Positions 1 to 64,000 of a stretch of 64,000 bases of DNA are shown here, piece by piece. The notes under the pieces were generated by a model. The model was given only the letters and a program-made list of their open reading frames with translations. It ran no database searches and was not told where the DNA came from. The first letter of the stretch is position 1. Each line of letters opens with the position of its first letter. The translations under genes were made by a program, and so were the position numbers. The stretch covers positions 434,001-498,000 of the forward strand of contig NZ_JAFZ01000001.1 of NCBI RefSeq assembly GCF_000526395.1, read 5' to 3'. The DNA is from Aminobacterium mobile DSM 12262. Its GTDB lineage: Bacteria; Synergistota; Synergistia; Synergistales; Aminobacteriaceae.

Positions 1-86
1 ATGTGCCACCCCATGTTTTTCCAAGATGTGAGAATAACGATTAGATTACTCTATGAGTTAGCGCTTAAAAACAACAAGAATTTTTC

Positions 87-1046
87 TTATTTCTCTACCA
101 GATGGAGGGCAAATCCAGATATTTTTTTGTCCAGGTAGATTGCTTTAAGTTTGCCATCCTTCCTTTTTGCCGTTTCTGGAAGGGTATGAATGCCTTGTCG
201 TTCAAGATATGCGATTGCACGTTCTATAAAGTTTGTGCTAATAGCTATATGCCCTTTTTCACCGAGATATGGTTCTTTCATAAATTCAAAGCTCGTTCCA
301 GAAAAAATGGAGCTGTTGCCATTTTTTACAGGGAAGTGGAACATCTGTTCGAAAGTTGACGCTTCCTTGAGGGCTTTTTCTTCGCTGATCTCATTAATCC
401 CTATGTGGGCAAGAGAAAAGTTCAGCATGGACAAAACAGTCTGTTGTACTAACTTTGCAATTTCAGTAAAGGCGCCAGCAGCTAGAAGGTCGCTTTTTAC
501 CATCCAACTACCACCACAAGCGTGGACAGAGGGAAGAGACAGATAGCTATTGAAGTTTTCAGCATTGACTCCACCTGTAGGAATAAACTTTACACCTTTA
601 TAAGGGCCGGACAGGGCCTTGATCATCGCTACCCCTCCAGATGCTTCTGCAGGGAAAAACTTAAGTATAGATACGCCTCGTTCTAAACCCATTTCTATTT
701 GCGAGGGAGAATTGACTCCAGGCGTAATTGGAATTTCATGCTCTATGCAGTAGTCTACCACTTCAGGATTAAAGCCAGGAGAAACGATGAAGGCTGCCCC
801 TGCACCTACCGCTTTTTTTACCTGCTCTACAGAAAGAACAGTGCCAGCTCCTACAAGGAGTTTAGGCAAGTCGCTTGAGAGCCTTCGAATTGATTCTTCT
901 GCAGCGTCAGTTCGAAATGTAACTTCAGCTACAGGAAGTCCTCCTTGGAGTAACGCTTCTCCAAGGGGCACAGCCTTTTCCGGGCTGTCTATTTTAATAA
1001 CAGGGACAAGGCCGCATAGCCCAATATGTTCGAGCACTTTATTCAT
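87..1046 (-). CDS. eda: KDPG/KHG aldolase fused to a C-terminal VOC domain
   Basis: A 319-residue protein. Residues 1-205 are a class I 2-keto-3-deoxy-6-phosphogluconate / 4-hydroxy-2-oxoglutarate aldolase, which cleaves such acids to pyruvate plus glyceraldehyde 3-phosphate or glyoxylate. The EVTFRT motif carries the catalytic Glu41, and ILKFFPAE carries the Schiff-base Lys129. Residues from about 210 to the end (LAHIGIN..., GHIAIST...ERAIAYLE) look like one glyoxalase/VOC module, so the protein is about 110 residues longer than ordinary Eda. The start is the only good Met. It lies downstream of the Ldh2-type gene on the same strand with a gap of about 90 bases, so the two are probably co-transcribed. 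The role of the VOC part is unknown. Confidence 0.9.
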   Translation of the reverse strand: MNKVLEHIGLCGLVPVIKIDSPEKAVPLGEALLQGGLPVAEVTFRTDAAEESIRRLSSDLPKLLVGAGTVLSVEQVKKAVGAGAAFIVSPGFNPEVVDYCIEHEIPITPGVNSPSQIEMGLERGVSILKFFPAEASGGVAMIKALSGPYKGVKFIPTGGVNAENFNSYLSLPSVHACGGSWMVKSDLLAAGAFTEIAKLVQQTVLSMLNFSLAHIGINEISEEKALKEASTFEQMFHFPVKNGNSSIFSGTSFEFMKEPYLGEKGHIAISTNFIERAIAYLERQGIHTLPETAKRKDGKLKAIYLDKKISGFALHLVEK

Positions 1047-1138
1047 TGCTTACGTCACTTCTTTCTTTATCAGGTTCAATCGAGGGCATGATCCCCTTCT
1101 CAAGGGTGCGTACTCCAGAGAAGAGGATCCCCTTGTTT

Positions 1139-2233
1139 TTATCGTTGGGTAACAGGCGTAAGCTTGTACTCTTTGGCAAAATCTTCAAGCATGGCAAATG
1201 TAGCATCGTCAAGCTCTACACCTTCCTGAAGAGAGGTGCGCCGTCGTGCCGCTTCTTTTTGTCCGTGAGTATAAATTTGTTTTTCTCCAGGGAGAGGGGT
1301 GCTGTTCCGAAGAGCTCTTAGAATGTCTCCCACGTAGGTTTTGATGGGCTCGGGATCTCCGAAGAGATCAAGACGGAAAGCCGAGAAGAAGTGTCCAACA
1401 TTGGCATCGGGCTTTATGAAAATGTCTCGGGTCCAACTTCCCATAGAGAGGGGCGCACAAAGCAGTTCTACCAGAAGTCCGAGGCCATATCCCTTATGCC
1501 CGCCCATTTCTTCTGTGGAGCCACCTAAATATATCTGCCCACCTAAAGGGGTGGCTGGATCAGCGAGAAGTTTGTTTGCTTCCTTGGCGCAGGTGATAGG
1601 TCGTCCTTCTTCATCAAGAATCCATCCCTCTGGGAGGTCTTTATTTCTATGTTTATAGACTGATATCTTCCCTCGGGCTGCAGTAGTGGTAGCCATATCT
1701 AGAAGGAATGGGTCTTCTTCATCAGATGGAATTGCAACTGCGATGGGGTTTGTGCCAAGCATACGCTGCCGTCCGAGAGCAGGTACCGAGCAACGGATGG
1801 TGTTTGTAAAAGCTCCTCCTACAAAACCTTCTTTTGCGGCTTGTTCTGCCCAAAGACCGGCCATGCCGAAGTGATTGGAATTACGAACGGCTACGTAACA
1901 AGTTCCATTTTTACGAGTTTTTTCGAGACATATATCCATGGCAAATTTGGAAATATGAGAGCCTATACCGTAATGACCGTCAATAACAGCGGAAATAGGA
2001 GTCTCGTGAACAACTTCTGGTTGGGCTTCAGGGTGTACGTGGCCGCTCCCTAACTCGTTCCTGTAGACTTTCAGGCGGGTTACACCGTGAGAAGGAACAC
2101 CTCGTGCGTCGGCTTCGGTCAAAACTTTTGCGGTAATTTCTGCCTTGTTTCGGGGATATCCTATCTTTTCTAATACATCGGCAGAAAAACTACGTAGGGC
2201 TTCATACCCTACACGTTGAAATGTAGAAGACAT
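1139..2233 (-). CDS. Malate/L-lactate dehydrogenase (Ldh2/AllD) family oxidoreductase
   Basis: A 364-residue cytoplasmic NAD(P)H-dependent 2-oxoacid reductase of the Ldh2/MDH2 family, which includes malate, sulfolactate, ureidoglycolate and diketogulonate dehydrogenases. Visible family marks are SHGVTRL near residue 49, NSNHFG near 118 with the catalytic His, GTNPIA near 160, and the late GHKGYGL block. Length is normal for the family. An AAGGAGAGGTGG-type ribosome site precedes the ATG. It is divergent from the GntR gene across a 480-base regulatory region and heads a two-gene unit with the aldolase. The substrate cannot be read from sequence; a hydroxy acid made or used by the neighbouring aldolase or dehydratase is an inference. 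Confidence 0.88.
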   Translation of the reverse strand: MSSTFQRVGYEALRSFSADVLEKIGYPRNKAEITAKVLTEADARGVPSHGVTRLKVYRNELGSGHVHPEAQPEVVHETPISAVIDGHYGIGSHISKFAMDICLEKTRKNGTCYVAVRNSNHFGMAGLWAEQAAKEGFVGGAFTNTIRCSVPALGRQRMLGTNPIAVAIPSDEEDPFLLDMATTTAARGKISVYKHRNKDLPEGWILDEEGRPITCAKEANKLLADPATPLGGQIYLGGSTEEMGGHKGYGLGLLVELLCAPLSMGSWTRDIFIKPDANVGHFFSAFRLDLFGDPEPIKTYVGDILRALRNSTPLPGEKQIYTHGQKEAARRRTSLQEGVELDDATFAMLEDFAKEYKLTPVTQR

Positions 2234-2355
2234 TTTAAGCCACCTCTCCTTCTTATTTTATAAAATTCATTAATGTAAAGCTCCTTTTTCTAAAACTTTT
2301 GAGGACATAACACATGTATATAAAGGGAGAAAGAGAAAGAAGTCAAGGTTTTTTA

Positions 2356-2368
2356 TCCGTTTAACGGA
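2356..2368. promoter_or_regulatory. Short palindrome, possible operator
   Basis: TCCGTT-T-AACGGA is a perfect 6+1+6 palindrome in the 480-base spacer between the Ldh2-type gene and the divergent GntR gene. Its size and place fit an operator for a dimeric regulator such as the adjacent GntR protein. This is inferred from position and symmetry only. Confidence 0.3.
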
Positions 2369-2528
2369 CCGCTGGTTCGCATATTGGATAAATATTCTTT
2401 GTAATCAAAGATTTCTAGGGACTCCAATGTATTAAAAAATATTTTTGCTGGATTTCCCTTTTTCATTCTTAAATAGCGCAACAAGTGATGAATGGTGCAT
2501 TTCCATTCTATGAATGGAGAAATAGGAC

Positions 2529-2556
2529 GCAACTGTCTCTAAAAAGAGACAGTTGC
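2529..2556. repeat. Perfect 12-bp inverted repeat with a 4-base loop
   Basis: Arms 2529-2540 and 2545-2556 are exactly complementary (GCAACTGTCTCT / AGAGACAGTTGC) around AAAA. No T-run follows on either strand, so it is not an obvious intrinsic terminator. It lies about 80 bases upstream of the predicted -35 of the GntR promoter, so an operator or a 5' structural element is possible. The rest of the 2234-2714 spacer is AT-rich and shows no convincing gene. Confidence 0.5.
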
Positions 2557-2637
2557 TATGTGTTATTACAACCGACATTTTCCGGAAATGCTGGTTTATG
2601 CTGGTATTTTACCATATATTTACTTTGTGAAGAGATG

Positions 2638-2666
2638 TTGTTTTTTAACTGTCATAGTGGTATGAT
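2638..2666 (+). promoter_or_regulatory. Sigma-70-type promoter of the GntR gene
   Basis: TTGTTT at 2638-2643 and TATGAT at 2661-2666 are separated by 17 bases, the ideal spacing. The expected start of transcription is near 2673, about 40 bases before the GTG of the regulator gene. It probably drives the regulator and the butyrate kinase and phosphotransferase genes that follow closely. Confidence 0.55.
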
Positions 2667-2714
2667 ACAGCGTGCCAAAAAATGATTGACCTTTTATAAA
2701 AGGGCGGGGATAGA

Positions 2715-3686
2715 GTGAATTTATTATTAGATACAACGAGTGACATCCCGTTAAATCAGCAGATTAAAGTTCAATTAAGATATTTGATTTTAAGTGGAGA
2801 GTTGTCTCCTGGTATGCAAATTCCCAGTGTAAGAGAGCTCGCTGCTTTTTTGAAAACGAATAGGAATACGGTCGCAAAGGCTTATAGGGAGTTGGAAGAA
2901 GAGGGGTATCTTGATATTCGTCAAGCTGCAGGTACTTATGTGGCTCAAAACCTTGATATACCTCCTCGTAAAGAGACGAAAGAGTTTGTATCCGTCTTAA
3001 AAAAAGCAATGCAGCAAGCATCAGAGTTGGGTTTTAGTTCTGAAGAGTTTGTGAATATGGCCCAAATGCTTATGCTGAAAGAGAAAAATAGCGGATCTAA
3101 TGTAAAAGCTCTTTTTGTAGAATGTAATCCCTTTGCCCTTGAACAATATGTAAAAGATTTAACAAATGCTCTCGCCATTACGGTGGAAGGGGTCTTGTTA
3201 GACAGCCTGGTAGAAAAACGAGTTGAAGAGAGTTTTTTGGATTCTTTTGATGTGATCATTACTACGGCTGGACACTACCCGGAAGTGAAGAGAGTTTTAG
3301 GCAGTCGCCAGAACATTTATGGCATCAACCTCGGCCCATATTTGAAGGTGGTGGAACAACTTCTGGAATGCCCTAAAGATATGAGGATCGGCGTGATATG
3401 TATGTCTCCTCGTGGTGGGAGTGAAGGTTTGAAGTCATCTCTTCTGAATCTGGGCATTAAGGGAGATCTTATTACCGAAGGGTACTCTAGTGATGATGAT
3501 ATTAGACGGGTTGCGGCTGTCTCAGATATTCTTGTCGTCTCTAAATTTGCGCTTATGCATAAGAAAGATGTCTTTGAAAGGATGGGGAAGCGAGTTATTG
3601 AATATGAGAATGTGCTTTCCGAGTCCTCTATAGAGATTTTACGAAAGATTATAGAAAAGATCGTAAGTCATAAGAGTTGGGCTTAA
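2715..3686 (+). CDS. GntR-family regulator with a periplasmic-binding-like sensor domain
   Basis: A 323-residue DNA-binding regulator. Residues 1-75 form a GntR/YtrA winged helix-turn-helix (PLNQQIKVQLRYLI, PSVRELAAFLKTNRNTVAKAYRELEEEGY). The remaining 220 or so residues alternate strand and helix in a way that resembles a substrate-binding fold rather than an aminotransferase, FCD or UTRA domain. It starts at GTG 2715, where the promoter and spacing fit. Its stop lies in the ribosome site of the butyrate kinase gene, so it is the first gene of that transcript and probably controls it, and possibly the divergent unit too. The ligand is not known. Confidence 0.82.
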   Translation: MNLLLDTTSDIPLNQQIKVQLRYLILSGELSPGMQIPSVRELAAFLKTNRNTVAKAYRELEEEGYLDIRQAAGTYVAQNLDIPPRKETKEFVSVLKKAMQQASELGFSSEEFVNMAQMLMLKEKNSGSNVKALFVECNPFALEQYVKDLTNALAITVEGVLLDSLVEKRVEESFLDSFDVIITTAGHYPEVKRVLGSRQNIYGINLGPYLKVVEQLLECPKDMRIGVICMSPRGGSEGLKSSLLNLGIKGDLITEGYSSDDDIRRVAAVSDILVVSKFALMHKKDVFERMGKRVIEYENVLSESSIEILRKIIEKIVSHKSWA

Positions 3687-3698
3687 GGAGGTCTGTTC

Positions 3699-4799
3699 AT
3701 GCGTGCCATCCATATTGATCGAGATACGAAGAAACTCATAGCTGTGCTTAATCCTGGTTCTACGTCAACAAAGGTGGCACTGTATTCTGATAGGGAATGT
3801 CTTTTGGAGCGTTCAGTTTCTCATTCCCCAGAAGAATTGGCAGCAGATGTCTTTGCTCAAGTACGTGTAAGACGACAGGTTGTAGAGGAGCTATTTGCAG
3901 AGGTAGGGGTGTCAGCTAAGGATATATCTGCAGTAGCAGCAAGAGGTGGTCGGCTTCGCCCTATCCCCTCAGGGGTTTATAGGATGAATGGCCAAATGAT
4001 AGAGGATAGTCTTAATGGGACATCGGGGAAACATGCTTCTGCGCTAGCGGTACTTATAGGGAAAGAGCTTGCTGCAGCTTCTAAATGTCCTGTTTTTGTA
4101 GTAGATCCGGTTTCGGTGGATGAATTTTTGCCAGAGTCCCGGCTTTCTGGACTGAAAGATATAGAACGTAAGTCTTTAGGGCATGCTTTAAATAGCAAGG
4201 AAGTTGCCTTCCGTGCAGCCTGTGACCTTGGGAAATCTTATGAGGATGTAAACCTGGTTGTGGCTCATCTAGGCGGTGGAACTACTGTTAGCGCACATAA
4301 AAAAGGCCAGATGATCGATCTTGTGAATGATTTTGAAGGAAGTTTTACTCCAGAACGGGCAGGAGGCCTTCCCACTCTGGAGCTAGTAAATCTCTGCTTC
4401 TCTGGTAAATATACGAAAGAGCAAGTAATGCGAAAGATAGAAGGAGAGGGAGGCTTTTATTCCTACCTTGGAACAAAAGATATGCAAGAAGTAGAAAGAC
4501 GGATCGAAGAGGGAGATTCTCAAAGCGCATTAGTAATGAATGCTTACCTCTTGCAACTGTCAAAAACAATTGGGAGCCTTATGGCGGTTCTTTCCTTCTC
4601 TGTGGATGCTCTTTGTGTTACTGGAGGAATTGCACATTCCTTGAAAGTTACTTCCTTTTTAAAAGAAACTTTTTTGCCTGTCGCTCCAGTGTACATCTAC
4701 CCAGGAAGCTTTGAGGTAGATACTCTGGCCAGGCGTGTATTAGGGGTGCTCAACGGTCAAGAGAGTCCCAGAATCTACCCAGGAGGCGAAGAAGAGTGA
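3699..4799 (+). CDS. buk: Butyrate kinase (acyl-phosphate to acid plus ATP)
   Basis: A 366-residue cytoplasmic ASKHA-fold kinase that transfers phosphate from butyryl-, isobutyryl- or a related acyl-phosphate to ADP. Visible motifs are VLNPGSTSTKVALY near residue 17, HLGGGTTVSAHKKG near 190 and CVTGGIAHS near 307, and full length matches Buk. AAGGAGG overlaps the end of the regulator gene, and the coding region overlaps the start of ptb by four bases, so the two are translationally coupled. Next to a branched-chain-type transporter, it may release ATP from branched-chain acyl-CoA made by amino-acid oxidation. That substrate choice is inference. Confidence 0.93.
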   Translation: MRAIHIDRDTKKLIAVLNPGSTSTKVALYSDRECLLERSVSHSPEELAADVFAQVRVRRQVVEELFAEVGVSAKDISAVAARGGRLRPIPSGVYRMNGQMIEDSLNGTSGKHASALAVLIGKELAAASKCPVFVVDPVSVDEFLPESRLSGLKDIERKSLGHALNSKEVAFRAACDLGKSYEDVNLVVAHLGGGTTVSAHKKGQMIDLVNDFEGSFTPERAGGLPTLELVNLCFSGKYTKEQVMRKIEGEGGFYSYLGTKDMQEVERRIEEGDSQSALVMNAYLLQLSKTIGSLMAVLSFSVDALCVTGGIAHSLKVTSFLKETFLPVAPVYIYPGSFEVDTLARRVLGVLNGQESPRIYPGGEEE

Positions 4800-5692
4800 A
4801 AAGTTTTTTAGAATTAGAGAATGCTCTCCAAGAAAAATCAAATCTTGGAAAGATAACGTTCGCTGTCCCATGTCCCTATGAAGAAAGCATTTTAGTAGCT
4901 CTTTCCGAAGGAACGAGGAAGGGCTTTTGTAAGGGTGTCCTTGTAGGGGATTGTAAGAAAATAGAAGAAACAGCAAAAAAATCTAATATTGAGCTGACTC
5001 CTTTCGAAATAGTAGAAGAGAAAGAGGATGCTGTAGCTATCGAGCGCTCTTGTGAGCTCTTAGAGGATGACGCTGTATCTTGTTTGATGAAAGGTCTTGT
5101 TCATACAGGGGCTTTCCTTAAGGGAATTTTGCAACGAAAAAATCTTTTGACAAGTTCTTTGCTTACTCACGTAGCTGTATATGAAATTCCCGATCGCGAT
5201 CTCCTCTTCGTTTCTGACCCCAGTATTATGGTTCAACCCACTATCGAACAGAAAAAAATCATTATTTTAAATGCCCTGCATGTTATGAGACAAATTGGCA
5301 TATCCCATCGTCGAGTGGCGGTTTTGTCTAGTGTAGAGGCTCCCGCTCCTGCGGTTCCCTCTTCGGTAGAAGCTTTTGAGATTGTTCGTGATCTTCGCCC
5401 TTCCCTGTCACAGGAAGAATATATAGAAGGCCCTTTAGCATTAGATAATGCTTTCTCCCTTGAAGCTGCCGCTTTAAAAGGTCTGTCTGGTCCTGTTGCA
5501 GGGAAGGCGAATTTGTTTATTGTCCCTTCTCTTGATGCGGGTAATATCTTTTGCAAGGGGTTGACATATATCGGTAATTTCCCATCGGCGGGAATTGTGG
5601 CTGGCACTCGAAAGCCCGTAGTTCTGACTTCTCGCTCAGCTGGAAAGGAAGAGCGATACCACTCAATGCTTCTTGCTTGTTTAATGGCTTAA
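4796..5692 (+). CDS. ptb: Phosphate butyryltransferase
   Basis: A 298-residue member of the phosphate acetyl/butyryltransferase family, which converts acyl-CoA plus phosphate into acyl-phosphate and CoA and feeds the kinase encoded just before. The protein shows the family pattern KGLVHTGAFLKGIL near residue 97, DPSIMVQPT near 139 and LFIVPSLDAGNIFCKGL near 235. The start is GTG 4796 inside the kinase stop codon region, with AGGAGG at 4781-4786. Length is standard. Ptb plus Buk form a substrate-level phosphorylation module, and none of the other butyrate-synthesis genes is in the window, so the acyl-CoA must come from another pathway. Confidence 0.93.
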   Translation: MKSFLELENALQEKSNLGKITFAVPCPYEESILVALSEGTRKGFCKGVLVGDCKKIEETAKKSNIELTPFEIVEEKEDAVAIERSCELLEDDAVSCLMKGLVHTGAFLKGILQRKNLLTSSLLTHVAVYEIPDRDLLFVSDPSIMVQPTIEQKKIIILNALHVMRQIGISHRRVAVLSSVEAPAPAVPSSVEAFEIVRDLRPSLSQEEYIEGPLALDNAFSLEAAALKGLSGPVAGKANLFIVPSLDAGNIFCKGLTYIGNFPSAGIVAGTRKPVVLTSRSAGKEERYHSMLLACLMA

Positions 5693-5736
5693 CTTTAAAC
5701 AATACGACTTTTTTACAGAATGAAGGAGGAATGTAC

Positions 5737-6987
5737 ATGAAGCTACTGGAAAATATGCCTATGGAGGGAGCACCATACTTTAGCGATGAAAAATGGGTTT
5801 CTCCCATGAATTTCATGCCTGAAGTAAAAGGAAAAGAGACTTCTGAATCTGTTTATATCCATGATGTAACCCTTCGCGATGGAGAACAGACGTGTGGCTT
5901 GAACTGGACTGAAGACGAGCGAGTGGACATTGCAGTTGCCCTTAATGACCTTGGCGTAAAAAGCATTGAGGTGGGAATGCCCATCATTTCTGACGATATT
6001 GGCCGAGCCATTGCCCGTCTGGTAAAGATGAACTTGAAGGCTGAGCTTATTCCTTTCTGCAGAGCTCGTCGTGATGATATTGAGAGTGCTGCTAAGACAG
6101 GTGTTGAAAAAGTCATTATAGAACACGCTGTTAATCCTTATACAGACTATTATGCCTATCACGTGGATACGGAAAAACTCATCGATCGTATCGTCAGTAA
6201 TATTGAGTATGCAAAATCCCTTGGCTTGAAAGTTACCTTTATGGGATGGGATGTAACCCGTGGCACTCTTGAGTACGCCAAGAAAATCTATAAGGCCGTA
6301 GTCGATGCGGTACATCCTGAAGCAGTAGTTTTTACAGATAGCTTTGGTGTGGCCACTCCTCATGCCGTTTATCGCGCCGTTCGTGAGCTTAAAGAAGAAC
6401 TGAAGATTCCCGTAGAGTTCCACGTGCACAACGAGTTCGGCATGGCCATGGGGTCTGTTATGGCTGCTGCCTATGCCGGTGTTTCGGGCATTCATTCTTC
6501 TATTAATGCTTTAGGCGAACGAACAGGAAACGTAGCTACAGAAGAGGTTGCGGCAGCTTTAGAACTGTTGCTGAACATCCATACAGGTATCGACCTGAAG
6601 AAAATAGACAGCATTACCAAGATGGTAGAGAAAATAACACAGATTCCTATTCACAGAAATAAGCCTATAACAGGTACGCGCCTATTCTGGATGGAGTCTG
6701 GAGTTGTTGTACAGGCGAAAACTCGTCTGGAAGAAGCAGGGATTCAGGCAGCTATGTTCCCTTATCTACCAAGTGTGGTCGGCCGTGAAGAGGCAAATAT
6801 CGTTATAGGTGGATCTAGCGGAAAGGATAGCATATCTCTGTTCCTTGATAAGCTTGCCCTTCCTTACGAGGAAGATGATCTTCAGCCTTTAACTGATCGA
6901 GTGAAAGCTCTTGGTCGGGAAAAAAGAGACGTAGTTTCCGAAGAAGAGTTTAAACGCTTGTACGAGGAGTATAAAAACGAGAAGTAA
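5737..6987 (+). CDS. LeuA/NifV/CimA-like acyl transferase (DRE-TIM metallolyase)
   Basis: A 416-residue protein of the isopropylmalate/homocitrate/citramalate synthase family, which condenses acyl-CoA with a 2-oxoacid. TLRDGEQTCG near residue 47 and HVHNEFGMAMG near 230 carry the metal and base residues. The ORF is open further upstream, but GAAGGAGG at 5722-5729 points to ATG 5737. It is shorter than leucine-regulated LeuA (about 510 residues) and has no obvious C-terminal regulatory domain, so it resembles NifV-type homocitrate synthases in size. It follows ptb by about 45 bases. Its position with a kinase pair and an ABC importer suggests a catabolic or lyase-direction role, but the substrate is undetermined. 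Confidence 0.82.
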   Translation: MKLLENMPMEGAPYFSDEKWVSPMNFMPEVKGKETSESVYIHDVTLRDGEQTCGLNWTEDERVDIAVALNDLGVKSIEVGMPIISDDIGRAIARLVKMNLKAELIPFCRARRDDIESAAKTGVEKVIIEHAVNPYTDYYAYHVDTEKLIDRIVSNIEYAKSLGLKVTFMGWDVTRGTLEYAKKIYKAVVDAVHPEAVVFTDSFGVATPHAVYRAVRELKEELKIPVEFHVHNEFGMAMGSVMAAAYAGVSGIHSSINALGERTGNVATEEVAAALELLLNIHTGIDLKKIDSITKMVEKITQIPIHRNKPITGTRLFWMESGVVVQAKTRLEEAGIQAAMFPYLPSVVGREEANIVIGGSSGKDSISLFLDKLALPYEEDDLQPLTDRVKALGREKRDVVSEEEFKRLYEEYKNEK

Positions 6988-7122
6988 CAAAAGGGGGGAC
7001 GTCAAAAAAGAGAAACTGTCGTAACCCAATTCATAAGCATTACGTGTCATAGGTTGCAATATTGGGAGAAACAAAGAAGAACTCTGTAGGACTTGATCTT
7101 TACAAAGGAGGATCAACATACG

Positions 7123-8235
7123 ATGAAACGCAGTGTACGGTTAATCGCAGCTCTTTTACTTGTTTTCTGCCTTTCTGGATCTGCCCTTGCTGCAGATACA
7201 ATTCGGATAGCCCTTGTGGCTCCTTTTACGGGTCTGGGTTCCATCCTGGGAGATTTTATTAAAAAGGGTGCTCAGCTAGCTGTTGACGAAATCAACGCCA
7301 AAGGCGGCATTGATGGGAAACAGATCGAGATGCTTGTGTACGATGACCAGGCTAACCCCAGCACCGCTATGAACGTTGTGCGGAAGGTCATTAATGACGA
7401 TGTGGTAGCTATTTTCGGGCCCAATATGAGTAGTGCTGTTCTCGGTGTCCACTCACTTGCGAAACAGTCCAAAATACCCATGTTGGTAGCCGCCACATCG
7501 CCAAACTTGGATTATAGCAAAACTAAAAACGATTATCTATTCCGCTTGAGAGCAAACGACGACGCAAGAGTTTCAGCCATTGTGAAGTACGTTGTTGAGA
7601 AGCTTGATGTGAAAAAACCCGGAATTATTTACGGTACCACTGACTATTGTACAGCAGCTTTGGCAGTAGCAGAAAGAGAGTTTAAGAAATATGGCATCGA
7701 AGTTGTGGCAAAAGAGCAGATGAAAGAAGGAGACAAAGACGCTACAGGTCAGCTTCTTAAGCTGAAGAACTCCGGATTCGATTGTCTCGTTGGCTTTACA
7801 CATGAGCCAGAAGCAGCCATCTGCATCACTCAGGCTCGGCAGCTCCAGCTTGACGTACCTCTTATTGGTTTCTCTGCTTGGAGTGCTCCTGTCGTAAAGG
7901 ATCTTGCCGGAGACGCTATGGTTGGCGTATATGCTGCTATGGGCTTTGACGAGAATGATCCTTCCCAGGCAGTCCAGAATTTCGTGAAAAATTATAGCGC
8001 AAAGTGGGATAACGAATCTCCTACAGATCCTGGTCAGGCTTATTATGATGGTATCTATCTCTTTGCAAAAGTTGTTGAAGCAGCAAAGAGCACTGATGGC
8101 CCGGCTTTGATCAAAGCTCTGAACGAAGTTCAGATTGATGGCGTACAGGGCATGATGAAGTGTGACGAGAATCATAACTTCACTAACTATACATTTATAG
8201 CACGTTATAACGGATCTATCTGGGAAAAACAATAG
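7123..8235 (+). CDS. livJ: Branched-chain-amino-acid-type ABC transporter solute-binding protein
   Basis: A 370-residue exported binding protein of the LivJ/LivK type I periplasmic family. Residues 1-24 are a Sec signal peptide (basic MKRSVR, hydrophobic core, cut after SALA). The mature part begins with DTIRIALVAPFTG and has the usual INAKGGIDGKQIEMLVYDDQ block. An earlier Met at 7093 is discounted because AAAGGAGG sits at 7104-7111, just ahead of ATG 7123. It is the first of five importer genes. A stem-loop after its stop probably makes it more abundant than the permeases. Family members also bind aromatic acids, amides or urea, so leucine/valine/isoleucine specificity is not certain. Confidence 0.9.
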   Translation: MKRSVRLIAALLLVFCLSGSALAADTIRIALVAPFTGLGSILGDFIKKGAQLAVDEINAKGGIDGKQIEMLVYDDQANPSTAMNVVRKVINDDVVAIFGPNMSSAVLGVHSLAKQSKIPMLVAATSPNLDYSKTKNDYLFRLRANDDARVSAIVKYVVEKLDVKKPGIIYGTTDYCTAALAVAEREFKKYGIEVVAKEQMKEGDKDATGQLLKLKNSGFDCLVGFTHEPEAAICITQARQLQLDVPLIGFSAWSAPVVKDLAGDAMVGVYAAMGFDENDPSQAVQNFVKNYSAKWDNESPTDPGQAYYDGIYLFAKVVEAAKSTDGPALIKALNEVQIDGVQGMMKCDENHNFTNYTFIARYNGSIWEKQ

Positions 8236-8295
8236 ATTTTTGAGGCTGCTACATTAACAGCACCTCTTTGAATCGAAGTTAAATACGTGCCGAGA

Positions 8296-8330
8296 GCCGT
8301 TGCTGACTCTCGAAGAGGGGCAGCAACGGC
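8296..8330 (+). terminator. Attenuating stem-loop after the binding-protein gene
   Basis: GCCGTTGCTG at 8296-8305 pairs perfectly with CAGCAACGGC at 8321-8330, followed by the T-rich ATTTATTTCTTT. It lies between livJ and livH inside one operon, so partial termination or mRNA protection of the binding-protein transcript is likely. Confidence 0.7.
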
Positions 8331-8365
8331 ATTTATTTCTTTAAAGTTATAGTGGAGGGAAACTT

Positions 8366-9262
8366 ATGAACCTGAGCGATGTGGTTCAAAACTTAGTTAG
8401 CGGCATGTCCATAGGTTGTACATACGGACTCATAGGTTTGGGAGTTGTATTCCTGTGGCAGAGTATTGAACGGATTAACTTTGCGAATATTAGCTCAGCT
8501 ATGTTGAGCGCCTATCTTTTTTATACGTTCTACTCAAGTTTAAAGTTGGGATTCGTACTATCCTTTGTCTTTTCAATAGCCCTTCTGGCTCTATACGGCT
8601 TGATGTTGCGTTATCTTATTTATGAACCCATCATCCGTCGAGGTGGAGCTAGAATGGAGTTTGTTGTGGCGACCTTGATGGTGTGTACTTTCTGGTTGAC
8701 AGTCATCATTGTCATTTATGGGGGATTGCCCAAGCCATTCCCGCCAGTTTTCGGGTCTTCTGCGGATTTGGTTGAGGTCGGTAGCGTTCGTTTGCCGAAG
8801 TTCTATTTCTATATTTTTGCCGTGGTTCTTTTCCTGATGGCTTTCCTTCACTTCCTATTGAGAAAAACTTTAGTGGGGAAAATTTTCAGAGCTACTGCTC
8901 AGAACGGAACTGCCGCCCAACTCATGGGAGTTAACGTCAATCTTTCGAGATCTCTAGCATTTATGCTTTCTACCATGGTTGTTGGTATTGCCGGGATTCT
9001 TCTGGCTCCAGTCTATTTCGTTTCCCTGGAGTTGGGAGGCGGGAGCATTGGTGTTAAAGGTTTTGCCTCGGCAGTTATGGGAGGATTGATGGATCCCTAT
9101 GGCACCCTTTTAGGTGGAGTTGTTTTGGGCATTATAGAAAACTTCTCAACCCTGTTTATCTCTTCAACGTACAAAGATGTCATCTCTTTCTGTATCCTCG
9201 TTCTTGTTCTCATAGTAAGGCCCAGTGGAGTCTTTAACTGGACTGGTAACAGGGATAAGTAG
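8366..9262 (+). CDS. livH: Branched-chain-type ABC transporter permease (LivH)
   Basis: A 298-residue inner-membrane protein with about eight hydrophobic segments. It opens with the LivH-type LVSGMSIGCTYGLIGLGVVF, and near the C-terminus has the conserved SAVMGGLMDPYGTLLGGVVLGIIE block, the family coupling and translocation region. It forms the heterodimeric channel with the next product. TGGAGGG precedes the ATG. It follows the attenuator hairpin and is 17 bases from livM. Nothing is unusual in length. Confidence 0.92.
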   Translation: MNLSDVVQNLVSGMSIGCTYGLIGLGVVFLWQSIERINFANISSAMLSAYLFYTFYSSLKLGFVLSFVFSIALLALYGLMLRYLIYEPIIRRGGARMEFVVATLMVCTFWLTVIIVIYGGLPKPFPPVFGSSADLVEVGSVRLPKFYFYIFAVVLFLMAFLHFLLRKTLVGKIFRATAQNGTAAQLMGVNVNLSRSLAFMLSTMVVGIAGILLAPVYFVSLELGGGSIGVKGFASAVMGGLMDPYGTLLGGVVLGIIENFSTLFISSTYKDVISFCILVLVLIVRPSGVFNWTGNRDK

Positions 9263-9279
9263 GGGAGGAGGCGTAGAAT

Positions 9280-10272
9280 ATGAAACTTTCACGTAAATTT
9301 TTTATTATAATAGGGGTATTGTTGCTCCTTAGCTATCCCATGGTAGAGACGAAAGATTTTAGGGTTTTCCTTACGAATAGGGCGCTGCTTCACGCTATTC
9401 TTGTTTCGGGGCTTGTTTTCCTAACAGGATTTGCTGGGCAGATATCCTTGGGACAAGCGGGTTTTTATGCTATCGGTGCTTATGGGACGGCTCTTTTGAC
9501 AACTCGCCTGGGTCTCCCTATCCCCGTAGGTATTGTTGGCGGTATCTTACTCAGCCTTGCGGCGGGACTGATTTTGAGTATTCCTTCTTTCTCGTTGAAA
9601 GCCTTCTTTTTGTCTCTTGTCACTATTTCTTTTGGGCAAGTTGTGTGGATGCTCGTTCTGAATGCGATTCCTCTTACAGGCGGGCCTGGCGGCTTGTTCG
9701 GTATTCCTCAGTTCCATATAGGCGAACATTTCTTTGATAACAGAGCCTATTACTATGTGTTCCTTGCCATTCTCTGTATTTCTATTCTTTTAATGTACCG
9801 TATAAAACACTCTTATATAGGTCGAGCCATGTTTGCCATTAATGACGACGAAGTGGCAGCAGAGTCTTGTGGCATCAGTTCGAAGAAGGCAAAGATTTTT
9901 GCTTTTGGTTTTGCTTCCTCTCTGGCAGGTTTGGCTGGAGCTCTCTATGCTCACTTTGCCGGCTTCCTCAGCCCGGAGCCTTTTACATTCGGAGAGTCTT
10001 CGAACTTTGTTGCTATGGCGGTAGTAGGCGGGCTAAAACACATGGGCGGTGGAATTATTGGCGGCGTAGGTCTTACATTTCTTCCTGAGCTTCTTAAGTT
10101 CAAAGGGTGGGAAACCTACTATATGCTTTTCACTTCCTTAATAGCGATTTTGTTCGTTGTTTTGCTTCCTACAGGCCTTGGCCCCTATTTTTCGAAACTT
10201 TTCAATAAGATTTTTGGCAGCAAGAACGATATGACGCAGACCTTGCATCATGTAAGGGGGCTGAACCGATGA
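9280..10272 (+). CDS. livM: Branched-chain-type ABC transporter permease (LivM)
   Basis: A 330-residue inner-membrane partner of LivH. It contains the family block TGFAGQISLGQAGFYAIGAYG near residue 48 and later ALYAHFAGFLSPEPFTFGESS with VAMAVVGGLKHMGGGIIGG. Around nine membrane segments are visible. It has an AGGGGAGGAGG-type ribosome site, and its last four bases overlap the start of the first ATPase gene (ATGA). It ends with a short hydrophilic tail. Together with the flanking genes it makes one complete importer. Confidence 0.92.
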   Translation: MKLSRKFFIIIGVLLLLSYPMVETKDFRVFLTNRALLHAILVSGLVFLTGFAGQISLGQAGFYAIGAYGTALLTTRLGLPIPVGIVGGILLSLAAGLILSIPSFSLKAFFLSLVTISFGQVVWMLVLNAIPLTGGPGGLFGIPQFHIGEHFFDNRAYYYVFLAILCISILLMYRIKHSYIGRAMFAINDDEVAAESCGISSKKAKIFAFGFASSLAGLAGALYAHFAGFLSPEPFTFGESSNFVAMAVVGGLKHMGGGIIGGVGLTFLPELLKFKGWETYYMLFTSLIAILFVVLLPTGLGPYFSKLFNKIFGSKNDMTQTLHHVRGLNR

Positions 10273-11039
10273 GCATCCTTTTAGAAACTCAAAAAATGAC
10301 AAAAGCCTTTGGCGGTGTATTGGCCAATAATGAAGTAGATATAAAGATTACAAAAGGGGCGGTAACAGCCCTTATAGGTCCTAACGGGTCAGGAAAAACA
10401 ACATTTATTAACCAGGTATCAGGAGCTATGAAGCCTACGTCAGGCAGTATCCTTTTGGAAGGACAAGATATTACGAAGCTTGAGGGATTCCAGTACGCTC
10501 GCCGTGGAATAGCGAGAACCTTCCAGCGTATAAACCTTTTTAACAGCCTTTCTGTAGTAGAAAATGTGCTGACGGCCCGACGAAAATTTTTTGGATCATC
10601 GCTTTTTGATATTTTCTTTGCTACACCTCGGCTTAAAAAAGAGGAGAAGGAACAGTTTGACTATTCCATGGAACTTCTCAAGCTTCTAGGTCTTGAGAAG
10701 GAAGCTTTCGAGCGCCCGACCTCTCTGCCTTATGGGAAGCGGAGAGCTTTGGAAATTGCCAGGGCGCTGGCATTGGAACCCAAACTGCTCCTCCTTGACG
10801 AACCAGCAGCAGGTATGACGAAAGATGAGTTCAAAGATATTATGCAGATCATGCTCCTTCTTAAAAAGAAGGGAATCACCATGTTGCTTGTGGAACATAC
10901 TATGGAGTTTATCAGAGAAGTGTCTGATTGGGTGTATGTTCTTAATTTCGGCCAAGTTATTTGCGAAGGGAAATTCGAAGATGTGGAGAAAGATCCTGAT
11001 GTTGTCGCTGCATATCTGGGTGGGGAGGATATGGAATGA
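10269..11039 (+). CDS. livG: Branched-chain-type ABC transporter ATPase (LivG)
   Basis: A 256-residue cytoplasmic ATPase. Walker A is GPNGSGKTT near residue 38, the signature region is LPYGKRRALEIARAL near 157 (family usually LSYGQQR) and Walker B is LLLLDEPAAGM near 176, followed by the switch His in VEHTM. It overlaps livM and livF by four bases at each end (ATGA), showing strict translational coupling. LivG energises the importer together with LivF. Confidence 0.93.
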   Translation: MSILLETQKMTKAFGGVLANNEVDIKITKGAVTALIGPNGSGKTTFINQVSGAMKPTSGSILLEGQDITKLEGFQYARRGIARTFQRINLFNSLSVVENVLTARRKFFGSSLFDIFFATPRLKKEEKEQFDYSMELLKLLGLEKEAFERPTSLPYGKRRALEIARALALEPKLLLLDEPAAGMTKDEFKDIMQIMLLLKKKGITMLLVEHTMEFIREVSDWVYVLNFGQVICEGKFEDVEKDPDVVAAYLGGEDME

Positions 11040-11755
11040 GTCTCTTATCGATCGAAAACCTCTCAGTAACATATAACGGAATTTATGCTCTCCGAAACGT
11101 AAATATTCGAATAGAAGAGGGAGAAGTCGTTTCGGTTCTTGGTCCTAACGGGGCTGGAAAATCTACATTACTGCGCACTATTTCCGGCTTGGTTCGACCT
11201 GAAGAAGGTGGGGATATTCTCTTTAGGGGACAGTCTATTCTAGGGTTGCAGCCTCATAAAGTTGCGAAGGCAGGTATAGCCCATGTCCCTGAAGGACGAC
11301 AGGTTTTTCCTGAGCTCAGTGTCCAAGAGAACTTAGAAGTGGCGTCAGCTCTGTTGAAACCAGCGTCTAAAAGGGCTTCGGAAATTGAACAGGTTTACGA
11401 GCTCTTCCCCGAACTCGGACGTCGTAAAAAGCAGTTTGCCGGAACCATGAGTGGTGGAGAGCAGCAGATGCTGGCTATTGGTCGAGCCATGGTTTCTGGG
11501 AATGAGTTGATCATGGTAGACGAGCCTTCCATGGGACTGGCACCTGTTGTTGTTATTCGTATCTTTAAGACGTTGAAAGAGATTATGGAAAAAAGAAAAC
11601 TTACACTTTTGCTGGTAGAGCAGAATGCCAAGCTTTCTCTTCCTCTCAGTGACAGAATTTATATCTTGTCTCAAGGCGCTATTACTCTTGAAGGCAGTGC
11701 AGAAGAGCTTAAAAATCAGGATACGATCCAAAATATGTACTTCGCAAAGAAGTGA
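11036..11755 (+). CDS. livF: Branched-chain-type ABC transporter ATPase (LivF)
   Basis: A 239-residue second ATPase of the importer. Walker A is GPNGAGKST near residue 36, the signature is MSGGEQQMLAIGRAM near 137 and Walker B is LIMVDEPSMGLAP near 157, with the LivF-typical HVPEGRQVFPELSVQENL segment. It starts inside livG and ends with a TGA that sits in the ribosome site of the LarA-like gene. This places the racemase and UxaA-type genes in the same transcript as the importer and suggests that they act on what it brings in. Confidence 0.93.
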   Translation: MSLLSIENLSVTYNGIYALRNVNIRIEEGEVVSVLGPNGAGKSTLLRTISGLVRPEEGGDILFRGQSILGLQPHKVAKAGIAHVPEGRQVFPELSVQENLEVASALLKPASKRASEIEQVYELFPELGRRKKQFAGTMSGGEQQMLAIGRAMVSGNELIMVDEPSMGLAPVVVIRIFKTLKEIMEKRKLTLLLVEQNAKLSLPLSDRIYILSQGAITLEGSAEELKNQDTIQNMYFAKK

Positions 11756-11766
11756 GGTGGAGAAAA

Positions 11767-13038
11767 ATGGAGCAACGCTACTCTTTAACCTATACCAAAG
11801 ATAAAGAGTTGTCTTTTACTCTTCCAGAGGACGTTGTAGTGCAGCAGATGAAAAGTCGCAGCGGGGTGATTGCCAAAAGCCCGGAGGCTATTTGTCGAGC
11901 TGTCAGCAGTGCTCTGAATGCTCCATGCGGTAAATCGCTAGAAGAAGTTTTGGAAGAAAAAGGAGCTCCATTACTCTTAATTGTAGATGATCATACTCGT
12001 AGTACGCCTGTAAAAGAAGTTTTAGATGTTCTTGTTCCTCGTCTAGAACAGTGTGGTCTAAAAGACTCTGATATAAGCATTATTACGGCCAATGGAACAC
12101 ATAGAGAAATGATTCCGGAGGAAGTTGATGGGAAGTTAGGGGAGTACGGAAAACGTTTTAAGGTATATCAACATAACTGTTACGCCTCAGAGTCTTTAGA
12201 AAGTTATGGAGATCTTGATGGTATTCCTGTACTTTTGAACAAACACCTCAAAGAAGCTAGGACCATTCTTGCTGTAGGTTCTACAGTTCCTCATCGCTTT
12301 TGTGGATGGTCTGGTGGTGGAAAGATTATTACCCCAGGGCTGAGTGGGTATGAAACTATATTCCAGACACACTGCCGAGCCCTTCTTCGTGAGCAGATTG
12401 CGCCAGGCATGTATCCGAACTGGTTCCGCACTTTTATAGACGAAGTGGGACGAAGAGCTGGCTTAAGCTTTGTTGTGAATTTTGTTTCGGGAGCGGAGGG
12501 GTATTACGGAGTAGTGGCAGGAACTCCTGATAGTACTCTTATGGAAGGGATACGTATTGGCATGGAATACTCCTGCCAGGAGTTTGACGAACGATTCGAC
12601 GTAGCTATTATCTCTTCTTACCCAGCTAGTCAAGATTTGTGGCAAAGCGGGAAAGGGTTTTATATTGGAGAGCATTTGGTGCCTGACGGGGGAGTAATTA
12701 TTCTGGCTTCTCCTCTGATCGATGGTACAGGTGATCATCCAGAGTTTGCATCAGCTCTCCGTATGTCTGTGAAAGAGATAGAAAGTCTTCTCGCAGATAG
12801 AAAAGTATCAGATCCTTTGGGGGTATCAGCTTCTTGTGCTATTCGAAAAATTATGGAAACAAAGACCCTCGTACTTGTCACAGATAACTGCCACGTGAAG
12901 AAGGAAGTGGAGGAGATTTCTGGTATTCCTGTCTGTTCTTCCATCGGTGATGCTCTTCAGTTGGTACAATCCAAAAAGATGCGTCGAGTGGCTCTTGTTC
13001 AGGATTTGTACGTGTTACCTCTGGAACGTAAAAAGTAA
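11767..13038 (+). CDS. LarA-like nickel-dependent racemase/epimerase family protein
   Basis: A 423-residue protein of the LarA (DUF2088) family, whose characterised members racemise lactate or other 2-hydroxy acids with a nickel-pincer cofactor. DDHTRSTP near residue 77 is the family N-terminal motif. The PHRFCGWSGGGKIITPG block near 178 contains the Lys, and FQTH contains the His, that match the LarA catalytic pair. An upstream in-frame GTG at 11752 is possible, but GAGGTGGAG favours ATG 11767. The cofactor-making larBCE genes are not in this window. In an operon with an importer and UxaA-type dehydratase parts, a role in adjusting hydroxyl stereochemistry is inferred. Confidence 0.85.
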   Translation: MEQRYSLTYTKDKELSFTLPEDVVVQQMKSRSGVIAKSPEAICRAVSSALNAPCGKSLEEVLEEKGAPLLLIVDDHTRSTPVKEVLDVLVPRLEQCGLKDSDISIITANGTHREMIPEEVDGKLGEYGKRFKVYQHNCYASESLESYGDLDGIPVLLNKHLKEARTILAVGSTVPHRFCGWSGGGKIITPGLSGYETIFQTHCRALLREQIAPGMYPNWFRTFIDEVGRRAGLSFVVNFVSGAEGYYGVVAGTPDSTLMEGIRIGMEYSCQEFDERFDVAIISSYPASQDLWQSGKGFYIGEHLVPDGGVIILASPLIDGTGDHPEFASALRMSVKEIESLLADRKVSDPLGVSASCAIRKIMETKTLVLVTDNCHVKKEVEEISGIPVCSSIGDALQLVQSKKMRRVALVQDLYVLPLERKK

Positions 13039-13053
13039 AAATGGGGTGAAGCT

Positions 13054-14199
13054 ATGCGTTTTGCGTTTATGATTATTACTCCAGACGTTCAGGGAAGTCA
13101 GGTTACAGGAGTTCGGGGTCCTTTTGAAGACCTTTTCCCAAGGTTAAAGGAGTTAGGGTACCAGGGTGTAGAGGTGATGTTAAAAAATCCTTTCAATGTG
13201 GATTTTGATCAGATTTATAGCCTCTCTAAAAAATATGATTTGCCTGTCTGCTCTTTATGTACTGGAGAAATGTACGGAGAAGACAAAATCTCTTTGGGAG
13301 ACCCTGATCTTGCAGTAAGACGAGAAGCCCTTAAGCGATTCAAGGCTTTAGTGGAGGCGGCAGCTCTTCTGAATACGCATGTGAGTATAGGAAGAGCGCG
13401 GGGGCGATTTGTTGATGGGGTTCCCAAAGAAGATACTCTGAGGTGGGTTCAAGATGGGCTTAGGGACGTTGCGGAACTGAACAGGGATGTTCACCTTTTG
13501 CTTGAACCTATTAACCGGTACTATGAAAATTTCATTATATCTACTCAGGATGGCGTGGATTTCGTTAAAGACCTGAATGTTGTCAACGTTCGTCTTATGC
13601 TCGATTATATGCATCTTGTTATAGAGGAAGAGAACGCAACAGAGAGCGTTGCTCTTGCAGCTCCGTATCTGGATCATGTTCATGTGTGTGATTCTGATAG
13701 GAAACCTTTAGGTCAAGGGAATCTGGATCTTGCTCCGTTTTTTGCGGCGTTGATGAAGGTCGGCTATAAAGGCTATATATCATCTGAAGCCTTTCCTTCA
13801 GACGATGAAGAGAGAGATCTTCGAGAGACAATAGATGAAATGAACCGTTTTTCTCGGGAAGGTTGTAGCCTTCTTGGAGAGGAAAAAGAGTGCAGCGAAT
13901 CTCAAAAAAAAGAAATGCCGAACGCCATTCTTATCGACAAGAAAGACAATGTACTAACTACTTTTCGCGAGATTCAAGAAGGAGAGGTTCTCGTCGCTCG
14001 AGACTTTGACGGAACGCTGGTTGCTGAAGAAAAGATACCGAAAGGGTTTAAAGTCGCCATAACTGCTATTCCTAAGGGTGCAACTGTTTATAAGTATGGA
14101 AAAACTATCGGGACAGCTACATCTGATATTGGTGCTGGAGCCATGGTTCATGTTCACAATATCCGTAGTCACCGTGGGAAGGAATCGAAGGTGGATTAG
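13054..14199 (+). CDS. Xylose-isomerase-like TIM barrel fused to a small UxaA (SAF) domain
   Basis: A 381-residue fusion. Residues 1-275 are a sugar-phosphate isomerase/epimerase-like AP_endonuc_2 TIM barrel with likely metal ligands in LLLEPINRY, MLDYMH, LDHVHVCD and ISSEAFPS. After a charged linker (about 280-292), residues 293-381 are the small SAF-type domain found at the N-terminus of altronate/galactarate dehydratases (AILIDKKDNV, IPKGFKVAI, GAMVHVHNI). The large dehydratase domain is the next gene. The linker codons include a run of eight A at 13904-13911, with an in-frame Met right after it, so a sequencing slip or an internal start deserves a check. The fusion probably delivers the isomerase together with its dehydratase partner. 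Confidence 0.82.
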   Translation: MRFAFMIITPDVQGSQVTGVRGPFEDLFPRLKELGYQGVEVMLKNPFNVDFDQIYSLSKKYDLPVCSLCTGEMYGEDKISLGDPDLAVRREALKRFKALVEAAALLNTHVSIGRARGRFVDGVPKEDTLRWVQDGLRDVAELNRDVHLLLEPINRYYENFIISTQDGVDFVKDLNVVNVRLMLDYMHLVIEEENATESVALAAPYLDHVHVCDSDRKPLGQGNLDLAPFFAALMKVGYKGYISSEAFPSDDEERDLRETIDEMNRFSREGCSLLGEEKECSESQKKEMPNAILIDKKDNVLTTFREIQEGEVLVARDFDGTLVAEEKIPKGFKVAITAIPKGATVYKYGKTIGTATSDIGAGAMVHVHNIRSHRGKESKVD

Positions 14200-14200
14200 C

Positions 14201-15379
14201 ATGGGAGATAAAAATAAAACCCTAAAGGGATATATGCGAAAAAATGGGACGGTGGGTATTCGTAACCATATTCTTGTTCTCCCTCTCGTTGTTTGTGCCA
14301 ATTCGGTAGTTGAGGAGATGGGAAGAAGATATCCTGATGCTATCACTGTTCCCCATCCATACGGCTGTACTTTCGATCCATCAAGCAATAAGGAGATCAC
14401 AGACATTTTTGTAGGATTAGGCAGAAATCCTAACTTCGGTGCCGTCCTTCTTGTCAGTTTAGGGTGCGAAACCATCAAACTGCATGAGGTATACGAAGGC
14501 ATTCGTCTTTCTGGGAAACCAGTAGGAGTTGTTTCAATCCAGAAAGAAGGGGGCACAGGCCGAGCTATTGAGAAAGCTGATGCTATAGTGCGAGAGTTTA
14601 TGGCCCTTCTTGAAAAAGACGTGAAGGTAGATGTTCCTCTATCCTCCCTTATTGTTGGGACAGAATGTGGTGCTTCCGATAGTTATTCAGGTCTTTCTGC
14701 TAATCCAGTTGTAGGGCATGCTTGTGATCACTTTGTAGATAGTGGCGCAACAGTTTTTCTTACAGAAGTTACAGAATTCCTTGGCGCTGAAGATATATTG
14801 GCCCAGCGATGTGTCTCTGCAAAAGTGGCGGAGAACCTTATGGAGTATGTTCGCGAGACAGAGGGTTTTATGGCTCAAGTTGGTCATAGCGAAATAGCAG
14901 ATATAGCTCCTGGCAATATTGCAGGAGGTCTGAGCACTCTGGAAGAAAAATCTTTGGGATGTATTCGAAAAGGTGGAACGCGCCCCATACAGGAAGTTGT
15001 TCCTCACGGTGGATGCCCTAGAGGAAGAGGCCTTGTCGTGATGGATGCACCAGGTCACGACGTAGAATCTATGGTTGCTATGGCAGCCGGAGGAGCGAAT
15101 CTCATATTCTTTACCACTGGCCGGGGAACTCCTACTGGATGTCCTGGTGTCCCGGTTATTAAAGTTTCGAGTAATACAACTACCTACAATAATATGCGAG
15201 ATAACATAGATTTCAACGCTGGCCCTGTTATTGATGCAGGGAAAAGCATTTCCGAGCTTGGCAATGATCTTTTCAACCTAGCTGTAGCTGTAGCTAATGG
15301 GACTCAAACGTGTTCAGAGAGATGGCGTTGCCGGGAATTTGCCATTAGGAGAAAGGGCGTTAAAGCCTATATTCTTTAG
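14201..15379 (+). CDS. UxaA-family dehydratase, large domain
   Basis: A 392-residue protein matching the large C-terminal domain of altronate/galactarate dehydratases (UxaA/GarD), which dehydrate sugar acids to 2-keto-3-deoxy acids using an iron or Fe-S centre. It starts GYMRKNGTVGIRNH, has LVSLGCETIK near residue 87, GTECGASDSYSG near 153 and FFTTGRGTPTGCPG near 305, and keeps several conserved Cys. The open frame runs upstream to 14078, but ATG 14201 directly follows the stop of the fusion gene and fits the domain boundary. The missing SAF half is supplied by that upstream fusion. It is the last gene before a strong terminator. Confidence 0.87.
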   Translation: MGDKNKTLKGYMRKNGTVGIRNHILVLPLVVCANSVVEEMGRRYPDAITVPHPYGCTFDPSSNKEITDIFVGLGRNPNFGAVLLVSLGCETIKLHEVYEGIRLSGKPVGVVSIQKEGGTGRAIEKADAIVREFMALLEKDVKVDVPLSSLIVGTECGASDSYSGLSANPVVGHACDHFVDSGATVFLTEVTEFLGAEDILAQRCVSAKVAENLMEYVRETEGFMAQVGHSEIADIAPGNIAGGLSTLEEKSLGCIRKGGTRPIQEVVPHGGCPRGRGLVVMDAPGHDVESMVAMAAGGANLIFFTTGRGTPTGCPGVPVIKVSSNTTTYNNMRDNIDFNAGPVIDAGKSISELGNDLFNLAVAVANGTQTCSERWRCREFAIRRKGVKAYIL

Positions 15380-15459
15380 CTTTCAATGGCTTGTCACGTG
15401 ATTTATATGAATATTTTTCGTATATAAAGATTTTACCTCCGAAACACCTCACAGCACAA

Positions 15460-15497
15460 AGCGGGGACCTATAGTAATAGGGTCCCCGCTCTCTCTT
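15460..15497 (+). terminator. Intrinsic terminator of the catabolic operon
   Basis: AGCGGGGACC at 15460-15469 and GGTCCCCGCT at 15481-15490 form a perfect 10-bp GC-rich stem, followed by CTCTCTTATTTTTTT. It lies about 80 bases after the UxaA-type gene and closes the rightward operon that begins at the GntR gene or at an internal promoter. Confidence 0.88.
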
Positions 15498-15586
15498 ATT
15501 TTTTTCTTAGACAAGAGCTATAATTTGCAATAAATAAAAATGAATATTTTTTTATTCTAAAAAGGATAACTGTTTCTTTCCCTTTG

Positions 15587-15802
15587 TTATTTGAAATAAG
15601 GCTTGGCGAGACGACGCTCGACCATCATTCGTAAGAGGAGAGTATCGCTCCAATCCCGGCCAGGATGGGTATATTTATCGATGGCAATAACAAAAAGTAA
15701 GGACAAAACAATAACACAGAAGACTATAAGAAACTGCATGAGGAGAGAGGGGCCTTCTCTATGTCTTTTTGGGGGCTTTTGGTAGTTCCTCACTTTTATC
15801 AC
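15587..15802 (-). CDS. Small single-span membrane protein, function unknown
   Basis: A 71-residue ORF with a basic N-terminus (KPPKRHREG), one hydrophobic segment of about 22 residues (LMQFLIVFCVIVLSLLFVIAI) and a charged C-terminal tail, consistent with an inner-membrane protein anchored N-in. The start would be a GTG with only a weak ribosome site; a second GTG three codons later is equally possible. It is divergent from the CCA-adding enzyme gene, and the spacer is very AT-rich with several TATA-like boxes. I do not recognise the family. The coding call rests mainly on composition and on the transmembrane pattern. Confidence 0.5.
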   Translation of the reverse strand: MIKVRNYQKPPKRHREGPSLLMQFLIVFCVIVLSLLFVIAIDKYTHPGRDWSDTLLLRMMVERRLAKPYFK

Positions 15803-15929
15803 CTGCTTTCAGGTGCATGTATACTATATATTATTCCATAAGGTCAGAGAAGCTTATGCTGGCTAATAAATTGTGCATATACACATATATTATACTATAT
15901 TACCTTATAAGGCTTGTTGGGAAGGGGGA

Positions 15930-17165
15930 ATGAAGATGGCTTTATGCCGAGCCTTACGGCTTATCCGTCTTTTCGCTAAGGAAGGCAAACGTGCCTGGCT
16001 TGTGGGTGGTGCAGTGAGAGATTTATTGATGGGACGCACTTCCTTTTCTGACATGGATGTAGCTGTTGAAGGAGAGGAAGGAGAAATTCAGAATATTTTT
16101 CCCCACGCTATTTTTGTTGGAAAGAAGGGGAAGCGAACTGGCATAATCTTTTTTGAGGGAGAGCACGTGGATATTTTCCCCCTCGGCTCATATCCTCTTG
16201 AAGAAGATTTGGGGAGGCGGGATTTTACGGTAAATGCCATAGCTATAGATGGAGAGGGGGACGTGTATGATCCTTTTGGAGGGCTGATAGATTTAGAAAA
16301 GGGGCTTCTTCGCTTTAACGGCGATCCTGTGGAGCGTCTTAAGGATGACCCCATTCGAACATTGCGTCTCTGCCGCTTTTCAGCCTCGCTGAGTTTAAAA
16401 ATAGATGAAGATTCTTCCAATGCTGTGAAGGCTTTTGCCCCCCTTATTCCGCCTATTCCTGGGGAACGAATTGGGCATGAAGTTCTGAAAGCTCTTGATG
16501 GAGATGCCTTGCTTTTTTTCCGATTGGTGAGCAGTCATCAACTTATGCCTGTTTTTTTCCCTTTCCTTGAAGTTTTGAAAGATCAGCGCCTTGTTTTTGG
16601 TGACCACTATGAAGGAGGGAGGCTCCTTCATTCACTTCTTTCCCTTCAGTCGGCTCAAAACATTCATGCGGAAAGCGCCGTACAAATGGCGGCATTGCTT
16701 CATCATGTAGGCTGTCCGTCTGTAGAAAAATATTTAATTGATTGGGCATGGCCGGCTGCTCTTCGCAACGAAATCGAGATGTTGGTAAAGTATCATTCAT
16801 TACTGCTGTCTCCCCTCTCTTTAGAAACAGCGGTTTCTATAAATGGAGAGCTAGGGGCACACATAGTTGAAAAGTTGTTCCTTCTTGCTCGTGCAATATT
16901 GGCGGCGTCGGGGAAATCTGACGAGTTATGTCGAAAAAACCGTATTCTCTATAGCGCAACGGCAGCTCGGCTATTTTGTGCAGATTTTCTTCCAGATGGT
17001 GATGAGCTCATGTCGATGCTCAATGTGGAGGAGGGCCCTCTTATTGGCATTTTGAAAGTAGGGCTTCGTCAAGCTGTGGCTAAAAAAGAGATCCGTAGCC
17101 GTGAAGACGTGGTGAAGTGGTTAGAGAAAAACACCCCAGACGGAGGAGTCCCCACATCAAAGTAA
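15930..17165 (+). CDS. cca: CCA tRNA nucleotidyltransferase / poly(A) polymerase family
   Basis: A 411-residue class II nucleotidyltransferase that adds or repairs the CCA end of tRNA. Head-domain marks are LVGGAVRDLLMGR near residue 24 and the DMDVAV carboxylates, followed by RRDFTVNAIAID near 95 and DDPIRTLRLCRFSASL near 135 for nucleotide and RNA binding. Later residues look like a degenerate HD-type region (AALLHHVG). GGGAAGGGGG precedes ATG 15930; an upstream Met at 15873 lacks a ribosome site. It stands as a single gene between converging and diverging neighbours. CCA-adding rather than pure poly(A) activity is assumed. Confidence 0.88.
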   Translation: MKMALCRALRLIRLFAKEGKRAWLVGGAVRDLLMGRTSFSDMDVAVEGEEGEIQNIFPHAIFVGKKGKRTGIIFFEGEHVDIFPLGSYPLEEDLGRRDFTVNAIAIDGEGDVYDPFGGLIDLEKGLLRFNGDPVERLKDDPIRTLRLCRFSASLSLKIDEDSSNAVKAFAPLIPPIPGERIGHEVLKALDGDALLFFRLVSSHQLMPVFFPFLEVLKDQRLVFGDHYEGGRLLHSLLSLQSAQNIHAESAVQMAALLHHVGCPSVEKYLIDWAWPAALRNEIEMLVKYHSLLLSPLSLETAVSINGELGAHIVEKLFLLARAILAASGKSDELCRKNRILYSATAARLFCADFLPDGDELMSMLNVEEGPLIGILKVGLRQAVAKKEIRSREDVVKWLEKNTPDGGVPTSK

Positions 17166-17208
17166 AAGGGAGAATAGAGGGCTTGAAAACTCCTCCGCCA
17201 AGATGTTT

Positions 17209-18237
17209 TTAAAGCAATCTGTCGATTATTTTTTCTAACAAACAGGAAGCGAAATGACAATCTTCCAGAGAACAGAAAGCTTGTGGAGTGTATGCTTTTT
17301 GTACAGGTATAGAAAGAGAGAGAACTGCACAATTGGTGCCTGAAGCATGAACCCCTGAAATATTAGCTTTTCCTAAAGAGATGGGAGATATTTGTAGTGG
17401 AATATTTTCTTCTTTTGCTGTCTTTACGGCGAGACGGACGAGGCCAGGGTGAGAGATCGTATTTTCGTCTCGCCACCGGAGGACAGGTCCGTTTCCCATA
17501 TGTATAGGAGATGTTGAAGCGATAGGTTCTATGTCAAGTCCTATAGCTATTTGAGGTTGTTTGGTTTGGGCAATAACCTGACATCCTCTTCCTCCTCCTA
17601 CTCCGTGAGCGCAGAAAGCGAAGAGAACCTCTTGTTTCTTTATACTTTCTTTTCCCATGAGTGAAAGAAAAACCCACGAAGCTAATCGCCCTTCCATAGC
17701 TGGGGCAGAGAGCACTCCTTTTTGAACAGAAAAAGGTCCAGTGAGGATTGCTCGGTCTCCTGGCAGAGGAAAAGGAGATTTTTCAGTTAGAGAAATGAGA
17801 AGTTCATCAGAACGATTTACAGAAGAAACACTGTTGTCACTTACACGTATGATCCCTTCCGCGCCGTTGGAGAAACGAACAGTGTTCCCAGGGAGGTCTT
17901 GAGGCCGGACATTCCCTAATATGGCGAATCGTACTTGATTCGCATTAGGGGCAGCGATAATGGGAAAGCTACATTGGTCTATAGGAGCAGCAAGCATTAT
18001 CTTGGGGGCAGGATTCGATAAGGGCTCAATAGTAAGGTTACCAAGAGAATCAATTCTAGTTTTACAGGGAAAATTCAGATTTTCTATTTGGTGCACGATA
18101 CATTCTGCTACTTCTTTTTCCATAGCTGTAGGAGCGAAGGCGGCAACAAGGTCATATAGACATTTTATCGCGTTGAAAGGTATAGTACCCTCTACAGTGC
18201 TATCTGATATAACATGGTCGTATAGGCATTCTATCAT
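17209..18237 (-). CDS. Degenerate M42-family paralogue, probably catalytically inactive
   Basis: A 342-residue protein with the overall M42 (FrvX/glutamyl-aminopeptidase) pattern, but with the metal and catalytic positions replaced. Where the active neighbour has AHMDEVGF, this one has AAPIDQCSF; ALDDRTG becomes PAMEGRLAS; QEEVGERG becomes AHGVGGGRG; and the last His ligand is missing (VQKAYTPQ against CRYIHSS). It is the third gene of an overlapping leftward operon, sharing four bases with the active M42 gene. Since M42 enzymes assemble into tetrahedral dodecamers, a structural or regulatory subunit is a reasonable inference. It is not a decayed pseudogene by frame: the ORF is full length. 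Confidence 0.78.
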   Translation of the reverse strand: MIECLYDHVISDSTVEGTIPFNAIKCLYDLVAAFAPTAMEKEVAECIVHQIENLNFPCKTRIDSLGNLTIEPLSNPAPKIMLAAPIDQCSFPIIAAPNANQVRFAILGNVRPQDLPGNTVRFSNGAEGIIRVSDNSVSSVNRSDELLISLTEKSPFPLPGDRAILTGPFSVQKGVLSAPAMEGRLASWVFLSLMGKESIKKQEVLFAFCAHGVGGGRGCQVIAQTKQPQIAIGLDIEPIASTSPIHMGNGPVLRWRDENTISHPGLVRLAVKTAKEENIPLQISPISLGKANISGVHASGTNCAVLSLSIPVQKAYTPQAFCSLEDCHFASCLLEKIIDRLL

Positions 18238-19220
18238 TTTGAAAGATCTCCTTTATTGAGCCACGAAAGGAACGTTTCCACGAGGTGAATGGTGTTCTGT
18301 ACGTCTTCTAAATTGGCAACGCTTACGGAAGAGTGAATGTACCGGCAGGGAACAGAAATTGTGACCGTCCTTGCCCCCGATCCGGAAAGGTGTACAACTC
18401 CACCGTCGTTACCTCCGCCCATAATCCGCCGCCTTTGCCACGGTATCCCTTTTTCTTCGGCGAGTTTGCAAAGAATTTCGCTTAACTCTACGTCAAAACA
18501 ACTTGTACTGTCAGCAATAGAGATAGCAGGGCCTCCCCCTAGCGTGGTGGAGTGACGATATGGTTCCACGGTAGGCAAATCAGAGCATACTGTTCCTTCC
18601 AAAACAATTCCTATATGAGGCTGAACCCTGTAAGAAGCTGAAAGGGCTCCTCTTTCACCAACCTCTTCCTGTGAAGAAAAGACGCCGTAGATAGGAAAAT
18701 CCCATTTTTTAGAAGCCATAATATTCATCAAAACAAAGCATCCTGTTCTGTCATCTAGTGCTTTTGCTTTTATCGATGCCCCTCCTAGAGGGCCGAAACA
18801 CGTCTTAAATGCTATAAAATCACCAACATCTACAATCTGTAGAGTTTCATCCCTGCTTGTGCTCCCAATGTCTATGTAGGATTTTTCGAAAGACTCTCCC
18901 ATGCGAATAATGCCAGGGATATGGTTTGTTCCAATTACTACGTTTTTAGAATCAATAACGTGTTCGTATACTCCTCCGGAAGGGGAGAAGCCTATCGTTC
19001 CATCTTCGTGAATGGTAGTAACGATAAAGCCGACTTCGTCCATATGGGCTACGATCATAACGCGAGGATATGGCATTCCCCCCTGTTGAGAAGTGATGAG
19101 ACTCCCTAGAGGATCTATGTCTATGCTCTCGACGCTTTCTTTAAGATTCTCTATTATAAATGAGCGTATGTTGTCTTCGTTACCGCATACCCCATTAATG
19201 TTTGTGAGTTTTTCAAGCAT
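18234..19220 (-). CDS. M42-family metallo-aminopeptidase
   Basis: A 328-residue cytoplasmic binuclear-metal aminopeptidase of the M42 family (FrvX, YsdC, PhTET type) that removes N-terminal residues from peptides. All key elements are visible: AHMDEVGF near residue 57 for the first His and Asp, KALDDRTG near 157 with the bridging Asp, SSQEEVGERG near 186 with the catalytic Glu pair, VLEGTV near 213 and the last ligand in CRYIHSS near 295. The start ATG is preceded by GGAGAAGG. It is the middle gene of three paralogues, overlapping both neighbours, and the only one with a complete active site. Confidence 0.93.
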   Translation of the reverse strand: MLEKLTNINGVCGNEDNIRSFIIENLKESVESIDIDPLGSLITSQQGGMPYPRVMIVAHMDEVGFIVTTIHEDGTIGFSPSGGVYEHVIDSKNVVIGTNHIPGIIRMGESFEKSYIDIGSTSRDETLQIVDVGDFIAFKTCFGPLGGASIKAKALDDRTGCFVLMNIMASKKWDFPIYGVFSSQEEVGERGALSASYRVQPHIGIVLEGTVCSDLPTVEPYRHSTTLGGGPAISIADSTSCFDVELSEILCKLAEEKGIPWQRRRIMGGGNDGGVVHLSGSGARTVTISVPCRYIHSSVSVANLEDVQNTIHLVETFLSWLNKGDLSK

Positions 19221-20253
19221 AATAGGCCTTCTCCTTTATTACCTTGTCGAGAAAGGGTAAAAATGCCTGAATGAGTTTAAGAGCCTTGTCCATATCAGAT
19301 ATAGATACAATTTCTGTGCTCTTTCCGCTATACATAATCGGCAGTTCCAACAAAGCTGATGATATTCCTCCTACCGCTGTTTGTACTGTCCATATGTCGG
19401 AGAATCGTCGTTCTCCAGAAGATCGTTTTTGTAAAGGGATACCCTCTGTCTTGGCGGTTTTTCGAAGAGCATTTGTGAGTCCTTTATGGCATGTGGGGCC
19501 GAAATAAGAGACAGGCCCTTTCCCTATCTGGAGAGGATTATCAGGGTGTTCGCGGCTTGAGACACATATCCCATCAAGAATAAGCGCTACATGAGGTTGG
19601 ATTGTGTGAGCTGCGACAAGGGCTCCTTTGAAAGTGTTGTAATATTGAGAGGCAAAGACGATATAAACATCATTTTTCATCTGTGGAAAATCTTGCAGTA
19701 GAGCCATGAGGATGGCTGTTCCGCAACGATCTGTGAGAGATTTTCCACAAACTCTATGGTTCAGCAGTTCAGTAAAAGGGCGAGATATAACAGCTGGAAT
19801 TCCCGGTAGAATCCATTGTGGGAATGGATCTTGTTCCGTAAGCCCCAGATCGATTCGAAGAGTATCTATGCTTAAAGGGGCTTTTTGCTCCTCTGGCCTT
19901 AGAATATGAGGAGGTCGAGCACCTATAATGCCGGGGTGAGTATGGACTCCATCTGTAATAGTAACTTCTTGGGCAGCGAGGCTGGATGGAGAAAGAGAGC
20001 CAGTTGTTTGAAAAGCCAGAAATTGTCCTTCTCTTTTTGTGACGATCATTCCAGGTTCATCGTAGTGTGTCAACAGCAGTATTTTTTTTGAGTGCTCTTT
20101 ACCAGGAATAGAAACGTGCAGAGAATTCAAAGCGTCTTTGTATAACTTATAGTTCGATGGGATACGGGTGGAAATAAAAGCTGCGATAGCCTCTTCCATT
20201 CCAGTAACGGCAATGCAATTTGAAAGAAGTTGAAGTTCCGTCTTCATGTCCAT
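19213..20253 (-). CDS. Partly degenerate M42-family paralogue
   Basis: A 346-residue M42-type protein that retains the first metal pair (LTHYDEPGM) and the bridging Asp (SLTDRCGTA), but has lost the catalytic Glu pair (FASQYYNTFKG in place of SSQEEVGERG) and the final His (MYSGKSTE in place of YIHSS). It is the first gene of the three-gene leftward operon; AGGAGA stands about nine bases from ATG 20253, and the end overlaps the next gene by eight bases. Catalysis by the standard mechanism is unlikely. It may bind metal or peptide and co-assemble with the active paralogue. A terminator of the preceding gene separates it from the binding-protein gene. Confidence 0.8.
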   Translation of the reverse strand: MDMKTELQLLSNCIAVTGMEEAIAAFISTRIPSNYKLYKDALNSLHVSIPGKEHSKKILLLTHYDEPGMIVTKREGQFLAFQTTGSLSPSSLAAQEVTITDGVHTHPGIIGARPPHILRPEEQKAPLSIDTLRIDLGLTEQDPFPQWILPGIPAVISRPFTELLNHRVCGKSLTDRCGTAILMALLQDFPQMKNDVYIVFASQYYNTFKGALVAAHTIQPHVALILDGICVSSREHPDNPLQIGKGPVSYFGPTCHKGLTNALRKTAKTEGIPLQKRSSGERRFSDIWTVQTAVGGISSALLELPIMYSGKSTEIVSISDMDKALKLIQAFLPFLDKVIKEKAYYA

Positions 20254-20269
20254 ATTATGTCATCTCCTC

Positions 20270-20308
20270 AAAAAAGCCGCTGGCGCTCCTCTTGCCAGCG
20301 GCTTTTTT
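20270..20308 (-). terminator. Strong intrinsic terminator, nearly symmetric
   Basis: AAAAAAGCCGCTGGC at 20270-20284 pairs with GCCAGCGGCTTTTTT at 20294-20308 around a 9-base loop. On the minus strand it follows the stop of the solute-binding-protein gene (20328) and gives a GC stem with a T-run. It lies immediately upstream of the M42 operon ribosome site, so that operon needs read-through or a promoter overlapping this spacer. Confidence 0.9.
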
Positions 20309-20327
20309 ATAAAGCATCAATGTACAA

Positions 20328-21905
20328 TTAGTCTTTAAATGTTTCGTGTGTAACTTCAACGAAATCCAACGGACTGAGCCGAACTTTGTGTATGTTTTTC
20401 CTCACTGCGTGGAGATTCATGCGAGTATAGAGAGGAAGCCAGGGGATTTCCTGATTAATTATAGTTTGAGCTTTAGCATATGCTTGGCGGCGAACTTCCT
20501 GATCTACAGAAGAGAAACCAATCATAATGGCTTCGTCTACTTCTTTGTTGGCATATAGAGCTCTATTGGCTCCTTCTGGTACCCACTGATCTGACATAGC
20601 AAGGGGGCGATAGACCCAGTCAGCATCACCAGTGGATGGAGACCAGCCGTAAAAACTGATTTGAGTAGTGTTTTCTTCCACAGGTTTGCGAGTTTCGGCG
20701 AGGAATGCACCCCAATCCATAACAACCATCTTGGCTCCGATGCCAATTTGAGACAGATAGGCCTGAACAGCTTCTGGAACTTTCAGAGCGGGAGTGTTCC
20801 GCCCATGGGTAAGAAGCTTTATTTCCAAGGGTTTCCCGTCTTTATCGAGGACCCCGTCTCCGTTGTCATCTTTCCATCCGGCTTCAGCGAGGAGAACTTT
20901 GGCTTTTTCGGGATCATAGGAGAGGGCTTCTACTTCCGAATATCCATTGACTAAAGGAGCGACCATGGAATCTACAGGTGTGGCGAATCCCATAAGGATA
21001 TTTTTGCAGATAGCCTCTCGGTCAATAGCCATGAAAATAGCCTGTCGAACGTGTACGTTCTTCAAAAATTCATCTTGACAGTTGAGGGTGAGGAATTGCA
21101 CCACTACAGAGGGTTCTACTCTCATATCTACATCCTTGTTGCTTTTTAGGCGTTCCACATCCTGAGGAGGTACTTGTTCTGCAACATCAATTTCACCAGT
21201 TTCGATCATCATGCCTCGGGCAGAATCTTCTGGGATGGTTTTAAAGATTGCTTTGGCCAGCTTGGGTTTGCCACCCCAATATTTATCGAAAGCTTTCAGG
21301 GCGATATAGTCTCCCTGCATCCATTCATCAAGCATGAAAGGGCCTGTGCCTGAGGGGTTCCGAACAAAGTCTGTCCCCTCATCTATGCCTTTAGGATCAA
21401 GAATAAGTCCTGCGGTGTGGGCAAGAATATTAAGAAAGGCTCCAAAAGATGTTTTAAGTTTAAAAACGACGGTGTATTCATCTTTTACTTCAACAGATTC
21501 AACGATGGGAGTGTAGAGGGAAGAACGTTTATATTTGCCAGATAAGATTCGATCAAAGTTTTTCTTCACGGCTTCCGCATTGAAGGGAGATCCACTGTGA
21601 AATGTAACGCCTTCTCTGAGATGGAATGCCCACGTTTTGCCATCTTCGGAAATATCCCAATTTGTGGCGAGACGAGGTTCTATTTTCATCTTTTCATCAA
21701 AAGCTACCAGACCTTCATAGATACTGTGACAAACCTCTTCCGAAGGGGTATCGGTAAGGTCTTGAGGATCCATCCCGAGCGCTTCTGTTCCCTTCCCGAT
21801 GATAAGAGTGTCTTTGTTTGAGGCTGTAGCTAGCCCGGCGAAACAGAAGACTACCAAAAGGACTGAGAGAAACAGCACGACAACGCGTTTTCCTGAGCTA
21901 CTCAT
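20328..21905 (-). CDS. Peptide/nickel-type (family 5) ABC solute-binding protein
   Basis: A 525-residue exported binding protein. Residues 1-28 are a signal peptide (MSSSGKR, a long hydrophobic core, cut near ATAS). The mature protein has the SBP_bac_5 hallmark WAFHLREGVTFHSGSPFNAEAVKKNF near residue 92 and later INQEIPWLPLYTRMN. It is likely to capture oligopeptides or dipeptides for a Dpp-type permease. AAGGAG precedes the ATG. The M55 D-aminopeptidase gene is just upstream on the same strand and the DppBCDF operon is divergent 2 kb away, so this protein probably serves that permease. Peptide specificity is not readable. Confidence 0.9.
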   Translation of the reverse strand: MSSSGKRVVVLFLSVLLVVFCFAGLATASNKDTLIIGKGTEALGMDPQDLTDTPSEEVCHSIYEGLVAFDEKMKIEPRLATNWDISEDGKTWAFHLREGVTFHSGSPFNAEAVKKNFDRILSGKYKRSSLYTPIVESVEVKDEYTVVFKLKTSFGAFLNILAHTAGLILDPKGIDEGTDFVRNPSGTGPFMLDEWMQGDYIALKAFDKYWGGKPKLAKAIFKTIPEDSARGMMIETGEIDVAEQVPPQDVERLKSNKDVDMRVEPSVVVQFLTLNCQDEFLKNVHVRQAIFMAIDREAICKNILMGFATPVDSMVAPLVNGYSEVEALSYDPEKAKVLLAEAGWKDDNGDGVLDKDGKPLEIKLLTHGRNTPALKVPEAVQAYLSQIGIGAKMVVMDWGAFLAETRKPVEENTTQISFYGWSPSTGDADWVYRPLAMSDQWVPEGANRALYANKEVDEAIMIGFSSVDQEVRRQAYAKAQTIINQEIPWLPLYTRMNLHAVRKNIHKVRLSPLDFVEVTHETFKD

Positions 21906-21999
21906 GAATCATCACTCCTTCTAATCTGACAGATTTGAAAGAACACTAAAAACACTATTCTTGCCTCTTTCAGATAGAGTCTCACCCCCTGTTGTAGGA

Positions 22000-22833
22000 T
22001 TATGGTTTTATTGATCCTGCCAGAGATGTGGCTATCCCCATCCAGTGTCGCATCTCTTCCATGGTAGAACCTTCCATTCGTACCGTTCGCCCATCTACGC
22101 GAATAACCCCTGGAACATAAGACACTTCGTCACATTGGCGGGAATATTTAAACGTAATCTCTAAGGAATAAGGAGTAGCAATTTTCATAACGGGGGCTTT
22201 TTTAGATTGTATAGACGCTACTGCTTTTTTTGCCGCTTCTTTCAAAAGAGAGAAAGAGACGGAAGGAGGTAATAGGGTTGCGCAGCTGTTAGAGCGCCCT
22301 TCTTTTACAGCACACGTAATGAGATTGCTCCCTAAAAGCGCCAGAGCCTCTCGACAGGCGGCGGCATCTCCAGAGACGAGTGCTACGGGAATATGATGTT
22401 CAGCACAGACTGCGGCATTGAGCCCGGTCTCACCTACGTTGTGGCCATTGAGCGTTACGTTGAAGACAGAACTTCCAGAAACAGTGTGGTCTAGCACCGC
22501 TTCTGGCGTTCCTGCCATAGCATGGTAGGCGATAAAAAATGCTCCGTCGCATCCTTGAACCCCTTCAATCATGCCAAGTGCTTTGGGAGTTCCAGAGATA
22601 AGCCGAACCTCTTTGGGCAACTGAGATACATCAATATTAATCATTCGTGCATGTGAATCGTTTACAAGTATTTCGGTTGCGCCAGCTTCAAGTGCTCCTT
22701 CAACGACGGCTTTTAGATCGTGATATTGCATTGTGCACCCAAAAGCGTATTCATTTACAGCCTCGGCACGCACGTGTAAAGGACTTACGATGCCGGTAGC
22801 CCCTTCCATATCCACGCTTATGTAGATCTTCAC
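22000..22833 (-). CDS. dppA: M55-family D-aminopeptidase (DppA-like)
   Basis: A 277-residue cytoplasmic zinc peptidase of family M55, the type of Bacillus DppA, which hydrolyses D-amino-acid-containing peptides as a self-compartmentalised decamer. The N-terminus KIYISVDMEGATGI carries the Asp and Glu zinc ligands. NDSHARM near residue 60, YHAMAG near 105 and GETGLNAAVCAEHHIPVALVSGD near 145 are further family blocks. Two GTG starts are possible; GTG 22833 gives the family-typical MKIYISVDMEG and leaves a proper gap to GAGGTG. It is divergent from a FadR-type regulator and followed by the binding-protein gene, which suggests peptide scavenging that includes D-residues from cell wall. Confidence 0.9.
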   Translation of the reverse strand: MKIYISVDMEGATGIVSPLHVRAEAVNEYAFGCTMQYHDLKAVVEGALEAGATEILVNDSHARMINIDVSQLPKEVRLISGTPKALGMIEGVQGCDGAFFIAYHAMAGTPEAVLDHTVSGSSVFNVTLNGHNVGETGLNAAVCAEHHIPVALVSGDAAACREALALLGSNLITCAVKEGRSNSCATLLPPSVSFSLLKEAAKKAVASIQSKKAPVMKIATPYSLEITFKYSRQCDEVSYVPGVIRVDGRTVRMEGSTMEEMRHWMGIATSLAGSIKP

Positions 22834-22869
22834 TGGAATCACCTCAATAATAAGAATTCAATGCTTTGA

Positions 22870-22898
22870 TTGACAATTATAAATGATCGTTGTAAAAA
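22870..22898 (+). promoter_or_regulatory. Promoter of the FadR-type regulator gene
   Basis: A perfect TTGACA at 22870-22875 is followed after 17 bases by TAAAAA at 22893-22898. Downstream, AAATGGA (22908-22914) and TCCATTT (22927-22933) form an inverted repeat that could be an operator. On the minus strand TATAAT (rc of 22876-22881) may serve the divergent M55 gene, so the two promoters overlap. Confidence 0.55.
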
Positions 22899-22959
22899 TG
22901 AATAGACAAATGGACCCATTTTTTTATCCATTTAGGGATGAAGGGGAGGGGGGAACGGA

Positions 22960-23643
22960 ATGGAGGGAAAACTACGAGCAGATGAGGTAGTTTTTCGCCA
23001 TGTTATCGCAAAGCTTGTTGCCAAAGAATTGCGCCCCGGAGACAGAATTTATGAAACGGCCCTGAGTAAAGAACTAGGTGTGAGCCGTACTCCTATACGA
23101 CAGGCTATTAGTCGTCTTATTGCGCAGGGAGTTCTTGAAAATAGGGAAGGGCAGAAGGGATATGCAATCCCCATTCTTACTCCTGAGGATATGCAACAGG
23201 TTTATGTTTCTCGGGAAGTGGTTGAAGCTCAATGTGCTTACTACGCGGCTTCTAATGCCACACCGGAAGATATTGCACTTCTTTGGGACTATAATATGCA
23301 AGAGCGACGCCTTTATGATAGTGATGAAAAAGAGCGTTTCGCCAATCTCAACGAAAAATTCCACCTTTCTATCGTTCGGCTCAGTGAAAATATATATTTG
23401 CAACGTTTTGCTCTCCAGCTCTATTGGCGAGCGCAACTCTATACTTTCTATCTTGGAAGCTTTTACCGTACCTACCGAAACCTTGCGGAAAAAAAGGCGT
23501 TCCCTCAAGATCCTGACCACCATACAAACTCAGAACATGCTCGTATTATACGAGCCATAGAAAATAAGGATAGTGAAGAGGCCAAACTATCTATGGCCGA
23601 TCACATACAACGTACCTATAGGCATTTTTGTAGGTTAATGTAG
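22960..23643 (+). CDS. FadR-subfamily (FCD) GntR transcriptional regulator
   Basis: A 227-residue regulator with a winged helix-turn-helix at residues 8-72 (ELRPGDRIYETALSKELGVSRTPIRQAISRL) and an all-helical FCD effector domain from about 80. Likely metal or ligand His residues lie in NEKFHLSI, NSEHARI and MADHIQRT. It lies between the divergent M55/binding-protein unit and the DppBCDF operon and is the obvious candidate regulator of both. The start follows a long GGAGGGGGG stretch. The ligand is probably an amino acid or short-chain acid, as for other FCD proteins; that is inference. Confidence 0.88.
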   Translation: MEGKLRADEVVFRHVIAKLVAKELRPGDRIYETALSKELGVSRTPIRQAISRLIAQGVLENREGQKGYAIPILTPEDMQQVYVSREVVEAQCAYYAASNATPEDIALLWDYNMQERRLYDSDEKERFANLNEKFHLSIVRLSENIYLQRFALQLYWRAQLYTFYLGSFYRTYRNLAEKKAFPQDPDHHTNSEHARIIRAIENKDSEEAKLSMADHIQRTYRHFCRLM

Positions 23644-23815
23644 AGTTTCTTCTAGAATTTGGAAGGATGTGTAGATGGATATTTTACATATATAGGGGGT
23701 GGATGAGGCCGGAGAAAAACCATCTATAGCTTTATTAGAGACTGTCATAGTCAACTATTCTAAAAGTTCATTCGTAGTGTGATTGGACAACTCTATGGTT
23801 TTCCGGAGGTGTAGT

Positions 23816-24736
23816 ATGGGGCGTTTTGTTGTAAGAAGGCTTATTATGTTGATTCCCGTTCTTTTAGGAGTCTCTGTTATTGCCTTTATGATCTTGCACC
23901 TGGCACCTGGCGACCCTGCCGAATTATTGGCTGGAGTCGAGGCTTCACAACGGGAAATAGAGCTGATCAGAGAACGTTTCGGACTTGATCAGCCTCTTTA
24001 TGTACAATACTTTCGATTCCTTAGAGGTGTAGTGACTGGTGATATGGTTTCTTTAAAATATGAACAGCCAGTTTATAGAGTTATTACCCCTCGTCTGAAA
24101 AATACGCTGATTCTTTCTGTGGCAGCCATGACTATTTCTATTATATTTGGGGTTGTAGCAGGGGTGTTAGCAGCTGTATATCGCTATTCGTGGCTGGATT
24201 ATTTAGCAACAGTACTAGCTATGCTCGGAATTTCCATGCCGGTTTTTTGGTGGGGATTACTTACAATCCTTGTCTTTTCAGTACATCTTATGTGGTTCCC
24301 TTCAGGTGGAATGGGGACATTTCGCCATTTAATTCTTCCAGCGATTGTTCTGGGGACGGCGTCTATGGGGGTTATCGCTCGTATGACTCGTTCAAGTATG
24401 CTTGATGTTTTGCGACAAGATTATATTACAACGGCTCGGTCTAAAGGATTAGTAGAGAAGATTGTTATTATTCGTCATGCTTTGCGAAACGCTCTTATTC
24501 CTACTGTTACAGTCATAGGCTTGCAGTTTGGAGGGCATTTGGCGGGAGCTGTCCTTACGGAAAGCGTCTTTACCTGGCCTGGAGTAGGTAGACTTCTCGT
24601 GGGGTCTATCATGGCACGGGATTATCCAGTGGTTCAGACAACTCTATTGCTTATAGCGGCCATTTTCGTTTTTGCCAATTTGACCGTGGATATTCTCTAT
24701 GCTTATCTTGATCCGAGGATTCGTTATCATGGCTAA
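23816..24736 (+). CDS. dppB: Dipeptide/oligopeptide ABC transporter permease (DppB)
   Basis: A 306-residue inner-membrane permease of the DppB/OppB family with six membrane spans. FVVRRLIMLIPVLLGVSVIAF begins the protein, GDPAEL follows, and the EAA loop region DYITTARSKGLVEKIVIIRHALRNALIP is near residue 205 for docking to the ATPases. TCCGGAGG directly precedes ATG 23816; the earlier Met at 23783 lacks such a site. The stop overlaps the start of dppC. It forms the channel with DppC. Confidence 0.92.
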   Translation: MGRFVVRRLIMLIPVLLGVSVIAFMILHLAPGDPAELLAGVEASQREIELIRERFGLDQPLYVQYFRFLRGVVTGDMVSLKYEQPVYRVITPRLKNTLILSVAAMTISIIFGVVAGVLAAVYRYSWLDYLATVLAMLGISMPVFWWGLLTILVFSVHLMWFPSGGMGTFRHLILPAIVLGTASMGVIARMTRSSMLDVLRQDYITTARSKGLVEKIVIIRHALRNALIPTVTVIGLQFGGHLAGAVLTESVFTWPGVGRLLVGSIMARDYPVVQTTLLLIAAIFVFANLTVDILYAYLDPRIRYHG

Positions 24737-25592
24737 TAATATAACTAAACCGACAACTCACATAGCTCTTATCTGGAGACGGTTGCGGCGAAATAAAATA
24801 GCACTCTTAGGTTTTTTCCTCATCGCTCTCTATGTAACGTCTGCTATTTTCGCTCCAGTTTTAGCCCCTTATGCTCCGGCCAAACAAGATTTAAGCCTTA
24901 GTCTTGCACCTATGTCATCACAACATTGGCTTGGATGTGATGAATTTGGCCGAGATATTCTCAGTCGTATTATATATGGGGCCAGAACATCTCTTATAAT
25001 ACAGTTTTCATCAGTGGTAATAGCGCTTTTTATAGGGGTTTTTCTAGGTGCTATAGGCGGATATTTTGGGGGCTGGCTCGACGAATGTCTTATGCGAATA
25101 ATGGATGTAATGTTAGCCTTCCCTGGTATGCTTTTGGCTCTTGCTATAGTGGCTATGTTAGGACCTAGCCTGGTAAACCTTATTATTGCCATAGGGATTT
25201 ATTCCATTCCCCAATTTGCGCGAATCACGAGAGGATCTGTTATTAGTGTTAAGCAGAATGATTATGTTACAGCGGCTAAAGCGATAGGCGAAACTAATGG
25301 TTCTATCATTTGGCGCTATGTGCTTCCTAACGCTATTTCGCCAATTATCGTCCAGACATCTCTGCGAATGGCAACAGTATTGTTAACTGCAGCTGGTCTA
25401 GGGTTCTTGGGGCTCGGTGTTCAACCTCCCACTGCAGAGTGGGGGACGATGTTAAGCTCTGCCAGAATTTATCTTCGCAGTGCTCCAAGTGTGGCTGTTA
25501 TCCCGGGGTTATGCATTATGTTGGTAGTGTTAGGATTTAATTTCCTGGGGGATGGTTTGCAAGACGCTCTCAACCCGCGACTGAAGGAGTGA
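24729..25592 (+). CDS. dppC: Dipeptide/oligopeptide ABC transporter permease (DppC)
   Basis: A 287-residue partner permease. It has the DppC N-terminus (IWRRLRRNKIALLGF), the post-TM1 block APAKQDLSL...HWLGCDEFGRDILSRIIYGARTSL, and the EAA loop NDYVTAAKAIGETNGSIIWRYVLPN. ATG 24729 overlaps the last eight bases of dppB and is preferred over an upstream Met at 24699. The stop is seven bases before the first ATPase start. Six spans are visible. Confidence 0.92.
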   Translation: MANNITKPTTHIALIWRRLRRNKIALLGFFLIALYVTSAIFAPVLAPYAPAKQDLSLSLAPMSSQHWLGCDEFGRDILSRIIYGARTSLIIQFSSVVIALFIGVFLGAIGGYFGGWLDECLMRIMDVMLAFPGMLLALAIVAMLGPSLVNLIIAIGIYSIPQFARITRGSVISVKQNDYVTAAKAIGETNGSIIWRYVLPNAISPIIVQTSLRMATVLLTAAGLGFLGLGVQPPTAEWGTMLSSARIYLRSAPSVAVIPGLCIMLVVLGFNFLGDGLQDALNPRLKE

Positions 25593-25598
25593 TCTGCT

Positions 25599-26600
25599 GT
25601 GATGAATATCGACAATCGATTTCATGACGAACTACTTCGTGTTGAAGATCTCACCACGTGGTTCTATACGGAAGGCGGGATAGTGAAAGCCCTTGAAAAT
25701 GTAAGCTTTTCTATAAAAAAAGGAGAAATTCTTGGATTGGTTGGAGAGACGGGATGTGGAAAGTCAGTGACATCGTCGTGTATTATGCGTCTTATCCCCT
25801 CTCCACCGGGGAAAATCATGGGAGGCCGTATTCTTTTTGGAGGAAAAGATCTCTTGCAGCTTTCTTCTGGTGAAATGCGAAAGATCAGGGGGAAAGATAT
25901 TTCCATGATCTTTCAAGATCCAATGAGTTGTCTCAATCCTGTCTATAGAGTAGGGTATCAGGTACAAGAAGCCATACAGGTTCATCATAAAGAGATGTCC
26001 CTTACAAAGGTTATTGAAAAAGTAAAAAGCCTTTTTGGAGAGGTTAATATCCCAGATCCAGATACGGCCATAGAGCGCTATCCTCATCAGTTTTCAGGGG
26101 GCATGAAACAGAGAGTGATGATCTCCATGGCCTTATCGTCACATCCGAAGCTTCTTATAGCAGATGAGCCAACAACGGCTTTGGACGTGTCAATTCAAGC
26201 TCAGATTCTCTCCCTTATCAAAAAATTGCAAAGAGAGTATGGTACCAGTATTTTGCTTATTTCTCATGATCTGGGCGTCATTGCCAGCATGGCTCAAAAA
26301 GTAGCCGTCATGTATGCTGGCAGTATCATTGAGTATGGAGCTGTGAACGATATATTTAATAACCCTCTCCACCCCTATACTAAGGGGTTGCTCGGTGCTA
26401 TCCCCCGCCTTGATCGTGATCAAGAGTGGCTTCAAGTTATTAAGGGAACTCTTCCTAACTTGATGCATTTGCCGGAAGGGTGTAAATTCCAGGCTCGATG
26501 TGAATGTGCCCGCCTAGAATGCTCTGAGAGTCGGCCTTCCCGGGTGGAAGTAGAAAAAGGACACGAGGTTGCATGTTATGTCTATACTTCAAGTCGATAA
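25599..26600 (+). CDS. dppD: Peptide ABC transporter ATPase (DppD)
   Basis: A 333-residue cytoplasmic ATPase. Walker A is GETGCGKSV near residue 51, the signature is FSGGMKQRVMISMAL near 166 and Walker B is LLIADEPTTALDVSIQAQIL near 187. The C-terminal oligopeptide domain has the Cys cluster GCKFQARCECARLECSE, which in this family can hold an Fe-S cluster. The start is GTG 25599, with ATG 25602 as the alternative, after AAGGAG. It overlaps dppF. Together with DppF it powers the DppBC channel. Confidence 0.92.
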   Translation: MMNIDNRFHDELLRVEDLTTWFYTEGGIVKALENVSFSIKKGEILGLVGETGCGKSVTSSCIMRLIPSPPGKIMGGRILFGGKDLLQLSSGEMRKIRGKDISMIFQDPMSCLNPVYRVGYQVQEAIQVHHKEMSLTKVIEKVKSLFGEVNIPDPDTAIERYPHQFSGGMKQRVMISMALSSHPKLLIADEPTTALDVSIQAQILSLIKKLQREYGTSILLISHDLGVIASMAQKVAVMYAGSIIEYGAVNDIFNNPLHPYTKGLLGAIPRLDRDQEWLQVIKGTLPNLMHLPEGCKFQARCECARLECSESRPSRVEVEKGHEVACYVYTSSR

Positions 26601-27546
26601 TCTCAAAAAATACTTCCCTATAGAGGGAGGGTTGCTCTTTAAAAAAGTCATTGGGCATGTAAAAGCTGTGGATGGCGTTTCTTTCTCTATCAATAAGGGA
26701 GAAACGTTAGGGTTGGTAGGAGAATCCGGCAGTGGAAAATCCACTGTGGGCCTTATGACTTTGCGTCTTTTAAATATGACAGATGGCGATATTCTTTTCA
26801 ATGGAAAACCGATTTCTTCTTTTGACAAAGAAGAAATGAAGCAATTTCGTCTCAGGGCTCAAATGGTCTTCCAAAACCCTTTTGCCTCTTTAAATCCCCG
26901 GATGATTATTCGAGATACTATAGGCAGAGTATTGAAAATCCATGGTTTGGTAAAAAATGATGATGAAATGGATGAGCATATATTAAAGACTCTGGAAGAA
27001 GTGGGATTGAAGCGAGAACATTTGGGACGTTATCCTCATGAATTTTCTGGAGGACAAAGACAACGAATAGCAGTTGCCAGGGCTTTAGTATCTAATCCGG
27101 AGTTTATAGTTCTTGACGAACCTACATCAGCCTTGGATGTGTCGGTACAAGCTCAGATACTGAACCTTTTTAAAACCTTACAGGAGAATAGAGGTTTAGC
27201 GTATCTCTTTATATCTCATAACTTGGCGGTAATTCGTCATATTAGCGACAGGGTGGCAGTTATGTATCTTGGAAAACTTATGGAGTATGCTTCTAAAGAT
27301 AGTATTTTCAATAGCCCTAAACATCCTTACACTCAGGCTTTACTGCGAAGTATCCCAAAACCTTTTATTGCGGGGGAAGATATAGAAGACAAGGTGATTA
27401 AAGGAGACATTCCAAGTCCTGTAAATCCTCCTTCGGGGTGTGGTTTCCATTCCCGTTGCTCTATGGCGAAAGATATTTGTAAAAGAGAGGTTCCAGAGTG
27501 GCGTGAAATAGAGACAAAGCATTGGGTTGCTTGTCACTTTGCGTAA
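26578..27546 (+). CDS. dppF: Peptide ABC transporter ATPase (DppF)
   Basis: A 322-residue ATPase. Walker A is GESGSGKST near residue 50, the signature is [15 protein letters not shown] near 159 and Walker B is FIVLDEPTSALDVSVQAQIL near 180. The C-terminal oligopeptide extension ends with GCGFHSRCSMAKDICK. ATG 26578 lies inside the end of dppD with AAAGGA about 15 bases upstream; a TTG at 26569 is the alternative. The P1-peptidase gene follows after 18 bases, so peptide uptake and intracellular hydrolysis are coupled in one transcript. Confidence 0.92.
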   Translation: MSILQVDNLKKYFPIEGGLLFKKVIGHVKAVDGVSFSINKGETLGLVGESGSGKSTVGLMTLRLLNMTDGDILFNGKPISSFDKEEMKQFRLRAQMVFQNPFASLNPRMIIRDTIGRVLKIHGLVKNDDEMDEHILKTLEEVGLKREHLGRYPHEFSGGQRQRIAVARALVSNPEFIVLDEPTSALDVSVQAQILNLFKTLQENRGLAYLFISHNLAVIRHISDRVAVMYLGKLMEYASKDSIFNSPKHPYTQALLRSIPKPFIAGEDIEDKVIKGDIPSPVNPPSGCGFHSRCSMAKDICKREVPEWREIETKHWVACHFA

Positions 27547-27564
27547 AAATGAGGGAGTAGTTTT

Positions 27565-28623
27565 ATGAAAAAACAGAAACGTATTGCTGATTATGGTATT
27601 TTAATTGGTCAAATGGAGCGAGGAGCATTAAATGCTATTACAGATGTTCCGGGAGTAAAAGTGGGGCACTGTACTCTTGATGAAGGATCTGTAAAAACAG
27701 GTGTCACGGCGATTCTTCCTCATGAGGGGAATATGTTTCAGGAGAAATTAGTGGCAGCGTGTCATGTAATTAACGGTTTTGGTAAATCTGTGGGATTGGT
27801 ACAAGTAGAAGAAATGGGGACCCTTGAAACGCCTATTATTCTTACAAATACATTGAGTACAGGGACGGCAGTAGAAGCATTGGTGCGCTATATGTTAAAA
27901 GAAAATAAAGATATAGGTCGAGAAACGGGAACGGTCAACCCTGTAGTATGCGAGTGTAACGATGGCTTTTTAAACGACATTCGTGGTTTGCATGTAAAGG
28001 AGGAGAATATTTTTTCTGCCCTCGCACGTGCGGATAAGGAATTTGAAGAGGGGAGTGTAGGGGCAGGTAGGGGAATGTCGTGTTACCAGCTTAAAGGGGG
28101 GATTGGCTCAGCTTCACGTGTTTTTACTATAGGCGGAGAAAAATTTGTTCTCGGTGTTTTAGTTCTCTCAAATTTTGGGGAGAAGGGAGACTTAGTTATT
28201 GATGGCTTGAAAGTCGGGAGAAAAATAGTAGAAGTCGAATCTTCGCTAAAAGAAAAAGAACAAGGATCCATTATTGTTATTATATCTACTGATATTCCTA
28301 TGACTGAACGACAGCTGAAGCGAGTTTGCCGTCGTGCTTCCGTAGGCATTACCCGTACGGGAGCTTATATTGGGAATGGCAGCGGCGAGATTGCGTTGGC
28401 TTTCACTACGGCTAATCGGTTTTCGCACTATGAAGACAGAGCGGTTTGCCCTATAGGGATGTTTAATGAAAATCATATAAATGTTGTTTTTCGTGGAGTT
28501 GTAGAGGCTACAGAAGAGGCGGTGTTGAATTCTATGATTTGTGCTGAAACGACTATAGGGCGAGATGGGAATATTCGTCGTTCTCTTAAGGAATATGAAT
28601 CATTTTTTGTATGCTCCGATTGA
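27565..28623 (+). CDS. P1-family (DmpA-like) L-aminopeptidase/D-esterase
   Basis: A 352-residue N-terminal-nucleophile hydrolase of family P1 (DmpA/BapA), which matures by self-cleavage just before a Ser and then releases N-terminal residues, including beta- or D-amino acids in some members. Visible family blocks are ITDVPGVKVGHCTL near residue 23, VNGFGK-type INGFGKSVGL, VCECNDGFLND near 132 and the cleavage-site region VLVLSNFG near 200 with the nucleophilic Ser. GAGGGAG precedes the ATG. It directly follows dppF and precedes a solute-binding protein gene. A cytoplasmic location is expected as no signal peptide is seen. Confidence 0.9.
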   Translation: MKKQKRIADYGILIGQMERGALNAITDVPGVKVGHCTLDEGSVKTGVTAILPHEGNMFQEKLVAACHVINGFGKSVGLVQVEEMGTLETPIILTNTLSTGTAVEALVRYMLKENKDIGRETGTVNPVVCECNDGFLNDIRGLHVKEENIFSALARADKEFEEGSVGAGRGMSCYQLKGGIGSASRVFTIGGEKFVLGVLVLSNFGEKGDLVIDGLKVGRKIVEVESSLKEKEQGSIIVIISTDIPMTERQLKRVCRRASVGITRTGAYIGNGSGEIALAFTTANRFSHYEDRAVCPIGMFNENHINVVFRGVVEATEEAVLNSMICAETTIGRDGNIRRSLKEYESFFVCSD

Positions 28624-28709
28624 TAATTCAAAGCATTGATTATATGATGAATATACTTTTAGGAAGGTGCGACGAGCTTTTCTATATTCTCGTAGGAGGG
28701 AAGAACTGC

Positions 28710-30329
28710 ATGAAGAAAAAATTATGGATAGCTTTGCTCATGGCGTTAGCGTGTGTTTTTGTTGTGTCTGCGGCTTTTGCTGCCCCTCAGCCAGGTGGCA
28801 TTTTGAGGTGGCGCTTGATCAATGATCCACCTTCTCTCGATCCAGTTTTTTCTAACATTACAGTGGCAACCCGTGGTTCAAACCTGTATCTGGAAACTTT
28901 GGTAACTACATCTGCAGATGGGAAAAAGATACTGCCTCTTTTGGCCGAAAGTTGGGAAGTTAGCGACGATGCTTCAGTTTGGACCTTTCATCTTCGTAAA
29001 GGAGTTCACTTCCAGAAAACAGTTTTAGGAGAAGCGACGCTGAATGGTGGTCGCGAGATGACGGCAGAGGACGTAAAGTACAGCTTTGAACGTCTCGTAA
29101 AGATGAAAGCAGCGCGGGTCTTCTTCGCAAGCAGCATTGCTGGGTATAAAGACCTGAATGATGGCAAGGTTGATGAATGGAGTGGCATCAAAGTCCTTGA
29201 CAAGTATACGATTCAGTTCACCCTCGAGTCTTCTTTTGCTCCCTTCCTTGCGGTTATGACATACCCCAATTTTGGCATTGTTCCTAAGGAAGATGCGGAA
29301 AAGTGGGGGAAGGAGTTTACCTTCCATCCAGTTGGTACTGGACCGTTTGTTCTTGAAAAATGGGATCATGATAACCTCGTTTCCTTCCGAAAGAACCCCG
29401 ATTATTGGGGAAAAGACGCTGATGGGAATCAGCTCCCCTATCTTGATGGTATCGATCTTGTTGTTATCCCCGATAATAGTGTAGCCTATCTTGAGTTTAA
29501 GAAGGGTAATATCGATGTGCTGCCAGATATTCCTGACGAGTATTATCGCGAAATTAAAAAAGAATTTGAAGGTCAGTTCCAGGAAATACCAGGTTTGGAC
29601 GTTCAGTATTACGGCATGAACCAGACGAAGCCTCCTTTTGACAATATTAAGGTTCGGCAGGCTCTGAATTACGCAGTGAATAGAGAGGCTATTAGTGAAT
29701 TAGTCCTTAATGGACGTTATTCGGTAGCAAAAGGTGTTCTGCCCCCTGGTATGCCCGCCTATAATCCTGATATGAGATGTTATTCCTATAATCCTGAAAA
29801 AGCCAAAGCGCTTTTGAAAGAAGCAGGGTACGAGAAAGGTTTTGAGGTTACTCTCCATTACAATAATAACCCTCGTCATAAGGCTATAGGCGAAGCAGTT
29901 CAGGCGCAGCTTGCCGAGCTTGGCATTAAAATGAATCTTTCCTCTTCTGAGGTAGGGGCACATTATGATGCCGTTCGTCGTGGCGATTATGGCTTGTTTA
30001 GGGCTGGATGGGCTGGAGATTATGTAGACCCTGATAACTTCCTTTACACATTGTTCTACTCAGGGAACATTGGCCCTCAAGGGAACTACTCTCGATATAA
30101 GAACGAAGATGTAGATACGTGGCTTGTGGACGCTCGTCGAGAAACTGACCGTGAGAAACGTATTGAGCTTTACAAGAAGGCAGAACAGAAAATTGTTGAT
30201 GATGCAGTGTGGCTTTTCCTTTTCTATAGCACGAACAGCCTCGTTACAGGACCGAATGTAAAGAACGTTCATCTTGATTTCTTGGGAGACTATATGACGA
30301 AACTTACCCAAGTGTATATTGAAAAATAA
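28710..30329 (+). CDS. Peptide-type (family 5) ABC solute-binding protein
   Basis: A 539-residue exported binding protein with a signal peptide at residues 1-23 (MKKKLWIALLMALACVF..., cut after AFA). SBP_bac_5 signatures include WTFHLRKGVHF near residue 92, VGTGPFVLEKWDHDNLVSFRKNPDYWG near 210 and QALNYAVNREAI near 320. AGGAGGG at 28694-28700 selects ATG 28710 over the earlier Met at 28611. It closes the dppBCDF-P1 peptidase operon and probably delivers peptides to that permease. It is a paralogue of the protein at 20328-21905, so two binding proteins may feed one transporter. Confidence 0.91.
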   Translation: MKKKLWIALLMALACVFVVSAAFAAPQPGGILRWRLINDPPSLDPVFSNITVATRGSNLYLETLVTTSADGKKILPLLAESWEVSDDASVWTFHLRKGVHFQKTVLGEATLNGGREMTAEDVKYSFERLVKMKAARVFFASSIAGYKDLNDGKVDEWSGIKVLDKYTIQFTLESSFAPFLAVMTYPNFGIVPKEDAEKWGKEFTFHPVGTGPFVLEKWDHDNLVSFRKNPDYWGKDADGNQLPYLDGIDLVVIPDNSVAYLEFKKGNIDVLPDIPDEYYREIKKEFEGQFQEIPGLDVQYYGMNQTKPPFDNIKVRQALNYAVNREAISELVLNGRYSVAKGVLPPGMPAYNPDMRCYSYNPEKAKALLKEAGYEKGFEVTLHYNNNPRHKAIGEAVQAQLAELGIKMNLSSSEVGAHYDAVRRGDYGLFRAGWAGDYVDPDNFLYTLFYSGNIGPQGNYSRYKNEDVDTWLVDARRETDREKRIELYKKAEQKIVDDAVWLFLFYSTNSLVTGPNVKNVHLDFLGDYMTKLTQVYIEK

Positions 30330-30353
30330 AATTATCGCATAGTGACGGAACTT

Positions 30354-30386
30354 AAGGAGGGAGACCGTGAAACGGTCTCCCTCTTT
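30354..30386 (+). terminator. Stem-loop after the binding-protein gene
   Basis: GAGGGAGACCGT at 30357-30368 pairs exactly with ACGGTCTCCCTC at 30372-30383 around a 3-base loop. The stem extends outward by one G-T wobble and two A-T pairs (30354-30386), and then only TTTCG follows. The short T-run makes it a moderate terminator or attenuator ahead of the S9 peptidase gene. Confidence 0.65.
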
Positions 30387-30436
30387 CGATTGGATATTAG
30401 AAGAAGAGAAACACGTGAAAGGAGCTTATACCCTCT

Positions 30437-32383
30437 ATGAAACGAAACGTAGAAATAACAGATTTGTTGAAATATCGTTTTCTTTCAGTGCCTTCATTTT
30501 CTCCAGATGGCGAGCATATTTGTTTCCGGGTTCACCAAGCTTTACGAGAGGAGAATTGTTACTCTACAAACCTTTGGATCTACAATCTTTCTCGGGGAGA
30601 TCTTCGTCAACTTACTACCTCGGGGAAAGAAAAAATTTTTGCATGGAAGCCAGACGGACGTTCTCTTATTTTTGCCAGTGAGAGACAAGAGCCAGAAAAA
30701 AATAAGACGTATCTTTACTCTATATCTATAGATGGAGGGGAAGCATATTCTTTAGCTCAGATTCCCATGTCTCTTTCATCGCTCGCTGCTCTTAACAACG
30801 ATATGCTTTTAATCACAGCTTCTTTCGAGCCAAAGTATGAGAACCCAGATGAAGGGGACTATATAGTTTTTGATCAGATTCCGTTCTGTTCCAATGGCAA
30901 AGGATATACGGGCCAACGCCGTAATGGATTATATGTGTATAAGCTTTCCACAGGAGAATTAACGCGGCTTTCTCCTGAAGATATGGATGTGGAAAACTTT
31001 TGCATCGATGAAAAATGCAAGAAGGTTTTGGCCTGGGGGCCACGCTATCGTTATGTTAAAGGGCTTTATAACGTTTTATGGGAGTTCGATGTTACGACTG
31101 GAAGAGGTTCCGAACGCCTGCAAGGAGAGACGTTCACGTGTAGATGGGCAGGTTATGTTAATGGAGACATTTGGGTTACTGGTAGTTATTTAGATAAACA
31201 CGGTGTCAATGAAAATGTTAAATTTTATAAGATTCTCAAGCAGGATATTCAGTGTATATCTCCCGATTTAGATCGAGGCTTGCGGAACTCTATCGGATGC
31301 GATTGTCGATATGGAACAACAGATCTGAACCTCGCTTTTTATGCCCAAGACGATACAGTTTGGTTTGTTTCCACTGATAATTTCCGTTCTCATCTTCACA
31401 CTATCAAGTCGGATGGTTCTATAAAACAGGTCACCCATGACCTTTTTTCGGTGGATGATTATCGCATATATAAAGACATGGCTGCTGTTATAGGTTTAAA
31501 AGGTCTTGCTCTTCAGGAGCTTTATCTTGTTAAAGATGGTAAAGAACAACAGGTAACTCACTTTAATGACTGGCTTGGAGAAGAGTGTAACCTCCCTGAA
31601 CCTGTTCATGTGGTTGTGGATAATGGGACGGATATGCCTATAGATGGGTGGTACATGAAACCAGTAAATTACGAAGAGGACCGAACATATCCTGCTATTT
31701 TAAATATTCATGGTGGCCCCAAGATGACTTTTGGGGATGTCTTTTTCCATGAAATGCAATATTGGGCTGCTCAGGGATACGGAGTCTTTTTCTGCAATCC
31801 CAGAGGAAGCGACGGGAAAGGGAATGGCTTTGATGATATTCGAGGTAAGTATGGTACTGTAGATTATGAAGATATAATGACTTTTACCCATTGGATTATA
31901 GAAAATGTTCCTTTTGTGGATAGAAATCGCCTTGGAGTTACAGGTGGCTCTTATGGTGGATTTATGACGAACTGGATTATTGGGCATACCAACCTTTTCA
32001 AAGCGGCTGTTTCCCAACGAAGCATCAGTAATTGGGTGTCGAAAGCCGGGGTCTCTGATATAGGGTATTATTTCGTGCCAGATCAGCAAGCTGCTGATAT
32101 CTGGACTGATGTAGGAAAATTATGGTGGCATTCTCCTTTAAAGTATGCAGATCAGGCTCAAACTCCAACTCTTTTTCTTCACTCCGATGAAGATTATCGT
32201 TGCGAATTGTCACAAGGATTGCAAATGTTTTCCGCTTTAAAACGTCATGGCGTTGAAAGCCGTATGTGTGTTTTTAAAGGCGAGAACCATGAATTGAGCC
32301 GAAGCGGGAAGCCCCGGCAACGTCTTGCCCGCCTAAGGGAAATGACAAATTGGTTTGATCGTTTTTTGAAAGACAAGAGATAA
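30437..32383 (+). CDS. S9-family prolyl oligopeptidase / acylaminoacyl-peptidase-like enzyme
   Basis: A 648-residue serine peptidase. Residues 1-380 form a beta-propeller-like N-terminal region (PSFSPDGEHICF, then repeated WD40-like strands), and residues 390-648 the alpha/beta-hydrolase domain: NIHGGPKMTFGD near 420, GVTGGSYGGFMTNW with nucleophile Ser505, Asp in HSDEDYRC near 582 and His in ENHELSRSG near 616. No signal peptide, so it is cytoplasmic. It hydrolyses small peptides, possibly after N-acyl residues. AAAGGAG lies 12 bases before the ATG. Context (peptide importers, P1, M17, M19) supports intracellular peptide breakdown. Confidence 0.92.
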   Translation: MKRNVEITDLLKYRFLSVPSFSPDGEHICFRVHQALREENCYSTNLWIYNLSRGDLRQLTTSGKEKIFAWKPDGRSLIFASERQEPEKNKTYLYSISIDGGEAYSLAQIPMSLSSLAALNNDMLLITASFEPKYENPDEGDYIVFDQIPFCSNGKGYTGQRRNGLYVYKLSTGELTRLSPEDMDVENFCIDEKCKKVLAWGPRYRYVKGLYNVLWEFDVTTGRGSERLQGETFTCRWAGYVNGDIWVTGSYLDKHGVNENVKFYKILKQDIQCISPDLDRGLRNSIGCDCRYGTTDLNLAFYAQDDTVWFVSTDNFRSHLHTIKSDGSIKQVTHDLFSVDDYRIYKDMAAVIGLKGLALQELYLVKDGKEQQVTHFNDWLGEECNLPEPVHVVVDNGTDMPIDGWYMKPVNYEEDRTYPAILNIHGGPKMTFGDVFFHEMQYWAAQGYGVFFCNPRGSDGKGNGFDDIRGKYGTVDYEDIMTFTHWIIENVPFVDRNRLGVTGGSYGGFMTNWIIGHTNLFKAAVSQRSISNWVSKAGVSDIGYYFVPDQQAADIWTDVGKLWWHSPLKYADQAQTPTLFLHSDEDYRCELSQGLQMFSALKRHGVESRMCVFKGENHELSRSGKPRQRLARLREMTNWFDRFLKDKR

Positions 32384-32407
32384 AGAGGATGCTCTAACAG
32401 TTTGTTC

Positions 32408-32450
32408 AGCACCCCAAAAGTCGGACAGAAAATCCAGCGTTTGGGGTGCT
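32408..32450. repeat. Palindromic repeat, copy 1, between convergent genes
   Basis: AGCACCCCAAA at 32408-32418 and TTTGGGGTGCT at 32440-32450 are exact inverted copies, and the interior is also roughly symmetric. The core CCCCAAAA...ACAGAA..TCCA.C.TTTGG recurs at 52054-52106 (about 27 of 34 positions alike by eye). It sits between the S9 and M17 gene ends and may act as a two-way terminator. The ends resemble terminal repeats of IS3-type elements, but no transposase is near. Confidence 0.65.
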
Positions 32451-32464
32451 CTTATCTTTATTTA

Positions 32465-33904
32465 TTATTTATGTTCGGCGAGTAGATATTCGAGGCAGGT
32501 TCTAGTTGCAAAAGCAGAAGCGCCGAGACCGTAGCAATCGAATTCCTTTTCGTAGTAATCTACTGCGGCTATATCGAGATGAGCCCATGGAATAGTAGGA
32601 TCTACGAATTCTCTTAAGAACATGCCGGCTGTAATAACGCCGCCTCCAGGGCCACCAGTGTTTACTACATCTGCGTATGGGGTATCAATTTGTTCCCGAA
32701 GCTTTTCGTCGTCCATGGCAAAACGGTGGAACCGCTCGCCTGCTTTTTCAGCAGAGAGAAGCACGTCGTTACTCAGCTTGTCCCAGTCAGAAACAAGGCC
32801 AGCAGTATAGTTTCCAAGGGCGGTGACAGCAGCACCTGTAAGAGTGGCCATGTCGATAATAGCGTTAGGCTTGAGAGTGGATGTGTAAGCAAGCATATCT
32901 GCTAGAGTCACTCGTCCCTCTGCGTCAGTGTTTTTAATTTCAATTGTCTTGCCATTGAAAGTGCGGATGATGTCGTCGGGTCTATAGGCATTGCCGTCGG
33001 GCATGTTTTCTACAGCACCGAAGAGACCGTGAACTTCGTAGGGACATTGAAGGGCTGGAAGAGCATTCATAATGCCTAGAACATTGCAGGCCCCAGTTTT
33101 ATCGCATTTCATGGTTTTAATGCCATCCCTAGTTTTTATACAAAGCCCGCCGCTATCGAAGGTAACGCTTTTTCCTACGAGGGCTATTTTTCCAAGGGTC
33201 TCTTCCCCTTGAGGATGATATGTAAGGTGAACGAGTCTTGGGGGTGTTTTAGAACCCTTTCCTACATGCCAAAGAGCTAAAAGGCCTTTGTCTTGAATCT
33301 GTTGCTCGTCAAGAATAGTGAGTTCCATTCCATGACGGGAGGCTATTTCTCGGGCAATGTCGGCCATAATGAGGGGAGTGATTACATTGCCTGGCTCATT
33401 GGCTAGGTCTCGCGAGTATGTTTGAGCGGTAGCAACATGACGCCCCTGCTCCATGGCTTGAAGGTCCCCGCCTTCAAGGAAGAAAGATTCACATGTTGCA
33501 GCAGGAGATGTGTCGGTAGTGCGATATTTAGTAAACCGGTAATTGCCAAGAATAGCACCTTCAGCTATAGCTTTGCTGCTGGCGGCTGTGGGAGGTTCGG
33601 GGAGGGCGAGAGAAAAAATTTTAAGCCCTATGGTTGTCCCTTTCCTAATATATTCAGCAGTTTTATTTCGGTATAGGGTTGTAAGATCAGAAGATCGTTC
33701 AACTCTTTTTCCGAGCCCAATAACAGCAAGCCAATAGGAGCCTTCGGAAAGCGGAATAAACTGAATGGCACCCTTTTTACCCCATTTCGAAAGAAAGTCA
33801 CTATAGGGGGCCAAGGAATCTGGTAGCTTTGCATCTTCGAAGATCATAAAACCTCGAACACTCATAGGTGTTGTATAAGATGGGGGTAAGCTTAAAAAAT
33901 CCAT
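32465..33904 (-). CDS. pepA: Leucyl aminopeptidase (M17 family)
   Basis: A 479-residue cytoplasmic two-metal aminopeptidase that removes N-terminal residues from peptides as a hexamer. The C-terminal catalytic domain shows KSVTFDSGGLCIK near residue 245 (Lys, Asp ligands), MKCDKTGA and the signature NTDAEGRVTLAD near 325. The N-terminal domain is the usual variable macro-like region. The ORF is open to 33952, but the rc GGAGGTG ribosome site selects ATG 33904. It stands alone, convergent with the S9 gene and divergent from the M19 dipeptidase gene. Confidence 0.94.
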   Translation of the reverse strand: MDFLSLPPSYTTPMSVRGFMIFEDAKLPDSLAPYSDFLSKWGKKGAIQFIPLSEGSYWLAVIGLGKRVERSSDLTTLYRNKTAEYIRKGTTIGLKIFSLALPEPPTAASSKAIAEGAILGNYRFTKYRTTDTSPAATCESFFLEGGDLQAMEQGRHVATAQTYSRDLANEPGNVITPLIMADIAREIASRHGMELTILDEQQIQDKGLLALWHVGKGSKTPPRLVHLTYHPQGEETLGKIALVGKSVTFDSGGLCIKTRDGIKTMKCDKTGACNVLGIMNALPALQCPYEVHGLFGAVENMPDGNAYRPDDIIRTFNGKTIEIKNTDAEGRVTLADMLAYTSTLKPNAIIDMATLTGAAVTALGNYTAGLVSDWDKLSNDVLLSAEKAGERFHRFAMDDEKLREQIDTPYADVVNTGGPGGGVITAGMFLREFVDPTIPWAHLDIAAVDYYEKEFDCYGLGASAFATRTCLEYLLAEHK

Positions 33905-34093
33905 GATGAACACCTCCAGAAATAGTGGCATTACATATCTACTATACAACAAAGGGAGAAAGAGAGGATATAATTTTAAAGGTTAGTTGCACATCGTTAT
34001 TATCTTCGAGTAGCTTTGGTGGTGTGGGGAAGAGATCCTTTCAATCCTCGAACACCGTGTATCCCAACTTTCTAGAATATGGAGGCGTAGTTT

Positions 34094-35143
34094 ATGACCG
34101 ATGGAAGCAATGTAACTCTTTCTTATTACGAAAAGGCTCAGGAACTTCATGAAAAGCACATGGTTGTGGATGCTCATTTCGATCTTTTACCATTGGTGTT
34201 AGGGAAACGGTTGAAAGGAGAGACTCACGTTATTGAACGGGATTATCTTCCTTCTTTGAGGGCAGGGGGAGTCAACCTTGTCATTTCGTCTCTTTTCGTC
34301 CCTAACGAGTACTTGCCTGAAATGGGATTGCGCCGAGCCTTGGATTTAGTGAGCGTACTTCACGCAGAAATGGAGGAAAGCCCAGGCCTCTTTTCTTTGT
34401 GTAGGAATACCCAGGAGATACGCCATGCCAAAGAAAAAGGGGAACTTGGAATTCTCCTCTCCTTTGAGGGACTTGAACCTATAGGAAATGATCTCGCTTT
34501 GCTTCGTATCTTTTATGAGTTGGGAGTGCGAGGGATTGGAATTACATGGAGCCGTCGGAACTTTGCCGCAGATGGTTGTTTTTTTAATCCGGTAGAGGAA
34601 GGGCGAAAGGGTGGGCTAACAGAATTTGGCGTTAAAGTTGTACGAGAAGCCACCCGCCTGGGTATGTATTTTGACATAAGCCACCTTAATGATGAAGGAA
34701 TGGAAGATCTGTTTAGTTTGTATCAGGGACCAATCATGGCTTCTCATTCTAACTGTAGATCGTTAATGCCCTCTATGAGAAATCTCACAGATGATTTAAT
34801 TGGCAAATTGGCACGAAGTGGTGGAGTTATGGGTATGAATGTTTGTAGTACTTTTGTAGGGGATCCGGATGTAAAAAAGCTGGACGAGAAAGATCTGGCC
34901 AATCATGTAGATCATATCCGGAGTTTAGTGGGAGTAGATCATGTAGGTTTTGGTTTCGATTTTTGTGATGAAATGAGAGATTTTACCAAGCCGGGACCTC
35001 ATCGAAATTATGATTGTATTAAAGGGCACCATCATTCTATAGAATTTACAGCAGAGCTTCTATCGAGAGGGTATAGTGAGGATGAAGTAATAAAAGTTAT
35101 AGGCGGAAATTTCATAAGTTTTTTAGAAAAGACGATAGGATAA
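34094..35143 (+). CDS. Membrane-dipeptidase-type (M19) zinc dipeptidase
   Basis: A 349-residue TIM-barrel dipeptidase of the renal dipeptidase family, which splits dipeptides including some with D-residues. VVDAHFDLL near residue 20 (His and Asp zinc ligands), LSFEGLEPIG near 120 (bridging Glu), SHSNCRSL near 215 (His) and GFGFDFCD near 285 are visible. No signal peptide, so unlike the animal enzyme it is cytoplasmic. ATGGAGG precedes the ATG; a TATAAT at 33969-33974 may be its -10 box. It is followed by a perfect hairpin and by the convergent second Dpp operon. Confidence 0.91.
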   Translation: MTDGSNVTLSYYEKAQELHEKHMVVDAHFDLLPLVLGKRLKGETHVIERDYLPSLRAGGVNLVISSLFVPNEYLPEMGLRRALDLVSVLHAEMEESPGLFSLCRNTQEIRHAKEKGELGILLSFEGLEPIGNDLALLRIFYELGVRGIGITWSRRNFAADGCFFNPVEEGRKGGLTEFGVKVVREATRLGMYFDISHLNDEGMEDLFSLYQGPIMASHSNCRSLMPSMRNLTDDLIGKLARSGGVMGMNVCSTFVGDPDVKKLDEKDLANHVDHIRSLVGVDHVGFGFDFCDEMRDFTKPGPHRNYDCIKGHHHSIEFTAELLSRGYSEDEVIKVIGGNFISFLEKTIG

Positions 35144-35177
35144 ATAAGAGAGGGACTTTTTAAAGTCCCTCTCTTAT
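35144..35177. terminator. Perfect 16-bp hairpin between convergent operons
   Basis: Arms 35144-35159 (ATAAGAGAGGGACTTT) and 35162-35177 are exact complements with a 2-base centre. The inner T and A runs flank the centre rather than trail the stem, so it reads the same on both strands and could end transcription from both the M19 gene and the leftward Dpp operon. Confidence 0.7.
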
Positions 35178-35221
35178 AGTAAGCATATAGAGCCTGGCAC
35201 TCTTTTATATAACGGAGCTTT

Positions 35222-36205
35222 TTATTTTTCTTGGAGGAAACAGGCAGTGTAATGCTCATCTCCACGATCTCTAAGCTCGGGAGTTTCTTGAGAACAGCGC
35301 TCCATGACATATGGGCAACGGGTATGGAAGCGGCAGCCTTTTGGAGGATTGGCGGGAGAAGGAATATCTCCTTCCAGGGGAATTCGGATTCCTCGTTGCT
35401 CGGGGTCGGGGAGAGGGATAGATGAAAGAAGGGCTTTTGTATAGGGATGCATGGGATGCCTGAATATCTCTTCTTTTCCCCCTAACTCCACTATAGTGCC
35501 AAGATACATAATAGCAATTCTGTCGGAAATAAATTTCACCACAGAGAGGTCATGGGTAATAAAAAGATATGTGAGGCCGAACTCTTCTTTCAGATCCATA
35601 AGCTCGTTGAGAACCTGGCTCTGTATAGAGACGTCCAAAGCACTTACAGGCTCGTCGCAAACTATAAACTCTGGGGCTAAGGCTAGGGCCCTGGCGATGC
35701 CTATTCTCTGTCTCTGCCCCCCTGAGAACTCGTGGGGATAGCGGAAGCGGTGCTCCGGAAGAAGCCCAGCTTTCACAATAATGTTTGTAATGTAGGTATC
35801 CAGCTCTTTTTTTCCCGTGGCAATGCCGTAAAATTTTACGGCTTCTCCTACTATTTCTTGCACTGTCATACGGGGATTGAGACTCCCATAAGGGTCTTGA
35901 AAGATAATCTGGATATTTTTCCGAATCTCCGCAGGATTTTCCTTCAGAGTTTCCCCCACGTCCCTTCCCTTGAAATAAACAGATCCGGCTGTGGGAGTGA
36001 GAAGATGCATAATAGTCCGGCCTGTTGTAGATTTGCCACATCCGGACTCTCCTACTAATCCAAGAGTTTCCCCTCTTTTTATAGTGAAGGACACGCCATC
36101 CACAGCTTTTACGTAGCCAACGGTTTTTTTGAATATTCCTTTCTTTATAGGAAAATATTTTTTGAGCCCTTCGACCCTGAGAAAGTCCTGATCGTTTTTA
36201 TTCAT
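35222..36205 (-). CDS. Peptide ABC transporter ATPase (DppF/OppF), second operon
   Basis: A 327-residue ATPase. Walker A is GESGCGKST near residue 53, the signature is [15 protein letters not shown] near 160 and Walker B is [20 protein letters not shown] near 181. The C-terminal oligopeptide domain has [18 protein letters not shown]. The start is ATG 36205 (rc), with GTG 36214 as an alternative. It overlaps the end of the upstream DppD-type gene by 8 bases and is the last gene of this four-gene operon. Confidence 0.91.
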
Positions 36206-37193
36206 TTTCCACACCTACCTTCTCGGGGTGATCTTCATAGAGCCAGCATCGAATAGCTCGATTATTGGAAAGAAGATAAAGGGGCGGTTCCTCTGTAGTG
36301 CATCGATCGAAACATTCGGAGCAGCGATTGTGAAATTTACAGCCAGAAGGGAAATTCAACGGGCTTGGAACAACGCCAGGTATAACATCAAGTCGTTTTG
36401 CCTGTGTATTGAGATGAGGGATAGAGTGAAGGAGGCCACGGGTGTAGGGATGCTGAGGTTTTTTAAAAAGAGGGACGACTGGTGCTCTCTCCACAACTTT
36501 CCCTGCATACATAACAACTACATTCTGCGCCATTTGGGCTATGACACCGAGGTCATGTGTAATAAAAATAATAGCCGAATTCATTTTTTTCTTGAGTTCG
36601 TTCATGAGATCAAGAATTTGAGCTTGAACGGTTACGTCAAGAGCTGTAGTTGGTTCGTCGGCAATGAGAAGGGATGGGTTGCATGCTAGCGCCATGGCTA
36701 TCATGGCCCTCTGTCGCATTCCTCCAGAAAGCTGATGAGGATACTCTGTCATTCTTTGACGAGCGGATGGAATACTTACCAACTCCAAAAGTTCCACTGC
36801 TTTTTCGAAAGCCGCCTTATTATCCATGTTTTGGTGAAGCCGAAGAGGTTCCATAATCTGCTCACCAATAGTAAAGACAGGATTGAGACTCGTCATAGGC
36901 TCTTGGAAAATCATGGAGATGTCATTCCCTCGAATTTTTTGCATCTCTTCTTCCGATAATGTAGTGAGATCTTTCCCGTCAAAAATGATCCTGCCTCCAG
37001 CTATTCGACCAGCTGGGCGTGGCAAAAGCCCCATAATAGAGAGGGATGTAACTGATTTTCCACATCCGGATTCTCCCACTATTCCTAGAGTCTCGCCAGA
37101 TTCTACTGAAAAGGAGACGCCATCGACTGCCTTCACTGTTCCAGCATCTGTATCGAAATATGTTTTAAGGTTTTTGACTTCTAGCAATGCCAT
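36198..37193 (-). CDS. Peptide ABC transporter ATPase (DppD/OppD), second operon
   Basis: A 331-residue ATPase with Walker [10 protein letters not shown] near residue 37, signature LSGGMRQRAMIAMAL near 153, Walker B LLIADEPTTALDVTVQAQIL near 174 and the C-terminal Cys pattern GCKFHNRCSECFDRC. It is located nine bases downstream of the permease gene and overlaps the next ATPase gene. The DppD and DppF types here are more distant from the first operon's than a recent duplication would give, by eye. Confidence 0.91.
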   Translation of the reverse strand: MALLEVKNLKTYFDTDAGTVKAVDGVSFSVESGETLGIVGESGCGKSVTSLSIMGLLPRPAGRIAGGRIIFDGKDLTTLSEEEMQKIRGNDISMIFQEPMTSLNPVFTIGEQIMEPLRLHQNMDNKAAFEKAVELLELVSIPSARQRMTEYPHQLSGGMRQRAMIAMALACNPSLLIADEPTTALDVTVQAQILDLMNELKKKMNSAIIFITHDLGVIAQMAQNVVVMYAGKVVERAPVVPLFKKPQHPYTRGLLHSIPHLNTQAKRLDVIPGVVPSPLNFPSGCKFHNRCSECFDRCTTEEPPLYLLSNNRAIRCWLYEDHPEKVGVENE

Positions 37194-37202
37194 GTTTTTC
37201 CC

Positions 37203-38084
37203 CTACCTTTTCAACCGTACATCAAGAGCGTCGCGAAGACCATCACCTACGAAGTTAAAAGCGAGAACGGTGTACATAATCGCTAATCCGGGGAATATTG
37301 CCCACCACCATTGCCCAGTGGTCAAATATCGCTGGCCTTCAGATATCATAAGTCCCCAGCTTGGCGTAGGTGGTTGTGCGCCAAAGCCGAGGAAGGCCAA
37401 ACCGGCTTCGGTAGTAATAACTCCGCCCATCCCCAATGTGGCCTGTACGATGATAGGAGCGATGGCATTGGGAAGAATGTGACGAAAAATGATTCTTGAA
37501 GTAGGCAATCCAAGGGCTTTTGTCGCCTCAACATATTCTCTTTCTCGAAGAGAAATAAACTGAGCTCTGGCTACACGGGCAATAGGAACCCATGAAACTA
37601 TACCAATAGAGATAAAGATGACGATCATCCCAGGATTTTTAAAAACAGCTACGACGGCAAGAACGAAGAGGAAGAAGGGGAAAGCGAAGACGACGTTAAT
37701 AAGCCATGAAATGATGTCATCTATATACCCGCCAAAATATCCTGCCAAGGCACCAAGAGTAACGCCTAAAAGGAGGGACACGATGGTAGCAAAAATTCCA
37801 ATCTGCAACGATATTCTGGCCCCATAAATAATTCGGCTTAAAATGTCCCGCCCGTAAAGATCTGTGCCCATCCAGTGTTCTGCAGAAGGAGAGGCAAGTT
37901 TTGCTTTGATCCCTTCTGTCCAGACGAGCTGTTTAATAGGGTCATGAGGAGCTATGAGAGGCGCAAAAATAGCTACAATAAGCAAGCTGATAACCATAAA
38001 AAGGCCTATCATAGCCAACTTGTTGCGACGGAAACGAATCCAAGCCTCGTACCATAGGTTACCAGTAGTGATTTTTTCTGCCAT
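37203..38084 (-). CDS. Peptide ABC transporter permease (DppC), second operon
   Basis: A 293-residue permease. It has the DppC pattern: WIRFRRNKLAMIGLF, the ATPase-proximal AEHWMGTDLYGRDILSRIIYGARISL block and the EAA loop REYVEATKALGLPTSRIIFRHILPN near residue 195. The frame is open to 38201, but that part is Ser-rich and lies over the end of the neighbouring gene; AGGAGAAAG favours ATG 38084. About six spans are visible. It lies 19 bases after the DppB-type gene. Confidence 0.9.
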   Translation of the reverse strand: MAEKITTGNLWYEAWIRFRRNKLAMIGLFMVISLLIVAIFAPLIAPHDPIKQLVWTEGIKAKLASPSAEHWMGTDLYGRDILSRIIYGARISLQIGIFATIVSLLLGVTLGALAGYFGGYIDDIISWLINVVFAFPFFLFVLAVVAVFKNPGMIVIFISIGIVSWVPIARVARAQFISLREREYVEATKALGLPTSRIIFRHILPNAIAPIIVQATLGMGGVITTEAGLAFLGFGAQPPTPSWGLMISEGQRYLTTGQWWWAIFPGLAIMYTVLAFNFVGDGLRDALDVRLKR

Positions 38085-38103
38085 AACTCTTTCTCCTGTC
38101 AGT

Positions 38104-39030
38104 TTAGTCGTAACGGATTCGTGGATCGAAGAAACCGTATGAAATGTCGACGATGAGGTTGGCGATGAGGAAGATGATCGCCATGAAGATAACGGTTCCA
38201 CGAATCATGGGGAAATCCCTTGCTATAAGGGCATCTACAGAAAGTCGTCCAATGCCTGGCCATGCGAAGATTGTTTCTGTCAGAACAGCGCCAGAGAGAA
38301 GAGATGCTATTTGAGTTCCAATAATAGTGATGATAGGGATCATGGCATTTTTGAGGGCGTGTTTCATAATGACTATGTTTCTGCCTAACCCCTTAGCGCG
38401 GGCAGTTCGGATATAATCTTGACTGAGGACTTCAAGCATACAGGATCGGGTAAGCCTGGCTGTTAATGCGGCAGGCCGGATGCCTAATGTGATCATGGGA
38501 AGTATGAGATATTTTAAAGAGCCATCTCCATATCCCGCTCCAGGGATCCATCCAAGAGTATATGCAAAAACAAATAATAACAGGAGACCAATCCAGAATA
38601 CTGGCGCGCTGACTCCTGCTATGGCAACAAACATAGCCGAGTAATCAAAAACAGAATATTGTTTTACTGCTGAGACAATACCGGCTAAAATGCCGATAGT
38701 AGTTCCTACAATAAGAGCTCCGACAGCTAATTTAGCAGTGGCCCCAAGGCGATTTACAATAGCATCGAACACTTTTTCGTTTGTTCGATAGGATGTTCCA
38801 AGGTCTCCTTTGCATACTTGAGAAATAAAGCGGACATACTGGACGTGGAGCGGGAGATCAAGGCCTAAATCCGCTCGTATTTTTGCAAGGGTTTCTGGAT
38901 CGCCACGTTGCCCCATCATAATCATGGCGGGGTCTCCGGGTACTACATTAATGAGGAGAAAAACAGCAGTTATAACGCCCCACACAACAGGAATAGTGTA
39001 GAGAATTTTCCTCGTGATGTAAGAAAACAC
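38104..39030 (-). CDS. Peptide ABC transporter permease (DppB), second operon
   Basis: A 308-residue permease with FSYITRKILYTIPVVWGVITAVFL at the start, the GDPAMIMMGQRG block, and the EAA loop QDYIRTARAKGLGRNIVIMKHALKNAMIP near residue 200. GTG 39030 is preferred because GAAAGGG is spaced nine bases from it; an ATG at 39039 abuts that site. It is the first gene of the leftward operon. No solute-binding-protein gene precedes it: the 240 bases up to gyrB hold only a terminator and AT-rich sequence. The operon must use a binding protein coded elsewhere. Confidence 0.9.
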   Translation of the reverse strand: MFSYITRKILYTIPVVWGVITAVFLLINVVPGDPAMIMMGQRGDPETLAKIRADLGLDLPLHVQYVRFISQVCKGDLGTSYRTNEKVFDAIVNRLGATAKLAVGALIVGTTIGILAGIVSAVKQYSVFDYSAMFVAIAGVSAPVFWIGLLLLFVFAYTLGWIPGAGYGDGSLKYLILPMITLGIRPAALTARLTRSCMLEVLSQDYIRTARAKGLGRNIVIMKHALKNAMIPIITIIGTQIASLLSGAVLTETIFAWPGIGRLSVDALIARDFPMIRGTVIFMAIIFLIANLIVDISYGFFDPRIRYD

Positions 39031-39234
39031 GATGATCATCCCTTTCTGTCGTTAAAAGTGTTTTGAAGAATAACAAATGAAGATTAAGTCAAGAATACAC
39101 CCCCCAAAATGTAAGACTTGGGAAAATGATACACTATAAACTCTTTCAGAGAAAGAAGAGGTTGTTTTTACGGATAAAAAATATAGAGAATATGGAAGTT
39201 TAATTTTTATAGAGTTACACAGAAGAGAATAAAG

Positions 39235-39260
39235 AACCCCCCTCAAAAAAGAGGGGGGTT
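39235..39260 (-). terminator. Terminator of gyrB
   Basis: AACCCCCCTC at 39235-39244 pairs with GAGGGGGGTT at 39251-39260 around six A. On the minus strand it lies 20 bases after the gyrB stop and is followed by CTTTATTCTC. The rest of the spacer to 39030 shows no gene. Confidence 0.8.
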
Positions 39261-39279
39261 GATGTTTTTTACAGATTTT

Positions 39280-41184
39280 TTAAACGTCGAGATTTCGAAC
39301 TTCGTGGGCATTGGCAACAATAAAATCTCGCCGCGGTTCCACCTTATCACCCATAAGAATGCTGAAGTATTCATCGGCTGCCATGGCATCTTCAACCTCG
39401 ATGCGTTTGAGAACTCGATTTTGAGGGTCCATTGTGGTCTCCCATAGCTGTTCAGGATTCATTTCGCCCAAGCCCTTATAACGCTGTACGCCAACTCTTT
39501 TGGGGTCTGAGGAAGAATCCACAGTTTGACGCAGCTCTTTATCGCTAAAACAGTAGGTAACTTTTTTCCCCTGCTGAACGCGATAAAGGGGGGGCTGAGC
39601 CAAGTAGAGATGGCCTTTTTCTATAAGGTCTGGCATATAGCGGAAAAAGAAGGTGAGAAGCAATGTGCTTATATGGGCTCCGTCTACGTCAGCATCTGTC
39701 ATGATAATAACCTTGTTGTATCGTAACTTTTCATAGTCAAAGTCATCACCAATGCCACAGCCTAATGCCTGTATGATAGTTCGGATCTCGTTGTTACTCA
39801 AAACTTTGTCAAAACGAGCTTTCTCCACGTTGAGTATTTTTCCACGCAATGGAAGAATGGCCTGGAAACTTCTGTCGCGTCCCTGTTTGGCACTGCCGCC
39901 TGCTGACTCTCCTTCGACGATGTAGACTTCACTGATGTGAGGATCTTTGCTGGAACAGTCTGCGAGCTTGCCAGGAAGGTTCATGCCTGTCATAGCCGTT
40001 TTACGTACAAGCTCTCGGGCTTTCTTTGCTGCGGCCCGGGCTTGCCGAGCCTTCAGAGCCTTTTCTACAACAGGTTTAAGTACGTCCTCATGTTCTTCCA
40101 TATATGTAAGAAGACCGTCGTAGACAATGGAATCAGTGATTCCTTTTATTTCACTATTCCCTAACTTTGTTTTAGTCTGCCCTTCAAATTGAGGGTCCGA
40201 CATTTTTACTGAGATAACGCAAGTCAATCCTTCTTTTAAGTCTTCACCAGAAAGGTTTTCATCTTTTTCACGAAGCATTTTGGTCCTTCTTGCTACTTCA
40301 TTAATGGCTCTGGTAAGAGCTGCTCTAAATCCAGAGACATGAGTTCCACCCTCAATAGTATGAATCATATTTGTGAAGGCATAGATTCTTTCCAAGTACC
40401 CATCATTATACTGAATACCTACTTCTACAGAGGCTCCATCTTTCTCCCCCTGGATAACAACAGGTTCTGGATGAAGAGGAGTTTTTCCCTTGTTAAGATA
40501 TTCGATGAAGGTTTTGATGCCGCCTTCGTAGTGGAAGTCTATGGTTTTACCGGAACGGCGATCTTCAAGGGTTATGCGCAAACCGGGGTTCAAGAAAGCC
40601 ATTTCCCGAAGACGTCCTGCTAGTACCTCACTGGAAAATCGTACTTCATCGAAAATAGTTGGATCAGGGTGAAAACATACCAGAGTCCCTCTTTTTGTAG
40701 TGGGGGTCCCTTCTGACAAATCTGTAACTGGTATCCCTTTCTCAAAGCGTTGCTTCCGTGCTACGTCATTTCGATATATGGTAATTTCAAGCCACTGAGA
40801 CAGTGCGTTGACGACAGAAACGCCAACGCCATGAAGTCCTCCCGAAACTTTATACGCCTGGTTATCAAATTTCCCTCCAGCGTGAAGTACAGTAAGAACA
40901 ACTTCCGATGCTGGACGACCGCTAGATGGGTGAGGATCTGTAGGTATTCCCCGTCCATTATCTTCAACCGAGACACTCTCATCCTCATAGATAATGACAG
41001 AGATCTTGTCGCAGTAACCGGCAATAGCTTCGTCTATGGAGTTGTCAACGACCTCGTACACGAGATGATGGAGGCCCCGAGGCCCCGTATCTCCAATGTA
41101 CATGCCAGGGCGCTTGCGAACGGCTTGAAGGCCTTCCAGAACTTGTATGTCTTTGGCCGTGTACTGTTTGGCCGGTGTTGTCAT
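39280..41184 (-). CDS. gyrB: DNA gyrase subunit B
   Basis: A 634-residue ATPase subunit of DNA gyrase, which introduces negative supercoils. GHKL ATPase motifs include [10 protein letters not shown] near residue 44, [11 protein letters not shown] near 73 and [16 protein letters not shown] near 115. The TOPRIM part shows [16 protein letters not shown] near 420 and DADVDGAHI near 495, followed by the terminal GyrB block ending near VEPRRDFI. Length and the absence of a ParE-type ending support GyrB. The start overlaps the RemB-like stop by four bases. gyrA, recF and dnaA are not adjacent here. Confidence 0.95.
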
Positions 41185-41402
41185 ATATGATCTCCTCCTT
41201 GGTACTTTTGCTTGAATTCCTGAGCACGACGTCTTGATTCTTTCGTGAAAGCGCGGTATCTTTTTGACAGAGTTTCAGGTTTAAAACCAGTAGCGGCAAC
41301 TGATCCGTCTTTCAGATAGAGAGCTGTTTCGTCCCCATGGCGTATTATGGCGACTATTTTTCCTGCCGAAATGATACCTTGTCCTTCGAGGGGAATAAAC
41401 AT
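41181..41402 (-). CDS. RemB-like (DUF370-type) small regulatory protein
   Basis: A 73-residue protein starting [20 protein letters not shown], which resembles the RemA/RemB (DUF370) family. Bacillus RemB (YaaB) lies directly before gyrB, and the same neighbour is seen here: the stop overlaps the gyrB ATG by four bases. The frame is open 11 codons further up, but AAAGGATG precedes ATG 41402. Family members bind DNA and control biofilm and osmoprotection genes in Bacillus. The identification is from the first 30 residues plus synteny, so it is probable rather than certain. Confidence 0.72.
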
Positions 41403-41442
41403 GCTCTTACATCCTTTCTTTTCCTGTGGCTGCAACCTAAAT

Positions 41443-41451
41443 ATTATACCA
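41443..41451 (-). promoter_or_regulatory. Extended -10 promoter for remB-gyrB
   Basis: On the minus strand TGG-TATAAT (rc of 41443-41451) forms an extended -10 element about 40 bases before the RemB-like start codon. No clear -35 box is visible at 17 bases, which fits an extended -10 promoter. Confidence 0.55.
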
Positions 41452-41499
41452 AATATGATAGAGTCTTGCTTTTGATAAGTTTTAAGGAGGAGCTCTTAA

Positions 41500-42393
41500 T
41501 TGAAATTCTTTTCTTTGTTAAAAAAAACTCTTTTTCATCTCGGTTCTGCTCTTCGCTCAGAGTGGCAGACTTTTGCTGCTGTTATTGTGGGCAATGTTCT
41601 CATGGCCCTTGCAGTGGTTATTTTTATTATGCCTAATCGATTCCCTGACCTGGGAGTTTCAGGGCTTGCAGTACTCTCTAATTATGTATGGGGTATCTCA
41701 CCATCCTGGGTTATTCTTATAGGCAATGCCATATTGATGCTCTGGGCCTGGCGAGAGCTCTCGCCTCGATTTGTAATTTGGACGTTGTTTTCAATTATTC
41801 TTTTTTCTTTCTTAATCAAAGTCTTTGAGTTTATTCCATTCCTTAATCTCAATGATAAATTTATGGCGGCAGTTGTTAGCGGAGTCATAAAGGGATTTGG
41901 GGCGGGCCTAATTCTTAGAATGGGGGCATCTACAGGAGGGCTCGACATACCTGGTATGGCCCTTCGTAAACGTTATGGCATAGAGATGGGGCAATTTTCC
42001 ATATCGTGTAATTCTGTGATACTGCTTCTTTCCGCCTTTGTTGTGGGAATTCAGTCTACTATTTATGGCGTCGTTGCTCTCTATATATATGGGATCGTTC
42101 TCGACAATACAACCCGTTCCTTTGACAGGCGGAAGCAAGTGTTTGTTATTACGAATCATCCCCATGAAGTGTCAGGGTTTATTACGGGAAGCCTCCATCG
42201 GGGAGTAACTCTTCTTCATGGAGAGGGAGGGTTTTCTGGGAAGGAACGAATTGTCCTCTTGGCCCTTTTAGAGCCTCGACAAGTTGTGGCTCTAAAACGT
42301 TTCCTCGCAGAGAACGATCCCCATGCTTTTATGTCTATTAACGAGGCCTCCGAAGTAGTTGGGAAAGGATTCAAGAGCTGGAAGTCTCTATAG
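41500..42393 (+). CDS. YitT-family membrane protein (DUF161 + DUF2179)
   Basis: A 297-residue inner-membrane protein. Residues 25-210 have five to six hydrophobic spans with the YitT marks FIMPNRFPDLGVSGLAVL and GAGLILRMGASTGGLDIPG. Residues 215-290 are the soluble DUF2179 domain (QVFVITNHPHEVSGFI, HRGVTLLHGEGGFSG). The start is TTG 41500 with AAGGAGGA at 41483-41490, since no ATG lies near. The function of this family is not established. It is divergent from remB-gyrB, and its 3' end overlaps the convergent AddA gene end by six bases. Confidence 0.87.
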   Translation: MKFFSLLKKTLFHLGSALRSEWQTFAAVIVGNVLMALAVVIFIMPNRFPDLGVSGLAVLSNYVWGISPSWVILIGNAILMLWAWRELSPRFVIWTLFSIILFSFLIKVFEFIPFLNLNDKFMAAVVSGVIKGFGAGLILRMGASTGGLDIPGMALRKRYGIEMGQFSISCNSVILLLSAFVVGIQSTIYGVVALYIYGIVLDNTTRSFDRRKQVFVITNHPHEVSGFITGSLHRGVTLLHGEGGFSGKERIVLLALLEPRQVVALKRFLAENDPHAFMSINEASEVVGKGFKSWKSL

Positions 42394-45300
42394 GCTGTAG
42401 CAACTGTATCTGGACGGCCATGAACATTCATGCTTGAAAGGGCATGGAGTGCAACGTCCAGGGAGAGGGGAAAAAGGCCCCGCTATCCCTCCTTTTGCCA
42501 TGGTTTTGATAGCCTCCTCAAGTCCCTCCCATCCTTGAGGGTCGGGAGTATCCACTTTTTCTTCCTGTCCCTCTCGAAGATGCCATAAAGCAAGAGATAT
42601 TCGAGAGGGCGCGAAGATCTTTTGAGCCGCGAGACCGTAAAAAAGAATTTGGTCGTTATAAAGATTTTTTGGCACTTTCGAAATAGTTGTAATTTTATAA
42701 TCCCTTATGAAGAGGCAATCTCCTTCCTTCCAAAGAAGATCGATAGCTCCTCCCATTTGTGGCCCTTGTGGAATATGGAGTTGGAATGGGACCTCTTTCA
42801 GGACGGCGTCAGCATGTTTTTGAATTCTCTCTACAGTTGGGCTCTTTTGGAAAGTAGAAAGCCATGTATAGAGCTGATGAGGAATGCCTCTATGAAACCA
42901 GATGGGTCTAAGGTCCGGAGGTAGCTTTTCTCCGAATATCTGCCAGTTATTTTCGTTTGGGAAAAAAACTTCTATTGGTTCTTCTACAAAATTCCATTGC
43001 GAGAGAAGATAGTGAGCCAAGCTGCCAAGATCTGTTCCTCCTTCATCTCTTTCATCGCTGGGCTGTTCCCATACGAGCTCTTGCCCTTGCCTATGTTTTA
43101 AACGGAAAGCGTAGGGGCAATATCTATAAAGAGCAAAAGATGTTGCGCTTACTCTGCTAAGAAATAGACAGTTTTGCTCGGGGCATGGAACGGCTATGGG
43201 AGCATTCTCTTGTTCTTTCTCTTTGCCTTCATTAAAAGGTGAGGAGAGTGTCGGAAGGTCTTCTTTCTGTATAAAAGCAGCGATATCCCCCTCTTTTTTA
43301 CAAAGCATTTCCAGCCAAGATCCTTCTTTAGGGGTAAGCCCTTCTTTTTTGAATGGAAGAGCCCCGCAGAGGATAAGACTATCCCGGGCACGGGTACAGG
43401 CCACATAAAAGAGGCGTTGCCACTCTTCATATTCGTCTCGAGCTTCTAATAATTTGGCTAAAGACCAGGTAAGAGGACTTTTATCGTTTTCATTTCCCGG
43501 AATACGACTTAAAGCAATACCGAGTTTCTTAGAGGGGGTGAGGCTACTTTTTTCTCCACTATTGCTTGTTCGTTCCATTCCCATTAAAGCCAAAACAGGA
43601 AACTCCAATCCCTTGGATCCATGTACGGTCAAAACGCGAATAACGTCCTCTTTTTCTCCGGCAGAATCTGCTTCTTCTACTTTTTCCTGTCGTCGTACCG
43701 CTTCTCTCAGGTATGCGGCACATCCAGGAAGGCTTGTTCCTATAGATGACTCGAACTCTCGTGCGATGTCTACTGCTTTCCTCAAGTTGGCTGCTACTCT
43801 GCGTCTTTTCCATGCAGGAAAGACCAGAAGGGTTGCCCCTCTTTCTAGAAAAGAAGCGAGAACGGCTGATGGACCGAGGAGATGGGCTGTGAGTCTCCAA
43901 TCTTTTATCATGAGGGCAAGTTCTGGGTATTCTTGACAGAAAGCTTGAACTCGATAGCCGGCAGGATGTTGAGAAGCCAAGTTTCGAACATCCTCCAGGG
44001 AAAGGCCAGAAAAGGGGGAAGATAAAAATCCCATGAGATCTGCTTCACTCTCAGGATTATCTAGAAAATTCAGCAAAGCTATGAGGTCTTGAATTTCGCT
44101 TCTAGAAAAGTAGCTGGTACTGCCTTCCAAATATATAGGAATATGAAATTCCTCAAAGAATACTTTCTCTAATAGAGGGAACCATATGGAGCGAGAAGGT
44201 ACAAGAATTGCCATATCGCTCCATTGTACAGGACGTTGTATTTGTTCTTTCTTGTCCCAGATTGTCTTTTTTTTGTGATGATAGGAGAAAAGTGTATGAG
44301 CAAGCCTTCGCGTTTGGCGGAGTCGTACATCATCGATGGATTCTTGTTTCTCTCCCGCTTCTATAAATAACAGAAGGGGATCAACGGTACATTGTTGCCG
44401 TTCTTCATGGAACTCAAGGTGTCGGGGCACCTTTAAGGGGTCGTAAGGAAGGGGAAGCTCTTCTCCTAACCCTTTCTCCCAAAGGAGGGCGAAAAGACTG
44501 TTTACTCCCTGAACAAGGTTTTCTCGGCTTCTAAAACTGGTATCTAAAACTATATAACGCCCTTCTCCGCTTTGAGCTCGACGAATATAGGAGCCGAAGA
44601 GGGTAAGATCTGCATGGCGGAAGCGGTAAATAGATTGTTTAAGGTCTCCTACAATAAAAAGGCGTTGGTTTTCCTGGCAAACTTCCTGAATGAGCTGGTC
44701 TTGAAGGGGATTTGTGTCTTGAAATTCGTCGACTAGAATTTCCTTAAATCGAGAAGCATAGTGGGGACTATTTCCCAAGGCTTCTATTGCATAACGAATC
44801 ATATCATCAAAGGAGAGTCGGTTTTTCCTGTGCCGAAAAACGTCCCATCCTTTCCAGAAAAGAGCGGATATTTGCATAATATATCGCCTGTAAACGTGTT
44901 CGTTTTCTCCTATTCCTTTTCCTTTGCTATAAGCCTCAAGCCAAGGTTCATCTTTTTTCAGACGATCTCTGTAGCTTCGCACTGGTTCTCCTAAATGTTC
45001 CGCAATTTCATCACTTAGTTTGCCAGAAGCTCCCTTAAGGCAGAGAATTAATGATTCTATGAATGTGGGCAGGTTTTCATCTAAGGGACAGGTATTCCAA
45101 TCTCTCTCGAGAGATTCTATTCGTTGGCTCAGGGTTTTACTTGACTTTCCTAGTTCCGTTAAAGAATAGAAAAGCCCTTCTTGCGGCTTAAGGAATTTAT
45201 TCCATTCATCCCTCCATCGCTGAAAGATAACAGGTTTAAGGGATTGAAGTAGGGATGCGTCTCGATCTGCGAGTTCATTGCCCCAAGTCCATATATCTTC

Positions 45301-45933
45301 TGGCGATAGTCCTTGGCTTGCGAAAAGAGCCAGGCAGCTTTGAGCCGTTCCGACTATAGCTGATGGGCCAAAATTGTTGACGCAGCTCATAAAAAGAGGA
45401 TCGCCCAGAAGCTCTTTGACTTTTGCGTGCCACTCTTTGGGAAGCTGTCGTTGGAACCAGTGTTTATCCCAGAGATCCAGGGCTTTCTCCCCCTCATCCC
45501 AGAACAAAACCTCTTGTGGAGGTGCTACTATATTCGATTCGGGGTCAAGAGTTGTTGAGAGCCCGCTTTCTTTAAGGACTCGCATTGAGAATGCGTGAAT
45601 AGTGGAGATATATGCTTCATCAATTCTCTGAGCGGCTTCTAAAAAGGTTTTTTTATACGAAGGTATTTTTCTGGAAAGGTCCAAGAGCAAGCTTCTAATC
45701 CGTTCAGACATTTCTGTCGCTGCTTTTTCGGTAAAAGTTAAAGTAAGAATTTCATCTACTTTGGCTCGACCTGTGGCGATAGCCCAAATGAAGCGCCAAG
45801 CCAGGGTCCATGTTTTACCAGTACCAGCACCTGCGCTTACAACCACGAGGGGGTCGTCAGCGGTAATAGCCTGAAATTGTCCTAGCTCTGTTTGAGATCT
45901 AAGGAAGGTTTCAAGGTGGTTATTCTTCGTCAT
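42388..45933 (-). CDS. addA: AddA-like ATP-dependent helicase/nuclease subunit
   Basis: An 1181-residue UvrD/Rep-type helicase joined to a RecB-type nuclease, which processes double-strand breaks together with AddB. Walker A is SAGAGTGKTWTL near residue 33, Walker B is ILVDEFQDTNPLQD near 405, helicase motifs RVLTVHGSKGLEFP near 775 and FYVACTRARD near 860. The C-terminal nuclease has GAIDLLW...FIRDYKIT (Asp, Asp, Lys). It also has one Cys in YRYCPYAF and three in CTPCPFKHEC, the arrangement that holds an Fe-S cluster in AddB-type nucleases; Bacillus AddA lacks it. AGGAGAAG precedes ATG 45933. It overlaps the end of addB by 14 bases. Confidence 0.9.
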   Translation of the reverse strand: MTKNNHLETFLRSQTELGQFQAITADDPLVVVSAGAGTGKTWTLAWRFIWAIATGRAKVDEILTLTFTEKAATEMSERIRSLLLDLSRKIPSYKKTFLEAAQRIDEAYISTIHAFSMRVLKESGLSTTLDPESNIVAPPQEVLFWDEGEKALDLWDKHWFQRQLPKEWHAKVKELLGDPLFMSCVNNFGPSAIVGTAQSCLALFASQGLSPEDIWTWGNELADRDASLLQSLKPVIFQRWRDEWNKFLKPQEGLFYSLTELGKSSKTLSQRIESLERDWNTCPLDENLPTFIESLILCLKGASGKLSDEIAEHLGEPVRSYRDRLKKDEPWLEAYSKGKGIGENEHVYRRYIMQISALFWKGWDVFRHRKNRLSFDDMIRYAIEALGNSPHYASRFKEILVDEFQDTNPLQDQLIQEVCQENQRLFIVGDLKQSIYRFRHADLTLFGSYIRRAQSGEGRYIVLDTSFRSRENLVQGVNSLFALLWEKGLGEELPLPYDPLKVPRHLEFHEERQQCTVDPLLLFIEAGEKQESIDDVRLRQTRRLAHTLFSYHHKKKTIWDKKEQIQRPVQWSDMAILVPSRSIWFPLLEKVFFEEFHIPIYLEGSTSYFSRSEIQDLIALLNFLDNPESEADLMGFLSSPFSGLSLEDVRNLASQHPAGYRVQAFCQEYPELALMIKDWRLTAHLLGPSAVLASFLERGATLLVFPAWKRRRVAANLRKAVDIAREFESSIGTSLPGCAAYLREAVRRQEKVEEADSAGEKEDVIRVLTVHGSKGLEFPVLALMGMERTSNSGEKSSLTPSKKLGIALSRIPGNENDKSPLTWSLAKLLEARDEYEEWQRLFYVACTRARDSLILCGALPFKKEGLTPKEGSWLEMLCKKEGDIAAFIQKEDLPTLSSPFNEGKEKEQENAPIAVPCPEQNCLFLSRVSATSFALYRYCPYAFRLKHRQGQELVWEQPSDERDEGGTDLGSLAHYLLSQWNFVEEPIEVFFPNENNWQIFGEKLPPDLRPIWFHRGIPHQLYTWLSTFQKSPTVERIQKHADAVLKEVPFQLHIPQGPQMGGAIDLLWKEGDCLFIRDYKITTISKVPKNLYNDQILFYGLAAQKIFAPSRISLALWHLREGQEEKVDTPDPQGWEGLEEAIKTMAKGGIAGPFSPLPGRCTPCPFKHECSWPSRYSCYSL

Positions 45934-48856
45934 TTTCTTCTCCTCGTCCTGATAGTTCTGAGCGTCGGCATAGTTGTGCAAGAGAGCAATATCGGCAGAC
46001 ATCTGAATTATAGCGAGGAGGATATTGTGTGGAGATAAGGCTTTGTGCCATCTCCTTCAATCCTTGTTTAGCTTCGTCCATAGTCCTTTGTAACCCCATG
46101 TTATCCCGCCCGTTTTTTACCCCCACTATACATTGAAGGTCGCCGGAAGAAATATAGCCAGTAAGAGTGCAATCCTCATGACATATATAGATAGTTCCAC
46201 TAATCTCCTGTATTGGCGCCGGCAAGACTCCTTCTCCTTCAAGGAGAGCTAGCCCATATGCTGCAAGTTGCAAGCTTTTATTTCGCCCATTACTTTTCCC
46301 AAGTTTATAATCGAAGATGAGAATCCGTCCATCTCGTAAATATTCAATACGATCCGCACGTCCCGTGAAGGGAACTCCTCCTATGGTGAGTACGGGGAGA
46401 TCTTTTTCACGATATTGTTGCTGTCGCAATTCAGCAAGCCCGGCCTCTTCTATAGATTGCTGAATTTCAGCCATAGAGAGGCATTGAGAAAGGAGGTTTT
46501 CTCGATATCGCACCAGATATGATGACTCTAAAAGTTGTGGGTAACTCTTCTGAAGAGCTTGTTCCCAAAAAGAAGGGACAAGATATGGAAGAGGTTCTTT
46601 TTCTTTTAGATAGACGCTCCAAACTTTATCCCAGAGAGTGTGGAGGGCGGACCCAATATTTCGCGGGTCAGCTCCGAAGGAGGTAGGCCCTTTTATGTCG
46701 AATAAAGTTGTACAGGAGAAACGGAACGGGCAATTTATGTAATCATCAAGTTTGCTGAGTTGCCCATGGAGAGGCTGGGGTGCAATATGATGATCAACAG
46801 GAAGTTGCCGCTTAGCCCCCTGAAAAGGGTATGCATTTTCTCGGATCTCTACCTTTTCTATAATACAATCATCCTCTCCTGGCAAAAGTTTGCTGAGAGA
46901 ACGTTCTAAAGGATCTATGTCTTGAGGTAGCGCTATCCATCCATCTAGAAGAGCATTGCCCATAAAAGGGGTCACCGGTAAGGGGCGTCCTGAGGAGTCG
47001 GCTGCAGGAGAGCTTATAATAACAGCTTCTTCTCCACAGGCGAGTAACCGACGAAAAAGTCCCTCTCGTTGTTGCCGTTTTTCTTTGAGAAGGGGGAGAT
47101 GTCCCCTCTCTGTTTCGGTGATTTCGTGAAGTATTGCTTTGCGGTGATCTGGGAGAAGGGGGGACTCGCTGAGCTTTCCAGGCCAAACTGCAGCAGTAAG
47201 GCCTGGCATGATCCATAGAGACCGTTGGGTCAGGACAGGTGGAGTTCCTACATAAAGAGCAAGTGCTCCTTTTACAGATGGGGGAAGCCATATGGTAGCT
47301 ACAGATGCCCAATGACACAAAAATGTCATAGCATGTCCATTAGAGAGAGTATCTTGCCCTGCTGGACCGATTCTGTTCTCCACTTCTGCAAGGTTTTCTA
47401 TTTTATGTTCTGTTTCTCGTAAAGCCGCATTGAGCCGGCGAAGAGCTTCATCGAGTTCAGGATGATTTATGGCCCATTCAGAGAGTTCTGGTCCCCACGA
47501 AGGAGCATCTGTTGCCAAAGAATAGAGCGCTTGCAATAAGTCGGAAGGCGTCCCTCCAGTTCGGAGCTTCTTTACAAAAGAGGCCATTTTTTTAAAGGAT
47601 CCCACTCCTCTTTCGGGAGCTTTTTGCTGGAGAAGAGAGTTCCATCCCTCCTCGCTAAGAGAGAAAATATCTGGTGGAGGAGGAGTTTGTAGTTCTTTCC
47701 CGGCTAAACAGGGTTCTCTGAGGAGAGACCATGTTTTTTCAAGAGGCCACCACTCTTCACCCACTTCCCATATTCGTTGAGCCAGATCCCAAAGAGGAGT
47801 TTGATCCACAGTAAGCCCTTCATTAACGCTGTAGGGGATGCGGTAACGTTTTAATACTTCCTCTGTTAAAGAGAGGGAACTTCTTTCTATAAGCACGCCT
47901 GTTGAATCCCAAGAAGGAGCCTTCCTTTCAGGGGCAGCTACAGAAAAATATCCCTTTTGATTGTGCCAAAGCACCATCTCTCTTGCCAAAACCTCAATTT
48001 CCATTCGAGGAGATCCGGCAGTTACTCGAATACAGTCTGTTGTTTGAGAAGAAGGCGTTGATTCGAGGGTACCCCAAGGGAATTGGTCTATTGTTGTGTA
48101 TAGGCTTTTTATTCCGGTGGTGGGAGAAAATATTGAGACATGGCCACCCATGTTCATTATCTCTGATAGAAGCACTTTCTGACTTGAGCTGAAGCTGAGA
48201 AATCCTACAAAAAGAAAGTTCTGTTTTTCTATCCATTCTTGAGATATATTTCCGCCTTTTTCGAGAAGTTCAAGAGTGACAAGAGGTACTTGTGCACTAT
48301 CCATAAGATTATAGGCAGAAAGATAGCGTACATATTGGTGATAAAGAAGACAGAGAACCCCTTCCCCACTCTTTTCGAGAGGACAGGAAGTGGGTGTACA
48401 CCTTGAACATCCAAGAGAAAGGCCGAGGGTTTCAGGTTGAATAGCCTCTCTGAGGAGTTCTCGACAATGAGCTCCTAATATAGAAGCGAAGCCTGGTTGA
48501 CGCACCCCCGGCGGTAATGGTGAATTTTCAGGGCATCCCCCAAGATATTCCTTCAATATATGACGAATAATAAGCCAATGATCTGGAGGGTCTATTTGAC
48601 GGCGAGGCTCTACTCGAACGCCTTTTTGGTGAAGGACTCTAACTATATTTTGTGTGAGGTCTTCCCATCGCCATATGGCTGGCTGAGAGTGTCCCCAAGC
48701 TCCTTGGGGCAGTAGAATGTCTTGTAAAAGTTTTTTATCGCGGCTTGTAGGGACGAAGAAAACCTTTGATGTTGCATCCAGACTTTTGGGGGAACGAAGC
48801 TCCTTTTCCAGTTCAGAAATATGACGATATAAAACAACCCTGGGTTGTGTTCCCAC
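45920..48856 (-). CDS. addB: AddB-like nuclease subunit, Walker A motif lost
   Basis: A 978-residue partner of AddA. The C-terminal RecB-type nuclease domain has FTGRADRIEYL...ILIFDYKLG (Asp, Asp, Lys), with the Fe-S Cys in YINCPFRFS and in VCRYCSLAQLC. The N-terminal part resembles an inactive helicase: the family P-loop (GRSGSGKT in Bacillus) is absent and the protein begins just before the VFFVPTSRDKKLLQD block. The start is GTG 48856 with AGGAGGG about eight bases upstream, and no longer N-terminus is available. It is shorter than Bacillus AddB (about 1166 residues). It is the first gene of the addB-addA operon. Confidence 0.87.
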   Translation of the reverse strand: MGTQPRVVLYRHISELEKELRSPKSLDATSKVFFVPTSRDKKLLQDILLPQGAWGHSQPAIWRWEDLTQNIVRVLHQKGVRVEPRRQIDPPDHWLIIRHILKEYLGGCPENSPLPPGVRQPGFASILGAHCRELLREAIQPETLGLSLGCSRCTPTSCPLEKSGEGVLCLLYHQYVRYLSAYNLMDSAQVPLVTLELLEKGGNISQEWIEKQNFLFVGFLSFSSSQKVLLSEIMNMGGHVSIFSPTTGIKSLYTTIDQFPWGTLESTPSSQTTDCIRVTAGSPRMEIEVLAREMVLWHNQKGYFSVAAPERKAPSWDSTGVLIERSSLSLTEEVLKRYRIPYSVNEGLTVDQTPLWDLAQRIWEVGEEWWPLEKTWSLLREPCLAGKELQTPPPPDIFSLSEEGWNSLLQQKAPERGVGSFKKMASFVKKLRTGGTPSDLLQALYSLATDAPSWGPELSEWAINHPELDEALRRLNAALRETEHKIENLAEVENRIGPAGQDTLSNGHAMTFLCHWASVATIWLPPSVKGALALYVGTPPVLTQRSLWIMPGLTAAVWPGKLSESPLLPDHRKAILHEITETERGHLPLLKEKRQQREGLFRRLLACGEEAVIISSPAADSSGRPLPVTPFMGNALLDGWIALPQDIDPLERSLSKLLPGEDDCIIEKVEIRENAYPFQGAKRQLPVDHHIAPQPLHGQLSKLDDYINCPFRFSCTTLFDIKGPTSFGADPRNIGSALHTLWDKVWSVYLKEKEPLPYLVPSFWEQALQKSYPQLLESSYLVRYRENLLSQCLSMAEIQQSIEEAGLAELRQQQYREKDLPVLTIGGVPFTGRADRIEYLRDGRILIFDYKLGKSNGRNKSLQLAAYGLALLEGEGVLPAPIQEISGTIYICHEDCTLTGYISSGDLQCIVGVKNGRDNMGLQRTMDEAKQGLKEMAQSLISTQYPPRYNSDVCRYCSLAQLCRRSELSGRGEENDEE

Positions 48857-48983
48857 AAGAAATCCCTCCTACAGCAAATATAATTACGATAGTTTTATTT
48901 TACCCTAATATTCAGCTTCTTCTAGTAACAAGAAGGCGGTTTGAGATATACTTTACATAAAGTGTAAGAGAGGGAGGGATAAA

Positions 48984-49355
48984 ATGAAAAGAATTATTTT
49001 TTCTATGATTATTTTGGGAAGCCTTTTTCTCGGAGCATTTACCGGGGCCTGGGCGGAAACAGAGAAGGAGAAGAGGCTCACGTTGGTCATTTCGGCGCCG
49101 GCTCTCGAATATATGAAAACTCTTCCAGCACCCCTCTATTTAGATTGGGGATATTACAGGGGAGCTTGAGGGGAGGAGGAATCGGCTCTCGTGAAGAGTC
49201 GAGAACCCAGGGATCCTGAATCTTTTATAGAAATTTCCAACGATCAGATGAGCTTGTTTGTCAGAAAAAATATGAAATTTCAAAACGATGTAGTTTCTAT
49301 AGAGTATTTTGAGTATATAGGGAAAAAAGTGTTGATTTGCCGTTCCGTTTTCTAA
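48984..49355 (+). CDS. Exported small protein with in-frame TGA: candidate HesB-like selenoprotein
   Basis: One reading frame of 123 codons from ATG 48984 to TAA 49353, broken only by TGA at 49167-49169 (codon 62). Residues 1-24 look like a signal peptide (MKRIIFSMIILGSLFLGAF..., cut after AWA). Then LTLVISAPALEYMKTL leads to LYLDWGYYRGA, the TGA, and 61 further sense codons: GEEES, REPRDPESF, SLFVRKNMKFQND, VSIEYFEYIGKKVLIC. From memory this order resembles the small HesB-like (CC/Se motif) family, where Cys or Sec sits at this place. An 8-bp hairpin follows the TGA at selenocysteine-insertion distance. AGAGAGGGAGGG is the ribosome site. If not a selenoprotein, it is a nonsense-interrupted pseudogene. 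Confidence 0.6.
49182..49202 (+). promoter_or_regulatory. SECIS-like stem-loop downstream of the in-frame TGA
   Basis: Arms 49182-49189 (TCGGCTCT) and 49195-49202 (AGAGTCGA) form eight pairs, one a G-T wobble, with the 5-base loop CGTGA at 49190-49194. The loop begins 20 bases after the TGA and has a G among its first two positions, which fits the published bacterial SECIS pattern. Short hairpins like this also arise by chance. Confidence 0.45.
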
Positions 49356-49514
49356 GCACATCGAATGATGTAGAAGAAGTAGAAGTAGAAGAATGTGTTG
49401 ATAAAAGCAGGGGAAGCTACAGGCACTATGGCTTTCTTTGCTTTTTTTATTTACTTGGGGTACGATTCTTTAAACTATAAACTATATGTATAAAGGTAGT
49501 TTCATTGAGGTGGT

Positions 49515-50144
49515 ATGAACGTGGTGAAAGCGGTTGTTTTCGATTTTGATATGACATTGGCTGATAGTAGCTATGCGATTACAGAATGCACGAATCGTTT
49601 AGCAGAAGAGCAAGGGTTGAGACCTGTTACGAGGGAAGAGGTACTTAAAACTATAGGGATGCCTATTCGGGATGGATGGCTTTTTCTTTGGGGACGTTTC
49701 GAAGAAGATTGGCTTGTTCGATATCGAGGATTTTTTGTAGAGCAGGAGTACGCAGGAATTCGAGTTTTCCCAGGTACTGTTCCTCTTTTAAAATCTCTCC
49801 AGAAAAAAGGGATAAAACTTGCTGTAGCCTCGAATCGTCAGAATGCTCGACCTGTAGTGGAATCGCAGAGACTTGAAGGTTTTTTTGAGTATATTATCGG
49901 TATTCAGGATGTTGAGAACCCCAAGCCAGCTCCCGATATCCTATATAAGAGCATGGAGCTTCTCAAAACTGATCCAGAAGAGATTTTTTATGTAGGAGAT
50001 ACAGATTTGGATATGATGACTTCTGTAGCTGCAGGGGTTCGAGGTTTAGGGCTTTCGACGGGGAATTTTTCTAGAGAAGAATTGCAAGCTTCCGGAGCTT
50101 GGAAGACTTTTGAAAAAATAGAAGATATCCTTACCTTGTTTTAA
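49515..50144 (+). CDS. HAD-family phosphatase (phosphoglycolate-phosphatase-like)
   Basis: A 209-residue HAD-superfamily hydrolase with a helical cap of subclass I. Motif I is VFDFDMTLADS near residue 8 (nucleophile Asp and acid Asp), motif II is LAVASNRQ near 108, and motifs III-IV are NPKPAPDILYKS near 138 and FYVGDTDLDMMTS near 162. It probably dephosphorylates a small metabolite such as 2-phosphoglycolate or a sugar phosphate. GAGGTGG precedes the ATG. A weak hairpin (GGCGT...ACGCC at 50145-50162) follows the stop, and the DUF255 gene begins 60 bases later. Confidence 0.88.
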   Translation: MNVVKAVVFDFDMTLADSSYAITECTNRLAEEQGLRPVTREEVLKTIGMPIRDGWLFLWGRFEEDWLVRYRGFFVEQEYAGIRVFPGTVPLLKSLQKKGIKLAVASNRQNARPVVESQRLEGFFEYIIGIQDVENPKPAPDILYKSMELLKTDPEEIFYVGDTDLDMMTSVAAGVRGLGLSTGNFSREELQASGAWKTFEKIEDILTLF

Positions 50145-50206
50145 GGCGTTGCCCTTGACGCCCTAATCTTTCCATTTGCGGCAGTAGTTTTATCTGAGGT
50201 GATTAT

Positions 50207-52024
50207 ATGTGTAGAAAAGCAAATAGACTCATAAAAGAGAAGAGTCCTTATTTACTTCAGCATGCCTACAATCCTGTAGATTGGTATCCTTGGGGGAAAG
50301 AAGCCTTTGAAAAAGCAAAGGCGGAAAATAAACCTATTTTTTTAAGTATTGGATACTCTACCTGCCATTGGTGCCATGTAATGGAGCGGGAAAGTTTCAA
50401 TGACGACGAAGTCGCTCTTCTTCTTAATGATGCATGTGTCTGTATAAAAGTAGATAGGGAGGAACGTCCCGATATTGACTATGCGTGTATGGCTGTGAGC
50501 CTTATTATGAACGGTAGTGGCGGCTGGCCTCTCAATCTTTTCCTCACGCCAGAAGGAAAACCTTTCTTTGCCACTTCATATGTTCCTAAAAGGACGATAA
50601 AAAATATTCCGGGACTTGTAGAGATGGTTCCCCGTGTTAAGTGGTTATGGCTTATGAAACAGCAAGAAGTCCTTCGTTCAGCCGATAGTATTATTGAGGC
50701 GTTGGAAAAAAGCCATGTGGAGAGCAGAGGAGCATGCCCAGGGCAGAAAACTGTTATGGAAGCCTATAAAGAGCTTCGGCAGCGTTTTGACCCCCTAGGG
50801 GGCGGTTTTTTTGATGCCCCCAAGTTTCCCTCTCCTCACATTATTTTGTTTTTGCTTGAGTACAGCAAGATTTTTGGGGAGAAGGAAGTTTTTGAGATGG
50901 TTCAGAAAACCCTGGACCGCATGGCTATGGGAGGGATTCATGATCATATTGGGGGTGGCTTTTCCCGATATGCTACTGATCGGGAATGGAGAGTCCCTCA
51001 TTTTGAGAAGATGCTTTATGACCAAGCTTTGCTTATGGTTGCCTATACGTCAGCATGGGAATTAATGGGACAAGATTCTTACACGAAAGTAGTGCAGGAC
51101 ATTGCTACTTATGTTTTGCGCGATATGAGAGATTCAGGTGGTGCTTTTTATACGGGAGAGGACGCAGATAGCGAAGGGCTGGAGGGTCGTTTCTACCTTT
51201 GGACAGAAGATGAAATTCGACAGGTCATGCCGGCATCTGAAGCGAATCTTTTTATTCGGGCATATGGCATACAGCGTAAGGGGAATATATACCAGCAAAT
51301 GACAGGGAGTCGTCTAGGACAAAATGTTCTTTATATGCCCCTCTCTTTCCCTGAGCTTGCAGAAGACGTGGATATGGATTTGGAAGAGATAGAGAAACAG
51401 TTGGCGATAGCTCGTGCGAAACTTTTTGATATGAGGAATGAACGGGTTCGCCCTCATAGGGATGAAAAAATTCTTACAGACTGGAATGGATTGATGATCG
51501 CCGCGTTAGCCTATGCTGGTCGGGTTTTTGAGGAGCCTCGATATGTTGAGGAAGCCAAGAGGGCGGCGGATTTCCTTTTAGCGAAAGCTGTCTCTTCTGA
51601 TGGCTGTGTGGTTCATCGCATCGTTCAGGGAGAGGGAGGAGTAGAAGGATTCCTTTCAGATTATTCTTTCTTGATCTGGGGGTTGTTAGAGCTAGAGGAG
51701 GCTACTGGGAATACAACGTATGGGAAGAAGGCTCGCTGGCTTCTAGATGAGACGAATCGACGTTTTTTTGATGAGGAGCATGGTGGCTATTTCATGTCTC
51801 AGCGTAAAGAAAGCCTGCTTTTTTTCAATCCTAAAGATATAGAAGATGGCGCTACAATTTCGGGGAACTCCGTGGCAGTGATGAATCTTCTCCGTTTCCA
51901 CCGTCGTGAAGGTAATAAGGATTTCCTTAAACGTGCACGGCGGACTGGGGATTTTTGTGGAAGTCAGATAGAACAGAATCCAGCTATGTTTACACACTTC
52001 CTTACTGCAGCGATGTTCCTTTAA
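50207..52024 (+). CDS. DUF255 thioredoxin-domain protein (YyaL/SSP411 family)
   Basis: A 605-residue protein. Residues 5-160 form a thioredoxin-like domain with the redox motif C53-H-W-C56 (family form [14 protein letters not shown]) and then [14 protein letters not shown]. The rest is the alpha/alpha six-hairpin (glycosidase-like) region with [33 protein letters not shown] split across residues 240-280 and [16 protein letters not shown] near 320. No signal peptide, so cytoplasmic. The family is widespread in bacteria and its biochemical role is unclear. It is on the short side of the family range, with no sign of truncation. Confidence 0.9.
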
Positions 52025-52053
52025 GGTGCGAAAGAATAGCCTCCTATTAGAGT

Positions 52054-52106
52054 AGCCCCAAAAAGTTGAACAGAAGGTCCAACATTTGGAGGCACGATTG
52101 GGGGCT
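52054..52106. repeat. Palindromic repeat, copy 2, between convergent genes
   Basis: CCCCAAAAAGTTGAACAGAAGG then TCCAACATTTGG forms an imperfect palindrome (52056-52089), and the outer AGCCCC (52054-52059) can pair with GGGGCT (52101-52106). The core matches the copy at 32408-32450. Like that copy, it lies between a rightward gene end and a leftward gene end, six bases before the DedA stop, so a two-way terminator role is likely. Confidence 0.62.
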
Positions 52107-52111
52107 GTTCC

Positions 52112-52717
52112 TTATTTTGTCTTCCCTTTTTTCCGCATGTAAAGTACGTAGATTACAGCGAGAACAGTGCAAAAAATAGTGGCCCCTATAGTAACAGAGT
52201 GAAGATATTGTCCTACTAACTCTTTGTTATTTCCAACCCAGTATCCTACTAAAGCTAGAATAGTAACCCACAGCCCAGAACCTAATGCTGTAAAGAAGCA
52301 GAAGGGGAGGAGGGGCATTCGAGAAAGTCCTGCGGGGAGAGATATATATTGGCGTATTCCTGGAAGAAGTCTTCCTATTAATGTGCTGATATGTCCGTGA
52401 TGAGCAAAAAATTGATCAGCTTTATCAAGTGTATCTTTGCTGATAAAAAAGTATCGTCCGTATTTTTCAAAAAAAGGCCGGCCGAAACGGAGAGAAATCC
52501 AGTAGTTGAAAAGAGCGCCTAAAATACTTCCTATAATGCCAGAAAGAACAACAAGCCATAGGTTCATTTCTCCAATCGAAGCGAGGTATCCAGCAGGAGG
52601 GACCACGACTTCGCTAGGAAAAGGGAAAAAAGAAGATTCCAAAAACATGAGGCAAATAATACCTGTATAGCCGAGACGTCCAATAGTTTGTACAAGCCAC
52701 GTTACTATGAAATCCAC
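52112..52717 (-). CDS. DedA-family membrane protein
   Basis: A 201-residue inner-membrane protein with the DedA/SNARE-associated core: [22 protein letters not shown] near residue 24, [20 protein letters not shown] near 68 and [21 protein letters not shown] near 115, with four or more spans. DedA proteins are proposed lipid flippases or proton-coupled transporters. The frame is open to 52774, but GTG 52717 follows AAGGAGA and starts right after the upstream MATE gene stop, so the two genes form one operon. Confidence 0.9.
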
Positions 52718-52721
52718 GATC

Positions 52722-54101
52722 TTATTCTCCTTTATGACACGATGTCTTATTATGGTTGGTATAGCAATATTCAAGCTGTTTTACTTCTTTTATGTAGAGA
52801 AACAGCGTTATTATAGCGGCAAAAATGTCGGAGAGGGGAAAAGCAATCCATATTCCTTGAAGGCCTCTTAACAAGGGAAGGATGAGGACAAGCGGAACGA
52901 GGAGCAGTACTTGTCTAAGCATGGATAACAGAAGAGAAGGGCGGGCTTTGCCTATAGCCTGAAAAAGACCGGACGCCATGACTTGAAAACCTATTAAAGG
53001 AAAGCCTAAAGACATAAAACGAGAAGCTTTAATGCCAATGCGGAGAACGTCTGTATGGGATGTAAAAGGCGAAAGAAGCATTCCGGGGGCCCAAAACATA
53101 AAGGTTGCTGCGATGGAGCAAATTATAGTGGAGATTAGAATTGTCAACTTCATTGTGGCTGTCACGCGATAAAAAAGACGAGCTCCGTAATTATATCCAA
53201 CAATGGGAAGAAGTCCTTGAACAAGGCCGAAAATAGGCATAAGGGCAAATTGGGTTATACGGGAAAGAATGCCGGCAGCGGCAATAGCCGCATCGTTCCC
53301 CCATAGAGCTAACTGGCGATTAATGACGATAAGAGAAAGGCTGGCTGCTCCTTGGCGAACAAAGGCAGCAAAACCTATTAGAACCATTTCATGAAGAATT
53401 GACGGATAGGGTCTGAGGTGGATAAGATTAAAGCGGACTTCACTTTTTCTAAAAAAATAATACCATGCCAACCATAAGGCCGAGGAAGCTTGAGCTATAA
53501 TTGTCGCTATAGCCGCACCTTTGACTCCCATTTTTAAAGTAAATATAAAAATAGGGTCAAGTACAATGTTAATACCAGCAGATATAAGCATGGTCCCCAT
53601 GGCAAAACGGGCGTTGCCTTCCGCTCTTACAGTATTATTGCAAGCGATGGAAAAGGCAAAGAAGATAGATCCTAAAAACAATATTCTCATATATGTCGAA
53701 GCAAAAGGTAGTATTGCGTCAGTAGCGCCAAAAAGACGAAGAATGGGGATTAAATAAGTGTTCCCAAGGATTGCAAGCAAAGAACTGGAAATTATAGAGG
53801 CTCCTATAAGATTTCCAAGAGTTCTTTCTGCTTTTTCTCTGTTCCTCTCTCCGAGACTTCGTGAGATAATAGAGGCGCCTCCCACTCCAATAATTTGAGC
53901 TGTGGCTATAATAATCATTTGTATTGGAAAGGCTACAGAAACTCCGGCAATGGCCAGCATCCCTACTCCCTGCCCCAGGAAAATAGCATCTACCACATTG
54001 TAAAGTGCTTGAGCTATCATGCCTACTATGGCGGGTAGGGAAAGTCTTGAAATTAATTGGAGAACAGGTTCTTTTTCCAGAAAAGATGATTTATGCGGCA
54101 T
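52722..54101 (-). CDS. MATE-family efflux transporter
   Basis: A 459-residue inner-membrane transporter of the MATE/MepA type with about 12 spans. [25 protein letters not shown] near residue 15 and [25 protein letters not shown] near 70 are the family N-terminal blocks, and the second half repeats the pattern. It exports drugs or metabolites with Na+ or H+. The long frame starts at 54392, but ATG 54101, with GAGGAACC upstream, fits the family N-terminus. The DedA gene overlaps its ribosome site with the end of this gene. Confidence 0.9.
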
Positions 54102-54208
54102 AATGGTTCCTCGTTCATTTTTTTTAAGTATATCAAACTCGTAAGAAAGCGGTTGAGAGAGTGGAGTGATTGAGATATCGTTGTTCGGATTTTCTTGTAG
54201 GAGGAGGG

Positions 54209-54895
54209 ATGATAATGTTGAAATCTCTTCCATATTGGAATGTGAATCTCGATATGGATGTGGTCTCTTGGTTGCCTTTAGGCATAGACTATCGTCCCAT
54301 ATCAGTGAACTATATGTACAGTGGCGAACTTGTAACTTTGGCGAACCTTTCTTTGGCTCTACAAAGTGAGTTGTTTTATGTATCGAGCCCACGTCTCGGT
54401 TTTGCGGGGCCTTTTCTGCGAGATCGGATGATTATTCCTGGACGGGGGAAAGGGTTATCTTTTGGGTTTACTGCAGTGTTTGGATACTCCGAGCTTATGG
54501 AAGATTTAGTAGCTCGTGAAACAGAAAAAAGTCGCGGTATAAGGGCCGGTATGTCTCTCTGTAATTTTTGGAACCGCGCCATGCTTTTAGGGAGTTTTAA
54601 ATCTATTGTACTGACCAGTGTAACTCCTTTCTTTGATGATGAAGATTTTTTGTCTCATTTTATGAAGGCGATGATGGAAGTAAAAGGGGACCCTAATTTG
54701 GGTTTTTTTGCCGAACAGTTTGGGTATCGTCGTTTTTCTATCCCTTATGAGACAGATGATCCTCTAAAATTAGAGATCAGCCGTTTACTCTATGAAATGG
54801 AGTTTGATGAAACGAGAGAGGCTGTGGGACCTTCTCCTGAAGTTGCTTTCCCTTTGCCATTGAATTACATAGTTCGTTTAGCCCAAGGAAAATAA
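54209..54895 (+). CDS. Conserved-looking hypothetical protein, family not recognised
   Basis: A 228-residue protein with no signal peptide and no clear membrane span. It starts at ATG 54209 six bases after GTAGGAGGAGG; ATG 54215 is a second option. It has the composition of a soluble alpha/beta protein, with Trp, Tyr and Phe-rich stretches (YWNVNLDMDVVSWLPLGIDY near residue 7) and acidic C-terminal helices (ISRLLYEMEFDETREAV). I do not recognise a motif. It is divergent from the MATE gene, and its stop lies inside a terminator hairpin that faces the C69 dipeptidase gene. A lineage-specific protein is likely. Confidence 0.72.
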   Translation: MIMLKSLPYWNVNLDMDVVSWLPLGIDYRPISVNYMYSGELVTLANLSLALQSELFYVSSPRLGFAGPFLRDRMIIPGRGKGLSFGFTAVFGYSELMEDLVARETEKSRGIRAGMSLCNFWNRAMLLGSFKSIVLTSVTPFFDDEDFLSHFMKAMMEVKGDPNLGFFAEQFGYRRFSIPYETDDPLKLEISRLLYEMEFDETREAVGPSPEVAFPLPLNYIVRLAQGK

Positions 54896-54922
54896 GAGGC
54901 TGCCGTTACGGCAGCCTCTTAT
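54892..54922. terminator. Perfect 15-bp hairpin between convergent genes
   Basis: ATAAGAGGCTGCCGT at 54892-54906 is an exact inverted copy of 54908-54922 around one base. It overlaps the stop of the hypothetical gene and lies 15 bases from the end of the C69 gene. It can terminate both; the T-run is short on each side. Confidence 0.75.
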
Positions 54923-54936
54923 CATTTCTAAAGTTC

Positions 54937-56580
54937 TTATTTCTTAGGCTCAGCTTCATCCTTGCTGAATCCAACTGTTTCAAGCCACTCTGTTGGGTAT
55001 CCAGGAGCTTCCTGTTTCCCGTCAGGGGTTGTGACATAGCCGTCAGAATATTTCCCTACCAGTGTCCAGCCGAGCTTCCACCAGCCGTCCACAACGTTGT
55101 TTATAGTTTCGTTAGTATACTTGGTGAGATATTCTTTGGCTTTCGCTGGATTCTCCTTATAGAGCGCCAGCGCTTTTTCCTCGATCTGAGGCTGCATCAT
55201 AAAGAACTCGTCTTCATAGGATTTCTGCGCAGCTTTAATATCTTCTATCATACGATCATATCTCAAGTCGGCCCAGTTAGAAACAAAGTTGAAGGCCCAG
55301 TAGGCAGAATCAGGATCAAATTCGGCTCGTTTGCCCTCGGAAACGCTCTTGGGCAGACTTGTCACGCCGGCATAAATAGGCATATAGACTGTGGAGTGAG
55401 GTGCATCTTCACCAAACCAGAGTACGCCGCCAACGGCTTCTGGCATCCAGTCTCGTGCCTGTGCTACAAAGCTATAGGAGCAGCGGAAAATGGAGATAGC
55501 CCGAGTCCAGTCTACGTTCTTCATGTTTTCAGGACGAACTGATTTGGGCGTAGGATAACGATTGGGATTCCCAAAGGGCCCTGCAGCCATCCCCTTCGTG
55601 AGATCAAAGCGAGTGCCTTCATAATGGTCTCGGTTCACGGCCATGAGGTCTCTCGGAGAGAGCTTTTTGTCGGGTTTAACCATAAGAGGATACATCTCAG
55701 CTGCATTTTCTGCCAGTTTGAGGGATGGAGCAAGGAGTCTCATAACGCCCCATTCGCGGCGCTGCTGATAATAAGGGGTCCCGTAGGGTTCAGGATTATA
55801 TATCTTATGGAAGACGAATTTTTCTCCCTCTTTCCACCAGCCCATCTCTTTGGCAAAGTCTTTAATGTTCTTGGAGTACATAAAGTTATCTTTGTCGTCC
55901 CATTTGATTTCTCCGATGCGAGAGCGGTTCGCTGCCATGGCGAAGCAGTCATCTGGAACACGCTGAGCGACCCATACGGCGCCAGGTTTGCCACTTTCAG
56001 GAGTCCAGAGAGGACCAGGGCCACAAATATCGAACATCCAAGCTTCGTCTTTATCTGCAATGGTCAGCGTTTCACCACCATCACCATATCCGTATTTCTC
56101 TGCGAGCTCGCCCATAACCTGGATGGCTTCACGGGCGGTTTTAGCTCTCTGAAGAGCGAAAACTTCTAGCTGTTCAATCATGAACCAGCCTTTATCACAA
56201 TAGTTTTCGTCTCGGCCACTCCATGTATCCTCGCCTATAATGAGAGAATGTTCGTTCATAAAAGGATACCCTACATGGAAATAGGTATACGTCTCTTTAG
56301 CCTGAGGAATTTCCCCAACCTTTACAAGAGGCTTATCGGGGCGAGTCCCGTGACAAATTTCTTTATAGACAGGGGTCATTTCCCCTTCTTTATGGGTACC
56401 ACCAGGAATAATCTGAACCCGGTTATCGTACCAGCCATCACACGTATGGGTGACCATAACGGAACCGTCAGTAGAAGCTTTTTTCCCCACCAGAATGGTT
56501 GTACAGGCAGAAGCCATTGTCCCAGCGAGGAAAACAACGAGAGAAGCGAGAGTTAGTGCCTTGAGCATCTTAGAATTCAT
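54937..56580 (-). CDS. Secreted C69-family dipeptidase, copy 1
   Basis: A 547-residue N-terminal-nucleophile peptidase of family C69 (PepD-like). A signal peptide of 25 residues ends ASA, placing Cys26 of CTTILVGKKAS as the first mature residue and nucleophile. Thus secretion would itself expose the active site. DGSVMVTHTCDGWYDNR, FHVGYPFMNEHSLIIGEDTW, QLEVFALQRAKTAREAI and WVAQRVPDDCFAM are family blocks. AGGAGG precedes the ATG. A second copy lies at 60231-61847. It probably cleaves dipeptides outside the cytoplasmic membrane. The gene ends facing the hairpin at 54892-54922. Confidence 0.92.
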   Translation of the reverse strand: MNSKMLKALTLASLVVFLAGTMASACTTILVGKKASTDGSVMVTHTCDGWYDNRVQIIPGGTHKEGEMTPVYKEICHGTRPDKPLVKVGEIPQAKETYTYFHVGYPFMNEHSLIIGEDTWSGRDENYCDKGWFMIEQLEVFALQRAKTAREAIQVMGELAEKYGYGDGGETLTIADKDEAWMFDICGPGPLWTPESGKPGAVWVAQRVPDDCFAMAANRSRIGEIKWDDKDNFMYSKNIKDFAKEMGWWKEGEKFVFHKIYNPEPYGTPYYQQRREWGVMRLLAPSLKLAENAAEMYPLMVKPDKKLSPRDLMAVNRDHYEGTRFDLTKGMAAGPFGNPNRYPTPKSVRPENMKNVDWTRAISIFRCSYSFVAQARDWMPEAVGGVLWFGEDAPHSTVYMPIYAGVTSLPKSVSEGKRAEFDPDSAYWAFNFVSNWADLRYDRMIEDIKAAQKSYEDEFFMMQPQIEEKALALYKENPAKAKEYLTKYTNETINNVVDGWWKLGWTLVGKYSDGYVTTPDGKQEAPGYPTEWLETVGFSKDEAEPKK

Positions 56581-56686
56581 TTACAAATTCCCTCCTTTTT
56601 AGTACACCTTGCAGTCAAAACCAGCTCATTTCCTGACCTACATCCCTAAAATTCTATTCCTCAGCTCTTAGTGTCACCCCCTCCTG

Positions 56687-57856
56687 TTAATCGTAAAACA
56701 CCAAATCCTTGGGGGCTTCTTCAGGGTTATGGAAGTATGTCCCCAGCGAATTTTCTATAACTTCCGTATAGCCAGGCACGCCTGTAATCACAACCGACCG
56801 ATCTGGCGCCGTCATGGAGTAGAATTCAAGCATCTTCAGGAATGTAGACGCATGCCGTCCCACCCTCACGTCAATAGGCCAGCCCTTCTCGTCGATAGGC
56901 GCGTAGAGGAGCTTATGCTCTCCAGCCTTCATCACGAACTCATCCCGTCCGGTCATGAGCAGATACTCGTCTGTAATGCCTCGGATCCGGTCCAACATAG
57001 GCTCTGCCACTTCCACCAACAGAGACATGGCGTCAGTATGGTCGCCAATCTCTCTGTGAGACAGGCCATGAAGGGCCTTGGGCGAGAACTCCATGCTCAG
57101 CGGCACTTTGAAAAGAGAGGACGTCAGGGTCATGGAGGTCATGGCCGCCACAGATTCCCCCTTCTCGTGGGTCACAATGGTGTTCTCCACAGGGTACTCC
57201 AGTTCCGCCTCATGAAGATCCACCGCAATATCCACCTTCTCCTGACGGATCAGCTGGGTCATGGCATAGGTAGTCCGCTCAGTAAGAGCTCCGTTGGGAC
57301 GTCCCGGCCATGTGCGGTTCAGGTTCCGGATATCCATATAGGCCAGCATCTGACGGCTGGGGTAGTGGATATACACCTCGGGGTCCGGCCAGGAGTCCAG
57401 CGGGTTGGTGCATCGGTCTCCCATGCGGAACTGTTTCTCTCCCCACGGCGTCTTCACGTAGTAGTATGTGGGATAGGCCTCACCCATGCGAGTGCATGTA
57501 GAGGCGCTCCGGCTCGCCCGTATGACGATAATAAGCCGTCCCTGCTCAACCTTCGCGTTCTCAGCGATGAGTGTGGCTGTCAGGTTCGCTGCCGGCTCCT
57601 CCGGGTGGGTCCCGCCGATTAAAAATGCCGTACCGCCAGGGACGCCGCTGTCGAAAATATATACGTTGCTATCGTTCACGGTCCCCTTCAGGCTTGGCTC
57701 ATAATCCGACAGTTTCTTCACCTCGGCGAGAGACGATGAAGGCACCACCGCCTCCTTGTAATTCCTGTGCCCGTAAAACTCCTTCCCTGCCACTATGGCG
57801 AAGAAGGCCGCTACGAGGAGGGTCAGGATCTTTGCGTTTTTCAGTTTTCCGTTCAT
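56687..57856 (-). CDS. Aspartoacylase / succinylglutamate-desuccinylase-like deacylase
   Basis: A 389-residue zinc-hydrolase-like protein of the M14/AstE-AspA superfamily. An N-terminal hydrophobic segment (ILTLLVAAFFAIVAG, residues 9-23) indicates a membrane anchor or uncleaved signal. IGGTHPEEPAANL near residue 80 gives the first His and Glu ligands, DIRNLNRTWPG near 175 the substrate-binding Arg/Asn, and VDLHEAEL near 218 the later His ligand. It could deacylate N-acyl amino acids or trim peptides at the outer face. It is the last gene of a tight three-gene operon whose base composition is visibly richer in G and C than the surroundings. Confidence 0.8.
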   Translation of the reverse strand: MNGKLKNAKILTLLVAAFFAIVAGKEFYGHRNYKEAVVPSSSLAEVKKLSDYEPSLKGTVNDSNVYIFDSGVPGGTAFLIGGTHPEEPAANLTATLIAENAKVEQGRLIIVIRASRSASTCTRMGEAYPTYYYVKTPWGEKQFRMGDRCTNPLDSWPDPEVYIHYPSRQMLAYMDIRNLNRTWPGRPNGALTERTTYAMTQLIRQEKVDIAVDLHEAELEYPVENTIVTHEKGESVAAMTSMTLTSSLFKVPLSMEFSPKALHGLSHREIGDHTDAMSLLVEVAEPMLDRIRGITDEYLLMTGRDEFVMKAGEHKLLYAPIDEKGWPIDVRVGRHASTFLKMLEFYSMTAPDRSVVITGVPGYTEVIENSLGTYFHNPEEAPKDLVFYD

Positions 57857-57871
57857 AGCTGTTCCTCCCTC

Positions 57872-58036
57872 CTACTTCAAATGCAGGACCCTCAGCACGA
57901 AGGGCATGAGGATAATGCCGTAAAGCACGGCATCCTGCACATTCTTTGTCTTCACGAAGTTCCGCACGATCACCGCTCCGAAGAAGAGGGTGATGGCGTA
58001 ATAGAGATACATGATGATTGTGTTTGCGAGAATCAT
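57872..58036 (-). CDS. 54-residue membrane peptide in permease operon
   Basis: A short ORF, ATG 58036 to TAG 57872, coding for MILANTIIMYLYYAITLFFG, then AVIVRNFVKTKNVQDAVLYG and IILMPFVLRVLHLK. Two hydrophobic segments flank a basic middle, which suggests a small two-span membrane protein. GGAGG lies ten bases before the ATG. It starts seven bases after the permease stop and ends 16 bases before the deacylase gene, so it is clearly inside the operon. It may be an accessory subunit of the permease, by analogy with small partners of transporters. I do not recognise the family. Confidence 0.7.
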   Translation of the reverse strand: MILANTIIMYLYYAITLFFGAVIVRNFVKTKNVQDAVLYGIILMPFVLRVLHLK

Positions 58037-58042
58037 GGTTAC

Positions 58043-59374
58043 CTAGCCTCCAAGAAATGACAGCCGTGTACTGAAGATGAGGAAGAGCGTTCCTAAAAGA
58101 GAGATGAAGAGAATGGGAACGATACAGCTCTTCACAAAATCTCCGAAGTACCGGCCCTTATATCCCAGCTCCATGACTGTGGCCCGTCCCACCACTGCCG
58201 TTGGCGGCAGACAGTCTCCCAGCGGCCATATAACCGACATGGCTGCCAAGGCGATGATGGGATCCATCCCCCGCATGTTGAAAAGCATGATGAGGGGAAC
58301 GCCCAGCAACGGAGCGACCGCATACTGCACCAGCCCTTCCGACAGAGGCAGGATGATGAACAGCGTAGCGTAGAGCACTCCCAGGGGCAGCGTAACCACC
58401 GCCAGTGAGATGAGCCCGCGGGCACCACTCAGAGCCATGACCTGGATGAGTACGCCAACCACAACCATAATCCCCACCAGAGGCAGCAACGCCTCTACCG
58501 TCTGGCTGGCTATCTTCCAGACAGGCAGCGGACGGGGACTCAAAACTACAACTGCCAATGAAGCAAGGACAAAGAGCAGAGGCAACCCGATAACGGGCAT
58601 GGAGAAGAACCAGATTCGCCCGGCCAGAACCAACGCAAGCAGGAGCAGGAAGGGAGAGAGAACCCTAACCCAGTTCTGTCCTTCCGGTGCCTGAGGCAGC
58701 GTTGCCAAAACCTCGTCCACATCAATAGGTTCCCGCCCACCTCGGCCGGCCAACCAGAACATGGAGAAGAGGGCTCCTGCTACAGAGAGAACAAAGAGAG
58801 GCTTCCCAAATCCCACGTATGGCATATTGGCTCCTGCTGCCGCCATCATAGCCCACAGGTTGATGGGAGGGGCGGCGGCGCTCATGGCTGAGCAGAGAAA
58901 GATAATGGCCGCTCGTTTCGTCTCATCCACTCCCATAGCTGCCAGAACGGATCCCACCAGCGCTCCCACTGTGAGGACCGTAGTGGCTCCCGAGCCGGTG
59001 AGGGCGCCGGGAAGAAGAAGCACCAGGGTGAGGAGAAGGAGGCAGACGGTGCGTCTGGCGTGGAAGGTGGCTACGATCTTGCGAACGATGAAGGCGACCC
59101 CTCCGCTCTCGCGAAGGAGAGCCATGAAGAAGGTGGCGGTAAGGAAAATAAGACATACATCGAAATAGGTAAAGGCTCCTTCCACTATGTGACGGATGGG
59201 AAGGATGGAAACAGGGTTGTGAGGACTCCCCGTCACCTTGAGGAGGATGGCGTGAGCCGCAGCCCCTGCCAACGCCGCAACGAACATGGAGAGCTCGGTG
59301 CTCAGCTTCAGAAACTTCGGGATGGCGAAAGCTAACGCTATCACAATAAGAATTAACACTGAGTGTGTAAACAT
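58043..59374 (-). CDS. Ion-transporter-superfamily permease (TRAP DctM-like)
   Basis: A 443-residue inner-membrane protein with about 11 to 12 spans. The sequence GALTGSGATTVLTVGALVGSVLAAMG near residue 125 and SAMSAAAPPINLWAMMAAAGANMP near 163, repeated in style near 365-395 (SVIWPLGDCLPPTAVVGRAT), resembles IT-superfamily carriers such as the TRAP large subunit or Gnt/CitM-type permeases. The substrate is probably an organic or acylated amino acid, given the deacylase in the operon. No periplasmic TRAP binding protein is present nearby. The coding sequence is more GC-rich than adjacent genes, a possible sign of transfer. Confidence 0.72.
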   Translation of the reverse strand: MFTHSVLILIVIALAFAIPKFLKLSTELSMFVAALAGAAAHAILLKVTGSPHNPVSILPIRHIVEGAFTYFDVCLIFLTATFFMALLRESGGVAFIVRKIVATFHARRTVCLLLLTLVLLLPGALTGSGATTVLTVGALVGSVLAAMGVDETKRAAIIFLCSAMSAAAPPINLWAMMAAAGANMPYVGFGKPLFVLSVAGALFSMFWLAGRGGREPIDVDEVLATLPQAPEGQNWVRVLSPFLLLLALVLAGRIWFFSMPVIGLPLLFVLASLAVVVLSPRPLPVWKIASQTVEALLPLVGIMVVVGVLIQVMALSGARGLISLAVVTLPLGVLYATLFIILPLSEGLVQYAVAPLLGVPLIMLFNMRGMDPIIALAAMSVIWPLGDCLPPTAVVGRATVMELGYKGRYFGDFVKSCIVPILFISLLGTLFLIFSTRLSFLGG

Positions 59375-59409
59375 AATAAAAAGATCCTTTCTCTTAACGA
59401 TAAAGAGAA

Positions 59410-59440
59410 AACAAGCCTCCAGTCAGACTGGAGGCTTGTT
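59410..59440 (-). terminator. Terminator of the DUF6305-like gene
   Basis: AACAAGCCTCCAGT at 59410-59423 pairs exactly with ACTGGAGGCTTGTT at 59427-59440 around CAG. On the minus strand it follows the stop at 59446 after a few bases and ends in TTCTCTTTA. It separates this gene from the permease operon. Confidence 0.85.
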
Positions 59441-59445
59441 CCTTT

Positions 59446-60027
59446 TTATTTCGTTAACTCTTTGAGGCTGACGCCAATAGCGAGAGCGTCTTTTGCTTCA
59501 ATGAGAGGTTTTTTGTTTTCTTCCGCAAGTTTTGTAAAATAGCCGTCCTCGTTACTGCCGATAACAACAAGCATGGCATCGCCTAATGGCATAATAGAGT
59601 CGATAGAAGCTTGGTCTGCGCTATCAGTACGGCGAGCCATACCTTCCACATGAGCCGTAATAACGGTCATACCCTCGGCTTTAGCTGCCTCAATAACTTC
59701 CTTGCAGCGGGCGATTTCTTTGTTGACATCAGTTCCTGCTGCTCCCATTCCTTTTCCACTTGTTCCAGTGGTGACGATCAGGGTTTTATATCCTTTCCCT
59801 TTCAGATCGCTAGCAATAATGGTATTGTTGTTCTCTACTGGTGTAATCTGAGACTGCATGAGAGACATCTTTACCATCACGGCTCCTGGACTCTGTCCAC
59901 ACGTAGTAACAATGACAGGCGTTTCGACAGTGGGCATTTCGGCAGCACTTGCTACGCCTGCAAAGAGAAGAACGGCAGCAAAAAATACCGCTCCAAAAAG
60001 TAGGGAACCTTTTCGGTTCTTTGTCAT
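59446..60027 (-). CDS. Exported DUF6305-like protein
   Basis: A 193-residue protein. Residues 1-28 are a signal peptide (MTKNRKG, hydrophobic core, cut after ASA). The mature part begins EMPTVETPVIVTTCGQSPGAVMVKM and shows a Rossmann-like alternation: LKGKGYKTLIVTTGTSGKGMG, EAAKAEGMTVITAHVEGM, DAMLVVIGSN. I believe this matches the DUF6305 family found in Synergistota and some clostridia. The function is unknown. AAGGAGGGG precedes the ATG. It lies between a C69 dipeptidase gene and the permease operon with its own terminator, and an unusual long inverted repeat stands 120-195 bases upstream of its start. Confidence 0.72.
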   Translation of the reverse strand: MTKNRKGSLLFGAVFFAAVLLFAGVASAAEMPTVETPVIVTTCGQSPGAVMVKMSLMQSQITPVENNNTIIASDLKGKGYKTLIVTTGTSGKGMGAAGTDVNKEIARCKEVIEAAKAEGMTVITAHVEGMARRTDSADQASIDSIMPLGDAMLVVIGSNEDGYFTKLAEENKKPLIEAKDALAIGVSLKELTK

Positions 60028-60144
60028 GAGTTTCCCCTCCTTAATCAGTAAACGACTTCTTTCACAAGAATCGCTTTTTCGCCTGTCATGTTAGCTTGAA
60101 GGTAAAAAAACGACAAGGTTTTGAATTTTTCGTTCGCAAGTGTA

Positions 60145-60222
60145 TCTTTTTGTTCAAAAAAACGAATAGCATAATGATCCTTATCGTCGCTTTAACAGAG
60201 CTTTCTTTTTTGAACAAAAAGA
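60145..60222. repeat. Two 17-base inverted copies, 44 bases apart
   Basis: 60145-60161 (TCTTTTTGTTCAAAAAA) and 60206-60222 are exact inverted copies. Each half has a near-palindromic TTGTTCAA/TTGAACAA centre. They lie in the 200-base spacer upstream of the DUF6305-like gene and downstream of the C69 copy 2 stop. Paired operator sites for looping, or one large hairpin ending the C69 transcript, are both possible. Confidence 0.7.
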
Positions 60223-60230
60223 ACAAAATG

Positions 60231-61847
60231 TTATTTCTTTTTGTTGTTGTTGTACTTACTAATAAGATCCCAATTCAGCTGCCACCAGGCTTTTTCTGTT
60301 TTTTCCATACACTCGTTCGTAAATTTCGTTATATATTCTTGAGCTTGAGCAGGATCTTTTTGCGCGAGTTCCAATGCTTTTTTATCTATTTCCAAAACCT
60401 GTTTGGCAAACCCCTGCTCTAAAGGTTCTCGCACAGCTTTTAAATCTGCTATAGCTTCCTGGTAACGGTGATTTACGAGATCGTCAGCTAGGATAAATGC
60501 CCATTGAGTGGAGTCGAGGCTGAAAGTGTTACGATCGAACGTCCTCCAGTTTTTTCTTGTCTCAAGAACGCCCGAATAGATGGGGACGTAACATGTAGTA
60601 TGGGGATTGTCATACCCGAACCAGAGTACCGTTCTGACAGGAGCAGGATAGCCAGAACGGGCCTGAGAAACGAAGCTGTAGGCGCAATCCCATTTTGCGA
60701 CAGGTCTATTGTAGGGAATCTTTAAAAGATTTCGGAGGTCCTTCGTTACAAAAGGAGTAGTAAGGGGGCTCTTTGCTATCTTGTCTCCTTCTCTGATGTC
60801 CCATGCACTCTCTGCTGCCATATCGAAGGGGGTCCCTTCCATATGGCTTCGAAGCATAGTCATCACATCCTGTACAGAAAGCTTTTTCTGGGGTTTGATA
60901 GCAAAGGGATAGCTCATGGTTTCAGCGTAAGGATCCCATTCACGAGTTGGGTCGAGCTGGCTGTAAAGGGTGTAAAGTCGGTTACGGATCCACATGGAGG
61001 AAAGAGACCAGTCGTCATTTCCCGTAAGTGGAGAGTAGGCTTCCTGCCAAATAAAGGGTTTCCCACTATTGGGATCATACCAACCGTTATCAATGGCGGG
61101 TTGCATATAATCCTTTGAAGCCATGAAATTGTTTTTATCATTCACATCAATTTCCCGAATACGGCTCATATTAGGGACGATTACTACGCAATCATCGGGT
61201 ACCCTTTGGGCGACCCATACAGCGCCAGGCTTGCCACTATCAGGGGTCCACATAAGACCAGCGCTACGTATTTCGAAAATCCAGGCTTCCGTTGAGTCGG
61301 TAATAGTAATGCATTCGCCTTCACTTCCACATGAGGGAAGAAATCCGTATTTCTCGGCCAGCTCTCCAACAACGGTAATGGCCTCTCGAGCTGTTTTTGC
61401 TCTTTGAAGGGCAAAAACTTCAAGCTGTTCGATGGTCATTATGGCCCGAGCGTCAGGATGGAATGTTTTGAGCTCTTCTTTTTGCCCAATAGTGGTTTCT
61501 CCAATAGCGACACCATGTTCGTTCATAAAGGGATAGCCTACGTGAAAATAAGTATACGTTTTTTCTACCTGAGGAATTTCTCCAATTTTTTTGGGTTCGT
61601 AGTCCTCTTCCATAACAATATTCCAAAAGACATCAGCCTTGCTTCCTGCGGGGAAGGTTTTCCCAGGGATTGTCCGGACTCTTGCATCGTAAAAAGCTCC
61701 ATCTGCTGTGTGAGATGTAATGACAGAGCCATCCGCTGAGGCATCTTTTCCCACAACAATGTTAGTACAGCTCCACGAAGATAAGGCCATGAGTATTGTG
61801 AGGGTGATGGGAAGGAATACCAGTATTCCACGGCGCAACTTCTTCAT
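60231..61847 (-). CDS. Secreted C69-family dipeptidase, copy 2
   Basis: A 538-residue paralogue of the gene at 54937-56580. A signal peptide of about 26 residues precedes Cys27 (CTNIVVGKDAS), the predicted N-terminal nucleophile. DGSVITSHTADGAFYDAR, FHVGYPFMNEHGVAIGETT, EQLEVFALQRAKTAREAI and WVAQRVPDDCVVI correspond to copy 1. The ATG at 61847 is preferred to 61856 because GAGGAG abuts the latter. The likely role is extracytoplasmic dipeptide hydrolysis. A TATAAT box lies upstream at 62013-62018 on the minus strand. It is divergent from rpoD. Confidence 0.92.
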   Translation of the reverse strand: MKKLRRGILVFLPITLTILMALSSWSCTNIVVGKDASADGSVITSHTADGAFYDARVRTIPGKTFPAGSKADVFWNIVMEEDYEPKKIGEIPQVEKTYTYFHVGYPFMNEHGVAIGETTIGQKEELKTFHPDARAIMTIEQLEVFALQRAKTAREAITVVGELAEKYGFLPSCGSEGECITITDSTEAWIFEIRSAGLMWTPDSGKPGAVWVAQRVPDDCVVIVPNMSRIREIDVNDKNNFMASKDYMQPAIDNGWYDPNSGKPFIWQEAYSPLTGNDDWSLSSMWIRNRLYTLYSQLDPTREWDPYAETMSYPFAIKPQKKLSVQDVMTMLRSHMEGTPFDMAAESAWDIREGDKIAKSPLTTPFVTKDLRNLLKIPYNRPVAKWDCAYSFVSQARSGYPAPVRTVLWFGYDNPHTTCYVPIYSGVLETRKNWRTFDRNTFSLDSTQWAFILADDLVNHRYQEAIADLKAVREPLEQGFAKQVLEIDKKALELAQKDPAQAQEYITKFTNECMEKTEKAWWQLNWDLISKYNNNKKK

Positions 61848-62012
61848 CTCAATCATCTCCTCTTCTCTTTTAGGTCTTTATAGAGATGTTCATAACGCCG
61901 ACTGTCCATTTTAGCTACAATTTTATTGAGTCTGTACTGCGGAGGAGAGGGGCCAAAAAGCGGCATTTCCGGGGCAGAGAATCTTGTTAAAAACAAAACA
62001 TAATTTACTGTA

Positions 62013-62018
62013 TTATAC
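62013..62018 (-). promoter_or_regulatory. -10 box for C69 dipeptidase copy 2
   Basis: TATAAT (rc of 62013-62018) lies about 165 bases upstream of the start. A weak TTTCGA at 62036-62041 (rc) gives 17-base spacing. The 61857-62214 spacer holds this box and the rpoD promoter and shows no other gene. Confidence 0.4.
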
Positions 62019-62054
62019 ACCTATTCTAGGAATGTCGAAAAGATAATTTTTCTA

Positions 62055-62063
62055 TGATATAAT
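62055..62063 (+). promoter_or_regulatory. Extended -10 promoter of rpoD
   Basis: TGA-TATAAT at 62055-62063 is a perfect extended -10 element, about 150 bases before the rpoD ATG. No good -35 hexamer is visible at 17 bases. It is divergent from the box at 62013-62018, and the two elements are about 40 bases apart. Confidence 0.55.
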
Positions 62064-62214
62064 GTTTTGTGTTTTTTAATATTATGATCATTTATGAATA
62101 TGTTCGGTGACTTCTTATGATGGATGCCTGTTTTTGTTTACTCCCTTTCTAGGAGCGAGAAGAACAGGTATAATATTTTTATGTCATGATGCCCAGAGGA
62201 GGATTACGCTCTTA

Positions 62215-63348
62215 ATGGAGAATAATAAAGGGAAACGAGCTCAAAGAGAAGTAACAAGAGAAGAACTTTCGAACTATATGTGTAAGGTTCGAGAGCTTAT
62301 TCAAGAAGGCCAAAACAAAGGTTTTGTGACACAAAAAGACATAGAGAAATATATCCCCATCGACTTCTGGAATGCAGAGGTATTGGAGAATGTAGTGTCT
62401 AATCTTATGGAGTTGGGGATAGAGGTCATTGATGAGGAAGGGAAAGAGCGAGGTAGAGCAGAAGCGGAGGAAGAGGCTCTTCAGCCTGCTGAAGCTGAGA
62501 TCGGCAAACTTGACGATATTCCTCTCACTGATCCTGTTCGCATGTATTTGCGAGAGATAGGAAAGGTCCCTCTCCTAGAACCAGAAGAAGAGGTGGATTT
62601 GGCGAAGAGAGTAGAGGCTGGGGAGGAAGATGCAAAAAGGCAGATTATAGATGCGAACCTTCGTCTTGTCGTGAGCATCGCTAAAAAATATATTGGGCGC
62701 GGGATGCTTTTTCTTGATCTTATTCAAGAAGGCAATTTGGGGCTTATTCGTGCCGTAGAGAAGTTTGATTATCGAAAAGGTTTTAAATTTAGTACCTACG
62801 CTACATGGTGGATTCGCCAGGCTATTACTCGAGCTATAGCTGATCAGGCAAGAACTATTAGGGTTCCTGTCCATATGGTAGAGACTATCAATAAGATGGT
62901 GCGAGTGTCTCGACAGCTTGTGCAGAAATTAGGGCGGGAACCGACAGACGAGGAAATTGCAGCAGAGATGGAGATAGAACCAACAAAGGTCGAAGAGATT
63001 AGAAGAATTGCTCAACTCCCAGTCTCTCTTGAAACTCCAATAGGAGAAGAAGAGGATAGCCAGTTAGGAGATTTTATTGAAGATAGAGACTTGCCTAGTC
63101 CAGAAGAAGCGGCGGCGAGCCATTTGCTTCATGAACAAATTGATGAGATGTTAGAAGCTCTTTCTGACCGTGAAAGAGAAGTGCTTCAATATCGTTTCGG
63201 TTTAGAAGATGGCCGTTCCTATACGTTAGAAGAGGTTGGCAAGCGGTTTGGAGTAACCCGAGAGCGGATCCGTCAAATTGAGGCAAAGGCCTTGAGAAAA
63301 CTACGCCATCCTAGCCGTAGCAAAAAGCTCAGGGACTTTCTCGACTAA
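62215..63348 (+). CDS. rpoD: RNA polymerase primary sigma factor (sigma-70/SigA)
   Basis: A 377-residue sigma-70 factor that directs RNA polymerase to housekeeping promoters. Region 1.1-like sequence occupies residues 1-85, region 1.2 is [16 protein letters not shown] near 104, region 2 is [20 protein letters not shown] to [19 protein letters not shown] near 146-210, region 3 is [10 protein letters not shown] near 243, and region 4 is [15 protein letters not shown] to [19 protein letters not shown] near 312-365. The open frame starts at 62107, but GAGGAGGA followed by ATG 62215 fits better, although the gap of about 14 bases is long. dnaG, often upstream, is not here. Confidence 0.95.
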
Positions 63349-63369
63349 TTGAGAATTTCAGTTGCTGAG

Positions 63370-63395
63370 GCGCGCTTTAAGGGCGCGCTTTTTTT
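63370..63395 (+). terminator. Intrinsic terminator of rpoD
   Basis: GCGCGCTT at 63370-63377 pairs with GGGCGCGC at 63381-63388 (two G-T wobbles near the loop), followed by seven T at 63389-63395. It lies about 20 bases after the rpoD stop. Confidence 0.88.
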
Positions 63396-63458
63396 ATAAT
63401 ATTTAAGACGTCGAGATAGTTTTTTTAATATAAAAATCTGAAGGAGGAGTGCATAAAA

Positions 63459-63737
63459 TTGGCGGGAAAAATCTTTGAAGCTATTATGATTATTTGTTTT
63501 GGTATGGCGTGGCCAGCTGCTATTTATAAGTCTTGGGCGTCACGAAGTACGGGAGGTAAGAGTCTCTCTTTTTTATGCATCATTTTGATCGGGTACGTTG
63601 CAGGAATATTACATGTTATTTTAGATAGCGAAGGTTTTAGCTGGATTCTGGTTTTGTACATTTTAAATACTCTTATGGTGTCTATCGATACGTGTCTTTA
63701 TTTTAGAAACAGGCGGATTGAGCGAAAACTTAAGTAG
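63459..63737 (+). CDS. SemiSWEET/PQ-loop-like small membrane protein
   Basis: A 92-residue protein with three hydrophobic spans. The first-span block FGMAWPAAIYKSWASRSTGGKSLSFL near residue 14 follows the PQ-loop/SemiSWEET pattern (a Pro-containing span, then a basic loop and GKSLSF). SemiSWEETs are small sugar transporters that work as dimers. The start is TTG 63459 after GAAGGAGGAG; no ATG is near. The stop is 28 bases ahead of the next gene, so the two may be linked. The substrate is unknown, and the family could also be a PQ-loop relative with another function. Confidence 0.7.
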   Translation: MAGKIFEAIMIICFGMAWPAAIYKSWASRSTGGKSLSFLCIILIGYVAGILHVILDSEGFSWILVLYILNTLMVSIDTCLYFRNRRIERKLK

Positions 63738-63764
63738 ATAGAATAGTTTTTTGCGAGGTGTTTA

Positions 63765-64000
63765 ATGAAAGCCAGAGCGGAGAGCCAACCTCAAAAAGGT
63801 GTAATACTTCTAGTAGGAAAAGACGACGGTACAAGCCAAGAGATAGAGCTCGTTTTTAAAAAAAATGCCTGCCCGTTTTTAGCAGTAACAGGACTTCATG
63901 TTGCTCTCCAGACGGCACGGGACGTTCATCCTTTTTTATCGATCGTAAATCTTTCTCTTGTTACCGATGCTGAGAGTGTAATGCTTGTTCGACGTTTGGA
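63765..64000 (+). CDS. Start of a gene cut by the window end, response-regulator-like
   Basis: 78 codons from ATG 63765 run open to the window end. GCGAGG precedes the start. The N-terminus KGVILLVGKDDGTSQEIELVF, with later LHVALQTARDVHPFLSIVNL and ESVMLVRRL, has the strand-helix rhythm of a receiver domain, but the phospho-acceptor Asp is not evident: the expected strand ends SIVNLSL. It could be a degenerate receiver or a two-component-like output protein. The C-terminal part is beyond this window. Confidence 0.6.
   Translation, partial: MKARAESQPQKGVILLVGKDDGTSQEIELVFKKNACPFLAVTGLHVALQTARDVHPFLSIVNLSLVTDAESVMLVRRL

Follow-up and report, generated by a model that had tools for sequence, protein, structure and literature searches.

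A probable exported selenoprotein of Aminobacterium mobile from a Synergistota branch of the CC/Se-type family missed by current family models

The Synergistetes are known as a selenoprotein-rich phylum (PMC5029168), and 13 known selenoproteins are counted for Aminobacterium sp. MB27-C1 in PMC12013277. The named family nearest to the protein described here is CC/Se (NF041239), which was first predicted in Moorella thermoacetica and has the motif CxxU (PMC13188914 Table 1); no paper was found that uses "CC Se motif" as a phrase. The HesB-like selenoprotein TIGR01911 is likewise a small selenocysteine (Sec) protein and belongs to the same fold superfamily. Finally, the A-type iron-sulfur carriers IscA, SufA, HI1723 and AQ_1857 (PF01521) have a predicted fold and distant profile homology in common with our protein. 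The locus lies in a stretch of 64,000 nucleotides from Aminobacterium mobile DSM 12262 (the window), and it is very probably a genuine selenoprotein gene. That the product is a real, exported selenoprotein has in our estimate a probability of about 0.9, a figure that excludes its role. The protein is part of an exported Synergistota branch of the already known CC/Se-type selenoprotein family, and current family models do not recognise this branch. The features of the locus are collected in Table 1.

Table 1. Features of the candidate selenoprotein locus and its neighbourhood; positions are those of the window.
Feature	Position	Strand	Remarks
AddA-like helicase-nuclease subunit	42388..46002	-	divergent; neighbour
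AddB-like nuclease subunit (PDDEXK_1)	45920..48856	-	divergent; conserved neighbour
Shine-Dalgarno-like GGGAGGG	48972..48978	+	read from sequence; GGAGG 6 nt ahead of ATG
Probable selenoprotein CDS	48984..49355	+	123 aa, Sec is residue 62; ATG at 48984, stop TAA at 49353-49355; TGA of relatives in the same column
Predicted signal peptide MKRIIFSMIILGSLFLGAFTGAWA	48984..49055	+	cleavage after AWA; hydrophobic N-terminus kept in exported clade
TGA probably read as selenocysteine	49167..49169	+	codon 62; 50 TGA and 2 Cys among 52 curated loci; selA, selB, selD and tRNA-Sec in the genome
Bacterial SECIS hairpin	49182..49202	+	8-bp stem, loop CGUGA; fold, covariation, synonymous-codon null
Likely intrinsic terminator	49403..49448	+	long hairpin followed by T run; fold -21.5 kcal/mol
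HAD-family hydrolase	49515..50144	+	downstream; neighbour kept in several relatives
DUF255 / thioredoxin-domain (YyaL-like) protein	50207..52024	+	neighbour kept in several relatives

The relation to the CC/Se family is visible in the alignment with NF041239: the model matches residues 34-108 of the window protein, including the Sec column, with 29.6 bits (E 5e-7). The score falls short of the curated 40-bit cut-off, which was passed by none of the 12 exported members scanned, and the window protein had the best E-value among these. Some cytoplasmic relatives in the same alignment do pass the cut-off. Both the window protein and the CC/Se family have the core U...ALV-x-x-G-x-P, but the window protein adds a signal peptide and a WGxYxxxUGE motif of its own, and it lacks both the CxxU motif (YYRGA precedes the Sec) and the cluster of Cys residues found at the C-terminus of many cytoplasmic relatives. 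CC/Se, which had also been named in the initial annotation, is thus the nearest named family, though at a score below its cut-off. Since the exported proteins remain below the NCBIfam cut-off and lack a Pfam match, annotation with these models would probably end the protein at the TGA or overlook the gene.

The signal peptide that had been suspected at the N-terminus is supported and conserved across a clade. In the window protein it is predicted to comprise 24 residues ending in AWA, and on this basis the protein would be exported to the periplasm. We labelled the relatives as exported or cytoplasmic by a hydrophobicity cut of 2.0. One exported group is a branch of 28 rows that includes the window protein (support 92/80); a member within it, L024, has a hydrophobicity of 1.95 and thus falls just below the cut. 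The second exported group is a pair from another family, and the cytoplasmic members form a branch of 23 rows (support 98/92). The label changes only 2 times along the tree, as compared to 17.8 times in shuffles. A cytoplasmic paralogue of the CC/Se type, likewise interrupted by one TGA in frame, is encoded elsewhere in the A. mobile genome (G000; L072, L082; C4:23818-24081), adjoining a pseudouridine-synthase-like gene.

Structure prediction and profile comparison support, if less firmly, an A-type iron-sulfur carrier (IscA/SufA/HesB) fold for the window protein. No Pfam family, PF01521 included, matched the protein, and a sequence search of the PDB with the exported profile returned chance matches only. 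The AlphaFold2 model, calculated with the window protein and eight relatives, has a mean pLDDT of 74 and a pTM of 0.61, with the loop around the Sec below pLDDT 50. When this moderate-confidence model was compared to the PDB with Foldseek, ranks 1-9 were all SufA, IscA or HesB-like chains, with SufA first (E 0.007), and VIA found the same kind of chains (Z 7.7 to SufA, under 8), as expected for a protein with the A-type-carrier fold. Moreover, in a profile-profile comparison the CC/Se-type family was matched to A-type carriers, represented by IscA, SufA, HI1723, AQ_1857 and two Synergistota HesB-like proteins, with a P of 94% and an E of 1.5e-7, and in this alignment the Sec column falls on the first conserved cluster-binding Cys of the carriers. 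The exported clade alone is too divergent for such a match (P 11%), and the link to the carriers thus runs via the cytoplasmic relatives. Unlike the A-type carriers, the window protein is exported according to its predicted signal peptide and has a Sec in place of the Cys; instead of the three cluster-binding cysteines (the first Cys and a C-terminal CxC) it has only Sec62 and Cys119. PF01521 carriers were found neither in the genome of A. mobile nor in the 61 Synergistota genomes searched.

How might such a protein be made, and what could it do? SelB carrying Sec-tRNA would bind the SECIS hairpin, and we propose that ribosomes read the TGA at 49167 as selenocysteine due to this binding. The signal peptide would then export the pre-protein. 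In the mature protein, Sec62 would occupy the place of the first cluster-binding cysteine of A-type carriers, where it may bind soft metals or work as a redox selenol, either alone or, in most relatives, together with a Cys of the last strand (Cys119 in the window protein). The Sec might also bind the metal across a dimer, or as a redox selenol it might be recycled by external thiols. The most far-reaching reading, an exported A-type-carrier-like lineage with Sec for the cluster-binding Cys that handles soft metals or iron-sulfur clusters outside the cytoplasm, is in its entirety rather unlikely. The explanation that we prefer has a competitor that shares the selenoprotein and export claims and differs in the role only: the protein may be a redox selenoenzyme that has nothing but the fold in common with A-type carriers and forms a Sec62-Cys119 selenenylsulfide to be recycled by periplasmic thiols. 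This proposal, which we regard as a serious possibility somewhat short of even odds, finds support in the 18 of 30 exported members that have a Cys 57-59 residues past the Sec and in the 11 with a Cys adjoining it, and redox proteins make up most of the characterised selenoproteins (PMC13188914). On the other hand, four exported members (L015, L018, L020 and L027) have no Cys besides the Sec in the compared region, indicating that an internal Sec-Cys redox pair is not obligatory. The window protein itself has no Cys close to the Sec; this had been noticed before and counted against a selenoprotein. It is no objection, as many relatives with the conserved Sec lack a neighbouring Cys as well. 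If the role is considered by itself, redox, peroxide or persulfide chemistry may well apply with a chance a little under one half, soft-metal or cluster binding is tentative and slightly less probable, and a different role altogether is doubtful.

As to the HesB-like nature that the initial annotation had suggested, it holds for the fold and for distant homology, but not for the named family TIGR01911. Size and fold class of the window protein would suit a classical HesB-like selenoprotein of this family; however, the TIGR01911 profile matches neither the protein nor anything else in the genome of A. mobile, with two weak matches in the phylum, and the Sec motif is UGEE rather than UxGP (PMC13188914 Table 1), making this assignment very improbable. 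Together, the fold and profile results indicate a HesB/IscA fold in a family near CC/Se, of which the window protein is an exported variant.

The open reading frame fits the earlier description of a single frame with just one TGA, at codon 62: there are 61 codons on each side and no further stop in frame. Taken alone, such an interrupted frame is not beyond chance expectation. Comparable frames surround 7 of the 1978 TGA triplets in the window, and by our reading of their positions the other ones of similar size overlap or join other genes. Three lines of evidence raise the frame above chance: relatives across the phylum have their TGA in the same column, the hairpin co-varies without changing its register, and selection remains purifying past the TGA.

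First, a search with the read-through protein detected relatives in 47 of 188 Synergistota genomes, and where a match extends over the Sec column, it has exactly one TGA in nearly all cases. In a curated set of 52 loci, read strand by strand and including the window, the column of codon 62 contains TGA in 50 cases and Cys in two (L062a and L065, both cytoplasmic relatives); an ordinary residue was found at this position in none of the 52. The homologues thus have what would be looked for in a Sec/Cys column. Scanning the genome contig collection with a single sequence revealed no relative, and with a closer alignment as the query, 8 named Synergistota MAG loci were found. At one locus (L062, G113:C1:2136734-2137385), Sec and Cys paralogues are adjacent, and the Cys copy retains much of the SECIS-like hairpin. 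Another one (L053, G121:C7:617022-617820) harbours two relatives with Sec in tandem, followed downstream by an indolepyruvate-type oxidoreductase gene.

Second, the TGA is followed by a hairpin with a stem of eight pairs (49182-49189/49195-49202, one G-U) and a loop that begins 20 nt past the TGA and has a G at its second position. RNA folding gives this hairpin as the centroid with -10.2 kcal/mol. It satisfies the printed constraints on bacterial SECIS elements, i.e. a loop of 3-9 nt, a stem of 4-16 bp, a spacing of 16-37 nt, a G as first or second loop base, and an MFE of -7.5 or lower (PMC13188914). The 56-nt region showed no extra stability over shuffles (z 0.49). In most relatives the loop of the best hairpin is located 20-21 nt past the TGA, and a few of them score better in another register. 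Among 34 sequences, standard pairs occupy 88.6% of the pair cells, a share that falls to 50% or less once the register is shifted by 1-3 columns. Both sides had changed in 33 pair cells as compared to 9.5 in shuffles, and none of 500 shuffles reached 33. The hairpin overlaps the conserved SALV codons, and we therefore controlled for protein conservation by resampling synonymous codons: 356 of 400 cells were paired as compared to 246±7.6 (about ±8) in the resampled sets, with a maximum of 270 in 2000 draws. As the sequences are related, neither these figures nor those from the shuffles are independent-sample probabilities. Thus, the SECIS-like hairpin that had been pointed out initially is borne out by covariation and by the register kept in the relatives.

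Finally, there is purifying selection on both sides of the TGA, a statement based on four pairs of sequences. For the window protein and a relative from the same genus, pN/pS is 0.43 ahead of the TGA and 0.39 past it, and three further pairs gave 0.29-0.40 before and 0.20-0.34 after it. Low read-through under scarce selenium would fit a functional product of only the 61 residues before the TGA, the remainder being untranslated; yet pN/pS is no higher past the TGA than ahead of it, the relatives are conserved in amino-acid sequence up to their natural stop, and the second half contains the GE..SALV motif, which is invariant, together with the larger part of the predicted sheet, so that a truncated product is highly improbable. 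Even less can be said for a pseudogene or a sequencing error: a single TGA may arise as a nonsense mutation at codon 62 of a once-intact gene, and the gene is missing from the same locus in a congeneric genome (G030), but the same TGA is found across many genera at 30-45% identity, with purifying selection past it and a co-varying hairpin in a fixed register.

The machinery for selenocysteine insertion is encoded in the genome of A. mobile (2.1 Mb, five contigs, 99.7% complete). The genes selA and selB adjoin each other (C1:1058293 and C1:1059692), and the tRNA-Sec is located at C1:1158603 (67.7 bits); together with selD they all score above their family cut-offs. With the tRNA-Sec as selC, all four of selA, selB, selC and selD are thus present, as a selenoprotein would demand. 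As in other selenoprotein-type SelD genes, selD itself has one in-frame TGA (L010, G000:C1:1102593-1103528). If TGA had been reassigned to another amino acid such as Trp or Gly, we would likewise see a lone TGA in a frame that stays open past it, but such a reassignment can practically be dismissed: TGA terminates 8 of the 48 long ORFs in the window, indicating that it is no general sense codon here, the homologues L062a and L065 have Cys rather than Trp or Gly in the column, and both Sec machinery and SECIS are present.

The strong hairpin and T run past the stop codon suggest that the Sec gene is probably transcribed alone; a consensus terminator scan missed this element due to its loop limit of 8. 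The gene order is kept in several relatives, some of which have an indolepyruvate-type ferredoxin oxidoreductase gene adjoining the Sec gene. A congeneric genome, G030, has retained both flanks (the HAD gene and the addB edge) but contains a different gene between them, indicating that the Sec gene is dispensable. At the place expected for the Sec gene (L130, G030:C1:1677539-1678165 and upstream) there is, by eye, a homoserine-dehydrogenase-like gene.

The cytoplasmic CC/Se family is uncharacterised, and in the exported branch cysteines are few or absent apart from the Sec, which narrows the chemistry down to the Sec itself. Moreover, this branch offers a small soluble protein for testing, and the link to the A-type-carrier fold provides a structural hypothesis for the family. 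If the exported A-type-carrier-like reading is true, the branch would be a Sec-for-Cys lineage in a phylum without an ordinary A-type carrier in the 61 genomes searched.
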